This document shows, piece by piece, positions 1 to 64,000 of a DNA stretch of 64,000 nucleotides. The translations under genes and the position numbers were made by a program. The DNA is from Gautieria morchelliformis (lineage: Eukaryota; Basidiomycota; Agaricomycetes; Gomphales; Gomphaceae): NCBI GenBank assembly GCA_015179125.1, contig WHVA01000060.1, forward strand, positions 1 to 64,000. Direction: 5' to 3'. The notes beneath the pieces are model-generated. The model searched no databases, had not been told where the DNA came from, and saw only the letters and a program-made list of their open reading frames with translations. The first letter of the stretch is position 1; each line of letters starts with the position of its first letter.

Positions 1-99
1 ATTCTCAATCTCAATAGACAGATTAGAAGGAAAACAAAGAAGTGTCTTGCGCTTGACGCAAGACCCATACTTACCCTAAATGGAGCACAAACGGTGGTG

Positions 100-411
100 A
101 CATCACACGTGGGCGATCACATGTTTGTTACTCCAACACTCCCCTCAAACCGTGGATAGCTGTAAGATGGGTGGCTTATTACTTGTGTTGTCACAAGGTA
201 GCAGAACTCAACCAAACTGTGGTGATTCTAATACGACGTAGTGGTTACAGGTAAGATTAAGCTGGGGAATCCCAGCGGGTTCCCATGCAAGAACTATACA
301 GTGGGTCTGCAAGGACCCACTGGTGCTTTGTAAGCTACCAGGCATTATGTATTGCCGTGAGGCAATACAGGTAAATATATGTATTTACACCCTCCCCCAC
401 TATGGAGAACT
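100..411 (-). other. Conserved 3' tail of family X (copy 1) with stem-loop
   Basis: Non-coding flank just 3' of the minus-strand family X relic. It matches the flank of the second X copy near 55.9-56.1 kb, including a shared block near 292-307 and a C-rich stretch just before the gene end. Positions 299-322 form a perfect 9-bp stem (CAGTGGGTC / GACCCACTG) with a 6-nt loop. The second copy keeps a stem at the same place with a different inner sequence. This suggests a structural element of the transcript end or of the mobile unit; its role is unknown. Confidence 0.5.
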
Positions 412-1755
412 CTAATCCCCATAGATCTCGGCATCGAGGTCCTTGTCCTCGGCTGAGGGAGCGTCATCCATTGGGACATCCTCGTATGGAGCCGGCAGGG
501 GCCGGGATCCACATGCATTGCATCCGCATGAGCGGATGTGGATGGACCAGGTCGGGCTCGGGCTGATACGGACCCATATCAAGAGATGGCCCCATCTCCT
601 GGATGAAGGCGGTGTCCCCGACCGGATCAGGTTGTGGCTCCGGGGGGCGGGACGTGAGCTGCTCCTTATCGAGCTGCTCCAAGGTGCTAGTGGCCGCTTT
701 CTCATGGGTGCGCTGGGACAACTTCAGTCCTTGTTTGTGCCACCACTGCCCTGTGCACGCAGCGGTGTTCGCGACTTCCTTATCTCGAAGTTGTTGAAAG
801 TATCCCTCAATCCAAGGGATACGTTCATGGTTCATGCCACCATGGAGGGCTAGCCATGACACAAGTTCCTTCAGTGGGATTTCGTGCGCAAGTCTGTTCC
901 CAATTGGGAACATCCCAGTGACCGAGGCCTAAAGGGTGTGCGCGGTGGGAGAAGGAATCGTGATGTCGATCACAAGCTCCTGCCACTGGCACAGCATACC
1001 AAACAAGTCACTTAAACACGACTTGAGGGGGGACTGTGGCTTGCCTTTGGGTGCCAGGATCCGTATCCACATCCAGATATCAATATCTGTTGTGTTTAGC
1101 CCACCCTCCACATCATCGCAGATGGCGGGAGGGACACCTTTGGTGTTTGACCGCCAGCCGTTGAGCACCGTGACTATGTCATCCAGTGTGCCATCCAGAA
1201 TATTTATGTAATTCAGGCAGGGCTTACAGGGGCCCTCCTCTTGGAGGCGCCGGAATGCAGTATTCATTTCCGGCATGCGCTGGTCAACTGGGGTGTCCTT
1301 GGCAAGCGTGAGGAGGTCTTGGAACCTCTGCTCGGTTATGGGGCAGACATGGTACCACTCGGCAACCTGAGGGACCGATCTGCCTAGGGGCTGTGGCAAG
1401 CAGCCCATCACAGAGATTGGTGGATCTCCGTGTCTCAACGGCTCCCCTTCCCCCGGGTAGCATTGTACAGCTCCCGTGCCCAACAGCAGCAGAACAACAT
1501 GAGGCCCTATGTATTGGGCCTGGGCTGTGGCTAGTGCCTGGTGCAGCCGGGGGTTGTCGACACTGTGCGCCAACGATTCTGCTAGGTACACGTTCTTGAC
1601 GTGTTCTAGCTCATCTGCCAGTCCGTTCTCTATTACTGGCGGTGGGAGGTGTTTTCTGCATTTCCACTTGGAAATGTGTTCAGCTCAGGCTGAGTCATAG
1701 TCGTCCCAGACCGACATGTCAGACAGCCATCCATCCAGGATGCAGGCTGTGTGTG
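412..1755 (-). pseudogene. Relic of undescribed repeat-family gene (family X, copy 1)
   Basis: Minus-strand coding-like sequence clearly homologous to the second copy at 56.1-58.5 kb. Shared blocks include an AQYIGP motif followed by a PGEG / DPPIS stretch, a block ending 'GVPPAICDD..DIDIWMWIRILAPKGK' (the other copy has 'DMDVWMWLKALAPRVK'), and an acidic C-terminus ending EIYGD. I do not recognise the family: no catalytic motif is visible. Only the C-terminal two thirds is present. At about 1.75 kb the sequence changes abruptly into Ty3 gag, so the 5' part has been lost or separated. It is broken in a few places and is best read as a fossil of a dispersed, lineage-specific repeat family. It could also be a decayed host gene family. 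Confidence 0.55.
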
Positions 1756-4290
1756 GTGTTTGCTCCGATGATGATACATCAGTTCAGCTGCCTTGTCTGG
1801 GGCCGTCGTTCGAGCAGCCATGACTTTGGCTGTCTCGTCTACCAGCGCAATTCTAATCACGCTAGATCTGTCGGCAGTCTGATTGTCTGCCATGTCCTCA
1901 TCCCAATCATATAGTATTGGGATGGCTCCAGCTCCCAAGCCTCTGCTGGCTCGCCGTTCCCCTCCTGATCCTCAGTTTCCTGAGGGTCACCCTCCCCCTC
2001 TTCAATCTCTTGAAGAGAGGTGTTGATGGGATCCTCTGGATCCCCATTGTCGTCGTGCCATATGGCCGCTGTCTGTACTTTCAGCTTCAGGCGTGGGCAA
2101 TTCGCCTTAATGTGACCTGTCTGGCCACATTCAAAGCAGCTGCTATGGGTGTTTTTTGGCCGGTCTGGGGGGCGGCCAGATGGTTTTTGCAGGTAGCTTG
2201 GCTTTGCCAAGCTTCCCGACACCTGAGGCGGTTTCACCTCAGGCGGGCGACCTGTTTGCGGCAACTTTGTTGCCATGGGTCGGCAGAAGGCATTGTTTGC
2301 CTGGAATGCAGTGGGCTTGTTAAAGCCTGACTGTGTGGCTGGCTTGCTCATTCCAAGCCATGACATGATGGCCGTTGCAGCCGCAGTTTCTGCCCGGCGA
2401 ATCCCTTGATTATACCAGGATGCCTCCTCGATCATCCGGGCAGCTTCAAAGAGCTGCTCAATTGAGCTGGACTCGGCATTGTAGCCCTTCTTTAGGACTT
2501 CATTGCGCAACATATCACGCAATGCTGACATGAACCATCTTCGGAGTGTGTATTCATTGGGCGGCTGTATCATCCATGCCAAGTATTTCGTGAGCCTGTT
2601 CAGCATTTCCTGAACAGTTTTCATGCCTTGCACTACTGCGTCAAACTTATTCGACACATGGTGATATGTGAGGGTGTGCATGAACCTCTTCTGCAGCCCT
2701 TGCATAGCCATTTCCAAGGTCCATTCACAGACCTGACGATCGAAATGCTCAATGTTTCGAACAAACCATTCTTGGGCCTCGCCGGTTAGGCGAGTGGCCA
2801 GGTAATCCACCTGCATCTGCACGGTGGTTGGCCCTAGTAGGCAGTTCATCTTGAGCCACCTCAAGATACCCGCTATGAACCCCTCAAACTCTTCAAGGTC
2901 CAAACCTCTGGCGTACAGCTCGGGGTGTGCCAGCTTTACGCCAACCTTTGCAAGCATGGACTTTTCTGGGTCCATGTTTGCAGCATCCGCGAGCGCTACA
3001 CAGATCATCCATGTGACGCCGTCATATGGCTCCTGTGTGCCTTCAATCTGGTCCGGGAGGCCTTGACCTTCAGTCAAGGCCATGGACCTTTTGCGCAGCT
3101 GCACAGCTGCGCATGGTGTGGCAGTATCTAACTGCTCACTGCTTCGTGGGGATTGATGTCGGGTGTCCCCTGTCAATCCCACGTTCTGGACTCGCAGTCT
3201 GCTCGAGAGAGCAGAACATGCCTGTCTGGCCTCCTGAATGACACACTCCTGCTGTTCATTCGGTAGCTGGGTGGACTGCGCTTGCGTCACCGCCTCTTCA
3301 GCATGCTGTCAGCGCAGCTCCAGGGCACACGTATAGTGACAGGCGGCTTGCTCCTCCTTCTGTTGCCAGTGCTCAACTTCAAGCTCCAGGCTTGTGGCCG
3401 TGTCTTCGGAGTCAATTTCCGAGGCCACCTGCTCACGGATCGCCTGTTGGATGGTTTTGCCATCCTTCGCTGGGGCCATGTTGGTCCCGCGGTTCCTCAG
3501 TGTCAGGGGACACCCTGTTTTTCCATTTCCAGTTCCGACACCACACCCAGTTCCGACTCCATTTCGGACTCCGCTTTCGGAAATGATTCCACTTCTGGGA
3601 GAACTTCCACCAGTTCTGTTCACTTTGCCAATTCCACTCCAATTTCCAACTTCCGCTCTCAGAACAGTGTCAGAAGTCAAGCGACTCGCGTAATAGGTGG
3701 CATCAAGGGTCAATCAAGGGTCAGGGAGGTCAGGGGATGCAGGGTTGATGGCGAGTGCCAAGTGTTGTCCCTGGCTGCAAAGCTTAGTATAATACAGGCT
3801 CACTGACATTGGGGGTCCTTAGACTTTTCTCTTCGGATTTCCCCTTGTCAGGTGAGAATCCCCTCTCTTGTATACTCTGTTCATTTATACATACTTCGGA
3901 TTTCCCCTTGTCAGTTGTGTGGTAGTGTGATCTCCACAGCCAGCTAGGGTTTGTTGTGGAACCCAAGACGTGCCGGCCGCCCTGACCTGACCCGAATGCG
4001 CGCACGTACCCCACTCGACTTCTCTCACATCTCCCAATCCTGACTGACACTTAACCCATGACCCGGCCCTGTCCTCTCACTCCACCCTCCATGTGCTCCA
4101 CCCGATCCATAGTATATACATGTACACTTAGTTACGAGAAAGTCACAAGACTCGACTCCACCCCAGGCATAACCCCAGAGGTCCATCCCTGCGTTTTCCT
4201 GTCGACCAATCATTTGTATGTACCCCTTCGTGCCCCACACCGAGTCGCATATCTACTAGTTAGTGATGCTCAGGACAGTATAAAGTAGCT
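1756..4290 (-). mobile_element. Ty3/gypsy element fragment: gag plus 5' leader and LTR piece
   Basis: Gag reads on the minus strand from about 3480 to 1760. It has a polar, Q-rich N-terminus, a capsid-like middle containing 'RLTGEAQEWFVRN', and a zinc knuckle CFECGQTGHIKANC (C-x2-C-x4-H-x4-C), typical of Ty3 Gag. Past the knuckle the tail is acidic. Upstream on the minus strand lies a leader of about 300 bp rich in GGAA/CGGAA steps, then an LTR-like segment ending near 3804. No protease, RT or integrase follows; the sequence joins family X at about 1.75 kb. The copy is broken with a few interruptions and has lost its pol. The outer LTR limit near 4290 is uncertain. Confidence 0.75.
3804..3914 (-). 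repeat. LTR segment with one 5' arm and two identical 3' arms
   Basis: A perfect 21-bp direct repeat occurs at 3831-3851 and 3894-3914 (core CGGATTTCCCCTTGTCAG), 63 bp apart. The segment TGACATTGGGG at 3804-3814 can pair with CCCCTTGTCA in either copy. A TATAAAT lies between the two copies when read on the minus strand, so one copy would lie upstream of and one inside the LTR transcript. The same architecture with different bases occurs at 51473-51576. Confidence 0.6.
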
Positions 4291-4295
4291 ACACC

Positions 4296-5095
4296 TGTAT
4301 GTTGAAGAATTAGACAGTTGTCCCTGTCCATTTCCGGGTGATCCCCAGTCTGAAGTTCCTTGTAGTGTTCACTGCCACTCTTGCTTAAGTGGCACAGCCT
4401 ACCGAGACATTTGTACACTACTCCTACGTAGTGTAGCCCCATCGAGTCCCATCCCAGAACGTTTATCTTATCCACAGGGATATCCGAGAACAGCATCAAG
4501 ATATATTTCTACTGTCCCCAGACCAACCCACTGAAGACCTTTTATCTACAGGGTTGCCCTTACAGTAAATATATGTATCTACAATAGCCCAAGCTCAACT
4601 GCGAAATGCTTGACTTTCGTGGAAGGCAGCACTTTGGGAAGCATATCGGCTACCATATCCTCTGTGGGGCAATACAGGAGTCGAAGGATTCCTTGTTCAA
4701 TGATCCATCGGATGAAGTGGAATCATATATTGATGCGCTTGGTGTGTGCATGATACTGATGGTCTTGCGATGGGTGACTGATTATCGGAAAACATGGTGG
4801 TAGGAGACATTTTCATGTTGAAGAGCTGCTGGATTAGAGAATGCAGCCATATGACTTCCTTCACAGCATGAGCGGCAGCTATGTACTCACTTTCCATAGT
4901 CGATGATTTGCTGACACTTTGCACTCCAGGAAACAGCGCTGCCATGGATTATGAAGGCATAACCCAATATAGCATGCTACCATCAGCATCTGCATACCCA
5001 GTTGTTGGAATTAGCTTGGGACTTGAGGTAAGACAACAGCAAAGGAGCAGTAGCGGGGTGCCATCGAGCAAAGGTGGTTGGACCGTTGAAGCCAT
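4296..5095 (-). mobile_element. Ty1/copia fossil: RNase H end plus 3' LTR
   Basis: The minus strand encodes copia RNase H features: a 'GYADADG' start, then 'SKSSTMESEYIAAAHAVKE' and 'SDNQSPIA', which are the usual 'SSTEAEY' and 'DNQSA' motifs. It is followed by a decayed C-terminal stretch and then a 288-bp LTR at 4296-4583, ended by TGTA and TACA. Only the last few hundred bases of pol remain and they are heavily decayed, so this is an old copy. Its LTR differs from that of the copia family at 46-64 kb, so it is a separate family. 5096-5560 holds one short open frame of no recognised kind and otherwise nothing I can name. Confidence 0.7.
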
Positions 5096-5560
5096 CCCCT
5101 GGAACTGCTGAACATTTGTGGGTCGCCTATGCGGAGAAAAACTGCATCATAGGAGGCGTCAACGCATGACGGTATAACGCAGAGCACGGTATGCATCATG
5201 ACGGCTAACAGTCTTGACCAAGTTATGTAGGAATTTTTCCGACAACTCTGCACAAACATGATATTTGAAGGAACCCCCGCGCGGCGACTGGTGCCCTTCG
5301 AGTCTCTGGCAGTATATCTGCACATGCTCACCAGCTGCGGGCCGATGATCGATTCGGCGTAATGTCCAATAGATGTTTTCCGGTGAGTATGTAGTCAATT
5401 AATATCTTGGGACTCGACCGAGCTCGAGCCCGCGAGTCGGTTGAGCCTAATAAACGTAACATAATCACGAGTCAAGTACAATGAACGGCTGGAATTGACA
5501 GGGCTACAAAGTTCATACTAGGAAAGCGTCCACTGACAAAACACCCTTGTCATAGTCTCC

Positions 5561-6374
5561 TTATAGAATGGCCCAAGCACCGAGGAAGATCCCAGCGAGA
5601 ACTGTCACGCTACTCGTGTATAATGGCGTGGTCAGACCACCCATGGCCATGCGTGAGGCAGCATTAGAGCTGAGGGAGGATGAGTGGTACATAAATGGAA
5701 AGGGAAGAAAGAAACTGACTGAGTCGCGGTGGACTGAGCTGCGGTGGACTGAGCTGCGGTGGACTGAGCCGCGGTGGACTGAGTCGCGGTGGCTGTTGCA
5801 GCCTGGAAGAAGCTGGTAATATCGCCTGCCACTGCGGTGGCCTCGCTGCTTGCCACGGTAAAGGCCTTGCCACCTTCGGAGGTAACAACAGTCACAGCAG
5901 ATCCACCAACGCCTTGTATGGGGACAATTAGCGATGGTCACCGCTGGACATTGACAAAAGAAACGTACTGGTTACTGTCTCAAAGATTCTGCTCGCGTCA
6001 TCGCCAAGGCTGCCAGCAACCGATGTCGCAGCAGAGGCTAAACTTGCACCAACAGATGTTCCGGCGGTCGCTAAACTTTCCGCGACGGAAGTTCCGGCGG
6101 TCGCTAAACTCACCGCGACGGAAGTTACATCACCGGCAATTGATGCAGCTGCCGGAGGACATGAGTCTCTGCGCACGTTATGCGTGAATGAAAAGCTTAA
6201 TCTCACCGCCAGAAGTCACGTCTCCGACGATGCTGTTGAAGTTGACTAATGCCATCCAGTCAGTGTCCAAACGCATGCTCGAAATGCACGGCACGTACTT
6301 TGTGGTGCTGCAGAAGCCACGTACGAGGAAGAGAAGGAGAGGGCGGAGATTAGGAGAACAGAGCGAAATTGCAT
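5561..6374 (-). CDS. GPI-anchored Ala/Ser/Thr-rich cell-surface protein
   Basis: Five short exons can be followed on the minus strand. Exon 1 encodes a signal peptide (MQFRSVLLISALSFSSSYVA) and ends at a GTACGT donor. The middle exons encode near-repeats of 'SLATAGTSVA' and then 'VTVVTSEGGKAFTVASSEA'. A run of STAAQ repeats follows, and the last exon ends with a hydrophobic tail (TPLYTSSVTVLAGIFLGAWA) typical of a GPI-attachment signal. This layout is that of small secreted, wall-linked proteins common in mushroom-forming fungi; the function is unknown. The start was chosen because it gives the signal peptide. Both internal repeats are also visible in the DNA and may vary in number between strains. 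It stands alone: the left neighbour is a transposon relic. Confidence 0.7.
5717..5791. repeat. Five tandem copies of a 15-bp unit
   Basis: Unit GACTGAG(T/C)(C/T)GCGGTG, five copies with changes only at two positions. It lies inside the GPI-protein gene and encodes the repeated STAAQ/STATQ segment on the minus strand. Being a multiple of three it can change copy number without breaking the frame. Confidence 0.85.
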
Positions 6375-7175
6375 CGTTACTACTAGATGAGTGGAATTAC
6401 AGTAGTTAAAAGACGTTAGCGTATGTCGTATGGAGAAAATCGAATGGGGTGTGTTGCCTTGAGAGGGCCCATATATAAGGGCCAAGGGCCGGAGGGCTGT
6501 GCCATGGAAATTTCCCCGGCACCGCCCAGCCCAGCTAGCATCGCTTCACTCCTATGATGCTTCTGCGCCAGTTTTACATACACCCGGGAATCGACGCCGA
6601 ATTTTGCTGTCACCAGTCGGTAAGGACTACTAATAGCACAGTGCCCCGAATGTGGCGTGGATATTATGTATTGTGATGAGCCAACGATGTCGTCTCTATT
6701 AGTGACGAAGTCTCTTATGGACGGTGATCGAGGCACTGCAACGCATCATGGGCTGAGTTCGAGTCGGAGATGCTGTGCATGGAGCTGCTAGCCGAGTAAT
6801 CCGTCGCTGCAGTAACCGCTCACACGAGTGGTTCTGCACCGGTTACTTCAAGCTGGAAGACGACTAGGATCAAGTGCTCCTTCCTTGGTTAGCCAACTGT
6901 CCCAGCATTCCCGTTCCATGTTTATGTGACTGGGGCCCCGAGACTTGATGCCTATGCCTATAGACAAGTATCAGGATGTCGCAATATAGTACCCGCGGAC
7001 TCGTGGTATTTCGCAATGGATGTCTTCAGAAATGCCTTCTGGATGAGAAACAATCATGCAATGGTGTCCGATCGGTCGACCAAGTCTTCTATTTACAACT
7101 CAAGTTGGCCATACGCGAGAGTAAGAAGATTGTTGCTTCATTATCGTTCTTGACAAACTCTTGAAATCTCTTAAC
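6375..7175. other. Intergenic, no supported gene
   Basis: About 800 bp between the GPI-protein start and the next gene-like stretch. A TATATAA lies near 6471-6478. Open frames here are short, on both strands, and show no family resemblance. Confidence 0.4.
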
Positions 7176-8706
7176 AATGCCTGCAACGCATCTCCTTGAG
7201 CCCCCTCTGCGTCTACAGGACAATATCATACCAGGCCTCCAACACGAGGTGGAGGATTACGCTGCCTGGGGTGCCGTTAAGGGCTTGCTGCTGAACACTA
7301 GGCACCCCAAACTAATTAGATGGATGCAATAGGTTTTTCTAACTATTTCCTCTGCTACATTAACCTATATATCTTCAGCCCCTTCCATGTAAGTGGTGAC
7401 CGGGTTGCACCAAGTGGTATCCCCCGCCGGTGCCAGCAGGATGGGATCAACTACTACTGTTTTGCTTTTGTGCCATTTGCGACTGATGAGGAGTGCCCGG
7501 CCAAAATAGGTAAGATCACCCTGAATGCAGTTCGCCACTCGTGCTTTTAAGTGCCCGCGGTTGAATCAGCCATCGGGATGTATCTATGTCGGTAAGACCT
7601 TCATATGTTATCATGGCTGTCGTTAAACTAACTACACTGTCCTGTAACTTACAGCCATATCGCTTGAAAACCACCTGTTTTTGACAATGAACTGTAAGTC
7701 ATTGTTTGCTGAGATGGACTGACCCTGCCAACCATCTGACTAACATCAACCAGTAATGGGCCAGGCACTCGATTTGCCTCCGACCAGTTGTCGCACCAGG
7801 ATTCCATCTCGTGTACCCACCAGCTGCCCCATACCAGGTTCCAGAGACCCGAGATAGACATCTGTTGCGTTCCCCTGAGCTTCAGATGAACCTTGGTAAG
7901 CTCCTCAATACCCACTCAGTCAGTTGCTTACATACATGATTCAAATGATGATTTTGAAATTCAGCATGATCTCAACAAAGACAACCATCGCTGGCTCGTG
8001 CCCTATGAACCCCGGCGTGGTTACACTGAGCATTCTTGGGTGGGCGGCTCTCAAGGGCCAACCACCCTCTCAAACCTCTTTCGTGCGTGGGACTCTCCAA
8101 CAGGTGTGTGGGATGCTCCATTCCTTTATGCGTTAGGGCGCAACATTACTTGTGGTAACTGCCACCGCCATTTTGCGGGCAGGACAACTTCGACGGACAT
8201 TGCTCCGCCCGCGTCGTGGCTGCCCCAAATGTACCGTCCCCCTGAATCGACCGGATTCAGAGTCACTGCCATGGCGAGTGGGAGCTCACACGGACTATCA
8301 ATTTCAGGTGCATACGGGTGTCCCCAATTGCACGGTGGTGGTCCAGTTCCTCATTGTACAGCTGCTCCAACTAGAAGGTGCCGTGGAGTTGATGACTCCA
8401 GCACCTCAATCCACAGTGGTAGGACCCCTTCCTACCATGGTGGTTTGAGGTGCTGCGGCGACTACACTATCGGGGGACTGAAAATAGATGTGATATTCAG
8501 TATGCGTTCATGTCCGAGCACGATGCTTACTATTCTGCCAGTACGGGTGTAACCATATTGTGGATGTGTCGTGGCAATCGCGCCTGACTGTGATGAAGAG
8601 GTTGAAGGAGGCGAGCAAGTCCAAAGTCGAATCAAGCAGCAAGGCCAAAGATGGAGAAGAAGAGGAAACAGATGAAGGGGATGCTTGTACCTCAAGTCTT
8701 GCCTAA
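7176..8706 (+). CDS. Possible multi-exon gene, unrecognised
   Basis: Several coding-like stretches on the plus strand are separated by plausible short introns. They include an opening 'MPATHLLEPPLRLQDNIIPG', a Cys-containing piece 'RRCQQDGINYYCFAFVPF', then 'HDLNKDNHRWLVPYEPRRG' after a GTAAG..CAG intron, and 'LGRNITCGNCHRHFAG'. A Lys/Glu-rich stretch with 'SKAKDGEEEETDEG' precedes a stop near 8706. The exon chain is not certain and stops occur between some pieces, so it may be a gene or a pseudogene. I do not recognise a family. Transcript reads would settle the model. Confidence 0.3.
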
Positions 8707-10358
8707 GGATTGTAGGGGTATGTGATGCTTGCAACGCCTTGTACGGCCCTTACAAGCGTGTATGAGGTGCTGAAGCGCCTACATGGTATTATCGATTTAC
8801 GGTTTCGCCGATGAAGCTTTCTAGTCTGAAGCTAATAACAGCAAGTATACCTGCATTGACTGCATTGCCCCCAAGTCTGAATATGGGTGCGAAGTCTTCT
8901 AGCTAGCATCCATAATGCAACCTTGCTGCTAATAAGTGCTAACAAGTGCGCATGGAGCACATGCGGAGATAGATCATATGAACAGACAGTAAGGAGCGGT
9001 AGAAGGAAATCCTGTATGCATCATCTTTCATAGGGCGCAGCCCCAAAAGACAAAAATTGGATAATAATAAAAATAAAAATAAACATAAAAAAGTGTGCAT
9101 GGTCCTGTCAACATAAAGTCTGCGAAGCTTCCGACAGTGACCTGCTGACTTGCTCATCCTGACATGTATGACTATTGCATTTCGGATTGGGGATCTGGGA
9201 AGCTGGGTAGGTTGGAATTTGCATGATCTTTTCATCGAATTGTATTTGACGCTGTCGCTTTCAATTCAATTGGCTTCAAGCAAGGAGGAACTTTCCTGGT
9301 GAGCGCCCTTGCTCTCCATCCACATGGTTTTGTCTCCATGTACGTAACCACTCGCCAAATCGTTGAGGCCGCTGGCTTTGCGCGAATGCAACCCGCTGCA
9401 TTCTCCAGTATTTCATGTGGTTCCATTGTTGACAAGGCTGCCCTTTCGCTGACAATCAGTATATATGCGTAGGGGTTGTTGATGTGTACAATATTAAGAC
9501 CTTCTACTCGATCGCCTGAGGAGCTGCTCGAAGGTGACATTTTTCCCACTCACATGTCAGCGACGATACATGAGGTAGTTTATCTACCTACTTGCCCTAT
9601 GTTTTAGTCTCACTCATAATTCAAATCTCAAACCCGATGGAAAGTCATTGCCCAACATATAACCGGCTTGTTTGAAAGAAAGGAGCCAATGCCTGAGTTC
9701 GTTATCTAGTCTTAAGTTCCACGTGGAGCCTCACCGAGTGTGGTAGGAGTATTACTACACCTGAATTTACTCTCGAGTTGAAATTCCCCAGGGTCTCACT
9801 CCTTTGGTCAGAGTCTTTGTACAGAGTACATTGAATACTCACAGAGAGGCTGCAGAACGAACCATGCGTCCGCTTCGGCAAAGAACGTAATGAGTACTAT
9901 TGTAAAGCGAGTGGCAGAGCAACGAATTGACCTGTTTGCACTTGATTACGGGTACCGGCGTCGTAAGTACCGAGGTACAGTCAACGAAAGAAGAAAGTGG
10001 CATCATTGGTACAATATTCTAACCTGTATACACCTTTGCAATTTCTGCTGTACAATCAATGTCGTCCCGGACGGGTGGGTCCGGGACGGGAAGAGTAAGG
10101 ATCTGACGAGTGAAAAGAGTAACAGAAACTACGCAGCCATCCAGTGCGACACGACAATTATCCTCCTCATTTCCGTGCGATGCAGGGTCCAAAGAGCGAC
10201 GAGGGTGAGGTATTTCTTGAATAAGGACAAAGGGATCTGTCAATGAAACGCATAGGAAAAAATGGGGGATGGGACGCAATTCGTAAGAATGGCCTAAAGG
10301 GCAGCAGGCACTAAGTTAGGACGATAGCAGCTAACGTGAACACATGACTAACTGTTGA
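8707..10358. other. Long gene-poor stretch
   Basis: About 1.65 kb without a supported gene. 9232-9549 is open on both strands for about 80-105 codons, but neither reading resembles a known family and neither shows splice context. 9050-9100 is A-rich. It includes the 3' flank of the SPF30-like gene. I see no transposon ends here. Confidence 0.4.
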
Positions 10359-11133
10359 TTATGGGGCCGGTTGGTCGTCTGGCGAAAAAACATGTTTGTT
10401 TCGAGTTGCATAGTCTGTCATGCCTTTGCCACTTCCAGTAACGCCCACTAGAACGAACAATCAACAAGTGCAGCCCAAGGTTACACACCCACCAGGAACG
10501 CCACGTACCTCTACCGTGTGGGTTATCTGGCGTTTTAAAGATACTCGTCCCAGATACGCCAGCAATATTTACACCCTTCTTTTCTGCCTTCTTTGTGAAC
10601 TTTTGCCACGTCGCCTGCTTGCTCAGCTGCTCTTTAGCTTTCTGTGCTCTGATCTCTATCTTCTTCTCGTTCTTTTTCTTCTTCTTCTCTCGTTCTTCCT
10701 CATCTTCTTTAGACAGCTTCCGTTTCGACGACGAGGGTGCCAGATTCCCATAAGAGGGAGGTAGCCGTTTGAGTGCTGTCGCAGTGAGCAGTTCGGTATT
10801 GTTGTATCCCTTAAAGACGACACTGTATACCCTGTTGTCCGAGGACCCTCCTACGGAAGTCACACGTGCAGGATACCAGCTGCCATCACCAGAGTATTTG
10901 GCAAGGATTTCGTCTCCGGCAGCATAGTCAGGTGCAACAGCTGCGGAGACGGCATGCTTCCGGGTCTCGGGCTTTGGAGCCTCCGCTTGAGCGATGGCTG
11001 CCTTCGTGAGATCGATGAGCTCTTTGAGCTCAGAACGAAGCGAGGCGAGACCAGTGTTGGCCGGGTCTGTAGCGAGCGCTACCTCAACCTGGGAGAGTTG
11101 TACTTGATAGGTTTCTAGTTCCTTCTTGTCCAT
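10359..11133 (-). CDS. spf30: SPF30/SMNDC1-like Tudor splicing factor
   Basis: Two exons (11133-10509 and 10447-10359; intron 61 nt) give 237 residues, close to human SMNDC1 (238). Residues about 1-50 form a helical N-terminus (MDKKELETYQVQLSQVEVAL). A Tudor domain follows ('YAAGDEILAKYSGDGSWYPA', 'NRVYSVVFKGYNNTELLTATALKRLP'). Then comes a basic stretch rich in Lys/Glu and a conserved end with 'KTPDNPHGRVGVTGSGKGMT', matching the family's GVGTCGIADKPMT block. Members bind symmetrically dimethylated arginine on Sm proteins and help the U4/U6.U5 tri-snRNP join the spliceosome in the nucleus. The Lys-rich tract gives a long pyrimidine run on the other strand. Identification is firm; the role is inferred from the family. 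Confidence 0.9.
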
Positions 11134-11341
11134 CGTCCGATCTGTGAGGATGAGGAGGGAATCAGTAATGTAGGCGGCGACTTCTAGTTGGAGGTGAAGG
11201 AAGTCACCCGTGACTAATCCTTGTCACACAGAAGCTCTGTGAAAAATTTTGCTATATACATTAAACCTGGCTAATAAGTCCACTGGTAACCGATTGTACA
11301 GTAGAAGAACATCCCCACTTCCATTTACGTATCTCTAGTCT

Positions 11342-13171
11342 TCACTGTGGGTCTTCGTACGGAGGAGGAACAGTACCATCATCAGCTTCGTCCTCGCCAA
11401 TCTCGCCAATGTTGCCAGGTCCATGCGAGTTGGAACTTTGAGAAGTTTCGGTGTTGAGCACTCTGTAACGTAAAATATGAGTTCAGAAGGAGGAATAGCC
11501 TTGGTATCGACGCACCTTTCGCGTTCCTCCCTATCCAATCTCTTCTTCTCGTCCTCCGCTGTCTCAAGGGGAGCAGATGATGACGCAACACTTGAAGCTG
11601 CTTGAGCAGATGAGCGCCTCCTGAGAAGGAGCTCCCTATCCTCCCTTGCTAATCTTTGTTTCTCTTCTTCTGCACTCTCGAACTGCACGGCCTGACCAGT
11701 ATCACTCAACCCGTACTTTGGCATCTCCGTACCCCCATATGAGGGAGCTGCCTCACCATATCCAGGACCAGGAGGCATCGAAGTGCGACTCTGAGAACGC
11801 TTGTGTCCTCCTGCCAAACTACCACTGGAAGGGCCGGGGCCTTCTCTGCCAGCAGCCACAGGCACGCCAGTTTCTGCGACCGTGGGGGTGCTAGGAGCAA
11901 CAGACCCTGTAGGAGGAACTACACTTTGTGGCTCTGTTACCGTCGATGCTAGCACAGGCTCTTGGGCGCCCCCGGGAATGGGAGCCGGCAAGTTATTCAA
12001 GTCGCTGGGATTTACTGGAGACGAACCACTTAGATGCGCGTGCGCCGGCACGGGAGCACTCGGCGGCGTAGAGCTGCGTGGACCAAGTGGTGACAAAGGT
12101 GGTGAATTCCGAGAGGGTTGGCTGTGATTGTCAGCGACGCTGTTGATGCGACTGAGTTCGCTAGCATGAGTTTCTCCGAATGAGCGTGTCTCTGTGTTGG
12201 CGATGTCGGGCGCAGGAAGAGCGACACACCCCGGTTTGTAATTGTCCAGAGCCTTTTGTAGAGAGGCGCGTGTGGCTGCAGTGGCTGCAGTCCCGGTATA
12301 TGGGTGACTGGTCGTCGGTGGGACACTTGGCAAAACTTCCAACAAGGGCTTGCATGCTTGAGACAGTATTACAAGTTTTTCTCCGTACTGCAACAAATGT
12401 ATAAGCTCCTATTTGACAACGTGTATCTGAGCTCAAAAGCCTACCTCGCGAATGGCTTCCCATTTCTGAGTTTCACTGTCAACAATGGCCTTTCGTTTGA
12501 GCAAATCAATCTCCTTCTCGAGATCCTCGTCCTGCGCCTCGGCCTTCCTGAGCAGATTCTCCAGCTCCCGAATTTTCGCTTCAGTGCCTGGTTTTCCTTC
12601 ATTCTTCAATTTGGAGATCTGTAGCTCGTAATTGGCACGAATGTTCCTTTTCGGTTGCATATGAGCTTCAGCATCGCGCAGGGCCTTGAACGGGGCTCTC
12701 GATACATCCAGGGAAGACGCAAGAGCTGCAGTAAGAGACCCCTGAACATAAGTGAGATATGCAAGACGATCAGTCACATCCTTGACATCGGTATCCTCTG
12801 CTTGACCCCAGATATAGAACTCTTTTGAGACAGCCTTGATGTCCTGGCCCTGTTTGTCTAGATCGAGCACTACACCCTTTTGACCTGTGATAATCAGCTG
12901 CAGCTGACGCAGGTCCTTGCCACCTCCAGTGCTGGAAATGAATTGACGTGAACTAGTAGGAGCGAGTCAAGGGGATAAGAGCAACTTACCCATATTGTAC
13001 TTGTAGACTGCGGAACTGGTGTTGAAGGGCATCAAAAGCATATGATCGTCCTCCGGACGAGGATGATTGGGAACTCTCCCGTCCTGGAACGTACGCCCCA
13101 AGAGGTGTAGAGCTGATAGCGGATTGGGCTTTGTCTTTCAAGTCGTCAAAGAATTTCGGTATCGCTGGCAT
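11342..13171 (-). CDS. PIL1: Eisosome core BAR protein (Pil1/Lsp1)
   Basis: Four exons (13171-12990, 12931-12445, 12387-11516, 11462-11342) give 553 residues. The N-terminus 'FFDDLKDKAQSAISS' and the block 'GGGKDLRQLQLIITGQKGV' followed by 'DLDKQGQDIKAVSKEFYIWG' are signature Pil1 sequence. They form the BAR domain that builds membrane furrows (eisosomes) under the plasma membrane and binds PI(4,5)P2. 'ELQISKLKNEGKPGTEAKIRE' and 'ILSQACKPLLEVLP' continue the domain. The C-terminal half is Pro/Ser-rich and probably disordered, with two related charged repeats (ESAEEEKQRLAREDRE and ETAEDEKKRLDREERE), and it makes the protein longer than yeast Pil1 (339 residues). The start at 13171 matches the family; a longer in-frame start exists upstream but adds non-conserved sequence. 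Confidence 0.93.
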
Positions 13172-13439
13172 GTCGGGGTACGTGAACAGGAGGAGCAGGC
13201 AGGTTACTATGCTTTTGCGTGCACTGCTTTCCACGTGCCCGGGGGCTTGTGGGTCGCTGTGCATGACATCATCTATGGGGCAAGCGGGTCAAAGAAATTA
13301 AAGCAAAGGGTAAATGCTATAAACCGAGTCAAGGATATGTCGAATCAGAGTAAGTATAAGCAAAATAATGGCGTGTGACGCGAAATAACGTGGCGAGACT
13401 GTATACGACGGAAAGAACGAAGGCGAAAGATATACATCA

Positions 13440-14650
13440 TTAGACGACGATCTTCTTTCCTCTCCCCTTCTTCTCTGAGTCCTTGTGACTCAAAAACTCC
13501 ACCTCTGTCGCCAGGGGCCCGCCCAGCTTCTGTGTCTCCGCATACCCAAGCACCTGCGTCTTGAAATGTCTGCCGATTGTCTCAATGCGCTTCCGGAGCT
13601 CATCTTCCTCACCAGGAGCATTTGTGGACAAAGGCGCCAGCCTTGTCCAGATAGAAATCCGGAAGAACTGGGGTCGTGCCGACAGAATAACACCGGTAAT
13701 TAGACCTTGTGGTGGAGGCCCATTGGCGGGGTGTGGCACAGAGAGGATAGGGTCAAACGTTTCGCCAATCGCTGCGAGCATCTGATATGGCGGTGACGAC
13801 TTGAGCTCATGTCACCCTGGTAAAGATGGCTGACCCACGGTGTATAACCACATTTTATCAACGTTTGCCCGGTTCTTTTCTTTGGGTAGCTGAATACTCC
13901 ATTTGCCACCATTCTTATTTGCATCGTCCTCCCATGCTGGAATAATATTGTCCTAAATCCCAGGTACATTGAATGAGGGTCACAGGCGTAATCGAGCTGA
14001 GCATGTACCTTAAACAAATAATAATTGGCCTTTTGGGGTAGTTGCGAAGGTGGGACGATGTTGTTATATAACCTAGGTGACCATGATGACGGTCAAGCGT
14101 GGGGAAGAGGCAAAACGTACCCCCAAAACTCTTCCACACTATCAAAATTGATAACCCTTTTAATATCCTCCATCCAGCCCTGTGCCGCAGCGTTTGAGAA
14201 TGAGGGCGTTTGAGGTAATGGTGTAGCGGGAGTCGATATGGACGGCGTCTGCGGAAGGTTACGGCCCTTGGTAGCAGGGGAGTCAAACCACAAAGTCCAT
14301 GAAGAATACAGGGGGTGCTAAATTTAAGCGGCTGAGGATGTTCTGTGGGCACATTTGAGCAAAGAACGGACCTTGACATTGAAGTTCATCGGGTCGCTGA
14401 ATACCGTTCGAATGTCTTCTGCATGAGCCGCCAGATCCAATTCCTGAATTTCACCCTCCTCTGGCTCCTCCTCTTGGGACGCCACACCATTGGCACCATT
14501 GGTATCGGCTTGTAACTGAACCTTCTGCTGTGAGCTGGCGGCTTGGCCAGACGGCGAGGACGGCTTAATGTCTGTATCGTTCAGAGCAGAATTAAGTGCA
14601 GCCCGAGAGGCATTCAAAGCGGGGCCAGGCAGAGTGGATCCGGACGCCAT
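13440..14650 (-). CDS. eIF4E: mRNA cap-binding translation initiation factor eIF4E
   Basis: About five exons on the minus strand. A variable acidic N-terminus (MASGSTLPGPALNASRAALN ... EEEPEEGEIQELD) precedes the conserved core 'HPLYSSWTLWFDSP'. Then follow 'GWMEDIKRVINFDSVEEFWG', 'WEDDANKNGGKWSIQLPKEK' and a C-terminal block with 'ISIWTRLAP'. The Trp residues in the WTLWF and WED blocks are the family's cap-stacking residues. eIF4E binds the m7G cap and, with eIF4G, recruits the 40S subunit in the cytoplasm. A further ATG upstream in frame (to 14761) adds unrelated residues and probably lies in the leader. It diverges from the KH-protein gene across about 900 bp. Confidence 0.9.
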
Positions 14651-15562
14651 TATACAAAGTAGACAGATGGAGAATTTGCGAACAGAGCGAGCAACTGAAC
14701 AATGCGGAGTTGATATAAGCTGTGATCTAATACTGGTTATGACCGAGACGAGAATTTGCAAGATCGAGAGCAGACGACAGTGAGAGGGAAAGTTATGTTT
14801 ACGGTAAAAACCGAGGATCTTTGTCGGACATTAAATTGCAGCCAGTACTGCTGACGCTTCCTCGCTGGGAGTCTTGCTGCTGAGTCAATTTGCTTTTATC
14901 CCGTGGGCCGTGTTGTACTCACGATCCAACTTTCCAGTTGTTAATTGCGCCGAGTCCGGGGCTAGGTTTCGCCCAGAACTTCAGCATGTCTTGTGAGCTG
15001 TCTCCCGCCAAGCAGGTGCTTTAATGCTTGCTGGCACCGACAACCATGGCATTGCATGCGGCTTATCTGCGACATGGCCACAAGGTTTCGAAGTCGACCA
15101 GGTTGGTCAATCTCCAAATATTTCGTGGCCATTGTCGCAGCCCGCTATCACCCCTAGCTACTACGAGCCAATAGTTTCAGAGCATCGTGGTTCGAAAGAT
15201 CTGGATAAATGAAGCTGGATGTTATTGGTGCATGACGAGCGTGATTCTAGAACAAAATGTGTATCCGAGACAGAGAATGGTGCTCATAGGAGCGTCGGAG
15301 GCAGTATGAGACAGCGTCAGTCGGTCTCGAGTAGTTTAGCGCTGGCGGTTATTTACCCCTACCTCACACTCTCTCAATCTTTCTTCCCCCCCTTCAACGG
15401 CCAGCTTTGCAGGCTTTGATACCCCCCTTGAAGATCCTCCCATACCCCTCACCTCAAAACAAACTATCCCTCCTCAAAACTCAGTGTCCTTAGTTTCTGT
15501 ACCACTGATCTTTGACGTGAACTATCAAAAACCGTCACCTTCACCCCCTTCTTGTTTTCCAC
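14651..15562. promoter_or_regulatory. Shared upstream region of eIF4E and the KH gene
   Basis: About 910 bp between two divergent starts, with no supported gene. The side next to the KH gene (15355-15545) is strongly pyrimidine-rich on the plus strand (C/T runs), the usual look of a basidiomycete core promoter and leader. No clear TATA box sits at the expected distance. This is inferred from position and composition. Confidence 0.45.
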
Positions 15563-18500
15563 ATGGACATCTATTCGACCTCTTTCACCTATCCACGTTC
15601 AAGCCATATTAGTTGTTCTCCCACCTCCTCTTTCGACTTCACCCCCGACCTCAGGACTCCGAGAGACCCCTACCCTCCGGTCCCTCCCGCCCCGCATGCT
15701 GGTGCGAGCCTAGCTCCGCCGCCACAGGATTTTCAGGGCAGCGGAGATGTCAGCGTGGAGTCCGTCCAGAAAGTCGCTGTGGCCGCTATGCAGGCCCATG
15801 GCTGTCTCGTATCGTTTACGAGGGCTGAGCGTGGCCGTGGCTGGAATTTCCATTTGAGTGGTGGTTACCAACAGGTGATGGCCGCTCGTGGCATGATTTT
15901 AAGGGACTGTCCTGTCGCGGTCAGTACCTCCAACTTCGCCTGCTGCATATCTTAACACAACGTCCCCAGACTCGGGTCGCCATTAAAGCAACCCGATCTG
16001 ACATCCTCAACTCGCCTGCCACTGCCCCAACTCTGAAGCCAGATGTACGTCGTCGACTTGACGAGATTGCTTCGCAGACTATGGCACACATTGCCGTTGT
16101 GAATCCTACCTCTACTGTCTCTTTGCCACCCCCGGACGGCATGAACAGTGGCGGCGGGTATGTTGGTTTGGAAACTGAGCGAATCTGCGAACTTGTCATC
16201 AGTGGCGCTGCTGACTGTGTCGATGTTGCTCGTGTTCGGCTTTTGGTCATGCTTGACGAGCTGGTGCGTCTCCACACTATTCGGGGGCTGATGGCAGAAC
16301 TAAGGTTGAGGGCAGAGCGGACTTCATGCTGAAGCATGCGAGATTGATCATAAGCTCCATGCGATCATTGCGTCTTGCAAACGCAGCGTCATCCAATCCA
16401 TCCAAGAGGAAACGGCAACTAATATATATTTCCCGGCAGTTCTCCAAGGGCATATCGGTCCAGCCTGTCCTCCACTGGACCCGGCGCCTTCTCCCCCAGG
16501 TTCTGGCCCACCAAGGCAGAACTGTAACGTGATCTGGGTCACCGGCGAGTTCTTTGGAGTCCAGCGTGCGCGAGATATGCTCGTCCAGGTCTCCCTTTTG
16601 AAGGCTAGCATATACCCCGTTCGGATTGTTTTTAGTACTGAGAGATTGCGCTCATGCAGTCGAAGGCCGTCATCTCCCGTGACACGGCACTGGTACCTCG
16701 CAAGCTGGACTGGATGCTGACCGACAGGATGGATGAGCTCAGGACATTCATGAGGGATAATGGAACATACATCAATTTCCCTTCTGTCGGAAGCCAAACA
16801 AGTTTGATCAGCGTTTTTGGTGACAACCGTATTCACATTCAACGAACCATTCGTGCTGTTATGCAACTGGTATGCACCATGACTTTTCAATTATTTGGAT
16901 TAATCATCGAGGCGGGATATTATAGGCGTGCCAGTTTTACGTTGCCTCCTTTTGGCTACTTCCAATTCATTTCAATGTTCTCATGCCCGCGTCCACGATC
17001 AATCTGACTCAGATGCCTGCGGTGCTCAAAAGGATCGCTAATGCTTCCGGGGCCGAAGTTGTCTTCAAGAGTAACTGTTTTGAAATGCACGGACTCGAGC
17101 ATGAAGTGCGTACCGCCGTGTCGATGGTCTTGGAGCTGGACGTGGTCAAAGTGTGTCGAGTCGCGCTGACCTTGTCATTCGAATCACTCACTCATCTTCT
17201 GCAGAGCTTCCATCACGAAATCCGATTCCAGATTGAGTTGGCGAATGAACACCGAGACTTCATCAGCGGGAAAAAGAACGGCAAACTCAACAAAATTATG
17301 CAGATGACCAATGCCAAGATTAAGTTCGAGACTTTCAATGAGCATAATTTCCTGATAGACCTCTCCGGTAACGACGGAGGCGCTCTACATGGCTTGTCAA
17401 TGCTCCAGGAAGAGCTCCCGGCCGAGATATCCTTCCACGTGCCCGAGGCATACCACAAGCGCATCATTGGCGTCGGTGGCCGCAGTATACAGCGTATCAT
17501 GAAGAAATATGGTGTTTATGTTAAATTCAGTAACGCCGAGGAGTTTGCGGCCCTAGGTGGCTATGCAGACAACGAGGATAACGTAGTGGCCCGGACACCC
17601 GCGAAGAATGCTATGAACCTGGAAAACCTCAAGCAGTCGGTCATGGAGCTTGTAAACCCCAAGGTAGGCACCCAGCCACCCCTAGTGAACTTGTCTGATT
17701 CCTAGTTGAAGGACAAGGACTATATTCACGAAACTGTATCTATTCCACGCAAGTACCACAGAACGCTATTGGGCGAGAAGAGCATCTTTATACACGACAT
17801 AGAGGCTAAGACCAATTCAAAAATATACTTTCCGGACAAGGAAACGGCTTCCGATATTGTGGATATCTTTGGACCTGAAAGTCAAGTTCATATTTCGTCT
17901 GCGATGCTGTTGGTGCGTCCGTTGGCATTGTCCCTACGCCCGACATTAAACGGGCTGTCGTTAATACAGGATCATGTCCCTTTCGAGGCGGATATGGCAG
18001 TGCCTCCAAATACAGAATTGGCACGACTCGTCAACTCGCCCGAGTTTACCACATTTGTAGAACGCGTTAAGAACGAGTTGGAGGTTGACATCTCGGCCTT
18101 CGTTCACTCGACATCGACGTCGACCACAAATCCGTCTTCCAGCACGCCTCCTGACGCATCTGGAGAGCCGTTCTTCCGGATACGCTGCCAGCGGAGCAAC
18201 AGTGATTCCGTCGCCACAGCGCGTGAGATGCTCGAGTCCTTCCTTATGCAAAACAACGTGCATATCTACCAATCAACGGGTGCTCACAAGCGCAGCGATT
18301 CCTTTGCCGATGCGTTCCCTCACTTCAACAGCAAGCTCCTTTCGACATCTACTGCAGGTCATGCGCCCGGTTCGTTGACTTTGTTTCACTTAGTACAGGG
18401 TGACTGAATGCGTTTACTAGAATCACCCGATTTCATCCGCAATGCCGAGCTCGCTGCGTCACCAGATAGGAGGATCAGGCTAGCCAGCTCAACACCAGAT

Positions 18501-19060
18501 GTGAAGGCCTTATTCAACAATTCGCCTTCGTATGTATATAAGCTGCCCGAACACGAAGAGCAAGATGAATCACGTTCTGGTTTCGGAGGGGAGTACTGGC
18601 CCTCGCTAGGCCCTCCCCCTATGGTGCGTATTTCTTTATGAATGCTGCCTTGACTTATACAGCGGCCGGATAGCGCACGGGACACGGTGTCCCTGTTCAT
18701 CGATCTCGTCACAGAGAGGACCCCGCAAAACGAGGATCCGATTCGCTTCTCGAGGCCAAGATCAAAGAACAAATATCGAAGCCACGGTCACTCACCAACC
18801 GCGCTCAGTCGCTTGATTTGACGTTTTCTCTGTCTCGAATTTCTGAACAGTCTTCGCGTCTTCCACCTCCTTCGCCCACCGCTTCTACCACAGATACAGG
18901 TGCTACGTCCAGTCCCACATCAGGCAGCGCACCATCATTTCCTAGCGTATATGGACCACCTAGCTCACTGAACCCGGTGATCGGTGCTCATAGGCAACCC
19001 CAGACAGATGCCTCAGTCGAAGATGAGGTTGCGCGGGTTATCTCCAACCTGAGGTTGTGA
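15563..19060 (+). CDS. Multi-KH RNA-binding protein (yeast YLL032C / Bicaudal-C-like)
   Basis: A large gene of at least eight exons. Several KH-type segments can be read: 'HKLHAIIACKRSVIQSIQEE' (degenerate GxxG loop), 'NEHRDFISGKKNGKLNKIMQ', 'YHKRIIGVGGRSIQRIMKKY' (good GVGG loop) and 'PRKYHRTLLGEKSIFIHDIE' (GEKS). The N-terminus is Pro/Ser-rich, and so is the C-terminus, which ends 'ARVISNLRL'. KH domains bind single-stranded RNA, so a role in mRNA control is likely; the target is unknown. The last intron has two candidate acceptors 11 nt apart near 18660-18675. The downstream one keeps the long C-terminus, while the upstream one gives a short tail ending at 18818. Start chosen at the first ATG after the C/T-rich leader. 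Confidence 0.75.
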
Positions 19061-19568
19061 CGATGGGAAGCTTCTGCAGTCCATCCATATGCCCGATCCG
19101 TCCTACCAGGTAGTCGCGCCCTACAGGGATCACACTACTCACGATCATCTGATTCGGATGGACGTTTTAATTACAACCACCATTTTACTTATGCCTCACA
19201 TTGCGCCTCGCTCTTCAGCATGCCCTCATATGCGCCGAACGCCCTATTACACCAGATATTCCTTGCATGCCAATACGCCTCATGGTCGTCTCACCTACCC
19301 ACTACCACATGTTCGACTTGATCCTCTAAGCGCACTCATTGGTGCGTCTGTTGATTAAAATTCTGGGAGGAGGTCTGCCATCCTTCCTTTTTCCTTTGCT
19401 GCTTCTACCTTTCTTTGCTTTGGGCCAAATCGTTGTAAATTAGAACCCGCTCGCCGCGGCTGGTAGTATCATTATCCACACAAGAAATTGAGTATTCAAG
19501 CCAATTGGTGCGCTTATGCAAGAATAAAACGTGTGGTTCACAGTGGGCGCTCGGTGCAACCGCGACAA

Positions 19569-21322
19569 ATGCCTTCAGACCAGAGCACTTGGCTGATTTC
19601 AGTTCCTCAGGATGGGGACTCTGATGGGGTACATCAAGAACTTGAGAATAGATTTCAGCAGCAATCACGCGCATTTGACAGGAAGAACTTCACCCAGCTG
19701 AGCTTACCCGCATTCAAGGTTGTTAATCCTGCCTTATGTTTCTGCGACATTGTATCTAATTGTCACAATCTATCCCCGTCGCATTTTTCCTGTTGCATCC
19801 CAGACAGGAACACTTGACGGCCTCATCAGTCTTTCTGAAGATTTGGTGAAGCAAGATGCGTTTTTCACTCAGACCACCGCCAAGATCGTCGAGACTATAC
19901 GGAATCTGTTAAACAACGACCCTTCCAAGATGTCACAACATACTTTGGTTAATGATCGAAGTGTAGACGAGTATCTGCTTGGTGGGTGGAGATGGAACGA
20001 AGGGCGTTACGCCGTACACAGGGGCCTGCGAGATATTGTGGAAACGCTGAACAGGGTCCGTCAGCTATCATGCTTCGTTTCGCCATACATAACCTCGTCA
20101 CTGCTCGTAGGAAATGTCTTCGATCGACAATGTTATGAAAGCTAAATTGAATAATTACAACCTTGCAAAAGGCACTCTTGTCCAAATACAACGTAAAAAA
20201 CAGTGCGTATAGTACATGCCTACCTCACTCCCATACCTTCACTGAAATATCGACATACAGCGGAAACCTCTCTGTGAGATCCGTAGCAGACATTGTACCT
20301 CGTGATATTTTTGTTCGGGACTCGGAATATCTTGAGACACTGCTCGTGGCAGTACCTAAGTAGGTCTTGCCCTTTGAATCCACCCTCAGATCGTGTTTTC
20401 ATCTCCCTGACTTAGTCATTGACAGGAACTCGGTGAAGGACTGGAAGTTGAAGTATGAGCGACTAGCATCCATGGTCGTTCCTCGGTCCTCAACGTACGT
20501 GCTCCACTTTCCGGTCTGTCGTTGCACAATCACTTCACATTGCTCCTTAATCCATTCACACAGACAAATTTCATCCGATGATGATTACACCCTGTTCTCT
20601 GTTGTCGTATTCAAACGCGTACATGATGAGTTTGCGCAGAAGTGTCGGGAAAACAAGTGCGTCTCATTCCAGCCCCTTACTGCTCACCAAGGCCATAGCC
20701 TTCTTCCATCTCTGCTTGTTGTATGCGGGCGTCCTAATGAATAGCCCGCAGGTTCATTCTCCGCGAGTTCACTTTTTCTGAGGATGCTGTTGAGAAACAG
20801 AGAGAAGAATTACGCGCCACCGAAACTTCGGAACGTGAACTTTGGGTGAGTTTCTTTCCTGTGATCTTCGTTGTCTGGTTCCTTCACTGTTTCATTTACG
20901 CTTGGGTGGTCTTTAAAGCTAAACCTTGATCAAACAGGCGGAACTTCTCCGATTAGCACGTACTAATTTTTCGGAAGCGTACCAGATCTTGGTGCACCTC
21001 AAGATCGTGAGCCTGTTCGTGGAGTCGGTGCTCAGGTATGGGCTCCCCGCGGAGTACGTGGTGCTGGTACTCAAGGTTAGCTCCACTTAATTCACGTATT
21101 CTGAGCTAACTGGATCCTGTTTAGCCGGACCCCAAACACGCGAAAAAGGCACTTTCCTTGCTCATATCACACTTCTCTTATCTGTCGTCTCGCACACAAG
21201 GCATCATCAAGTCAACATCCAAGTCGGGTGGGGAAGAGGAATTTGCCGGCGAGTGGCAGGCCGTAATGGAGCAAGAGATGTTCGATTTCGTCCTCTTCGA
21301 AATTCCGTGGATTGTAAATTAG
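19569..21322 (+). CDS. VMA5: V-type proton ATPase subunit C
   Basis: A multi-exon gene (about nine exons) starting 'MPSDQSTWLISVPQDGDSDG'. Conserved blocks include 'GTLDGLISLSEDLVKQDAFF', 'VDEYLLGGWRWNEGRY', 'RSVADIVPRDIFVRDSEYL', 'FILREFTFSEDAVEKQREEL' and a C-terminal block 'ESVLRYGLPAEYVVLVLKPD'. It ends 'DFVLFEIPWIVN'. Subunit C is the V1 stalk component that links the peripheral stators to V0 and is released when the pump is switched off in response to glucose; it acts on vacuole and endosome membranes. Several exons are under 120 nt. The next gene lies about 245 bp downstream on the same strand. Family assignment is firm. Confidence 0.92.
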
Positions 21323-21566
21323 TTGTGGGACTTGTCAACTCTCCAGTACCATAGTACGCTTTTGAAGCGTTAATTTTTGTAACTACGGCATTACATGACT
21401 AGTTCTTGGCCAGCTTGTTCTGTGCAACGTACGTGTGACGTAGTACTTACGAGTCTGCTTCCGCGGCACCACTCTTCGCCGGACATGAGGCTGGGCCGCC
21501 GCTCGAGTCAAGTCCCCGTCCGATCAAGAAACATATTTAACCTAGGCGTCCATATGTGCCGTGGCA

Positions 21567-22100
21567 ATGACTAGCTCCCCACCTTCCTCGCCACCGCCTT
21601 CCCCACAGGCGCCCAGGCTAAACACGCCCACTTTATCGCGAATACTCCTGTGGGGCGCCCGAGGCAGTCGGAAAGCAGTCGCACACCAGGATAGCCAGGA
21701 TGGCTCTGCCCCCACAGCACCTCCAAGCCCGTCTGGCACTGCCAAGAAGCCCGTGAAAGCTAATGACCACGAAGTCGAGTGTTCCTCGGGCACGGAACTC
21801 AAGACGCACCCGCGAATCATCGACGCCAATCCGGAGTGCAGAGACTCGGATGTGATTATGCACCGGGATGTGTTCGTATGCCTCGATGGCGTGGATACCA
21901 GGCGGCTGCTGCTATTGACGCGACGACGAGTATTTGAGAAGGTCGAGCTGTTGGGGGGTAACGCTATCATTGACGAGAGGTGCGCTTGACCCCACGAAAG
22001 GGGTCTGCCTAAGTAACTGACATGCATTAGGTGGTCATGTAAGATATGCAAGCATGAAACGCGGCGGGGTATAGTGTACCGAATATCCGTAGGTTACTAG
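21567..22100 (+). CDS. Small protein of an uncharacterised Agaricomycete domain family
   Basis: Two exons joined across a GTGCGC..TTAG intron. The first 70 residues are Ser/Pro-rich and probably disordered. The C-terminal part reads 'LLLLTRRRVFEKVELLGGNA' followed by 'IIDERWSCKICKHETRRGIV' and 'YRISVGY'. It shares with the 24.1-kb gene the order: helix, 'N-x-hydrophobic-x-E', Trp, a short variable loop, then an R-rich strand ending in Y. I recall this as a recurrent hypothetical-protein family in mushroom-forming fungi (helix, then 'EGW..TLLRKGK..R.EV.Y.GRPA'), but no function is known to me. The GC-rich minus-strand frame over the same bases is a shadow. Confidence 0.5.
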
Positions 22101-22482
22101 ATTGTTCGCCCAGAGTTTAGGGCTGACACGGATCTTGCTGTGACCAGATAACCTACCAGGGCACCCCGGCGCGTTGCAGCTGTCCTGATCCGCAACGACC
22201 AGTAGCCATCGACGAAGCAAAAGGGATACAGGGGTTGATGTCAGTTGTGTCGCGGCACTGCCATTAGTGATGTGGTCTCAGCAATTGTAACTCTACACCA
22301 GGGCTTTCATGCCTGCCACGCTACACTCTCGTACGGGACCTTATTCTCTATTACTGTACTTGACTATAATATGGCCCGAAATCGATTTATCGGATAGAAA
22401 TATATATACGACCAATATACATGCAGTCGTACACCATGGCAGTCACGCATCTATCAATCTACTTACACGTGTTAATTCAATA

Positions 22483-23899
22483 TCACTCTTCACCCTTAAC
22501 GATTTTGCTTTCCTGTCTAGCAGCATATCCCGTCCAGGACTAAGAATCGTGTCTGAGCTCGAATACAACAATCCAAGACGGAATGATGTGACAGCCTCAC
22601 CTCATCGTATATTGACAATGCAGGGGCTCCACGCTGCTGAGCCTCCCAGATGCTGGAAAGTCCGAGCCACAAAACAGCTGCCGTCATACCACTGCCGCAA
22701 GTGGTAACGATCCTGCGTTCTCCACCCAACACCTGATTCCCAAAGTCGGTCCCCAATGACTTGCGAATATCTTCAGATAACTCTTGAGGAGGGCGAAGGG
22801 TCGTGTAACCGCTAGAGAGATACGGTGGATATGAACTCAGCGGGGAGTCGGCGGCCACTTTGTGGGGTATAGTAAACTGGTTGAATGGTAACGAAAACGA
22901 GCCGGGAATATGTCCGGAAGGTAGATTGGGGCGAGGTTCGGGATCCACGCCAAGATAACTGATCAAACGGCCCTAAACCTTCAAAAATGCAAATCTTCAA
23001 TCTCTTATACGCACCGTCCTCTGGGACGAGCATCGAGCACTAGCTCCATGGTCGGGTCGGTTCGTAATAATGTGGAGTTGGATACCATATCTGAGTACGC
23101 TTCAGAAATATGTCATGAGCTGTTCTAGGACTTATCACTCAAGGAAAGAACACGTACACCGAATCACGGTCTCGTTCATCGAAGGTGCAGGATAAGAGGT
23201 CCGGTTCACTGTTCCTGCATCACTGTTTCGACTTAATTCTGCCGGGTTTGGCGGGTTGGCCTCAACCTGGTATCCTTCGTCGATCCATCGAGGGAGACCG
23301 CCATTCAACACGGAAGAATTCGTGTGGGAGAATGCCTTTTGACACAGCGATGAACACGACCAAGTGTAAATATATTATACGATTATTGCTCACGCGAAAC
23401 ATAAACAGAGCTCGCGGGGAGGAGAATAACCCATGCGTATCATACCTGATGGCACATCGTGAGCGTTAGAGAATAACAGAACATACTGACTCACAAAATA
23501 ACATGAGAGTCGCGTGTAATACCCAGATTTTCTTAGAGAAGTCGTTATGCTTAGAAGTCAGCTTACTTTAGCCATGGATGAAGTCCTACCGCACGCTTGG
23601 GCAAACACCTGAGGGTCTGGCATCATATGCCTTAACCCCAGTCGGGATCCTTCGTCCGTATGGCTCGCGACCTCATCAATGTCAAGGAATCTAGCGGTGG
23701 GAATACGGAACGCTGTGAATTCTTCTTTCGGTTTACGAGGGGAGTTTGGCATGACCCAGGAAGCATCAATGAAGATGGTCTTTTGCGGTGAGAGACGAGA
23801 TGCCTGGGAAGGGGTCAGAAGAAGAGGTGCAGGCTGAGTTGTCGACATGGTACGGTATAGACTTTTGAGGAGATGGGCGCGTCCACGTACGATGAACAT
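22483..23899 (-). CDS. TUM1: Two-domain rhodanese / 3-mercaptopyruvate sulfurtransferase
   Basis: About six exons on the minus strand. The first rhodanese domain has 'PQKTIFIDASWVMP' and 'FRIPTARFLDIDEVASHTDE', followed by 'YDTHGLFSSPRALFMFR'. The linker leads to the second domain with 'YLGVDPEPRPNLPSGHIPGS' and the catalytic loop CGSGMTA, whose Cys carries the persulfide. The end is 'YDESWTGYAARQESKIVK', as in family members. These enzymes move sulfur to cyanide or thiols and, as yeast Tum1, feed Uba4/Urm1-dependent tRNA thiolation. Two in-frame starts exist. 23899 adds an Arg-rich segment (MFIVRGRAHLLKSLYRT) that could be a mitochondrial signal; 23848 (MSTTQPAPLLL) would give a cytosolic form. 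Confidence 0.88.
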
Positions 23900-24123
23900 C
23901 CTAAATACTAGTACCGTTGCGACAGGCGCCTCTGGCGAACTCCTTCATATTCAACAGTTGACTTCAACGCGACTCTTGTTACATATTATATCTAAGTATT
24001 TGCGACCTTGCGCACTACATTTACAGTGCCTAGGATGCTTCGACCAAATAAAACAAGATACAGCTCCATTCGGAGGGAATATTGAGATTGCCAGTTAGTA
24101 CACTTTACTCCTGCTCGGAGCGG

Positions 24124-24656
24124 TTAGTCTAGTGGGCCGTTTCGTACGGAAAGACAGACATACGTGAGTAAATCGAAAAAAGGTGGTAATCGGACAGTAA
24201 CGTCTCCCGAGAGGAGAGCCGGTCGTGCACGGTATTTAACCTCGACTCGTCGCTTTACGCCCTTTCTGAGGGTCGTCATTTCCCACCTACGAGGCCCCCA
24301 CAGTAAATATGACCATCTCGGAAGAAAGTGTTTGGGGTCGGACTCACCCCTCCAACAGCAATGTGTTGTATCCTTTTTTCGAAATTTCTATCAGCAGCTG
24401 TTGTCGAGCAAAGACCAGAGCCTGCTGGATGTTGTGAGCACCGACGTCCTTGACGTCAAATAGGTAGGTGCCCCGCGTGTCCGTCTCGCCGACATGTATG
24501 ATGTCTAGATCATCTATGCATTGGCAAAGTATGAGTCAAAGCATATTGGCACACGCTTCCCAACGCACCGTCTTCGTTCAAATAGCCCGTCACGGGATGT
24601 ACGGCCTTGTAGTTGACTACCTCCCAGGGATTCACTTTGCGGCGGGCAAAACCCAT
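24124..24656 (-). CDS. Small protein of the same uncharacterised domain family
   Basis: A three-exon gene that is easy to miss because each exon is short. Exon 1 is 'MGFARRKVNPWEVVNYKAVH' onward, with a GTGCGT donor. Exon 2 reads 'DLDIIHVGETDTRGTYLFDV' and 'QALVFARQQLLIEISKKGYN' and ends in LLLEG. Exon 3 is 'WEMTTLRKGVKRRVEVKYRA' and 'RPALLSGDVTVRLPPFFDLL'. The total is about 138 residues with phases agreeing at both junctions. The LLLEGW..TLRKG..R.EV.Y..RPA signature is shared in outline with the gene at 21.6 kb. Function unknown. It sits between TUM1 and the MTM1-like gene, all on the minus strand. Confidence 0.65.
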
Positions 24657-25147
24657 GGCGCAAAGAAAGGTGCAGGTTGCACCCTGCAGGCGAGCCTTTT
24701 ATCGGCCGCATTGCTCAGAATCGGAGTACGCGTCGCAGGCTGCCAAATTAGTGACTCGGCGCTGCGCTGTCATCGCTTGCTGAGACCAATGGGCACCTGA
24801 GATAGTTCGACTAATTGAGAAAGATGATGGGTAAGATTCTGTGAGTGAATATTCATCAGGGATACACTCGACATCGGAGTCCATCTTGGACTTGATTCAT
24901 CAGGGTTGGGGTCCATCGGAGTCCATCGGACGCCTCCGATAGGCCATCGGAGGCCACTCGTCGGGGACCATTCGTCAGCGAAGGGAAGGACCTGTTTCAC
25001 TGTGAGCCTACTGGATACTTGTCCCTGATGATCTCAACATGATAGGAGTTCGGCCGGAGTGGCTAAGAACAATCCCAAGGCAGGACGGTGGCGGTGTGGG
25101 ATACTACCCTTGACAGTTGCAAATAGTAGATGTCCCGAGCATCCCCA
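24657..25147. other. Intergenic with short CATCGGA repeats
   Basis: About 490 bp with no supported gene. 24870-24970 carries several copies of CATCGGA/TCCATCGGA in both orientations. It is too short and irregular to call an element. Confidence 0.4.
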
Positions 25148-26435
25148 TTAGCTCAGTTCACCGTCGCCGAAGTCATACGCGGCCAGCTTGCGATCACACA
25201 AACTCTTGTCCCAGATGAATATGAGCTGCTCTAATATCTCTACAGTAAGTGTGTCTGTGAATCCTAGTCTTCCTTGTCCTTCGTCAGTAACGCACCGACC
25301 CCCTGAAAGGCATATGAGTGTAGAGCTCTCCAAGAGTGCCGAATGACTCACTTCGTAACACGCAATCATAATGCCGCAAGCGGGTGCAATTTTTGCCATC
25401 CGTGGCGTGAGTCCTGCAAACAAGGCAGAAACGCCCTCGGCACGAATAATTTGTAGGAGAAGGTACAGGGAAGAAGTATATCGTCCCTGCTGTGTGTGAG
25501 CGGACATCAAGAGGGCTTGCCGTCGTGTTTTTAGCACATCGAATGGGGACGTGAGCAACGCTGCTGCTGTCCCGCTGATGGAGCCGCTGGTGAATGCCAC
25601 CTGCGCCCCCTTGTTTCCTCTTCGCTCGAACATGGATTTACATGTCTCGTATCCCGCCCAATACAGGCCACTAAACGGAACGTCACGCCATAAAGATGGA
25701 CCAAGGCCGCGCCACAAAGAAAGTACACCTTGTGAGCGCACAAGAGAGCGAATATTAGAGATAACGGAGGGTAAAGTATGTGGATTTTCTGGTGATGGGG
25801 GCGTCGATTGTAAGTTTGTCCGTAAAAGTTCCAACGGCGAGACTAAGGACGTTACAACCGTACGGGCAAGGATCCCGGAAATAAGGGGCGTTGCTGCAGG
25901 TGAAGGTGAAATGTGGGGTATGAGAACATGAACAAAATGATCATATGTTAGCATATAGCATGTTGACGAGGGAACGCCAAGGACACTGTGACATGACGTC
26001 AGATGGGAACAGAGAACGAGACGGTCAAATTAGACACACAGAGTGGTTCCAGCCCCCTTCCATAGTCCTCTTACGCCCTCTGCCCTCCACACTTTCCGAA
26101 CCGCGTCTCCAAAGCCTGTTACCCGCTCGGCTCGTAGGGTGCCGTGGTCCCAGACACAGACCAGCTCCTGCGGGTGCGATGCCCGAGCAAGAGAGGACAT
26201 ATTTCTTACGCAGGGTACAGGAGAAGGCAAACAGCATGTTTGAGGTGGTGGTCGAGGAAAGAGCGGCGATGGCGGTTGGGTCTGCAACCGTGTCTTGACC
26301 ACATCGAAAGGTGTCACTATGTTTGTGTCAACGCTACAGGGAGAGATAAAGGTATCGCAACAGTAGCTTACTGGTGAGAGCTGTCAGGGTTGCTCCTGTT
26401 GCCGCAGCCAGCGTTTTGGCAGGCAAAGGATCCAT
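25148..26435 (-). CDS. MTM1: Mitochondrial carrier of the MTM1/SLC25A39-40 type
   Basis: Minus-strand gene of about five exons starting 'MDPLPAKTLAAATGATLTAL'. It holds three carrier repeats with the P-x-[DE]-x-x-[KR] signature: 'MTPFDVVKTRLQTQ', 'VSPLELLRTNLQS' and 'TSPFDVLKTRRQ'. The first loop has 'ELVCVWDHGT', and then comes 'KVWRAEGVRGLWKGAGTTL', the arrangement seen in SLC25A39/A40 and yeast Mtm1. These inner-membrane carriers are linked to glutathione import and to manganese and iron-sulfur balance in the matrix. The end is 'CDRKLAAYDFGDGELS'. The start lies 725 bp from the divergently transcribed UGO1 start. The carrier family is certain; the MTM1 subtype is likely. Confidence 0.85.
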
Positions 26436-27160
26436 GGTCGACGTGGTGGAAAAGTTCGAGCGGCGAGCGGCTAAAGTATATATCTGATAAGATACGGTCG
26501 ATCGATGCTACGTGCCGGTCGTGCAACGTCACCGGTCGCTAAGCACCGCTCTCTAGTGCAATTTCACCTTACTGCATATAAGTACTTTATAAATAAAAAT
26601 CCCGTTAATCATAACTGCCGTAACACCGGACAGAATTAAAGCGAGTAAACCGCAAATACACATCATAAAGATCGTAATGTTCTTTCATCTCTCCCATAAC
26701 TTTTCTCACAATATCTCTGTCTACCTTTAAGAATCTTGAGGATACTTTTCAAGGACGGCCCGGGAACCCCAATTTCCAAGCTGACATGCTCCATACGGTT
26801 TATGACGGCACGCCTTTGACCGTTGGCAACTTGCAACATAACAACGAATGAAGGTATGCATGCCTGGCCAGAGCTGCACAGTATGTGCCCCGCCAGGATG
26901 ACCCGCTAGAACGGCATCATGACATGAACACTAGATGACATCGAATCGTAGGGAACTGCCAGGGGACGTAGAGTCGACCTGATGGAAAATGAAGACGAGC
27001 ACAAGCGGAAGATTGATTGGAAGTAATAGGACTGTCCGTACCGTATTCATGCCCCTGATATTCTTTGCGATAGTCGAGCTCAAGAGCACAGGACAATGTA
27101 GTATCATACTTAGTGACCAAGCCTCATGTGGGTGCTTGTTGTTCATCCTATGGTCTCCCT
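26436..27160. promoter_or_regulatory. Divergent promoter region of MTM1-like and UGO1
   Basis: 725 bp between two head-to-head starts of SLC25-fold genes, with no supported gene. An AT-rich part lies at about 26570-26660. TATATAT near 26477-26485 is about 45 bp from the MTM1-like start. Shared control is an inference from position only. Confidence 0.4.
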
Positions 27161-28695
27161 ATGACTTCTTCCGGCTCGTTGCGCGATTTATATTCTAGCC
27201 CGTCCTCTTCGTGGTCGTTCATCCCCCCGCAACCAAACTCATCATCAGCAACTGCCACTTCTTCCTCCATACCAAAACACGAATGGTCTACCCGACACCA
27301 CACCAGCCCCGTTTTCGACCTGTCGCCAAGCTTCCCGCTTGAACGCGATGGGATCAACGTTGACCTTGGTGCAGTACTCAAGGGCCTTTTAGCTTCAGAA
27401 TTAGTGCAGTATACTGGTACTGCTCTCGTGATGCCATGGGCGGTGGGAAAGATCCTATTGCAGATTCAGTGGATCCCTCGTGATGCTGAGAGTTTAGAAT
27501 CGGATGGAGGACGTGTTGTAGAGGAAGATGAGGTGTGCACCTATCTCTAGTGAATTCTTGGGTAGTGCTCCTTTTTTTTCTTATGCACCTGTTCAGCTGA
27601 GCGATGACTCTTCGGACGTGCCTTACTTCCATGACCCCGCGTCGTCCATGCCTTCTAGATACCACCCGCCGAAACCACGACTGGCTGATGGGGAAGGTTA
27701 TATAGCTCGCCTAAGTGTATCGGAGGAGGATACAAGACCCGAGTATGTAATGCCTATTGGCAAGACTAAGGGTGTGTGGGGTATGATCCAAAAAGTCGCG
27801 CGTTGGAAAAACGAGGGATGGTTGGCCCTATGGAAAGGTACTTGCAACCAATCTCTCGCGTTGCAGCGTTCTCACTGCTCACTTAGGCCTACTAACCTCT
27901 TATTTAACGAATACCGCTTCGTTGGTTGTACAACCTCTCATTCAGGACACCATCCTCTTGCTGTTTCCGTCTTACCCAACATCTCCTCCACCCTTCCTTG
28001 TTCCGTTCGCATCACACGTTCTAACTGGCATTTTACTCTCTCCACTTGATCTAGTACGCACTCGCCTCATTGCACAGTCTTCCCTTCCGCGGCATCGTAC
28101 ATACACTGGTCCTTTGAATGCGCTATCTGAAATTTTACAACACGAAGGAGGTCTACCGGGGGTATATCTCCACCCCCACCTTCTCATTCCCGCTGCTCTT
28201 CATAATGCGGCACGCCCTTTCGTCAATCTCGCCCTACCTTCGCTCCTGGCGACACGGCTTGGAGTCAACGAGGACAGTCATCCCGCTGTGTGGGCCGTTA
28301 CCGAGCTTACGGCAGGGTGCCTATCGAGTCTTATCACTACACCGATCGAGACAGTGAGGAGGAGATTGCAGGTGCAGACACGCGGGACAGGCAAGTTCAA
28401 GGCGTGCGTAGAAACGCGACCAAGGCCGTATCATGGCGTTGTGGACACGGTGTGGCGCATAGTGACTGAAGAGCGGTCCGACATACCCATATCGTCTAGG
28501 AAGACAAGAGGCAAAAGTAAGGAGAGGGTGAGGGAGAGCACCTTAGAAGTGGTGGATGAAGGCTGGGTTACTTTCGGCGGCGTCGGACAGCTTTATCACG
28601 GTCTGAGTATGAACATTGGCGCAGTCTTGGTGGCGTCGATACTCGCCGCAGTAGTGGGTGGTCAAGAGGCAGAATCCGGTTGGGCAGAGTTATGA
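27161..28695 (+). CDS. UGO1: Mitochondrial fusion protein Ugo1 (modified SLC25 carrier)
   Basis: About four exons starting 'MTSSGSLRDLYSSPSSSWSF', a Ser-rich N-terminus exposed to the cytosol in the family. Then follow 'LVQYTGTALVMPWAVGKILL', 'RPEYVMPIGKTKGVWGMIQK', 'WLALWKG' and carrier-like repeats 'ILLSPLDLVRTRLIAQS' and 'LITTPIETVRRRLQVQT'. The C-terminus is 'LYHGLSMNIGAVLVASILAA'. Ugo1 sits in the outer membrane and couples Fzo1 and Mgm1 during fusion; the human relative is SLC25A46. It is transcribed divergently from the MTM1-like carrier. The match to fungal Ugo1 layout (a long N-terminal part before degenerate carrier repeats) is good. Confidence 0.82.
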
Positions 28696-28820
28696 AAGAA
28701 AGAAGCAGATAACAACAAACACTGTATCCACAAGTAGTTTACACGATCATATGACTTGATAAGATCCCACTTCACTAAACATAAATGCGGGTACATTTTC
28801 ACACAACATCACTACATACA

Positions 28821-30642
28821 TCACTCGGCGGCGCCCCATATTCTAACTTCTCTGCCTGAAAGTCCCCATATTTCTTGACCATCTTGCGCGAACTGGAGAT
28901 CGACTACGTCGTCGCCCTCGCTGAGCTTGACAACCTCGTCCCAAGTCTTATGCGCAAAGACCGTCGCGCCGCCCGACCCTGCAACACCCAAGTACTGTGC
29001 ACTTGGATCATACACCAGCTTGTTCAACTTGAAGCCATCCCCAAGGTCGATGGTATGCGCTTCGCGTTGCTTCCTCAAATCCCATATCGCAACTGTGCTA
29101 GAGGACGAAGGCGCCATCAGGTGGTAACCATTTTCGGAGAAGGAGAGCGTGTGGCAAGCAAAGGGCGCCGAGTCAGGCGTACTGGATCCAGGTACCAGGA
29201 CAGCGCCAACCTTGCCCGAACGCACATCATAAATTTGGATTCTTGAGTTCGGCGTACCGAGCGCAAGGAGTGCACCGTCAGGGTGAATACTCATTGCTGT
29301 GTACGGGTCTTCGCCCACCCCAGACTGGAATATAGGCTGGAAAGTATTGAGGTTATGGAGCGAGTATGTCCTGTCCGTAGATACAAGAGCAAGAATGGAC
29401 TGAGTGGGATGTACGCCAAGACCAGTGATTTCACCCTTATGGGTCTTAATGGTCTGCTGAGGCGCATAATCACCCGAAGCGGAATCGTGAGTCCATACTC
29501 GGGCGGACTTATCGGCACTACCGGAAAGTACAAGTGTAGGCTCGCCTTCTTTCTCGCGAAACTGGACAGTGGTGACTTTCTTTGTGTGTCCCTTGAGAGT
29601 TGCAGCCACTTTGCCAGCATCGCGGTCATAGAGTTGGACTATCTTGTCGTTACCTCCTGTAAGAAAGAGAGAGGGCTGCGTCTGTGATAGCGCAAGTGTG
29701 TTGATACCGGCGGCAGACGAGGAATGAAGAGAAGGTATGGTGTGCTTAAGCGTGTAGGTGTGCATTTGGGCGGCAGTGGGATAGTTTGGTGGTGGCTTGC
29801 GCTTTTTGCGTGAAGAGGAAAGCCTATAGGAAACATGGTTAACTTTCTCCCTGGATCGCATCACGAAACTCACCTTTTGGTCAGTTCCTCAATTTCGGCA
29901 ACAACATCCGATGGTAAGCCTTGCTCTTCCGCGCTGTCTTCCATTTCCACGTCGGCGCCAGGACCAGTGGAATCAATTCCCATAGTAGCCTTCACGTTTG
30001 CGAGGGCCCTGCAATTGATACATTAGCCTCTCGAATCCCCAGGGTGGTACTATTACGACTGACTCTCGTGCGGCATCCCTCTCTCTAATCAAACGCGCCG
30101 CTACACGCGTCGCGGCATCCTGTTGATACAAAGCATGACTGAGTTCTTGACGAGTGGAATTGTACTGTTGCTTGAGAGCGAAAGTTTCAAGGACTAACGC
30201 GTCCCATTCGTTTTGAAGGGTATGCAAGAGTGCAGGAATTGATGTTAGGTTGGGCGGTCGGGGGGCAGATGTTTTGGGATCTGCGTAAAATGATTATCAG
30301 TTGATGGACGCGAACGGTGCACTGTACTGAGGATGATGGCGTGGTAGATCAGAATTTAAGTGCTAATCAATGCTCAAGGCTCATCAACAGCTTCTAGTTG
30401 ATTTTATTTATGAAGATGAATCATCATTCGACAACACCACCCTCACTACAGCTGCGACTGGGGTGAAACTCACTGGCTTGTATGGTGACGAGGTCTGATT
30501 CCTCAAGCTTATCACCCGTAATGGGCTCTGTCCCATTCTCTTCGATATACTTGATTATGAGGCGTCGTTCATATACATGCCCCGACTTTTGAGATACAAC
30601 AGCGTCCTGGGGAGGCTCTCCAGAGATAGCGCAAAAGAACAT
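28821..30642 (-). CDS. PRP19: Pre-mRNA splicing ubiquitin ligase Prp19
   Basis: About four exons. The N-terminal U-box reads '[20 protein letters not shown]' and '[20 protein letters not shown]'. A helical coiled-coil follows ('[20 protein letters not shown]', '[15 protein letters not shown]'), then a linker and a seven-bladed WD40 domain starting '[20 protein letters not shown]' and ending '[16 protein letters not shown]'. Prp19 is the tetrameric E3 core of the NineTeen complex that stabilises U5 and U6 in the active spliceosome. The domain order and the start at the U-box Met agree with the family. The SEC17 start is only about 100 bp away on the opposite strand, so the two share a very short promoter. 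Confidence 0.93.
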
Positions 30643-30741
30643 GGGGGGAAGACGCGAAAAACCAAAGTTTATGTAAGTAAGGACCCCCATACGCCCACAC
30701 ACTGCTGGTGACTGTAACCCCTTTTGACTCCTACATTCATC

Positions 30742-31777
30742 ATGGCCCCGCAGAGCCTTGCGTATGGTCTGCTAGCTAAGGCTGACAAGAAGCTTGGATC
30801 CGGCGGTGGTTGGCTGAGCTTCGGCTCGAGCTCCTCAAAATTTGAAGAGGCTGGCGACCTCTTCCAGCAAGCCGCGAATCAGTTCAAAATCGACAAACAA
30901 TTCAAAGATTCAGGGGATGCCTTTTCCAAAGAAGCAGAGTGTAGGGAGAAGGGAGGCGAGACGAACGAAGCTGCAAATGCGTGGTGGAACGCAGCGAAGA
31001 GTTACAAGCAGGGCAACCCAGATTGTGCGGCGAATAACTTTTGAACAGGAAGGTATCTGACTGGATCTTCTCCTGTAGTGGCTATTCAAGCACTCGCGCA
31101 GACTATAACCTTTCTGACGAAAGGGGGACGGTTTAGACAAGCTGCCGATCGAGAAAAGGAGATCGCACAGATCTACCTCCAAGAATCGGGCGACCTCGCC
31201 AGGGCCTGCGAAAGTTATGAACGAGCCGGAGAGTGGTATGCCCAGGAGGATGCTCATGCGTAAGTCGTCTCTTATGTTCCCCACTTACTCATATTTTTGT
31301 CTTGCCAACTAGAACGGCCAATGCTTGTTTCAAAGATGCGGCCGATCTCCACGCTGAACTGGACCAGTTCCCTGCCGCCATCTCGCGCTACGAGAAGGTT
31401 GCGGATCATTCCCTCACTTCGTCGCTCACGAAATACAGCGTAAAGGAGTACTGGCTTCGAGCTAGTTTATGTGCTCTTGCCATGCGGGTACAAGATTCTG
31501 GTCTCTCAACCCCATTCGTTATTGAGCTTGATATTCTTAGGATCCTATCGCCGCAAAACGCAACTTGAACAGGTATAGCACGCAGGACGTGACATTTCCA
31601 AGTACGCGCGAGGCCAAGTTTGTAGTCAGTCTGATTGAAGCCATAGAGGCCGGAGAGAATGAGGCTTACACCGCGGCCGTTGTCGAGTACGATCAGGTTA
31701 CAAAGCTGGACAATTGGAAGACGAGCATTCTGCTGAAGATCAAGAAGACGATTGAGGATGATGACATTCTCACTTAA
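30742..31777 (+). CDS. SEC17: Alpha-SNAP, vesicle fusion adaptor
   Basis: Five exons starting 'MAPQSLAYGLLAKADKKLGS'. The TPR-like helical blocks are 'FEEAGDLFQQAANQFKIDKQ', 'AANAWWNAAKSYKQGNPDC', 'QIYLQESGDLARACESYERA' and 'ANACFKDAADLHAELDQFPA'. The end is 'SILLKIKKTIEDDDILT', the usual alpha-SNAP C-terminus that stimulates NSF. The protein binds SNARE bundles and recruits Sec18/NSF for disassembly in membrane traffic. The expected length is about 290 residues and agrees. Upstream, PRP19 is divergent with about 100 bp between starts. NUS1 begins about 200 bp downstream on the same strand. Confidence 0.93.
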
Positions 31778-31976
31778 ATGCTGTATGCCTGTATGTATTC
31801 TCGAATGTAGCAGTTGCCTAATGACTAGTATATTTATATTTAATAACGGCCTATGGATAGTCATCCATTTTGAAATGATCTCGTGGGGGAGCTTGGTAGC
31901 TGTAGCATCAATAAAACTAAATCTGTATGCGACCAGCGGCTAATTAATCTTGGCAACACGTGTCCTGTAGCCAGGA

Positions 31977-33146
31977 ATGTATGGGCTCGCACACCTACTG
32001 CTACTACTTATACATGCGCTATACGGATTTAAGAACTTCCTCTTCTCACTCGTCCCACTTCGTCACCCCAAGCCACTCCTTGCACGGCGTCGAAAATTAC
32101 CAGCACACTTGGCTTTGCTTTTGATCCCAGATGCGGAAAATCATGACACGCGGGAGGAAGAACGTGTGATGGAGGAATGCGTAGAACATGTCGTAGAGTG
32201 GTGCAAGGAGCTTGGAATACAAAGGTTGAGCGTGTACGATCGTGACGGTGCGTAGCCCAGGTTGTTTTCAATGTTCTTCTCATCCCGTGCCAGGTGTACT
32301 CAGCTGCAAGTCCATACATGCGTCCCCCACATTTCCATATGAATTGTTGGACATCAAAGATAGTCCATCCTTCATCCGGGAACCACCCACACCGCCGCTC
32401 TCTGATACAGACTCTCCTAGAACGAAGTCACCAGATATTGAACCCGTAGCGAGTTCCACTACCGTTAGTACCTTCCATATACCATACCTGTCACGCCATT
32501 CCACGGCGGAGAATGAGAAGAAGACCCCTCACAGACGTCGCCACCCCCGTACGTCCCGCACGCCTATGGGTTGGACCCATCTGAAACTCTCACAGAACTA
32601 TTCGAGCCTAAAGCACGTCTTCATACCCTTACTTTGCATTTACTCTCTGGAGCATCATCAAAGCCGGCCATAGCAGCAGCAGCTCGGTCGCTGGCGTCCA
32701 CACCGTCATCTCTACGAAAGTTGACTCAGCCCTTTAATTTAACCGTTGACGCACTGGGTGACTTGCTGGAAGGTTCGTCTTGACAAGTAATGTCGGACGT
32801 ATTGAGTTGACAGCAGTTGCAGGCGAGTCAGGCTTCCCGCCACCTGATTTGGTTGTCGTGCACTCTCTGTATCCTTCCACTGCGCCACTTGAGCTACATG
32901 GCTTCCCGCCGTGGCAGATCCGATTATCCGAGATATAGTGAGTGCTGCACATCTGTTTCCTTCATGGCGTGACATATGGTATGAAGCTACGCCCCTCGCC
33001 AAGGAGGTATTCTGCGCCATATTTTACAATTGTTGGTCCCACGTCGACGGAGGCACAAATGGTCCACAGCGTCGGCGATCTCAGAAGTTGATATCCGGAG
33101 GGCCCTGGATGAGTATTCTGGGGCTGAGATGAGACTTGGGAAATAA
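31977..33146 (+). CDS. NUS1: Dehydrodolichyl diphosphate synthase subunit Nus1/NgBR
   Basis: About six exons. The N-terminal membrane anchor (MYGLAHLLLLLIHALYGFKN) is followed by 'EHVVEWCKELGIQRLSVYDR', a variable Ser/Pro-rich part, and the conserved 'PDLVVVHSLYPSTAPLELHG' with 'FPPWQIRLSEI'. The last exon ends 'ALDEYSGAEMRLGK', carrying the terminal RxG motif that completes the partner's active site. Nus1 pairs with Rer2/Srt1-type cis-prenyltransferase in the ER to make dolichol for glycosylation. The last two introns are placed from phase and from the human spacing between RLTEI and the final helix. Catalytic Asp residues are absent, as expected for this subunit. Confidence 0.82.
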
Positions 33147-33473
33147 TAGTTTATAGAATCCAGCCCACGTTACAAACTAGCTTATCATATTGTAGCGAGC
33201 TAATATCTAACAAGAGATGAGCAAGATACCCTACAGGAATGCAAGCGCCTGCAATCGATTGATCACTGACAGCGGCGCGATTAGTCACTACAGCAGAGGC
33301 TATTATCGGCTACCAGATATGTACCCGATTTCTCAATACTGTACAAACTACTCGCCTGTCGGCCTTTCTGATTTACTGGTAATGCTATGTCTATGATCAT
33401 GATGTCGAGAGCGCCCATGGAGCAAGGTAGAAAAGCGTAAATCTTAGAGCCATACTGGCACTGCAATTCCCAC

Positions 33474-35575
33474 ATGGCTCCCTCAGTTGATCAACTATCT
33501 CATGCTCACCATACAGTGGCGAAAAGAATTGTAGTCTGTTGCGATGGAACATGGCAAGGTCTGTTTGCATCCTACTGATGTACTTATTCATCACAATTGA
33601 ATGTGACGCGCCGGGCCCGGCAGACGGTGTTGTTCAGAAGCATCGATGGCAATATTCAAATGTGCTCAAAATTTCGAGAATATTGAACCATCAGGACAAC
33701 AGACTGTGAAGCATGTGCTTTTCTTGAGAGCATGAAATGTTGACATGTTGTAGGACGCCTCCCACACCTCAAGTCGTATTTTACCAAGCCGGTGTAGGCA
33801 GCGAGCATAACTTCTACTCGGAGTATATTGAGGGTAAGTCGCAGTCGCAGCATCTCGGAGATACGAACTTAGCTCTCTCTGGGTGCAGGAGCTACGGGGG
33901 CATCTTTGGCGGAGAAAGTCCAGGAAGCATATGCGTTCATTGCTCAGTGCGTTACATCACGGCCGCTGTGCAGTGTGCCAATTATCTATATTCATTGCTG
34001 CAGCAATTTTCAAAGCGGCGACGAGGTTTGTGTTTTCCCGTCAGAGAGCGTGCTTATGCCTAACCTGTGTAATCATGTAGATCTTCCTTTTTGGATTCTC
34101 CAGGGGAGCATATACTGCTCGGATGGTTGCGGCCTTTATCGCAAGTCACCCAAGGTGAATTATTGCTCAGGTTACTTACACGTAGACAGGGCGAGATTGG
34201 TGTCCTCGATAAGAAGGATATGGATCATTTCGCGGACATCTTTATTGCGTACCAGAAACGAGGCAAGGCTACCGACCCGAAAGGTACGTCTTGACCTTAA
34301 TCGAGACATGGTCATACTTTTGATGGGAATAATATATTTGTTAGAAATCGCGGGGTACGACAAGGTTTTACAGCCTTTTAACAATCCTCATGCGGAGGGA
34401 AGAACACGAGCCGACGCCGACGGAGATACTTTCACAATCAAGTATGCTCTGCCCATAAATTTACCCTTGGGCGTCTGATAATGTCCATGGCATAGATGTG
34501 TTGGAGTTTTCGATACGGTTGGATCGCTGGGTTTGCCAGAGGAACTTACATTTTCCAGCAAGAGAATCAAGGACTTGTTTGGGTTCTCCGACAAACGCCT
34601 GGGGTCTCACGTCCAGCACGCATTTCACGCCATGGCACTGAACGAGACGAGAGCTGACTTTGTGCGTTGGAAATTATTCGAGGTCAAATAGAGTGTTTGA
34701 TGGCATTTGCTCTAGAACGTCGCCAAATTCGAGCAGACTCCCGAAGGCAGAGCGAAAGGCCAAGTTCTCAAACAAGTATGGTTTGCAGGTCAGTAATTGT
34801 GTAATGGGATTTCCATCTTACTGATATAAGACCTATATAGGCTCACATTCAGACGTAAGGCTTATGCACTGACGCGGATGCACGCGGCTGAAGGTCTCTA
34901 TATAGATCGGCGGTGGTTGGGAATCGCATGACCTGTCTGACCTTTCGCTGGCATGGATGGTAGTACGTATATTCACGGATGGTTATCTGATAGCCTCACA
35001 TGCATTATATGTGACAGTCCAATATCGAAAAAATGCTGTCGCTTGATAGAACATACCTTGACAGCCTCCCGAGACCTGTAGCCCCCTGGGGGCAGCAACT
35101 TCCCCATGAGTACGTTACGACCGTGTGTATGGCTTACATTGTCTCAATTTGTATACGCTTAAGCCCTGCGACGGGAGTATTCAAGCTGGCCACTGAAATA
35201 CAGCGCACACTGCCTACCCAAACAGACGAGATCACGCACGAGATGGTCCACCCATCCGTGTTGTACCAGACCATCAAGCTGCCTCAGCTCATGGATAACG
35301 TAAAAGCGAACCCCTCCTTGGTCGCCCGTCTTCTTGAGACTGAAGAAATAATCAAGACTCACTGGAAATACGATCCGAGTCAGTCCGTCTTGACGGGCGA
35401 CGAAGCGAAGAAGGAGCTCAAGTCCCAAGAGTCCATGAAAAAGTCCCTTGAGAAGATGGTGAAAAAGGCGGAGAACAGGGAAATGACGACAGAGGTAATG
35501 GTCGACGAAGGGGGGCGTCCCAGGTATACCCAATCATGGCTGGGCAGCATCATCCATGAGTTGATGGAGAGTTGA
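33474..35575 (+). CDS. DUF2235 (Tle1-like) alpha/beta hydrolase
   Basis: A gene of about ten short exons. It opens 'HHTVAKRIVVCCDGTWQ', the N-terminal strand and Asp of DUF2235 proteins. After several introns comes 'IFLFGFSRGAYTARMVAAFI', with the GxSxG-like nucleophile elbow. Later blocks are 'VGVFDTVGSLGLPE', 'HVQHAFHAMALNETRADF' and 'GSHSDIGGGW', where Asp and His complete the usual triad. The C-terminal part is charged and ends 'WLGSIIHELMES'. Fungal members are common and uncharacterised; bacterial relatives (Tle1) are phospholipases. The exact substrate is unknown. No signal peptide is visible, so it is probably cytosolic. The next gene starts 120 bp downstream. Confidence 0.85.
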
Positions 35576-35695
35576 AGTTTACTGTATAATCATTACTTAT
35601 GTAAGTTATATGTGACGGTCGCGTGAAGCAACATTAGCGCTCGACCCCTCACGGTCTCGAGTCGACCTGAGTCGACAGACATCGGGGGGCTCAGC

Positions 35696-38600
35696 ATGCC
35701 AGTCAAGGACCTGGTCCAACAATTTGAGGGCTCATCGTCAAGTTCCGGCGATCCCCGCATGCCTTCTCGCGCCAGGCGGCATTCGGCCTCGCCAGTGCCA
35801 TTCATGCCCCCGGGCCAACGCACGGCTCCGTCATCGTCTCCTGCACGCTTTATTCAACATCCTTTGCTGAAGCGGCCGTCTGTACCTCTGCATAATGCGC
35901 GAGACTCCCTGCCTCTAGCTACTCTTTCGCGTCATGCTATTGTCGCTCCGAAGAGTTCTCTATCTGATGGACGTCCGAATACCCCCAAACAGTGTAAGTC
36001 TGTAGCAGAACTGGACACTACTTCTCTGAATGCCAGGCGTGGGCTGGAAACGTCTGGCAAAGGGGCTCCCCAGGATCTCTCTGGTTCAACCGGTCACTTT
36101 ACTGTGCGTCCGTCAGAGGAGAATCCTGAACAGACGAACCGCGTCGGTGCGTTCAGCAGAGCTGAGAGGAACCAGTATCCACTCTGGAACGCATCAACCG
36201 AGGTGTCCCAAAGCATCACAAGTACCCCTGTAACTGACGTAGTTGAGAGCAGCGAGCCAGTCAGCCACTCAATAGTTACCCACTCCAGTTCACTTGGTTC
36301 AAGCCCAACCGATAACGCGGCCATATCTATTAATCCGCGCAAGTCAAGGGATGAAAATGATACACGCTATCGGACACTCACTCCTTCGCACATGCAAGGG
36401 TTGCCAGCATCCCCGTTTGACGGAAGCAGGAATACCAAAGGAAATGTTCAAGCAGATGTTCATGCAAAGCCGGCATATTCTTTATTTCATAATGACTACT
36501 CAAATAGCTCTCGCACTTTCAGTCACACTCAGTCCTCTCGAACTCGTAATGATGTACCCCTCGAAACGTTTTCACGATACACCCACGATTACGATCACCT
36601 CATGACCCCACGCCCACTGTCTCTATCAGATACACTTGTTTCCCAATCTCACCCTATTCATCATGTACCGGTAGCTGCCAAGACTGTATTTTCCCGTGGC
36701 TCTGCGCCTCTGTCACTCCCCGCTCTCGATGATTACTTGTCCTCCTTTCCTGCACCAACCTTCCCAATAGTGCCCCCTCATCGTTCTACTTCTTCTCCCG
36801 GGAAACAGCCAAAAGGGAACCTTTTCCCTCCCATGGATCTTCTTGTTGCCTCGGGCCACACCATTGAGGAACTAGAGAAGAATTCAGCCGCTCAATCCTG
36901 GCGCAATCGAGGCAACATTTTCAACACCCTTTCATTTATCGCGATTAGCGTACTGGTAAGAAAATAATTGTGTTTTAGGTATCTTAATGACTTGTTTCAT
37001 CGAACACAGGGTTCTAGCGCACTTTCAAAGTATTATAGTCTGCAAGGTCTATACGATGGCTTGCAATTAATTGCTCTTTTGTTGAACACTGTCGGTAAGT
37101 TGTGACGCTTTTCTTTTATCTGCTCGCGCAGCCACCCACATATCTTCAGTTCCTAGCACTGGCAGTAATACAGCCGACAAATGGCGCCAGGTTTTCCTTG
37201 GAACGATGTATGACCATATGTTTCGGTTTCTGACATTCACATGATTTACCATTTCTTTAGCCCCAATGTCCTTGCACTCAATCTGGGCAATACGCTGGTG
37301 GGATCTGTCATCCTCCTCATTGTATTCATGACACTCTCTGGACTTTTACTTTATTACTTCCATGTTTCCACGAAATCTATCGCTCTGGCATCCTCTCGCG
37401 AAGGCCTTCAAGGCAAAGACACCGGCGCAGGCTGGGGCATCATCTTTACAAGTTTCGTTCTCACAGTTTTCTACTTGCCCCTGAGCACCCTCGCTGTTCA
37501 CGCTCTTTTGTGGTCTCAAGACTTTTGGGTTGTACCAAACCCCTACACCAATGCCACAATCTCCCCCCTAGCTTACCCCAGCTTGGACCTCCATCCCAAT
37601 TTCGTGACCCTCTTGATTTCTGTTACACCACAACCATGAGTAAGAACGAGATTAATTTTGCCCCGATGGTGGTCATTCTGGCAGCGTTGACCTTTATCTG
37701 TGTGCGTAGTGACCGCTTCTCATTTCCACCTTTATACCGTGACTTTCCTGACATAAGTGGTGATATAGCTCACTGTATGGTTTCCAATCCGACTTGCCAT
37801 GGTCATCAGAGGTGCCGTTCCCCATGTAGACAAGTACACAGAGCTCGGCATGCGTCGCAGCCGAGTAGAGTTGAACCACGAATATGAGCGTCTGTTGGAG
37901 CGCGATACTAGCTCGTTTAGCTTTCTTTACAGAGGTATAGTTTACGTGTTAATGTTCATGGGCAAACTAATGAGCTTACCTTACGTTTCAAGACCTCCGC
38001 ATGGGCTGGGGAACGTACAGAGCCTTTCATCTCCTCGTGAAGTTCACCACTCTACTCATCGTGGGAGTCTTGGACTCTGACAACTGCTTGTTTCGCAACG
38101 CAAACCGTAACACTGTATCGGTGGTTCGACAGGCCATATTGCTTTTTGCTATGAGTAGCTACCTTGTCGCCCAATCTGTCTTGTCGCCGTTTTTGGACCC
38201 TGTCTGGAACGCTAGCGAATGGGTGTCAGCAGCTTGCTATGTCGCTTTCGCCGCTCTCGGCCTAGCAGCCACCTTGAATTTGCCAATAGGTGTCAAACAT
38301 GCCTTGAACGGGCCAATGCTATACACGTGTGTCTCTTATGTCCACGAAACATATAGGTATTAGATCAGTCCTGTTTCCACAGCATTTATGGCCTAAGTTA
38401 TGGATTTACGTTCTGTAAGTAGGAAAACGGTATTATCCGTGACGTTTTCTCATAGAATGATAGATTTCTTGATTATCAATGTAAGCTGGGCACGCCGATT
38501 TGTCAAGAGTGAGTGTCTGCTACCCTACCATGTTGTCGATACTCATATATTTCAGAATTGTCGCGCCGGATCGATTTCAGTGAACCTTTCTCCCAGTTAT

Positions 38601-40629
38601 CACCATAAAATCACTGACTTTGCATGCGCAGGTATCGACATATTCTCCCCCCAGTTCGTGTTTTTTTTTGTTCCATCCGTTCAGCCCAAACAAATATTCA
38701 CTGATCTTACAGTCTTGATATCTCAAACAAATCGCACCACACGAGACGGCGAATATGGCAGGAGTCCATAACAGTCATACTCCTGGGCAGCCACGAGTGC
38801 GCAATCCCCAAGTCTCAGAAAATGGAGTTTTCCGAGTCGCAAGACTGTCAGTGGCCCCCATATCTCCTTGAGTTTCAGGGAACTCCCGCGGAGAGACATG
38901 TAGAGAATCTGAAAGTGAGCGGAATTTGTGTGCACTCTTATATATTTTTGGAGCAAATATTGATTTCCATTAGATTCTCCGTGAGATGGGTGGTCTAGAG
39001 TACGCCAAAGGTGTTGCTCTCCACCATGGACGGCACTCCGAGCGTATGAACCATGTCCTGGCCAAAATTCAGCGTCATTTTATCGGCCCAGACTCTTATT
39101 GGAGAACGCCTTCCCGATGCGAGACCCACAGCAGTTGTTTTGGGAACGCTTGGTGGATTCCATTCCCGCCCACTTTGGTTATGCGTTACGATTCGGGCGA
39201 CCTGGTCGTGTTGAATAAAGTACACCATTTAGAGGAATATGTGAATCAGAACGAGGATTTGGTTGTCCAGGAGAAAAGGAGCATCCGCGTGGCCTTGCGT
39301 GCCCTGGACGGTCTCGTGGTGACATGGCCTCACACGCACACGCAGGTAAGATAAAGTCACCTTTGATCATCCTGGCTTGATTTAGTCATCCTAGCCTGTG
39401 GGAGCGCGGCACTCGTGGTGCTGGGGACACCGTTACACAGCGCAGGCTTCAATGAAATACCACTCGTGTGTGTTCTCTATTAGACGGCGTGGGTCGCTCT
39501 TGTGGAAGGGTGTTCAACTTGGTAGCGGTTTCGACGTGCAGCTAACATATACTCGCGATGTTCAAGTCGATGGCACTGCCATTGGGGTTGACGATGATTT
39601 TGACTTGACTCCACAGCTAGCCCGATTCCTGACTTTGAATCGGGAACTAATCCACGACCGTTTACATCAAATCAATTCCGTTATACGTGACTATCGTCGG
39701 CAGACGAGAAGGAATGTTCGAGCTAAACGCGACACCCTCACGTACGAATTCCTCAGCACCATATATTGCAATCCCGAGGATTCGCATGATTTGACAAAGG
39801 CACTAGTGGAGCAAGAAAAGGACCCCAGAGTGCGGCAGGTTTTTGCAGAACACGAGGTTGCTCTGAGAGTTACCAACGAGCGCATGCTTGCTGTGAGTCG
39901 ATCGGAAGCATCAACATTCTGGTACCTGTTCTGGGTAGGCATTCATTACAGGCATGGACATTGTTTGTGTGCTGAGGCTGGACAGGACGATCTGTGGCGA
40001 AGGAATCATGATACTATAGCCGCCCTCAAGACCCACGCATCTGATTTTAATCCCCACTGTTCGACATCTATCGCATATCGCCCTATACCACGTGCCGCCC
40101 TCGAGAGTTTTCTTAGTCAAAGAGGTCTGTTTGCCAGGAAGGGGAGACGAGATTTTATCCATTCAGGGATATTAAACAAGCTCTACTTTCGTCTTAATCA
40201 GATTGTCTTTCGGGGCTCTGAAAAGGTCGAGTCTTATTTTGCCAATTGTTCGCTTTTTTCTCATGCGTTTCGAAGGCCATCGCATATCACCTAGGTGACG
40301 ACTCTATTGAGGTTGACTTGGAAAATTTGGAGTTTTCCAGTCATGCGAAATCCTCCACCCTTGGCACTGGCGGTGGGACAGACCACGATGATGTCTCGAT
40401 TCGGGCTCGTCCGCTTTATCGGTGGGAAGCAATTTTTGAAGATCCCTTGCGGCCCAGCGCAGAAGGGCGGTATAGGCGATGGCTTCCCAAACTTGCCGTT
40501 TGGTTCGGTCTCACCCCTTTCTGGAAGCCGAGCATGGCATTTACAAGTGGAGTCTCCTTGGACGTCCGACTCGAAGATGGGAGATATGTGTTGCTTGATA
40601 ATGCCGTGGATGAATTGAAGGAGAAGTAA
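35696..40629 (+). CDS. Large multipass membrane protein, unrecognised
   Basis: The first exon encodes about 420 residues rich in Ser/Pro/Thr/Arg (MPVKDLVQQFEGSSSSSGDP), likely a disordered cytosolic tail. Many short exons follow. Hydrophobic segments include 'LGNTLVGSVILLIVFMTLSG', 'GIIFTSFVLTVFYLPLSTLA', 'FAPMVVILAALTFIC', 'LLVKFTTLLIVGVL' and 'AACYVAFAALGLAATLNLPI', so at least six membrane spans are likely. The C-terminal third is soluble and charged ('LTLNRELIHDRLHQINSVIR', 'RRWLPKLAVWFGLTPFWKPS') and ends 'LLDNAVDELKEK'. I do not recognise the family. I treat it as one gene because phases run on through the region and no start context is evident inside, but a split into two genes near 38.4-38.9 kb cannot be excluded. 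Confidence 0.6.
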
Positions 40630-40957
40630 TACGTACACCAGACTATTGCTCGTTATGCTAGTCGGTCCCAGGTAGCTGTACAGATTTCGCCTAGCCACTG
40701 GCATGGGCACAGTACTCATGAGTTCATAACATGTGTTGCATCTTGTGATTTGATGTTCGCCGGATACAAGGTCCCCTGGGCCCTTTCTATCTGTTCAGAT
40801 TTCAAAGTTTGCAGGCGGGGAACATTGAGCTAGGCTGACACTGCACTGTAGTGTAGAGATTGTACCTTGCAAACGACAACGAATATCATTGGACTCAATC
40901 ACGGTTATAGAATACATACTCCAATACAATACTCCCCCAGCACGCTTATCATGATTA
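40630..40957. other. Intergenic
   Basis: No supported gene. It contains the 3' flank of the membrane-protein gene and the far end of the P450 relic's open frame. Confidence 0.4.
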
Positions 40958-41205
40958 TAGTGTAGGTGTGTCCGAGTCCATCTTGAGCCAAAGGCCATGT
41001 ACGAGTAAAGTGTGAGATGTACTTTGGGCCAGAGCTTGTCCGTCGCCTGGGTGCCTAGGCGAATCGATGTCTGCTTCCAGCTCGCGGGAGAGTGAGACTC
41101 AGGAGGTTGAGCTTCAGATGCCAGCGCAATGGTATCAAAGACCTGCAGTAAACGAATGAGCATGACGGAGATCTTGTTGTATGCGGACTGAAACCGTCAT
41201 AATTC
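40958..41205 (-). pseudogene. Cytochrome P450 relic, C-terminal exon
   Basis: The minus strand reads 'AYNKISVMLIRLLQVFDTIA' and 'EAQPPESHSPASWK', then 'DKLWPKVHLTLYSY', matching the C-terminus of fungal CYP63-like P450s. In that family 'AYNE..F.LVRLLQ' comes straight after the haem loop and 'K.HLTMY' is near the end. It begins just after a CAG acceptor. The haem loop that should precede it is not upstream on this strand but on the opposite strand at 41.8 kb, so the gene has been broken by an inversion. The exon itself looks little decayed. Confidence 0.75.
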
Positions 41206-41530
41206 AGTGAGGGCGACGACGGCATGAGTACGACCCGCAACACACAAGGACGGACACTCTGTCAGTCTTTGGCGCCCTCGTGGGATGACGCGGCAGAGGC
41301 GGGGCGGGGCCAGCGGACGCGGGTGCATAGCGCAGTGTAGACGCCGCCGTGGACGCGACGGAGGGGAGGCGGGGACCCGTGTACATTTTTGAACACTTTG
41401 ACGTCCTTGGTTCATAGTGATTCCAAACGTTCGGCCACCTGGCCTGCGGCCGATGGCGGGTAACCCTACTATATCCTAGCTAGAGTCGAGTGAGGGTGCC
41501 TTTTGATTTCTATTCGCAAGGTTTTCTGAA

Positions 41531-41885
41531 GTGTACTGCCATAATGTACCATATGCGGTCTGGTTAATGCACAGTCGCACAGACCTTTGGGGACCTGACG
41601 GTGTGTTGTTTAGCCCTTGCCCCGGCCCTTTTGTGATGCTGGCCTGTCTAGCCTCGGAATTCGATCCAAATCGGGTTTTGGATGCCAGACATCACAAGGT
41701 CTTCCTCAAGGCCTCATTTCTCAACAAATCATCCATCTAATATGTCTACGCACCACAAGTACCTCACTCCCAGTCCGTACATCTTTTTGCCTTTCAATGC
41801 TGGTAAGTTCCCATCCCTCAGAGATCACTCGTTAGCTAGATGCCCACAGTCTTCTATAGGACCTCGTATTTGTCTCGGCCAGCAG
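41531..41885 (+). pseudogene. Cytochrome P450 relic, haem-loop exons, inverted
   Basis: The plus strand carries four small exon pieces: 'YAVWLMHSRTDLWGPD', 'EFDPNRVLDARHHK', 'YLTPSPYIFLPFNAG' and 'PRICLGQQ'. The last two give the P450 haem-binding loop FxxGxRxCxG with its Cys ligand. Intron borders between them look normal, and the final 'GQQ' ends at a CAG|GT donor. The continuing exon ('AYNK...') is on the minus strand to the left. The N-terminal two thirds of a P450 was not found in the window. This is a non-functional host gene remnant of a CYP63-like enzyme. Confidence 0.8.
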
Positions 41886-42079
41886 GTTATACTTTTCTTT
41901 GGCTGTGCCCTCCCAACCCGCCCTCGTGGCTGTGTCCTATTAGCGTGCCGCGTGTGGCCCCGCTCCCGTTGAGCTATCTATATTGTTTTTGATATCCCGC
42001 GGTGGCTGTTGTCGGTCATCAGACTCGGCTACCCATCATCGCAGCCCACGCGATCCTGCCGGCGCTACCTCCGCCCAGC

Positions 42080-42385
42080 ATGTCGACCATGGGCAGGTGG
42101 TTGACGTCCCGACCCGCGTCCCCACCGCCACTCCCCGTCCGCGAGCCTCTCATCGACGACCACCGCCCACTCGTACGCGTCCAACGCTCCCGACCTGTCG
42201 CCGTCGATTTCCTCGTGTCTCCCGAATTGGAAGTGGACACGGACACGGCGTCCGTCAAGACCCCGACCGTCGCGCAGTTTGCGCATGTCCTTGCTGGAGG
42301 GGAGGGTGAGCCGCACATGTTCCACGACGAGAGCCCCACTGCACCTGCACCTCGGATCCCACAATCGAGCACCTGTTGGAAGTAG
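42080..42385 (+). CDS. Weak GC-rich open frame, unrecognised
   Basis: An open frame of about 100 codons in a GC-rich patch (MSTMGRWLTSRPASPPPLPV onward, later 'TPTVAQFAHVLAGGEGEPHM'). It may be an exon ending at a GTAGGT donor near its stop. No family is recognised, and the opposite strand is open too. Low support. Confidence 0.2.
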   Translation: MSTMGRWLTSRPASPPPLPVREPLIDDHRPLVRVQRSRPVAVDFLVSPELEVDTDTASVKTPTVAQFAHVLAGGEGEPHMFHDESPTAPAPRIPQSSTCWK

Positions 42386-42526
42386 GTGATAGTTACTGCG
42401 TTGACGGAGGTACGGCGCTGGAAGGTGCGGGGTTAGTACGGAACTGCCAGACGGACAGGAGACGAGTGAGAGGAATCAAATCGAAGGCTATTCCGCCGCG
42501 GAAGATTAGGCGATGGCTTGGAGTCA

Positions 42527-42943
42527 TTAGGAGGGTGGCGCTATGTTTTGGGAGGCTGCCACTAGGCGGAGTTGTCGAAGCCTTTGGAGGTTAGAGGCTT
42601 GTGTTGGGTATGTGGCTTGGAAGTGGTTGGATTTGGCTTTCGGGAGACGGGGCTGGTGAAACGCCTGTAAAGACAGCGGGCTTGCAGGGTCATAGAGGGA
42701 CACGCGGGGTGAGTCGTTTGCGGGGATTGGTACTGGACGCTTTCGGGGCTTGACAGGATTTGGAGAAGGAGTCCCTGGGGACTGTACGGTCGCTGTCCGC
42801 TGAGCGAGTACCGCTGTAACGGGACGTGGGGGATTGATGGGTCTAGACAAGGTTGAAAAGTTGGGAGGGGAGACGGACTGGAGGGACAAGTGTCGCGTTT
42901 GGAGGTCTGGTAGCGGACTGCTTTGTGGCTGGTACCTGGGCAC
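42527..42943 (-). CDS. Pro/Ser/Gln-rich open frame, unrecognised
   Basis: 138 codons on the minus strand (MPRYQPQSSPLPDLQTRHLS onward), uninterrupted and low in complexity, with the look of a disordered protein. There are no domains, no signal peptide and no clear splice context. It could be a small lineage-specific gene or a chance frame in a G-rich region. Confidence 0.3.
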   Translation of the reverse strand: MPRYQPQSSPLPDLQTRHLSLQSVSPPNFSTLSRPINPPRPVTAVLAQRTATVQSPGTPSPNPVKPRKRPVPIPANDSPRVSLYDPASPLSLQAFHQPRLPKAKSNHFQATYPTQASNLQRLRQLRLVAASQNIAPPS

Positions 42944-43305
42944 TAGATGTTAACTAGTCAAGCTGCACGTGTGATATAAGAGCCCGCGGGATAGATCGCG
43001 TGGGTGAAATGCTTACTTGCGGCGATGCACGTCTTGTGGGCGCGACAACGGATCCACGAAACTTTGCCTAGGCAGTGCACAGAGCTCACTCACTGCACGC
43101 GTTGCCTCAGACACCGTGGACTAGCTGTAGAAGGTATGGAGCCACGTGACGATCGACGCGCGCTTCTGGACGCCGAGAACACGTGGGAGCTGCAGGCTTC
43201 GATGTTAGTTGCCATGTCTTCGATGACAGGTCCGAAGTACGCGGTGCCATACGGCGCCTCTAGTCGTCTTTTTCCGCCTACCACCCACCTTGAACACTGC
43301 GAACA

Positions 43306-46300
43306 ATGAACAACGTTAAGGGCAACGATACGGGCACGGTAGCGTAAGTCCACGATCACTTCTCTAGTGAGCCAACTGTTCACTCTCCACCCCGAAGTAT
43401 TCCCGCAGCAATCAAATTTGCAGGAAAGACTCTCTCGTTTGCGCTGCCTTTTGCATATTGACTCTTTCCGATAGCAGACCTGAAATGCGATCACCTTCCC
43501 AATGTCGGACTGTTCTACAAACGTCCTGGTAAATACTACGTAAAACTCTGTGTCGATAAGGATGTCAAGAACACTGGGATATCTGCGAGAGGCAATAATG
43601 CCTCGTGGAATGAGTCCTTCTATTTGTGCGTGTAATTACAATGTTATTATCTTCACGCGACTTAAATCCATGCCCAGCAAGGACTTTCATGGGTCTTCCG
43701 TATTAGGAATTGAAGTCTACGGGCATCGTATCTTTACACGTGATGACTACATAGGCGGTACGAAGGAAAGGATTGAGTCGCTGCTTGCAGAACGAGGAAC
43801 TGGAGGTCAGTCCTTTTCGCTCATCGGCGGAATGCACGCGTAATCATCGACCATAGGAGCCATTGTTCGCAGACTGCAAAAATCAGATAAGGCAGGGAAG
43901 GTGCATGAGCTTCTGACTGTCCTAGAGTTCACCCTCAACTCTTTCGCGACGTCCGACGAGGCGCAGGAGGTCGAATGGAGCGAAGGAGTCAGCGGAACTA
44001 AAGAGGTTGATAATATGAACCTGGCGCGGTCCCTAATTGTTGATGCAGGGGCTGGGGTGGATGTCGCCACTTCCACCATCGATAGTTTGAAGACAATATC
44101 GGCGACTTGGGCTACCCTCCTGAACAATATCAGGCTGTATACCGATATCGTGGATAAGGCCTCAGGGGTATGATTAGGTTGGTCGTCTCCCAGGTCGTCT
44201 CGTTGACACGTTGTGCTCCGATTCTAGGTCCATCCTTATGCGGCAATGGCATGGTCCATCCTGGCTTTTGCACACAAGGTACGTCTACACACCAACCAGG
44301 CCGATGTAGCTGACATCCGGTGTTGACTCTGTTTAGACGATCATTGCTCAAATGGACCTGGACGATAGCATCCATGGTCTGGCGAGAGCCATCGGAGACG
44401 CTTATGCATTCGTTCATCTGGCAGAGCCGTTGAAGAAAATTGAATCGCAAAAGGCAATTATCTTAGCCTTGGAGCAACAGACGTTAGATTGCAGCTACTT
44501 TGTCCGCGCCTACGCAAAAAACAAGGATTTCTGTACGCTGGACCCGCTGTCGGGTCGCCATGGCTGACGATCTTTGTTCAGGGAAAAGAACCGTGAAAAA
44601 TCTATCGTCGGATGTCGACAGCAAGGTCGAACAATACCAGGAAACGTTCAAGAATCTCAGGTCGGAGTTAGAACAACATGCCGTGATTCATACTGAAATC
44701 ACTGTACTACGTATTCTGGGTGCCCTGGGCGACCTCTGTGAGTTTTCTGATTTTGGGCCTTTCCAGAGCCTAATACACCTTGCAACCAGCTGAAGCAGTT
44801 CTGCTGAGTGACATGCCCTACGCAGGCAGTGCTAAGTTCAATCTTGGAAAAGGATGTCTTCGGGATACCCGGGAGACAGTTATTGCTGAGATCTGGGATT
44901 GGGTCAACCAGGATAGCGAGGGCACGCCACGCATATTTTTCTTGAACGATGTTGCGGGTGCCGGCAAGTCTGCCATTGCCCACGAGGTCGCTAAACGACT
45001 TAGTAACATCGAACGTCTCGGGTCGTCGTACTTTTTTGACCGCGCTCTTCAGGCACAGCGATCCCCCGACAATCTCTTTAGCACGATTGCTCATGATCTG
45101 GCCGATCTGGATCCAGAACGAAAAGCATCGTTGCTGGAAGTCATCAGGAAGCAGAAAGCACTTCGGACCACACGCGTACCTCGTGAGCAGTTCCAAAAGT
45201 TCATTCTGGACCCCTCCAAGGACCTAACGGCCGTTGGACCGAGCGTGATCGTTATTGATGCATTGGATGAGAGCGGAGACATGGAATCTCGCCAGGCTAT
45301 CTTGTCTGTCCTTGGCAACGAAGCTGCGGAACTGCCGCCTAACTTCCGCGTTCTCATCACCTCCCGTGCCGAACAAGACATCCAGGGCGCCCTTCTTGGG
45401 AAGAAGCATGTGCTTTCCAGGTCCCTAAAGGATATTGACCCGAACCCTGCCGATGCCGTCGCCCGCTTTGTGAAAGATCAACTAGATAACATTACGGCCC
45501 TTCAGCGCAAATGGCCTAACGATGGCTGGTGTCGATTATTAGTCGAGAAATCTGAAGGTCACTTTCAATGGGCGTCCACGGCTTGTCGATTTGTCAAAGG
45601 AGATGGGACGCAAGGTCTCGACCCTGCCGAGCAACTGGATACCCTTTTGGCCTCAACATCACAGAACACGCACCTCAGTCGGTTGGATGGGTTATATCTC
45701 AACATACTGAAGGAAATATTCAGAGTGGGTGATAACCCTGTTATCTTGCGCCGATTCCGATCGGTCATGGGCTGCATACTGGTAGCCAGGGAACCCCTGT
45801 CCATCTCTGCTCTCCGGAAGTTGTGTGATGAAACCGACCCGAGCGATGCCGTGGACTTGATAGTTAAGCCAATGGGATCTTTGTTGAGCGGTGTCGCACA
45901 GGAGTCTGATCCAATTCGTCTGCTGCACACGTCGTTTCATGACTTTCTGACAGACGATGGCCGGAGTGGACCCTACTACATCGATAAATCCTCACACAAG
46001 GACCGCTTTGCGTTCTCATCCTTGCGCGTGATGAAGGATGAACTTTGTTTCAACATTTGTCAACTTGAAACTTCACATCTGCGCAACGACGATGTCGTTG
46101 ACTTGGAGACACGGACCAAGAAGTATATATCCTCACAACTTTCTTACGCTTGCCGTTTCTGGGCGGACCATGTTCGCGCCACCACCTTTACACCGGGTTT
46201 AGGTGCCAAGGTCAGGGAGTTCTTTGAGACTAAGCTACTCTACTGGCTGGAAGTTTTGAGTCTGATAAAGAAGGTATTCGATGCATCAGCAACGCTCTCG

Positions 46301-46515
46301 TCAATAATGGACTGGGGTCAGGTGAGTGCCCAAGTTTTTATGTGCTCCGACGTGAGTCTAACGGACGTCAGGATAATGACATTACAGAATTCGTAACGGA
46401 TACTCGCAAATTTGTAGCTGCGTTTGGGAGTGCGATCTCTCAGAGTGCTCCCCATATTTATTTGTCGGCACTCCCGTTTGCACCTGAAAGGTCGAAAGTA
46501 TGCGAGACTTACCTC
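43306..46515 (+). pseudogene. NACHT-type STAND protein gene, cut by copia sequence
   Basis: Multi-exon host gene. A C2-like N-terminal domain ('DLKCDHLPNVGLFYKRPGKY', 'GISARGNNASWNESFYL') is followed by a helical region and a NACHT domain. The Walker A is 'NDVAGAGKSAIAHEV', the Walker B 'VIVIDALDE', and a sensor-like 'FRVLITSRAE' follows. The winged-helix part continues to 'HTSFHDFLTD' and the post-NACHT segment 'AFGSAISQSAPHIYLSALPF'. Relatives continue into a WD40 propeller that acts as sensor, but here the frame runs into copia RT sequence at about 46.50-46.54 kb and the propeller is gone. Such proteins act in non-self recognition and programmed cell death in fungi. The remaining 5' two thirds looks well preserved, so the event may be recent. 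The first exon at 43306 is a tentative call. Confidence 0.8.
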
Positions 46516-48282
46516 TCACGATTTCCACGGCTAGGAATGACTGGCCTATTCATCAAATGGACGTGGACTATGCATACCTCAATGCTACGTTGCCTGAACC
46601 TATTTACATGAAGCAGCCGTATGGATATGAGTCTGAAGACAAGGACGAAGTGCTACTTTTGAAGAAAGCACTCTATGGCCTCAAACAATCTGGAAGAGAA
46701 TGGTACAAACGTCTAAGTGGTGAATTCCACAAGTTAGGATTCACTACGTCAGCCACAGATGGGGCTGTATTTTATAGACGTGGCGGAAAGAGGCATGTGA
46801 TTATTGCAACAGCTGTGGACGACCTTACCATCACAGCTGAGAATCAGTCAGTCCTGGACGAAGTCAAACAGGATCTTGCTCAGGTCTTCAGTATGAAAGA
46901 TCTAGGCGAGATTCATTGGCTATTGAATCTCAAAATCGAAAGAGACTGGCAGAAGAAAACTATCGCAATTTCACAACCCGCATATATCGAGAAGATCATC
47001 AAAAAATTCAACCTTGAAGATGCGAAGACTTATGCTACACCCCTTGATCCAGCTGTTAAATTATCAAAAGACCAGTGTCCTTCTACAGAAAGAGGCAAGA
47101 AAGCCATGTCGAAGTTTCCATACAGGCAAGCCATAGGATCACTGATGTGGGCAGCTGTAGCCACTCGACCTGACATTGCATTTGCGGTGTCATTGCTTTC
47201 GCAATTCCTCGAAAATCCAGGTGGTACACATTGGAATGCAGTCAAACGTGTCTTCAAATATTTGAAAGGCACGAAGCATTACAAGGTCACACTTGGAAGA
47301 AATCGAGACGGCTTGATGGGGTATTCAGATGCGGATTGGGGTTCACAGAGTCATAGGCGTTCGTATTCGGCACACTTATTTCAGATTGATGGAGGCACTG
47401 TTTCATGGAGTTGCCAGAAACAGTCGATAATAGCCCTCTCATCAACTGAAGCCGAATTCGTCGCCCTGACCCATGCGGGCAAAGAGGCTCTCTGGATGCG
47501 CCATTTTATTTCTGAAATATTCCAACCACTGAACAGACCCATCAAAATTTATTCAGACAATCAATCAGCCATTGCCATCACGTATGGCACTCAACAACAC
47601 ACTAGAACCAAACATTTCGACATCAGATTATATTTCCTTCGAGATATAATCAAAAATCAACAAGCCAAGCTCGTTTATTTGCCAACCGAACAAATGTTGG
47701 CAGATATCCTCACTAAAGGACTTCCTAGTCCTAGAGTGAAGATCCTCAATGAGCAAATCGGAATATATTAAGCTTGAGGGGGCGTGTTGGGTGCATTTAT
47801 GCTCCTGCACCAAAATCAAGCATAATATATCCAATTTGTTGTATGGTTTCTCAATTTCTTCTCATATTGTTCTTGTATCATGAATCCATTTCTCTGGTTA
47901 TTTTCGAAATTTTCCACTCACTCCCTATCTCTCCATTTCATCTTGTTATTCCTACTTTCACAAGCGGCTGCACCCAGCGGAGTCTGAAACGACTTCGACG
48001 CGCGAGCTCTTGGGCGCTAAAGGGCCGGGTAGTAGTATATGCGCAGTGAAACAGATTTCCCCCTCTCTCAGTGACAACTAAATTCACTGAGAGAGGCAAG
48101 TAAATTAGTCTAGTATTCTTTCAATTTATTAACCTAGAAATCCTCTGTAGTGAATTAATTTCTAGGTAGTGTATAATATACTTATAGTGACAACTAAATT
48201 CACTGAGAGAGTGAATTAATTTCTAGTCTATTCTTTTGAGCAACAAGTCCATACCTACTGCCTATAATTCCTGTCTACTACA
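46516..48282 (+). mobile_element. Ty1/copia fossil: RT, RNase H and 3' LTR
   Basis: The plus strand encodes the reverse transcriptase from 'IHQMDVDYAYLNATLPEPIY' through 'ALYGLKQSGREWYKRL' and 'TAVDDLTI' (the copia-type YVDD box reads AVDD), then RNase H with 'GYSDADWGSQSHRRSYSAHL', 'LSSTEAEFVALTHAGKEALW' and 'YSDNQSAIAI'. It ends next to a purine tract (47772-47784) and a 498-bp LTR. Gag, protease, integrase and the 5' LTR are absent, so this is a 5'-truncated copy. What remains of pol is open. It belongs to the same family as the element at 61.8 kb. Confidence 0.88.
47785..48282 (+). repeat. Copia LTR with internal hairpin repeats
   Basis: 498 bp, TG..CA ended. Its length equals that of the LTR at 61796-62293 and it differs by roughly 6% by eye. 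It contains a near-perfect hairpin (CTCTCTCAGTGA / TCACTGAGAGAG) and a second copy of the right arm about 130 bp on. Both are kept in the other two LTRs of the family. Confidence 0.9.
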
Positions 48283-48313
48283 GGAACACCCAAAGGGGGT
48301 TGAGTTGAGAAGA

Positions 48314-49920
48314 TGTTGGGACCAGTGATGAACCATCAATCCGGGTAAAGGATGTCAATCGTGTTTGATGGCGTGCCTGCTGGCAAATGATACGAGTAGC
48401 GAATGGTCATATGGCGAATGTGGCGAATAACGAATGGAGTGAGGAGTGAATGGAGCGAAGATGAGCGAAGATGGAAGAGTGGTGAAAGGGAAAACAGGGA
48501 TAGCTGGGTACAAGAAATAAATGAGTCATGACAGCCTGCACCTCCTTGCAATTCATGATAGGACCAGTGATGAACCATCAATCCAGGTAAAGGATGTCAA
48601 TCGTGTTTGATGGCATGGCTACTGGTGAATGATGCGAGTAGTGAATGGTCATTTGGCGAATGTGGCGAATAGTGAATGGAGCAAGGAGTGAATGGAGCGA
48701 AGCCGAGCGAACATGGAAGAGTGGTGGTGAAAGGGAAAACAGGGATAGCTGGATACAAGAAATGAATGGGTCATGACAACTGTGTAGTGAAAACTTCAGC
48801 GAAGCTAGTTCGTCCTGCCCTGCAGTGGTACGAGTCCCATTGAGTCCAACCTGCACGGGGGCTGCAACTGACACTATCTGAATGCATCCTGAGCATGTGG
48901 GTCTGTCATGGAGTGGGAGTTTAACAGATGATGGGTTCTATGATGGATGAGGGCCCCAACACCTGGCGTCCTGGCAGGAATGATGCGAATAGTGAATGCG
49001 AAAGCAGTATGGCGACGAATATTTTGGCAAGATATTCGCTGGTTCGGGAAGCCATTTGCTGGTTCAGGAGGTCATTCGCTGTGTGCTGAGGGATGATTCG
49101 CAGAATAAATGAATCATGACAGGGGGCTGATGAATAGAGTCGACCAGGGGTACTGAAGAACAATGGGTCGAGGTTGTGGGTTGCGGAGGATGCGGAATAG
49201 AGTCGGAGGTGCTGCGGAGGTGTTCCGGAGGTGGCGGAGATGGTCGAGCGGCATGGTTGTAACAGCATATCCGCTTCAAGGTCGAGCCCTGCGAGACCGG
49301 GTACTGGGTCACGTGACATGGAACAAAGTTGGCGGAGTTTGAAAGATAGGCGGAACACGTGAATCTTCTTCTTGCTGCCACCATGACTTTAGTAAACCTG
49401 TCGAAACTTTCCTCAGAGGAATTAGAAAAACTCCTGGCACAGTGGAAGGCGGATGAGTGCAAAAAGTGTGAAGACCAAGAGCATGAAAAACAACGGCTTG
49501 AACAAGAGCGCAAGGACTGCAAAGAGCGTGAATGCCTAGAGCGGGAGGCCGAAGAAGTGGTGGAGAAGCTTGCGGAAGAGCAAGCTGCTGCAGAAAAGGC
49601 AACTGTGGCAAAGGCGGCCACGGCGGAAAAGGAGTGAGTGGCCATGAAGGTAAGTCCCACAACTCCTTTGGTGAACAGTCTGACTGTCAGAACAGAAAAG
49701 GTTTGCCGACATGGAGGAGATCTCCATGCGGAGTGAAACTCTGTTGGAAGGCACGCTGGTGGAAACTCCCAAGCCCAAGAACAAGGGAAAAGGGAAGGTG
49801 ATGGCGGAGTGGTGTGCGCCCTAGGAGGAAAAGCAACACTGGAAGGAAGCACACCAGGCGGGGGTCAAGAGGTCTGCGCTGGATGATGATGGCCCTTTTA
49901 GAATTAATATCAGATTAATC
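48314..49920 (-). mobile_element. Ty3 chromovirus 3' end: LTR plus antisense ORF remnant
   Basis: Minus-oriented. 48314-49264 is a probable LTR (TGTT..AACA ends), whose right end resembles that of the LTR at 58501-59192 (GGT(C/T)GTAACA followed by a related flank with GGTCGAGCCC). Beyond it, on the plus strand, lies an open frame from 49383 in a good start context (GCCACCATGA). It encodes a Lys/Glu-rich coiled coil 'LSKLSSEELEKLLAQWKADE' like that at 59.3 kb, and coding-like sequence continues to about 49.9 kb. No pol remains. A broken, older copy. Confidence 0.6.
48319..49112. repeat. Direct repeats of about 215 bp inside the LTR
   Basis: 48319-48531 and 48561-48778 are close direct copies (both start GGACCAGTGATGAACCATCA), spaced about 242 bp. 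48968-49112 is a third, diverged and partial copy. Each ends near an 'AAATGA(G/A)T(C)ATGAC' block. Confidence 0.75.
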
Positions 49921-51033
49921 AGAATAAATATATTCTGATTGCTCAGAGAGTGGGTATCCTTCGTGCACCCCTGTGTGCGATGTATGTGCGATCTGACTAA
50001 GCTGTTTTGGAACCCTTCAAGACTTTGGTTTATTGCTAACACTTCAATCTATCAGAACATGTCGTTTACAAGACTCAAAGAATATTAAACAATGCTGCAG
50101 CACAACTCCAGAAATAATTTAATATTTGTACCTTGGTTGCAATCCATGTAAGAACTAGTCCAAGTTAATATGGATGGAAGGCAATGCGTTTCTCAGCAGC
50201 AAACAATAAACTAAAAGAATGTAGGTTTGAGGGCACTATTGGGGTCCCAGCGTATTCCAAAATATGAGGGAATGTGCTTAGCAGGTGAGTTTATAAATGG
50301 ACTGACCTGATAATCTACCAACGCACTGCAATTAAACGAGAGGCAAAGAATAGAATATAAAGCAGCTTTTACAAGTAACAGGAATTGACTTGTGAAAGAT
50401 ATTAACCAGGAAAATCAACTGATCAACTCTCTCGGGTATTGGAGTGCGAATGGTAAGACTATCAATTGACAGACTCACTCTGTAGAATTACACCCGGAGG
50501 ATTAGTCTAGGTGGCTAAGCAGAAAAGTATCTACTTAACAAGGAATTAGACACTAAAGTAAGTGAATAACCCTAGCTGGGATTAGCAGCTTAGTAAGATG
50601 CAAGTCACATGAGTCACGTGTAGGATAGAAGCAGTAGATTGCTAGATTGATGATTCCTAGGGGCTCAGAATGGCCTCCTTTTATATTGTAAATTACACAG
50701 GATTACATAAAATGGGGTTCTTCTATCTATTAGGCGAGTGATGTCATAAGTAAATATTTGCGCAGCTAAAACACACCCTTGTAACTATTGTGGCGTGTTT
50801 GTGCAAGGAAATTAAGAATAGATAGTTAATCACCTTCCCTGATTTGCACTGCCCAGCATAGCCTTACACAGCCCTGCACAGCCCTGCACAGCCCTATGAC
50901 ATCAAGGGTCCGATTTCAGGGGTTGTAGCACTAAGCTTGGAGGCTCAGCATCCAATAAGATTGCTTGAATATGCACCCTAGTTTTGGCTCTGCATATCAT
51001 TGGGCAGTCTTACACACTGTCAGGGGAACACCA
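49921..51033. other. AT-rich non-coding block, possibly LTR-derived
   Basis: About 1.1 kb without a supported gene. It contains a 10-bp inverted repeat near 49915-49942 (AATCAGAATA / TATTCTGATT). A TTTATAT lies near 50682, and near 50867-50896 there are three copies of ACAGCCCTGC. It looks like LTR or leader sequence of a minus-oriented element, but I could not pair it with another copy. Confidence 0.35.
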
Positions 51034-51270
51034 ATCACACACTGTATGATCACACTGTGTATGATCGCACTGTGTATGATCGCACTGTGTATGATCGCAC
51101 TGTGTATGATCGCACTGTGCATGGTCGCACTGTGCATGGTCGTACTGTGCATGGTCGCACTGTGCATGATCGCACTGTGCATGATCACACTTTGCATGAT
51201 CGCACTGTGCATGATCACACTATGCATGATCGCAGTGTGCATTATCACACACTGCATCATCGCAGCGTGT
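51034..51270. repeat. Minisatellite, about 15 copies of a 15-bp unit
   Basis: Unit ATGATCGCACTGTG(C/T) with small changes. Because the unit is a multiple of three without stops, several frames on both strands are open across it (for example repeated DRTVH or MIALC); these are artefacts of the repeat, not genes. Confidence 0.9.
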
Positions 51271-51472
51271 TGTTGGTGGCCCCTGAGCTTCTCCTAGCCT
51301 TTAGCATCCTTCTGTCTTGTGTTCCGTTTATTTCCCTTCCTGTTCCAGCCCCTTCCGACATCATTCCTTCCTTATCTGTCCAGCCCTGTTATCACTGGCA
51401 TGATTGCTTATGTAACTTGGGCATTCGGTGATTGGGCTAGCATGCCCACGTTTGCTTATAGTTGTAGTTAGG

Positions 51473-51576
51473 TGGCGAAGGGGTTCCTTAGAGTTTTCTC
51501 CCCGGATCCCCCTTCGCCAGGTATGTCTATGTCCTGTATATAGTTCTCTATCTCACTTTGGATCCCCCTTCGCCAG
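51473..51576 (-). repeat. LTR segment with one 5' arm and two identical 3' arms (second family)
   Basis: TGGCGAAGGGG at 51473-51483 is perfectly complementary to CCCCTTCGCCA, present in both copies of a 17-bp direct repeat at 51504-51520 and 51560-51576. On the minus strand a TATATA lies between the two copies. The layout equals that at 3804-3914 with different bases, so this is the LTR end of another minus-oriented Ty3 family. It abuts the plus-oriented RT sequence at about 51615. Confidence 0.65.
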
Positions 51577-52877
51577 TTTGCCGCTTGAGTGTAGAACGTC
51601 TGCCTAGGTTGCCCTTATAAGTTCGTCGATGAACATCTCAACATGGGCTTCATATGCCCTTCAGTGTCTCCACATGGCACTCTGGTCCGTTTCGTTAAGA
51701 AGAAGGATGGATCTCTCCGCCTCTGCGTCGATTTCCGCAGACTTAACGCCCTCACTAAGAAGGACAAGTATCCACTTCCACGCATTTCTGACCTCCTCGA
51801 CACACCCTGCAGAGCGAAGATCTACACCAAAATTGACCTCCAGCACGCTTATCACCTTGTCCGCATCCGTGAAGGTGATGAGTGGAAACCACCTTCTGCA
51901 CTCGCTATGGTGCTTTTGAGTGGGTTGTCATGCCTTTTGGTCTAACCAATGCTCCCGCCGCTTTTCAGTGATTCATGAACAACGTATTTTCCAACCTCCT
52001 CGATGTATGCATCCTAGTCTATATTGATGACATCCTCATCTATTCCAACACACTGGAAGAACATCGGGAACATGTCCGCGAAGTACTCCGCCGTCTCCGC
52101 AAACATCACCTCTACGCAAAAGCAGAGAAATGCAAATGGCATCGCGACACTGTCAAATACCTAGGCTACATCCTCTCTCCAACAGGTCTCACCATGTCAG
52201 AGGACAAGGTCAAGGCAATTCAAGAATGGCTGGAACCCCAACATGTTAAGGATGTGCAGTCTTTCCTTGCCTTTGCCAATTTTTACCAATGTTTCATTTA
52301 TAATTTTTCCGACATTACTGTTCCACTCATGCATCTCACCAGGAAGGGTGCTCCATGGAATTTCACTCTGGAATGCCACTCAGCATTCGAAACCCTCAAG
52401 GTGGCCTTCACTACAGCTCCTATACTTGGTTTCTGGATTCCTGATGCCCAACTTGTACTTGAAACCGATGCTTCTGACTATGTGCTAGCCGCCATTCTTT
52501 CAATCATTTCACCCAACAACGGAGAAATTCATCCAATCGCATTTCATTCCCGCCCCTTTTCCGCCCCAGAACTCAACTACAACATCCACAATAAGGAACT
52601 CCTTGTGATCTTAGAAGCCTTCAAAATTTGGCAACACTACCTCGAAGGTCCAATTTATCCAATTGACATTGTCACAGATCATAAAAACCTGGAGTATTTT
52701 GCGACTACTAAGATTCTGACTCACCGTCAAGTCCACTGGTCTGAATACCTCTCACAGTTCAACATGGTGATCCGCTTCCACCCAGGAAAGCTCGGAGCAA
52801 AACCCAACGCGCTCACTAGATGTTGGGATGTCTACCCAAAAGAGGGAAGTAGCGACTATGCCAGTGTTAATCCACAC

Positions 52878-53952
52878 TTTTAGATTAAAATGTTAATTAG
52901 TGCCTTTTTATCAAATGAAATCTGTTGCTTAGTGGTTGAAACCACTATATTCGCCTCCCCTCTGTGTGCTGACTAAGCTCTTCGGGGTGCGTACAACACT
53001 GATGAATGAGGGTCACGTGACCGTGTCGTCAGAAGAACAGTGTCGATCCAAGGGATAGTCAAATCAAAAGCGTTCGCTTTTAAGGTAGTATAGAGTAAAC
53101 AGTGATAGTAGACTCTCAACGAAGATTTGGAATAAACTGTTAAGAACTGAGCTCTGTAACTATCAAACAAGATTACAGCAATTTCAGGAGGCAGAAAAAA
53201 TCGATTCTGGATAATTTTGTTCATACATTCGTGCTAGCTATTTATACTATTTTAGTAGTAAGTACTAGTACTCAAGATACTAGATAAATGGGTCGGGAAG
53301 GCTGTTTGTAACTAGGGAGTGACTAATTAATAGTCATAATGTCATGGGGTGATGGGGATGATGTTAGGATTCTCTGGGCTTTGGAGCAAGGGTCTATACC
53401 TAGTATACAAAGCCCCTGTCAACATAATACTGAGATAATAGCCAGTGAGACGTGTCATGGAGCTAGAATAGAGAATGATACTATATTTGCCCTGCCTAGC
53501 ATAAATGCTAGGCTTGGAGATGGGGCCGCTGTCTCTGTGCCTCTCTTGTGTGGCAGCTGATTGAGTATATGTGTTGCAGATGACTTTCTCAGGTCACTCC
53601 ACAACACCCTGTACCCCTGCGCAGTCTACTATTCTCTGCGGCGTTTGGTGCCCGTACCCCTCGGTACCTATGGCCTGGCGCCTGTCGACGTCATGGCTGA
53701 TACCATCACCCGATAGGCGCGCCGTCCCTGATCGACCGCACGTGGCCGACGCTCGAACTCCTGTATACTACCCGATCTATGGGTAATATAGCGTGTCGTA
53801 AGATTCGTGTGATCGTCGTTTGCGCCGACGTCTATCGTGAATGTAGTTTGTGTTTCTTTTGATTTTTTTTTTTGTTTTTGATTTTCTCTTCCTTTTTTTA
53901 TTAGTTTCTTTTTATATAAATGATTTGAGTAAGATAATTGCGTTTATCACAA
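52878..53952. mobile_element. Unclassified 1.08-kb insertion inside the Ty3 copy
   Basis: It separates RNase H from integrase of the surrounding element. The flanks share CACAC (52873-52877 and 53953-53957), a likely target duplication, though the bases are low in complexity. The insert starts TTTTAGATTAAAATG and ends TTTATCACAA, with no TG..CA LTR ends and no clear terminal inverted repeats. A T-rich tract lies at 53850-53905. No open frame of note. It could be a SINE-like or other non-autonomous element. Confidence 0.5.
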
Positions 53953-55645
53953 CACACAACTTCCGCCTGGTATTCTCGACCGAGCAGCTGGCATTGTCCC
54001 TTCGTGCCACAGCATTGCAGTTTCCGCTACTCCGCGCCTCAATCATTATGGACACCGAGTCTCTCCATTCCAACATCCGTTCCGCACTCCGTTCCGACCC
54101 CATCTCCGCAGCCCACCTCGATGACCCCACCAGTCCTGGATGGTCCCTCGATTCTGACAGATTTCTCCGGTACAAGTCCTGGATTTATGTTCCGGATACC
54201 AACGATCTACGACTACGCATACTCCAGCAAAGCGACGATCACTCCGCTCTCAGGGCACCAAGGCCAGAACAAGACCCTCGACATCATCCGATGCACCTAC
54301 ACTTGGCCACTTCTCCACACAATGGTCCAAGACTACTGCAAGTCATGCACCACCTGTATGCATGCCAAGCCTCAACGTCACAAACCCTACGGCCTCCTGA
54401 AGCAACTTCTGATCCCGGAACAACCCTGGAATTCAATATCCACGGACTTCATCGAGACACTTCCTAAGTCATCTGGCTATGATACCATTCTAGTTATTGT
54501 TGACCGCCTTACAAAGCAGTCTATCTTTATTCCAACCTACAACACCATCACTTCTGCCCAGCTCGCACAGCTCTTCGGGCTCCAGGTCGTTTCCAAGCAC
54601 GGAATCCCCTCCCATGTCACTTCCAACCATGGATCAGAATTCGTGTCCTCCTTCTTCTGCACCCTTGGCAAGGCTCTCAACATGAAACTCCACTTCACTT
54701 CTGGTTGTCATCCTGAAGGTGATGGCCAAACAGAACGTACTAATCAGACCCTCAAGCAGGACCTCCATGTCCATTGCAACTACCAACACAGCAACTGGTC
54801 CAACCTTCTTCCACTCATGGAATTTGCCGACAACAATGCACCTTCCACCACCACCGGAATTTCGCCCTTCTATGCCAATAAGGGCTATCACCCGAATCTC
54901 GCCATCCACCCTGAATGCGACCTCGCCTCTGCCAGAGCCCGAGACTTCATTGTGGAACTCGATGACCTTCACCAGCACCTTTGAGAGAACATATCCGCTG
55001 CCCAAAAGAGATATCAAACTTCCACCGATTGGAAACATCTTCTGCAACCATCATTCAAGATAGGGGACAAAGTCTTTGTCAAAGCAGAAAACTTCCACAC
55101 CACTTGCCCTTCAAAGAAGCTCTCTGAAAAATACCTTGGCCCTTACGAGATCATTGCTAAGGCCGGCAGTCGTTCTTTCACTCTCAGACTTCCTGACAAT
55201 ATGCGCACAGTCCATCCGGTATTCCATGTGTCTATGCTTGAAACCTCAGTTCCGAATACAATTCTGAATCGCAAACAACCTCTGCCTCCACCAGTGATCA
55301 TCGACAGAGAACCGGAATATGAGATTTCAGAATCCTCAACTCCAAGCTAGACAAGCGATACCATTGTCAACTCCAGTACCTAGTCAAGTGGGCAGGCTAT
55401 GAAAACACCGACCAAGAGACTTCCTGGATTTCCGCCACGGAACTCGACCACGCATCCGAACTCATCTCAGATTTCCACAAGGCATACCCTGCCAAGCCTG
55501 GACCCCTTCTCGCGCACTAAGTCATTTGGACACCTACACCTTTCTACTCTGCATCCATTCCTTAAGTCACACATTAATTCTGATTAGTAATTCTGCTAAT
55601 TTATTCCGACGTTCCAAGAAATTATTCTACAAGACATTTAAACCC

Positions 55646-55828
55646 CTAGTCTTCTTCCATGGTGTTGTCACCACCAAATCCCACCCAGTCGTCCACCTCC
55701 GGCTCCTCTGCAGTTCCACCGATCCCATGGTCCTCCACGAACCTCACAACATCCTGCACCTCGCCCTCCGACACTTCCACAGCCGCTTCCGAATCCTCCG
55801 CTTCCTGCATCCACCTCCACTCTGCCAC
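55646..55828 (-). other. Remnant of the antisense ORF of the Ty3 copy
   Basis: The minus strand (antisense to the surrounding Ty3 copy) reads 'EWRWMQEAEDSEAAVEVSEG' and ends with an acidic tail. It lies in the same place, just downstream of the chromodomain, and resembles the C-terminal stretch of the 59.3-60.5 kb ORF ('REYRWRNEMVRERMEPRVQE'). The rest is cut off by the family X junction at about 55.88 kb. Confidence 0.45.
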
Positions 55829-56004
55829 AACCTGGTCCAGATGATCTTCAAAGGCCCCGAGTGTAAAGGGTGTCGATCTTAGAACCTTGTATCACAAGGG
55901 CACTACAGAACTTGACCAATGAGTGGTATTCTGAATGCTACATAGTGACAGGTAAGAGTAAGATGCGATGGGGACCGCTGGCCGGTTCCCACGCATAAAC
56001 TATA

Positions 56005-56029
56005 CAGTGGGTCCCTAAGGGGCCCACTG
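56005..56029 (-). other. Conserved stem-loop in the family X 3' tail (copy 2)
   Basis: CAGTGGG and CCCACTG pair, and the inner CCC/GGG extends the stem across one wobble pair. It lies about 80 nt past the gene's stop. In copy 1 (299-322) the outer stem is the same and the inner sequence differs but still pairs. Confidence 0.5.
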
Positions 56030-56850
56030 GGATTATGTAATAACTATTGTACATGTAGATACACAGGTTATTTACACCCTCCCCCTCGATAGACAACTAT
56101 AGGGGTCAACTACGACTCATCGAGGTCATCCATGAGGGAGTCCTCTAGAGTGGCCGATACGATGAGGTTGTCGTTGTACAGGGCTGGTGGAGCGCATGAC
56201 GCCTCCGGGGCACCTCCGCGTCATCGGTGGTGATTGGGTGAGGCTGGTCGGCCTCACCACTAGCGGCGGTATCCGCTTGGGTGATAAGGCCAGCATCCTC
56301 GCGGAGCATGGCCTCAACGGCCGGGTCCTCAGTCTGAGGAGGGGGCCGGAAGCGCGCCAGCTCTTGGTCGAGCTGAGCGTGATTGAGGGGTCGTGGCACC
56401 ACGGCCCTCACATGGCTGGTCTCGATGACCTTTTGTTGGCCCTCGCGGGCGGCAGCACTGAATGCCGCGCCGGTGATGCTGCGTTGAACATAATGTTCAA
56501 TGCGTGCCACTCGCTCGCGAGTGACCCCCGCGTAGCGGGCCAACCATCTCGCGATCTCAGCGGGGGGGATGTCGGGGCCGGCTCGGCCCTCCACCAGGAA
56601 TGGGCCCGTGATTGAGAGCCGCAGGGTGGTGCTCTGAGGTGTCAGCACTTCCCTGGTGTCGACGAGGCTCGACCATTGGTCTGTCGAGCCGAATAGGTCA
56701 AGTAGCCTCGCCCTGAGTGGTGATGCGACCCCTTTGACCCGGGGCGCAAGGGCCTTCAACCACATCCAGACGTCCATGTCGTCTAGGTTGAAGGTTCAAT
56801 CCGCGTTGTTGCAGATGGCGGATGGGATTCCTTCAGGGTTATGTATCCAA

Positions 56851-57392
56851 TGTAGAGGACAGGAATTATAGGCAGTAGGTATGGACTTGTTGCTCAAAAG
56901 GCGACTAGAAATTAATTCACTCTCTCAGTGAATTTAGTTGTCACTGTAAATATATTACACACTACCTAGAAATTAATTCACTACAGAGGATTTCTAGGTC
57001 AATAAATCGAAAAGAAACAAGACTAATTTACTTGCCTCTCTCAGTGAATTTAGTTGTCACTGAGAGAGGAGGGAAATGTGTCTCATGCGCATGTACTACT
57101 AGCCGGCGCTTTAGCGCCCGTGGTACCACCGTGTGCCATGCTAAGCGCCCGTAGAACGTACCACGGTAGTGAACAGCCGCAGCTCAAAAAGGAAATTTGT
57201 CCACAACCACCCACAAAGGGTCTGTTGGACAGAACATGAAAAGAAGTAGAAATACAGCTTCGAAAAATCAAAGAAAAATTTGACAAATCATAGAATGAAT
57301 GTCAGCATGGTTTCAAGTCAAAATCAAAAGAAATCCGAATGGTGGAATCTATTTGGCTTGAATTTGGTGCAGGAGCATAAATGCACCCAACA
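56851..57392 (-). repeat. Solo copia LTR with target duplication TCCAA
   Basis: 542 bp in reverse orientation (TGTAGAGG...CCCAACA), flanked by TCCAA at 56846-56850 and 57393-57397. It belongs to the family of the LTRs at 47785 and 61796 but is longer and more diverged, so older. It splits family X copy 2; the flanking X sequence reads on directly when compared with copy 1. Confidence 0.93.
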
Positions 57393-58500
57393 TCCAACCC
57401 TTCAGGATGGCTGCGATATCGTGCGGGGTACCACCCGCTATCACGAGACAATCCCTTTTGGGATTGCGAGTGCGTTGTTCGCGCTTGATGCGTTTAAATA
57501 CACCGATCATCTCACACGTACGTGCGAGCTGTGGCGTCTCTTTTGCCCACGCTAAGAGTTTGACAAAGCGTGGTTCGTCGAGCGGGCAGACGTCGTACCA
57601 TTGAGTACGACGCTGTTGGGCCTTCCCTACCGGCCGTGGTAGGAGGCCCGTCTCGGAGATCGGTGGATCTCCGAGTGGGATGAGCGTCCCTCCCCCGGGT
57701 AGGGAGGGTGAACTGTCCCCGCTGGTGGAGGCAGGGCCACGCCAGGCCCGATGTACTGGGCCTCGACCTGTGCTATCCGCCGTTGAAGGGCGGGGTCGTT
57801 GACAGTGTGCAACGATGACGCCGCTAGGTAAGCACTGATCGCGCTTTCCCTCGCAATGGTTAGCCCATTGACGGTGTTGGGGGAGCCGTGCAATTTCTTG
57901 CGCTTTTTCTTTGGCTGCTCTGCCAGCCGCTGTGCCCTTTCTGGGTCGTACGTCTTCCAGACGGACGAGTCTGACTCCCATCCATCTGGGACGCCGTACG
58001 CAGAGTCGGAAGGCGCGCTCTGCCCTTCCGTCATTGTCGTCGTCGGGGTCAGCGCCGACAATTGGGACGCTAGTCCCGATGTTGCGCGTGTCGGCAGAGG
58101 CACCGTCATGTGAAGTGATGATGGCCCAGCCACTGGGTCTGTGGCCAGGTCATGTCGCTGCCTTTTTGAGGCAACGTGGGCCAGGGTAACTTGGAGCTGG
58201 GCTGCGCTCAGCTGTTGCTCCAGTTCCTTGATCTTGGTGTGCTCGGTTGTGAGCGTGTCGTCGCGGTCTTCGACCGCGCGTTCCAACTCCTTGACCTCTT
58301 TTTTAAGGTCATGGATGTCCCAGAGGGGCTCTTCTCGCGCGTCACGCACGATGCCCCTTGGGAGCCATCCCCAGGCTGCATCGACGGCGTCGCCAATGTC
58401 TTCGTCCCGCAATTTGACCTTGCGGGTGCCTGTCGTGGCCCTTAGGTGCACGGCGTAGTCTGTGCACATTGTGCAATCATCCGGGTGGACGATGGCGAGG

Positions 58501-59192
58501 TGTTACGTATCGAGATTTCCACTAAGTCGGAACTGGAAAGGACAGCGGCTTCAACTTATAGGTTGCGCCCCCAATGAACTATCGTCCTAGGTATTTCGGA
58601 AATGAGCCGGAAGTCGGAAAGTACTGGACCAGCTGTTTGGTCGGAACTTGAGTCGGAACTGAGGCGGAAGGCGGAAGACGGAAGGCTGAGAGAGAGACTG
58701 AGATCTTGCTAGACTCGCTGTGCTAAGAACAGGAGATGGAGCGAAGGAAATCAAGTATCGAAGGTGATTATCTGATTGCAGAATAACAGACATACATGAG
58801 GGGTTTTTATACAAAGCGCAGAGCAACAAGTAATGGTGTTGTACTAAGCAAATTCCGGAGGAAGCGGAAGTCGAGTACAATGTGTGGGAACTAACTAATT
58901 GGGAACAATGGGACTACAAGGGGGGTTCAGGGTAAGGTAGAACAATGGCAAAGAACAAGGGGTCGGGAAAACATATCTGACAACGAACTACAAGGGTGAC
59001 CGTATATATGGTTTTGATGGATGGCGAGGTGGGTCCGGTGGGTCCGAGTAATAGAGTCGAAAGAACAAGGGAAATGTACAAGGGGCGGAATGTCGGAAAT
59101 GTCGGAGGGGCGGAACGTGTGGCGGAACTATTGGAGAGGCGGAATGTATGGCGGAACTGAGGGTCGGAAATCGGAAATGAACGGTCGTAACA
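58501..59192 (-). repeat. Ty3 LTR (692 bp) rich in CGGAA
   Basis: Ends TGTTAC and GTAACA. The bases next to its inner end (59193-59206), read on the minus strand, give a polypurine tract (AGAAGGGAGATAC), which fixes its orientation as a 3' LTR of a minus-strand element. I count 18 CGGAA on the plus strand and one on the other. Confidence 0.8.
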
Positions 59193-59315
59193 GTATCTCC
59201 CTTCTAATGGTCGAGCCCCGCGAGACCACAAGTCGGAATCACGTGACTTGTGAACAAACGCGTCGGAGTTAGAACTATAGGCGGGAAACAAGACGCGTCT
59301 TCTGTTTACTCCATC

Positions 59316-60520
59316 ATGAGCTCTTCAGTCGATTTCTCTAAAATGTCCAGTGCCGAGATGAAGCAGCATTTTGCTGACATTCTTGCGCAGAAGGAACTGG
59401 CCGAGAAGCGCGAGGCCGAGGAAACCGCGCGGAAAGAGAGGGAGCGGCTGGAGGAGGAGCGCAAGGAACTGGAGCGTCGGGAGCAGGAACGGAAGGAGAA
59501 GGAGGAGCGTGACCGTAAGCGTCGCGAGGAGGAGTCGCGCGCCCGTGAAGAACAACGGAAACGGAATGCGGCTGAAAAGGCTGCGGAAGAAAAAGCCGTG
59601 GCGGAAAAGGCAGGGAAGTTCCGGGTGAGTCGGAAATGTCGTGGGGAGGTTCCGGAGCTCACAGAGAACTGCCAGAGAGTTGCCGATTCCGAGGGGGAGT
59701 CGGAAGCGGAAAGCACGCCGTCTCCAGAGGGCAAGGGGAAGCAAAAGAAAAGTGCTCCTATGCCGAACGTAGTTGAGGAGCGGAAACGGAGGGCGGACGA
59801 GTTCCAGCAAGCTCGGAAAGAGAAGCTGGCTCGGATACTGGAGTTGCGAGAGCTGGGACCGGAAAATCCTGCGATCCGGAAAAGGAAGTCCAGGGACGGT
59901 GAGGAGGAGAAGGCTCCTTGCGATACGTGCGAGGTTAAGGGCCTGGAGTGCGTGTGGTCGGAAAATCCGCGGGAGACGGCCTGCGAACGGTGCCGGGACA
60001 AGAAGTGCCGTTGCGTGGTGGATGGGTGTGCCGCTAGGGTGGAGCGGAAACGGCGCAGGGTTGAGACCGAGGGGCCTGAAACCCCCAAGTCAAAACCGGG
60101 ACCAAGCGGGAAGAAGGCGGAGGGGTTTCCGGTGACCGGAACATCGGAGACAGCGGTGCTGAACCGCTTCAGCATGGCATCTCCGCTGCTAGACATCGCG
60201 GAGTCGCTGAGGGGATCCGGAAAACCCAACGCGGGATCCGGAAGCTGCTGACGGATATGGCGGTGGTTCAGGAACAGCAGTTGCTGTCGTTCCAGAACCA
60301 GATGACCGTCATGTCGGCGGTCCTGGAGCAGTTCAAGCGCGAGTACCGGTGGCGGAACGAGATGGTCCGGGAAAGGATGGAACCACGGGTGCAGGAGGAG
60401 ACTGAGGCGGAAACGAGGGAACGGTTAGACACGGAGTTGGTGGTCGTCGAGGTAGGAGGGTCGGAAAAGGACCCGGAAGCGGAAAGGGAGGTCGAGGCGG
60501 AGACCATGAGGGAGGAGTAG
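59316..60520 (+). CDS. Antisense ORF of the Ty3 element: coiled coil plus Zn2Cys6 cluster
   Basis: It lies between the chromodomain end and the 3' LTR, on the strand opposite to pol. The main open stretch runs to 60251, starting 'MSSSVDFSKMSSAEMKQHFA'. A very charged coiled coil covers residues about 25-105 (RKERERLEEERKELERREQE), followed by a disordered Ser/Glu/Lys part. At 59919-60010 lies a cysteine block with spacing C-x2-C-x6-C-x10-C-x2-C-x6-C, exactly that of fungal Gal4-type binuclear clusters. A second open stretch on the same strand (60257-60520) is Glu/Arg-rich with 'QNQMTVMSAVLEQFKREYRW'. Function unknown; DNA binding is suggested by the cluster. Equivalent remnants sit in two other Ty3 copies of this window. 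Confidence 0.65.
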
Positions 60521-61795
60521 GGTGTCGAGGTGACTTGTAGTATTTTTCTTGAAGTGTCGGAAATTAGCATATCGGAATAATAATCGGATTTTCTTTTGAA
60601 TTATGGCTTGAGAAATGTAAGCAAGCCGTGGTGTCGGAATGACTAGGGCGCGGAAATGGGGCCAGGCTTGTCAGGATATGACTTGTGGAAATCAGAGACG
60701 AGGTCAGAGGCGTGGTCAAGTTCCGTGGCGGAAATCCACGAAGTTTCTTCGTCGGTGTTTTCATAGCCTGCCCACTTGACTAGGTACTGGAGTTGGCAGC
60801 GGTATCGTCTGTCGAGTTTGGAGTTGAGAATTTCCGAAATCTCATATTCCGGTTCTCCGTCGATGACGACTGGCGGAGGCGGAGGTTGTTCTCGATTCGG
60901 AATTGTATTCGGAACTGCTGGCTCAAGCATAGAGACATGGAATACCGGATGTACTGCGCGCATATTGTCAGGAAGTCTGAGGGTGAAAGAACGACTGCCG
61001 GCCTTAGCGATGATCTCGTAAGGACCGAGGTATTTCTCAGAGAGCTTCTTCGAGGGGCGAGTGGTGCGGAAGTTTTCCGCTTTGACAAAGGCTTTGTCGC
61101 CTATCTCGAATGCCGGTTGCGGAAGGCGTTTCCGATCGGCGGAAGTTTGGTATCTCTTCTGGGCAGCGGTAATGTTCTCTCGGAGGTGCTGGTGAAGGTC
61201 GTCAAGTTCCACAACGAAATCTCGGGCTCTTGCAGAGGCGAGGTCGCGTTCAGGGTGGATGGCGAGATTCGGGTGGTAGCCCTTGTTGGCATAAAAGGGT
61301 GAAATTCCGGTGGTAGCGGAAGGCGCGTTGTTGTAGGCAAATTCCGCGAGCGGAAGAAGGTCGGACCAATTGCTATGTTGGTAGTTGCAATAGACGCGGA
61401 GATACTGCTCAAGGGTCTGATTAGTACGTTCCGTTTGTCCGTCTCCTTCGGGGTGATAACCGGAAGTGAAGTGGAGCTTCATGTCGAGAGCCTTGCCGAG
61501 TGTGCGGAAAAAGGAGGACACAAATTCGGATCCACGGTCGGAAGTGACATGGGAAGGTATTCCGTGCTTGGAAAAGACGTGGAGCACAAAGAGCTGTGCG
61601 AGCTGGGCGGAAGTTATGGTGTCGTAGGTCGGAATAAAGATGGACTGCTTTGTGAGGCGGTCAACGATCACTAGAATGGTATCATAGCCGGATGACTTAG
61701 GAAGTTTCTCAATGAAATCCATGGATATTGAATTCCACGGTTGTTCCGGGATCGGAAGTTGCTTCAGGAGGCCGTAGGGTTTGTGACGTTGAGGC

Positions 61796-62293
61796 TGTTG
61801 GGTGCATTTATGCTCCTGCACCAAAATCAAGCATAATATATCCAATTTGTTGTGAGGCCTTCCAATTTCTTCTCACATTGTTCTTGTATTATGCATCCAT
61901 TTCTCTGGTTATTTTCGAAATTTTCCACTCATTCCTTATCTCTCTATTTCATCTTGTTATTCCTACTTTCACAAGCGGCTGCACCCAGCGGAGTCTGAAA
62001 TGACTTCGACGCGCGAGCTCTTGGGCGCTAAAGGGCCGGGTAGTAGTACATGCGCAGTGGAACACATTTCCCCCTCTCTCAGTGACCACTAAATTCACTG
62101 AGAGAGGCAAGTAAATTAGTCTAGTAGTCTTTGCATTTATTGACCTAGAAATCCTCTGTAGTGAATTGATTTCTAGGTAGTGTATAATATATTTATAGTG
62201 ACCACTAAATTCACTGAGAGAGTGAATTGATTTCTAGTCTATTCTTTTGAATAACAAGTCCATACCTACTGCCTATAATTCCTGTCCTCTACA
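61796..62293 (+). repeat. 5' LTR of the copia element
   Basis: TGTTGGG...CTCTACA, 498 bp. It carries the family hairpin (CTCTCTCAGTGA / TCACTGAGAGAG) near 62078-62106 and a repeat of the right arm near 62200-62225. Confidence 0.92.
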
Positions 62294-62308
62294 GGGTTAT
62301 GGGCCCCG
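62294..62308 (+). promoter_or_regulatory. Copia primer-binding site, initiator-tRNA anticodon type
   Basis: GGGTTATGGGCCCC directly follows the LTR. It resembles the Drosophila copia site (GGTTATGGGCCCAG) and is complementary, with one G-U pair, to the anticodon stem-loop of initiator tRNA-Met (GGGCUCAUAACCC). Copia is known to prime from a tRNA cut in the anticodon loop. The ATG inside this site is also the first ATG of the gag frame. Confidence 0.6.
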
Positions 62309-64000
62309 GAGACACCTCTGAGAAGCTATTGGGTGTTGAGAAGCTTGCTACTGATGGAAGTAATTGGCCATTGTGGCGAGCCACTCTCATCAGCTATTTC
62401 GAGTCCAAAAATTTGCTCAAGCATGTAGAAGGGAGAGTCACTCGACCTCCTGATCCTCCAGTCATGCCCCCAGGCCATATTCTAACAGAAGCTGAGGAAA
62501 CTCAGATGGATAAGGCCGAGGAGAAGCTGGAGAGATACCTTGCTAGAGAAGGACAAGCCAAGACCCAAATTATCGTCTCAGTGTCAGAGTCATTAGCCCT
62601 GATGCTACACAAGCAGAAGACAGCAAAAGAGACTTGGGATGCACTGGTCAATGAAATGACCAACAAGCCCAAGATGGTCCTCACCAGCCTGCAGAGACAA
62701 CTCCGCAGTATGAGATGTCCTGAGGATGGAGACTTGAGAGATCACTTGGACAAGGCCCAAGACCTATATGCTCGTCTTAATGAGATGGGAGCTAGAGTTT
62801 CCGAAGAAGAATTCATGGACATCATCCTTGCATCACTTCCACCATCCTATGAGGCAGTCATGAACGCCCTTACCACTTCGCTTGAAGAATGCGGGATGCC
62901 ATTGGTCCCTGATAATATTATTAGGGTACTAAAGGCTCAGTATGACAGGAAGAAAACACTCCCGCAAGAAGAGCAGGTGTTTATTGGTTCATCTACTAAG
63001 AAGGACCAGAAGGGGCAGAAGGCGCATGTATGCACCAACTGCAAAAAGCCTGGACATTCCATCGAAAATTGCTGGGCTAAAGGAGGTGGTAAAGAAGGTC
63101 AAGGACCACGTCAGAAGAAGAAAGCCAAAGGCAAGAAGAAGAAGAAGGGTAAAGCAAAAGCGAATGTTGCCGAAGAAGAGTCTACTTCTGAGGAAAGTGG
63201 TGATGGGCATCTTGCCTTCACCAATTTCGACGAGTGCTCTAATTTCAATTTGAGCACATCCTCAGGAGTTATAGTTATACTCGACACCGGAACGACATCG
63301 CATATGACTCCTCACAAAAATTTATTGAGGAACTACTGTCAATTCTCACAGCCGAGGACTATCCGAGCAGCCAACAAAGGTACCTTTGATGCCTTCGGCT
63401 CAGGACTGCTCGTATTATCCAATAAGGTTGGAGATAGAACAGTAGAAGTCACGTTGCAAGATACATACTATGCACCCAAAATTGCTGCTACCCTCGTCTC
63501 GATCGGTCGGTGCGATGATGCTGGCTACGACATTCGACTCGGTGGCCAGAAATGCACAATATCTAATGCTACTGGAAAGGTATTGATGCAAGCACCGAAA
63601 GTCAATGGCTTATATCGACTAGACCTCCAGTCACCAAGTGCTCAAGCCCATATGTGTTTATCTGCCATGGAAATTCATCAAAAGATGGGGCACATCTCAC
63701 AGAAGTCCCTACAACATCTATTAAATCATGGCATGATATTGGGCATTGAACTGAGCTCCACAGGCGATAGAATTGTCTGTGATGCGTGTATTCAGGCCAA
63801 GATTGCGCGCAAACCTCTTCCTCGAGAACCCAGAGACCGAACATCAAAATTCGGTGACAGAATTTATTCTGATGTCTGGGGACCTGCAAGGCACCTCACA
63901 ATCGATAAGAAGTCATATTATGTCTCCTTTATCGATGATTACTCAAGAGAATCGGTGATCTATCTCATGGCGAACAAATCAGAAGCATTCTCAAAGTACA
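62299..64000 (+). CDS. Copia Gag-Pol polyprotein, continues past the window
   Basis: One open frame starting 'MGPGDTSEKLLGVEKLATDG'. The Gag part has the UBN2/copia pattern ('GSNWPLWRATLISYFESKN', 'TWDALVNEMTNKPKMVLTSL') and a zinc knuckle CTNCKKPGHSIENC (C-x2-C-x4-H-x4-C). A Lys-rich tract follows, then an aspartic protease with 'VILDTGTTSHMTPHKNLL', the pre-integrase zinc region ('HQKMGHISQKSLQHLLNHGM', 'CDACIQAK') and the start of the integrase core with its first Asp ('FGDRIYSDVWGPA'). No stop is seen before 64000; RT and RNase H should follow outside. The first ATG overlaps the primer-binding site, so the true start could be a later Met. Confidence 0.9.
   Translation, partial: MGPGDTSEKLLGVEKLATDGSNWPLWRATLISYFESKNLLKHVEGRVTRPPDPPVMPPGHILTEAEETQMDKAEEKLERYLAREGQAKTQIIVSVSESLALMLHKQKTAKETWDALVNEMTNKPKMVLTSLQRQLRSMRCPEDGDLRDHLDKAQDLYARLNEMGARVSEEEFMDIILASLPPSYEAVMNALTTSLEECGMPLVPDNIIRVLKAQYDRKKTLPQEEQVFIGSSTKKDQKGQKAHVCTNCKKPGHSIENCWAKGGGKEGQGPRQKKKAKGKKKKKGKAKANVAEEESTSEESGDGHLAFTNFDECSNFNLSTSSGVIVILDTGTTSHMTPHKNLLRNYCQFSQPRTIRAANKGTFDAFGSGLLVLSNKVGDRTVEVTLQDTYYAPKIAATLVSIGRCDDAGYDIRLGGQKCTISNATGKVLMQAPKVNGLYRLDLQSPSAQAHMCLSAMEIHQKMGHISQKSLQHLLNHGMILGIELSSTGDRIVCDACIQAKIARKPLPREPRDRTSKFGDRIYSDVWGPARHLTIDKKSYYVSFIDDYSRESVIYLMANKSEAFSKY

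Follow-up and report, generated by a model that had tools for sequence, protein, structure and literature searches.

A conserved antisense gene with a Zn2Cys6-like cluster in a Ty3 chromovirus family of the fungus Gautieria morchelliformis

Open reading frames that run antisense to gag-pol have been described in several plant Ty3/gypsy elements (gene23 of maize Grande, rice RIRE2, TRP28 of Retand), where, in the portions of the literature drawn on here, they occupy the slot between pol and the 3' LTR in most copies, and their products, mostly without clear database similarity, are suspected of nuclear, DNA-binding or regulatory roles (PMC7264820, PMC11963269). Here we describe a Gautieria gene that lies in the same slot, in the same orientation and in most copies of its family, but which departs from the plant cases, as those portions describe them, in its fungal chromovirus host, its Zn2Cys6-like cluster, its apparent short intron and its diverged, exchangeable versions; Retand is assigned, in the passage that classifies it, to a non-chromovirus lineage. 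A fungal antisense gene, brtn of the Boty-like elements of Botrytis cinerea, was reportedly described by Zhao et al. in 2011. The Boty-like element is fungal and carries a chromodomain, according to the section that treats it (PMC4227169). Going by the title of that report, brtn is like the Gautieria gene in being an extra antisense gene of a fungal chromodomain element. The HBZ gene of HTLV-1 is spliced, antisense and adjacent to the 3' LTR, and here the likeness is one of layout only, protein and virus being unrelated. For HTLV, an antisense promoter in the 3' LTR and the nuclear location of the antisense protein HBZ are both noted in the relevant sections of two accounts (PMC11963269, PMC7264820). 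Among open full texts, with the subscription literature largely outside the search, we found no earlier account of an antisense Zn2Cys6 gene in fungal or basidiomycete LTR elements. Antisense extra ORFs as such are known, from plants and from Boty brtn; what appears to be new is an antisense ORF that is spliced, multi-allelic and carries a zinc cluster.

The window, by which we mean the whole 64-kb stretch of DNA analysed, belongs to contig C671 of an assembly of 122 Mb and 1113 contigs from the gomphalean basidiomycete G. morchelliformis. Its features are as follows.

58501–59192, minus strand: 3' LTR of the focal element (TGTTACG...CGTAACA), matched by the L061 LTR in two blastn pieces at 95 and 97%; ends placed by reading
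59239–59246, plus strand: TCACGTGA, an E-box in the spacer between the LTR and the antisense ATG; candidate antisense promoter element
59316–59624, plus strand: exon 1 of the antisense gene; conserved N-terminus with a charged, coiled-coil-like stretch (by eye)
59625–59675, plus strand: predicted spliceosomal intron of 51 nt, GTGAGT...CAG, in the same place in 61 of 71 distinct copies
59676–60251, plus strand: first part of exon 2, ending at a stop that a frameshift causes in the focal copy
59919–60014, plus strand: Zn2Cys6-like cluster, C-x2-C-x6-C-x10-C-x2-C-x6-C, with one additional Cys in the focal copy
60212–60520, plus strand: C-terminal helix and acidic tail (..MREE), out of frame in the focal copy; located by tblastn with the L061 protein
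60643–61845, minus strand: 3' part of pol with integrase core, SH3_Tf2-1 and chromodomain (Pfam, blastn); element homology ends at 61796
51619–55514, plus strand: older, CpG-decayed pol copy, in pieces, 89% identical to the focal-type pol
55661–55880, minus strand: C-terminal remnant (..TMEED) of a type X antisense gene, behind the older pol
49383–49637, plus strand: N-terminal remnant of another diverged antisense gene, behind LTR-like sequence at 49200–49380 (likeness by eye)

The element is a Ty3 chromovirus, with integrase followed by a chromodomain at the C-terminus of pol, and with LTRs. All of rve, SH3_Tf2-1 and Chromo exceed the Pfam cut-offs in the focal pol piece, and the blastn comparison shows the focal element to be 5'-truncated; in the 7.9-kb L061 element the two LTRs are 99.85% identical over the part compared. 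With the gene on the plus strand, pol on the minus strand and the LTR at 58501–59192, the gene sits between the pol stop and the 3' LTR, opposite to gag-pol. It thus has the position of an aORF-3R, antisense to the genomic RNA and without overlap with pol. The initial annotation had placed an ORF antisense to pol between chromodomain and 3' LTR, and this is borne out (ORF 59316–60251, plus strand; pol 60643–61845, minus strand), as is the six-Cys block it described, whose first Cys codon lies at 59919 and last at 60012. Its single long ORF over 59316–60520 does not stand, since a frameshift ahead of the C-terminal helix splits the focal copy (60251 / 60257–60520) and 59625–59675 is very probably an intron. 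The same kind of frameshift affects the antisense genes of L006 and L015; among L001–L030 (L029 left out), 26 copies read beyond the focal frameshift point and three do not.

The further remnants that had been pointed out at 49.4 and 55.6 kb are real, but they belong to diverged types and are not close copies of the focal gene, for a tblastn of five type I proteins (E<=0.01) misses both. The type represented at 55661–55880 has 90 matches in the genome. Elsewhere in this part of the window, 50990–51299 is a tandem array of a 15-nt unit, listed in 14 overlapping registers and open on both strands, and the older copy at 51.6–55.5 kb, compared with L061, has CA or TG in place of CG at 92 of the 185 CpG positions that lie outside the motif discussed below, resembling methylation-linked decay.

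Sequence conservation confirms, in our view, that the antisense ORF is a real gene: at least 131 genomic matches of the focal ORF, together with conservation specific to one reading frame, argue against chance. In 13 diverged copies, picked for open frames, own-frame dN/dS has a median of 0.22 (range 0.15–0.40, 78 pairs), against medians of 0.42, 1.08, 1.32, 1.42 and 1.73 in the other five frames of the same copies. Gaps in the exons are multiples of three in 218 of 234 cases, and length differences in the intron are spread 27/27/12 over the three remainders. When 23 young copies are pooled (length filter 390–420 aa, L003 left out), dN/dS is 0.19; within the classes of the integrase-picked set described below it is 0.14 for class 1 (15 pairs), 0.46 for class 2 (6 pairs), 0.40 for class 4 (1 pair) and 0.45 for class 0 (45 pairs), the last set taking in copies with frameshifted ends. 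An excess of synonymous change among copies, which the initial annotation had proposed as a test, is therefore present, with dN/dS near 0.2 in the gene's own frame. We also considered a spurious ORF produced by biased composition: the composition is indeed skewed, and the strand opposite the ORF also has long open frames, of 307 and 161 aa. It was rejected, and retains virtually no probability, given the contrast between the own frame and the other five, the in-frame exon gaps and the conservation of splice sites and Cys spacing.

Most copies of the family carry the gene. Among 126 listed integrase copies, 103 have a listed gene match within 3 kb, every one of them on the opposite strand and downstream; ten of the 23 without such a match were looked at, and proved to have type X genes (5), class 2 genes (2) or a deleted or truncated gene (3). 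The class 1 antisense genes of two young copies, L035 (C136) and L087 (C394), are internally deleted beside well-kept integrases, so loss of the gene does occur, whether before insertion or afterwards. In L068 (C139:92900–97100) the antisense gene continues in one open frame of 1298 aa into a Helitron-like helicase (named by eye), a natural in-frame fusion.

The initial annotation inferred a gene captured and kept by the lineage. That it has been kept is well supported by the dN/dS of about 0.2 and by its placement on the other strand, downstream of integrase, in 103 of 126 copies; for capture, database searches yielded no source in the host or in another genome. A predominance of homologues outside Ty3 elements, a further test named in the initial annotation, was not seen among the matches listed. 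The zinc part found no relatives outside this genome in the protein database, a profile search over the best 8000 candidates gave nothing at E<=0.01, and searches of NCBIfam and PDB returned nothing relevant. The whole ORF had a sole match in the protein database, a chimeric G. morchelliformis gene model, P0001, that starts with the N-terminus of the antisense gene. Compared with the assembly (introns not modelled), P0001 is 100% identical over residues 1–81 and 127–167 and 78–92% identical in other pieces, all on contig C763; at C763:29442–31593 the N-terminus of the antisense gene is followed by unrelated exons, which means that the prediction is chimeric or that a first exon has been exapted.

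The antisense gene very probably contains a spliceosomal intron, at 59625–59675 in the focal copy, to judge from a GTGAGT...[CT]AG segment that stands at one fixed place and whose removal gives a single frame of mostly 380–407 codons. Such a model, mostly of 51–58 nt, was obtained in 72 of 83 loci, that is, in 61 of 71 distinct places. Because the frame test selects for intron models, and because copies picked for frames that are open without splicing account for 17 of the distinct models (54 nt), the comparison of copies picked by integrase is the stronger evidence. Among the 25 of these with a model, intron lengths are 51 (11 copies), 55 (9), 56 (2), 57, 58 and 80 nt, and 14 of the 25 would be closed if left unspliced, 13 by length and one by a stop; on this ground one uninterrupted ORF was rejected in favour of two exons. 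The 80-nt intron, in L037, looks by eye as if part of the donor side of the 51-nt intron had been duplicated. In type X genes a GTAAGT...CAG segment of 47 or 45 nt occupies the same joint, where a second acceptor also keeps the frame. An intron in antisense orientation would stay in the sense genomic RNA, which may explain how a retroelement comes to retain one.

Zn2Cys6 domains (PF00172) follow the pattern C-x2-C-x6-C-x5-12-C-x2-C-x6-8-C, and the spacing of the antisense cluster satisfies it. Types I and X both have the arrangement C-x2-C-x6-C-x10-C-x2-C-x6-C, although some copies have lost single cysteines; its conservation in other copies, also put forward at the outset as a test, thus extends even to 39–45% protein identity. 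Zn_clus is the leading Pfam match, at E=0.099 and under the cut-off in the focal copy, and it matches at E<=1 in 12 of 13 members; when 17 copies were scanned singly against the cut-off of 21 bits, L063 reached 22.3, 15 copies scored 12.2–20.0 and L074 had no match. In Gal4 the basic residues stand in the first Cys loop. The antisense protein has no such Gal4-style basic residues in that loop, its basic RDKKRR lying between the fifth and sixth Cys, in the second half of the cluster. Modelled from a single sequence, the cluster comes out poorly (mean pLDDT 65), with short strands and a single helix in place of the two helices of a Gal4-like fold. Gal4-type factors bind CGG DNA, to which the CGGAA saturation described below relates only indirectly. 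The protein is therefore like Gal4-type Zn2Cys6 factors in its six-Cys spacing, its nearby basic residues and its downstream helical stretch, but unlike them in exceeding the Pfam cut-off in one of 17 copies, in the placement of its basic residues and in being retrotransposon-borne. The motif, the basic stretches and the helices suggest that the gene probably encodes a nuclear, coiled-coil DNA-binding protein of Zn2Cys6-like type, and the resemblance to Zn2Cys6 factors, incomplete as it is, would point to a regulatory role.

Two short motifs bear on what such a protein might do. The hexamer CACGTG occurs in 59 of 60 upstream regions (duplicate loci counted), those of type X and of the 49 kb fragment among them, and in L061 the CACGTG ahead of the antisense ATG is the only one in the element; the spacer that holds it is a likely candidate for the antisense promoter. 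The second motif saturates the element. On the sense strand of L061, TTCCG occurs 117 times against 18.1 expected from dinucleotide shuffles and CGGAA 30 times against 9.1, and a comparison region, positions 1–45000 of the window, holds 77 motifs on both strands together. Under synonymous-codon shuffling the top-ranking pentamer among all 1024 is TTCCG in pol (47 vs 14.9) and in gag (13 vs 4.0), and CGGAA in the antisense gene (23 vs 11.1), which rules out a by-product of codon choice. CGGAA is enriched in all seven gene versions tested (z 3.0–5.2), while types I and X share only 1–6 site positions of 12–20 alignable, so that sites have evidently turned over while their density stayed. We also rejected the motif as a trait of young copies only, the sites missing from the older copy being mostly CpG-type changes (TTCCG to TTCCA 12, to TTCTG 8, kept 10, other or gap 4). 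L061 holds more direct repeats at a spacing of 12 nt than expected (9 vs 1.4; Poisson p 1.6e-5, uncorrected for the 56 spacings), and inverted or everted CGG pairs have no preferred spacing there.

The motif is strongly biased towards the sense strand in L061 (TTCCG 117 vs CGGAA 30), a bias that a model of DNA sites does not need and that keeps an RNA-level role in view. CGGAA/UUCCG might thus be a dispersed packaging or Gag-binding motif of the sense genomic RNA, unrelated to the antisense protein. In keeping with this, UUCCG is slightly more often unpaired in the sense RNA than pentamers of the same composition (0.494 vs 0.451; 4 of 1000 resamples as high), with no effect in the antisense RNA. 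The pairing effect is small, however, gag is nearly unbiased (13 vs 10) and the 12-nt direct-repeat spacing fits DNA, and we regard an RNA signal as possible yet doubtful. The dispersal of sites over the whole element, along with the basic stretches and coiled coils, would also suit a protein that coats element cDNA or chromatin and, jointly with the chromodomain, directs integration instead of controlling transcription; in plants, the product of one antisense ORF is located in the nucleus, and its possible part in retrotransposition or a nuclear step is discussed in the passage concerned (PMC7264820). Antisense coding, on the other hand, means that the protein can come only from integrated copies and not from genomic RNA, and we think such a helper unlikely.

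The distribution of gene versions over element backbones strongly suggests that the gene behaves as an exchangeable cassette. Of 30 loci fetched by integrase alone, 25 have a complete gene model and 23 of these also a pol segment. At gene dS<0.2 the 23 copies form five classes of 10, 6, 4, 2 and 1; between classes gene dS is 1.05 (dN/dS 0.17) and pol dS 0.060, against a pol dS of 0.047 within classes, and gene and pol distances are uncorrelated (Spearman rho 0.085, p 0.18). Compared with L061, diverged copies are 94–100% identical up to the pol stop, mostly 50–90% through the gene and 96–99% again right before the LTR. Class labels require four changes on the gene tree, the minimum, and ten (minimum four) on a pol tree of 22 copies from which the 5'-truncated focal copy was left out, where shuffled labels average 11.5 and are as low in 33 of 200 cases. 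Class 0 taken alone shows some clustering on pol, where it needs 4 changes and 12 of 500 shuffles go as low, and AU tests, on a pol that varies little, reject a single pol clade for class 2 (p 0.019) and do not do so for class 0 (0.118) or class 1 (0.144). Type X, whose protein is 39–45% identical to type I, was read beside two integrases, 100% (C309) and 98% (C582) identical to the focal integrase, and type X matches lie beside three more (C1108 100%, C182 97%, C659 96%). The LTRs of L061 and L062 (class 1) are 98% identical, those of L061 and two type X copies 94%; with the LTRs of two classes so alike, no allele-specific operator is visible between L061 and L062.

Such a pattern might also arise if old alleles sat on a swept backbone, pol and LTRs having been homogenised by recombination and bursts while old gene versions were carried along by chance. 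Near-identical flanks favour recombination, and other gene versions are already found in older copies at 89–95% pol identity; in L043, L051, L052 and L054, moreover, the L061-like sequence extends beyond the pol stop and the switch point falls at the 3' end of the gene or within that end, as this account would allow. Against it, three versions occur in several copies each on one young backbone (10, 6 and 4 of 23) and a further type lies beside 98 and 100% identical integrases, where chance sweeps would be expected to carry one version, and we consider it somewhat unlikely. Nor does the divergence between versions look like fast protein evolution, which we rejected as its cause: there is no sign of a fast-changing recognition surface, pN/pS being at most 0.66 in every window along the gene, and the divergence is mostly synonymous. 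The same evenness of synonymous divergence (pS 0.31–0.68, rather even along the gene), with no positive selection on the protein, would be expected if double-stranded RNA from the segment silenced the elements that share it and diverged segments escaped, the protein merely being kept from breaking. The diverged stretch, from about the pol stop to the start of the antisense gene and including the non-coding 3' part in most diverged copies, matches the overlap that such RNA interference would require. Silencing of this kind gives no account, however, of why the coiled coil and the Cys cluster persist at identities as low as about 40%, or of the CGGAA saturation in LTR, gag and pol, and we judge it improbable.

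The reading that we prefer, and to which we give even chances, is that this is an accessory gene of a Ty3 chromovirus family, a spliced antisense Zn2Cys6-like self-regulator whose versions are swapped between elements. The gene would be read from the conserved spacer beside the 3' LTR, its likely promoter. Given the antisense layout and the one intron, its mRNA could be made and spliced only from integrated DNA, and the sense genomic RNA would ship gene and intron unspliced. The product may recognise the CGGAA-type sites packed through the element and thereby tune element expression, most likely by self-limiting feedback. Exchange of versions by recombination in the flanking pol and LTR is strongly suggested; more speculatively, the several very different versions on one recent backbone might mean that a new version lets an element escape the control of resident copies.

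The nearest evolutionary parallel is copy-number control of Ty1 by p22. In Ty1 and Ty1' a self-encoded control region differs between subfamilies, has been moved by recombination and underlies subfamily-specific restriction, as set out in the sections drawn on here (PMC7055915, PMC12530519). Unlike p22, which is capsid-derived, the Gautieria gene is not derived from gag but is separate, antisense and of DNA-binding type, and we hypothesise that it may restrict its own family. Carried furthest, the idea would provide a eukaryotic counterpart of phage heteroimmunity, a spliced antisense zinc-cluster repressor acting on CGGAA sites, with version swapping keeping ancient versions on a young backbone; in this full form we hold it to be unlikely.

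Although antisense genes of LTR elements were recognised years ago, no function has been settled for them, as the part of the literature cited above puts it (PMC7264820). In Gautieria such a gene is conserved, apparently spliced and multi-allelic; it exists in well over a hundred natural copies, and the element contains a candidate binding motif. It may thus offer a concrete case for retrotransposon self-regulation, and for self-recognition alleles kept by frequency-dependent selection.
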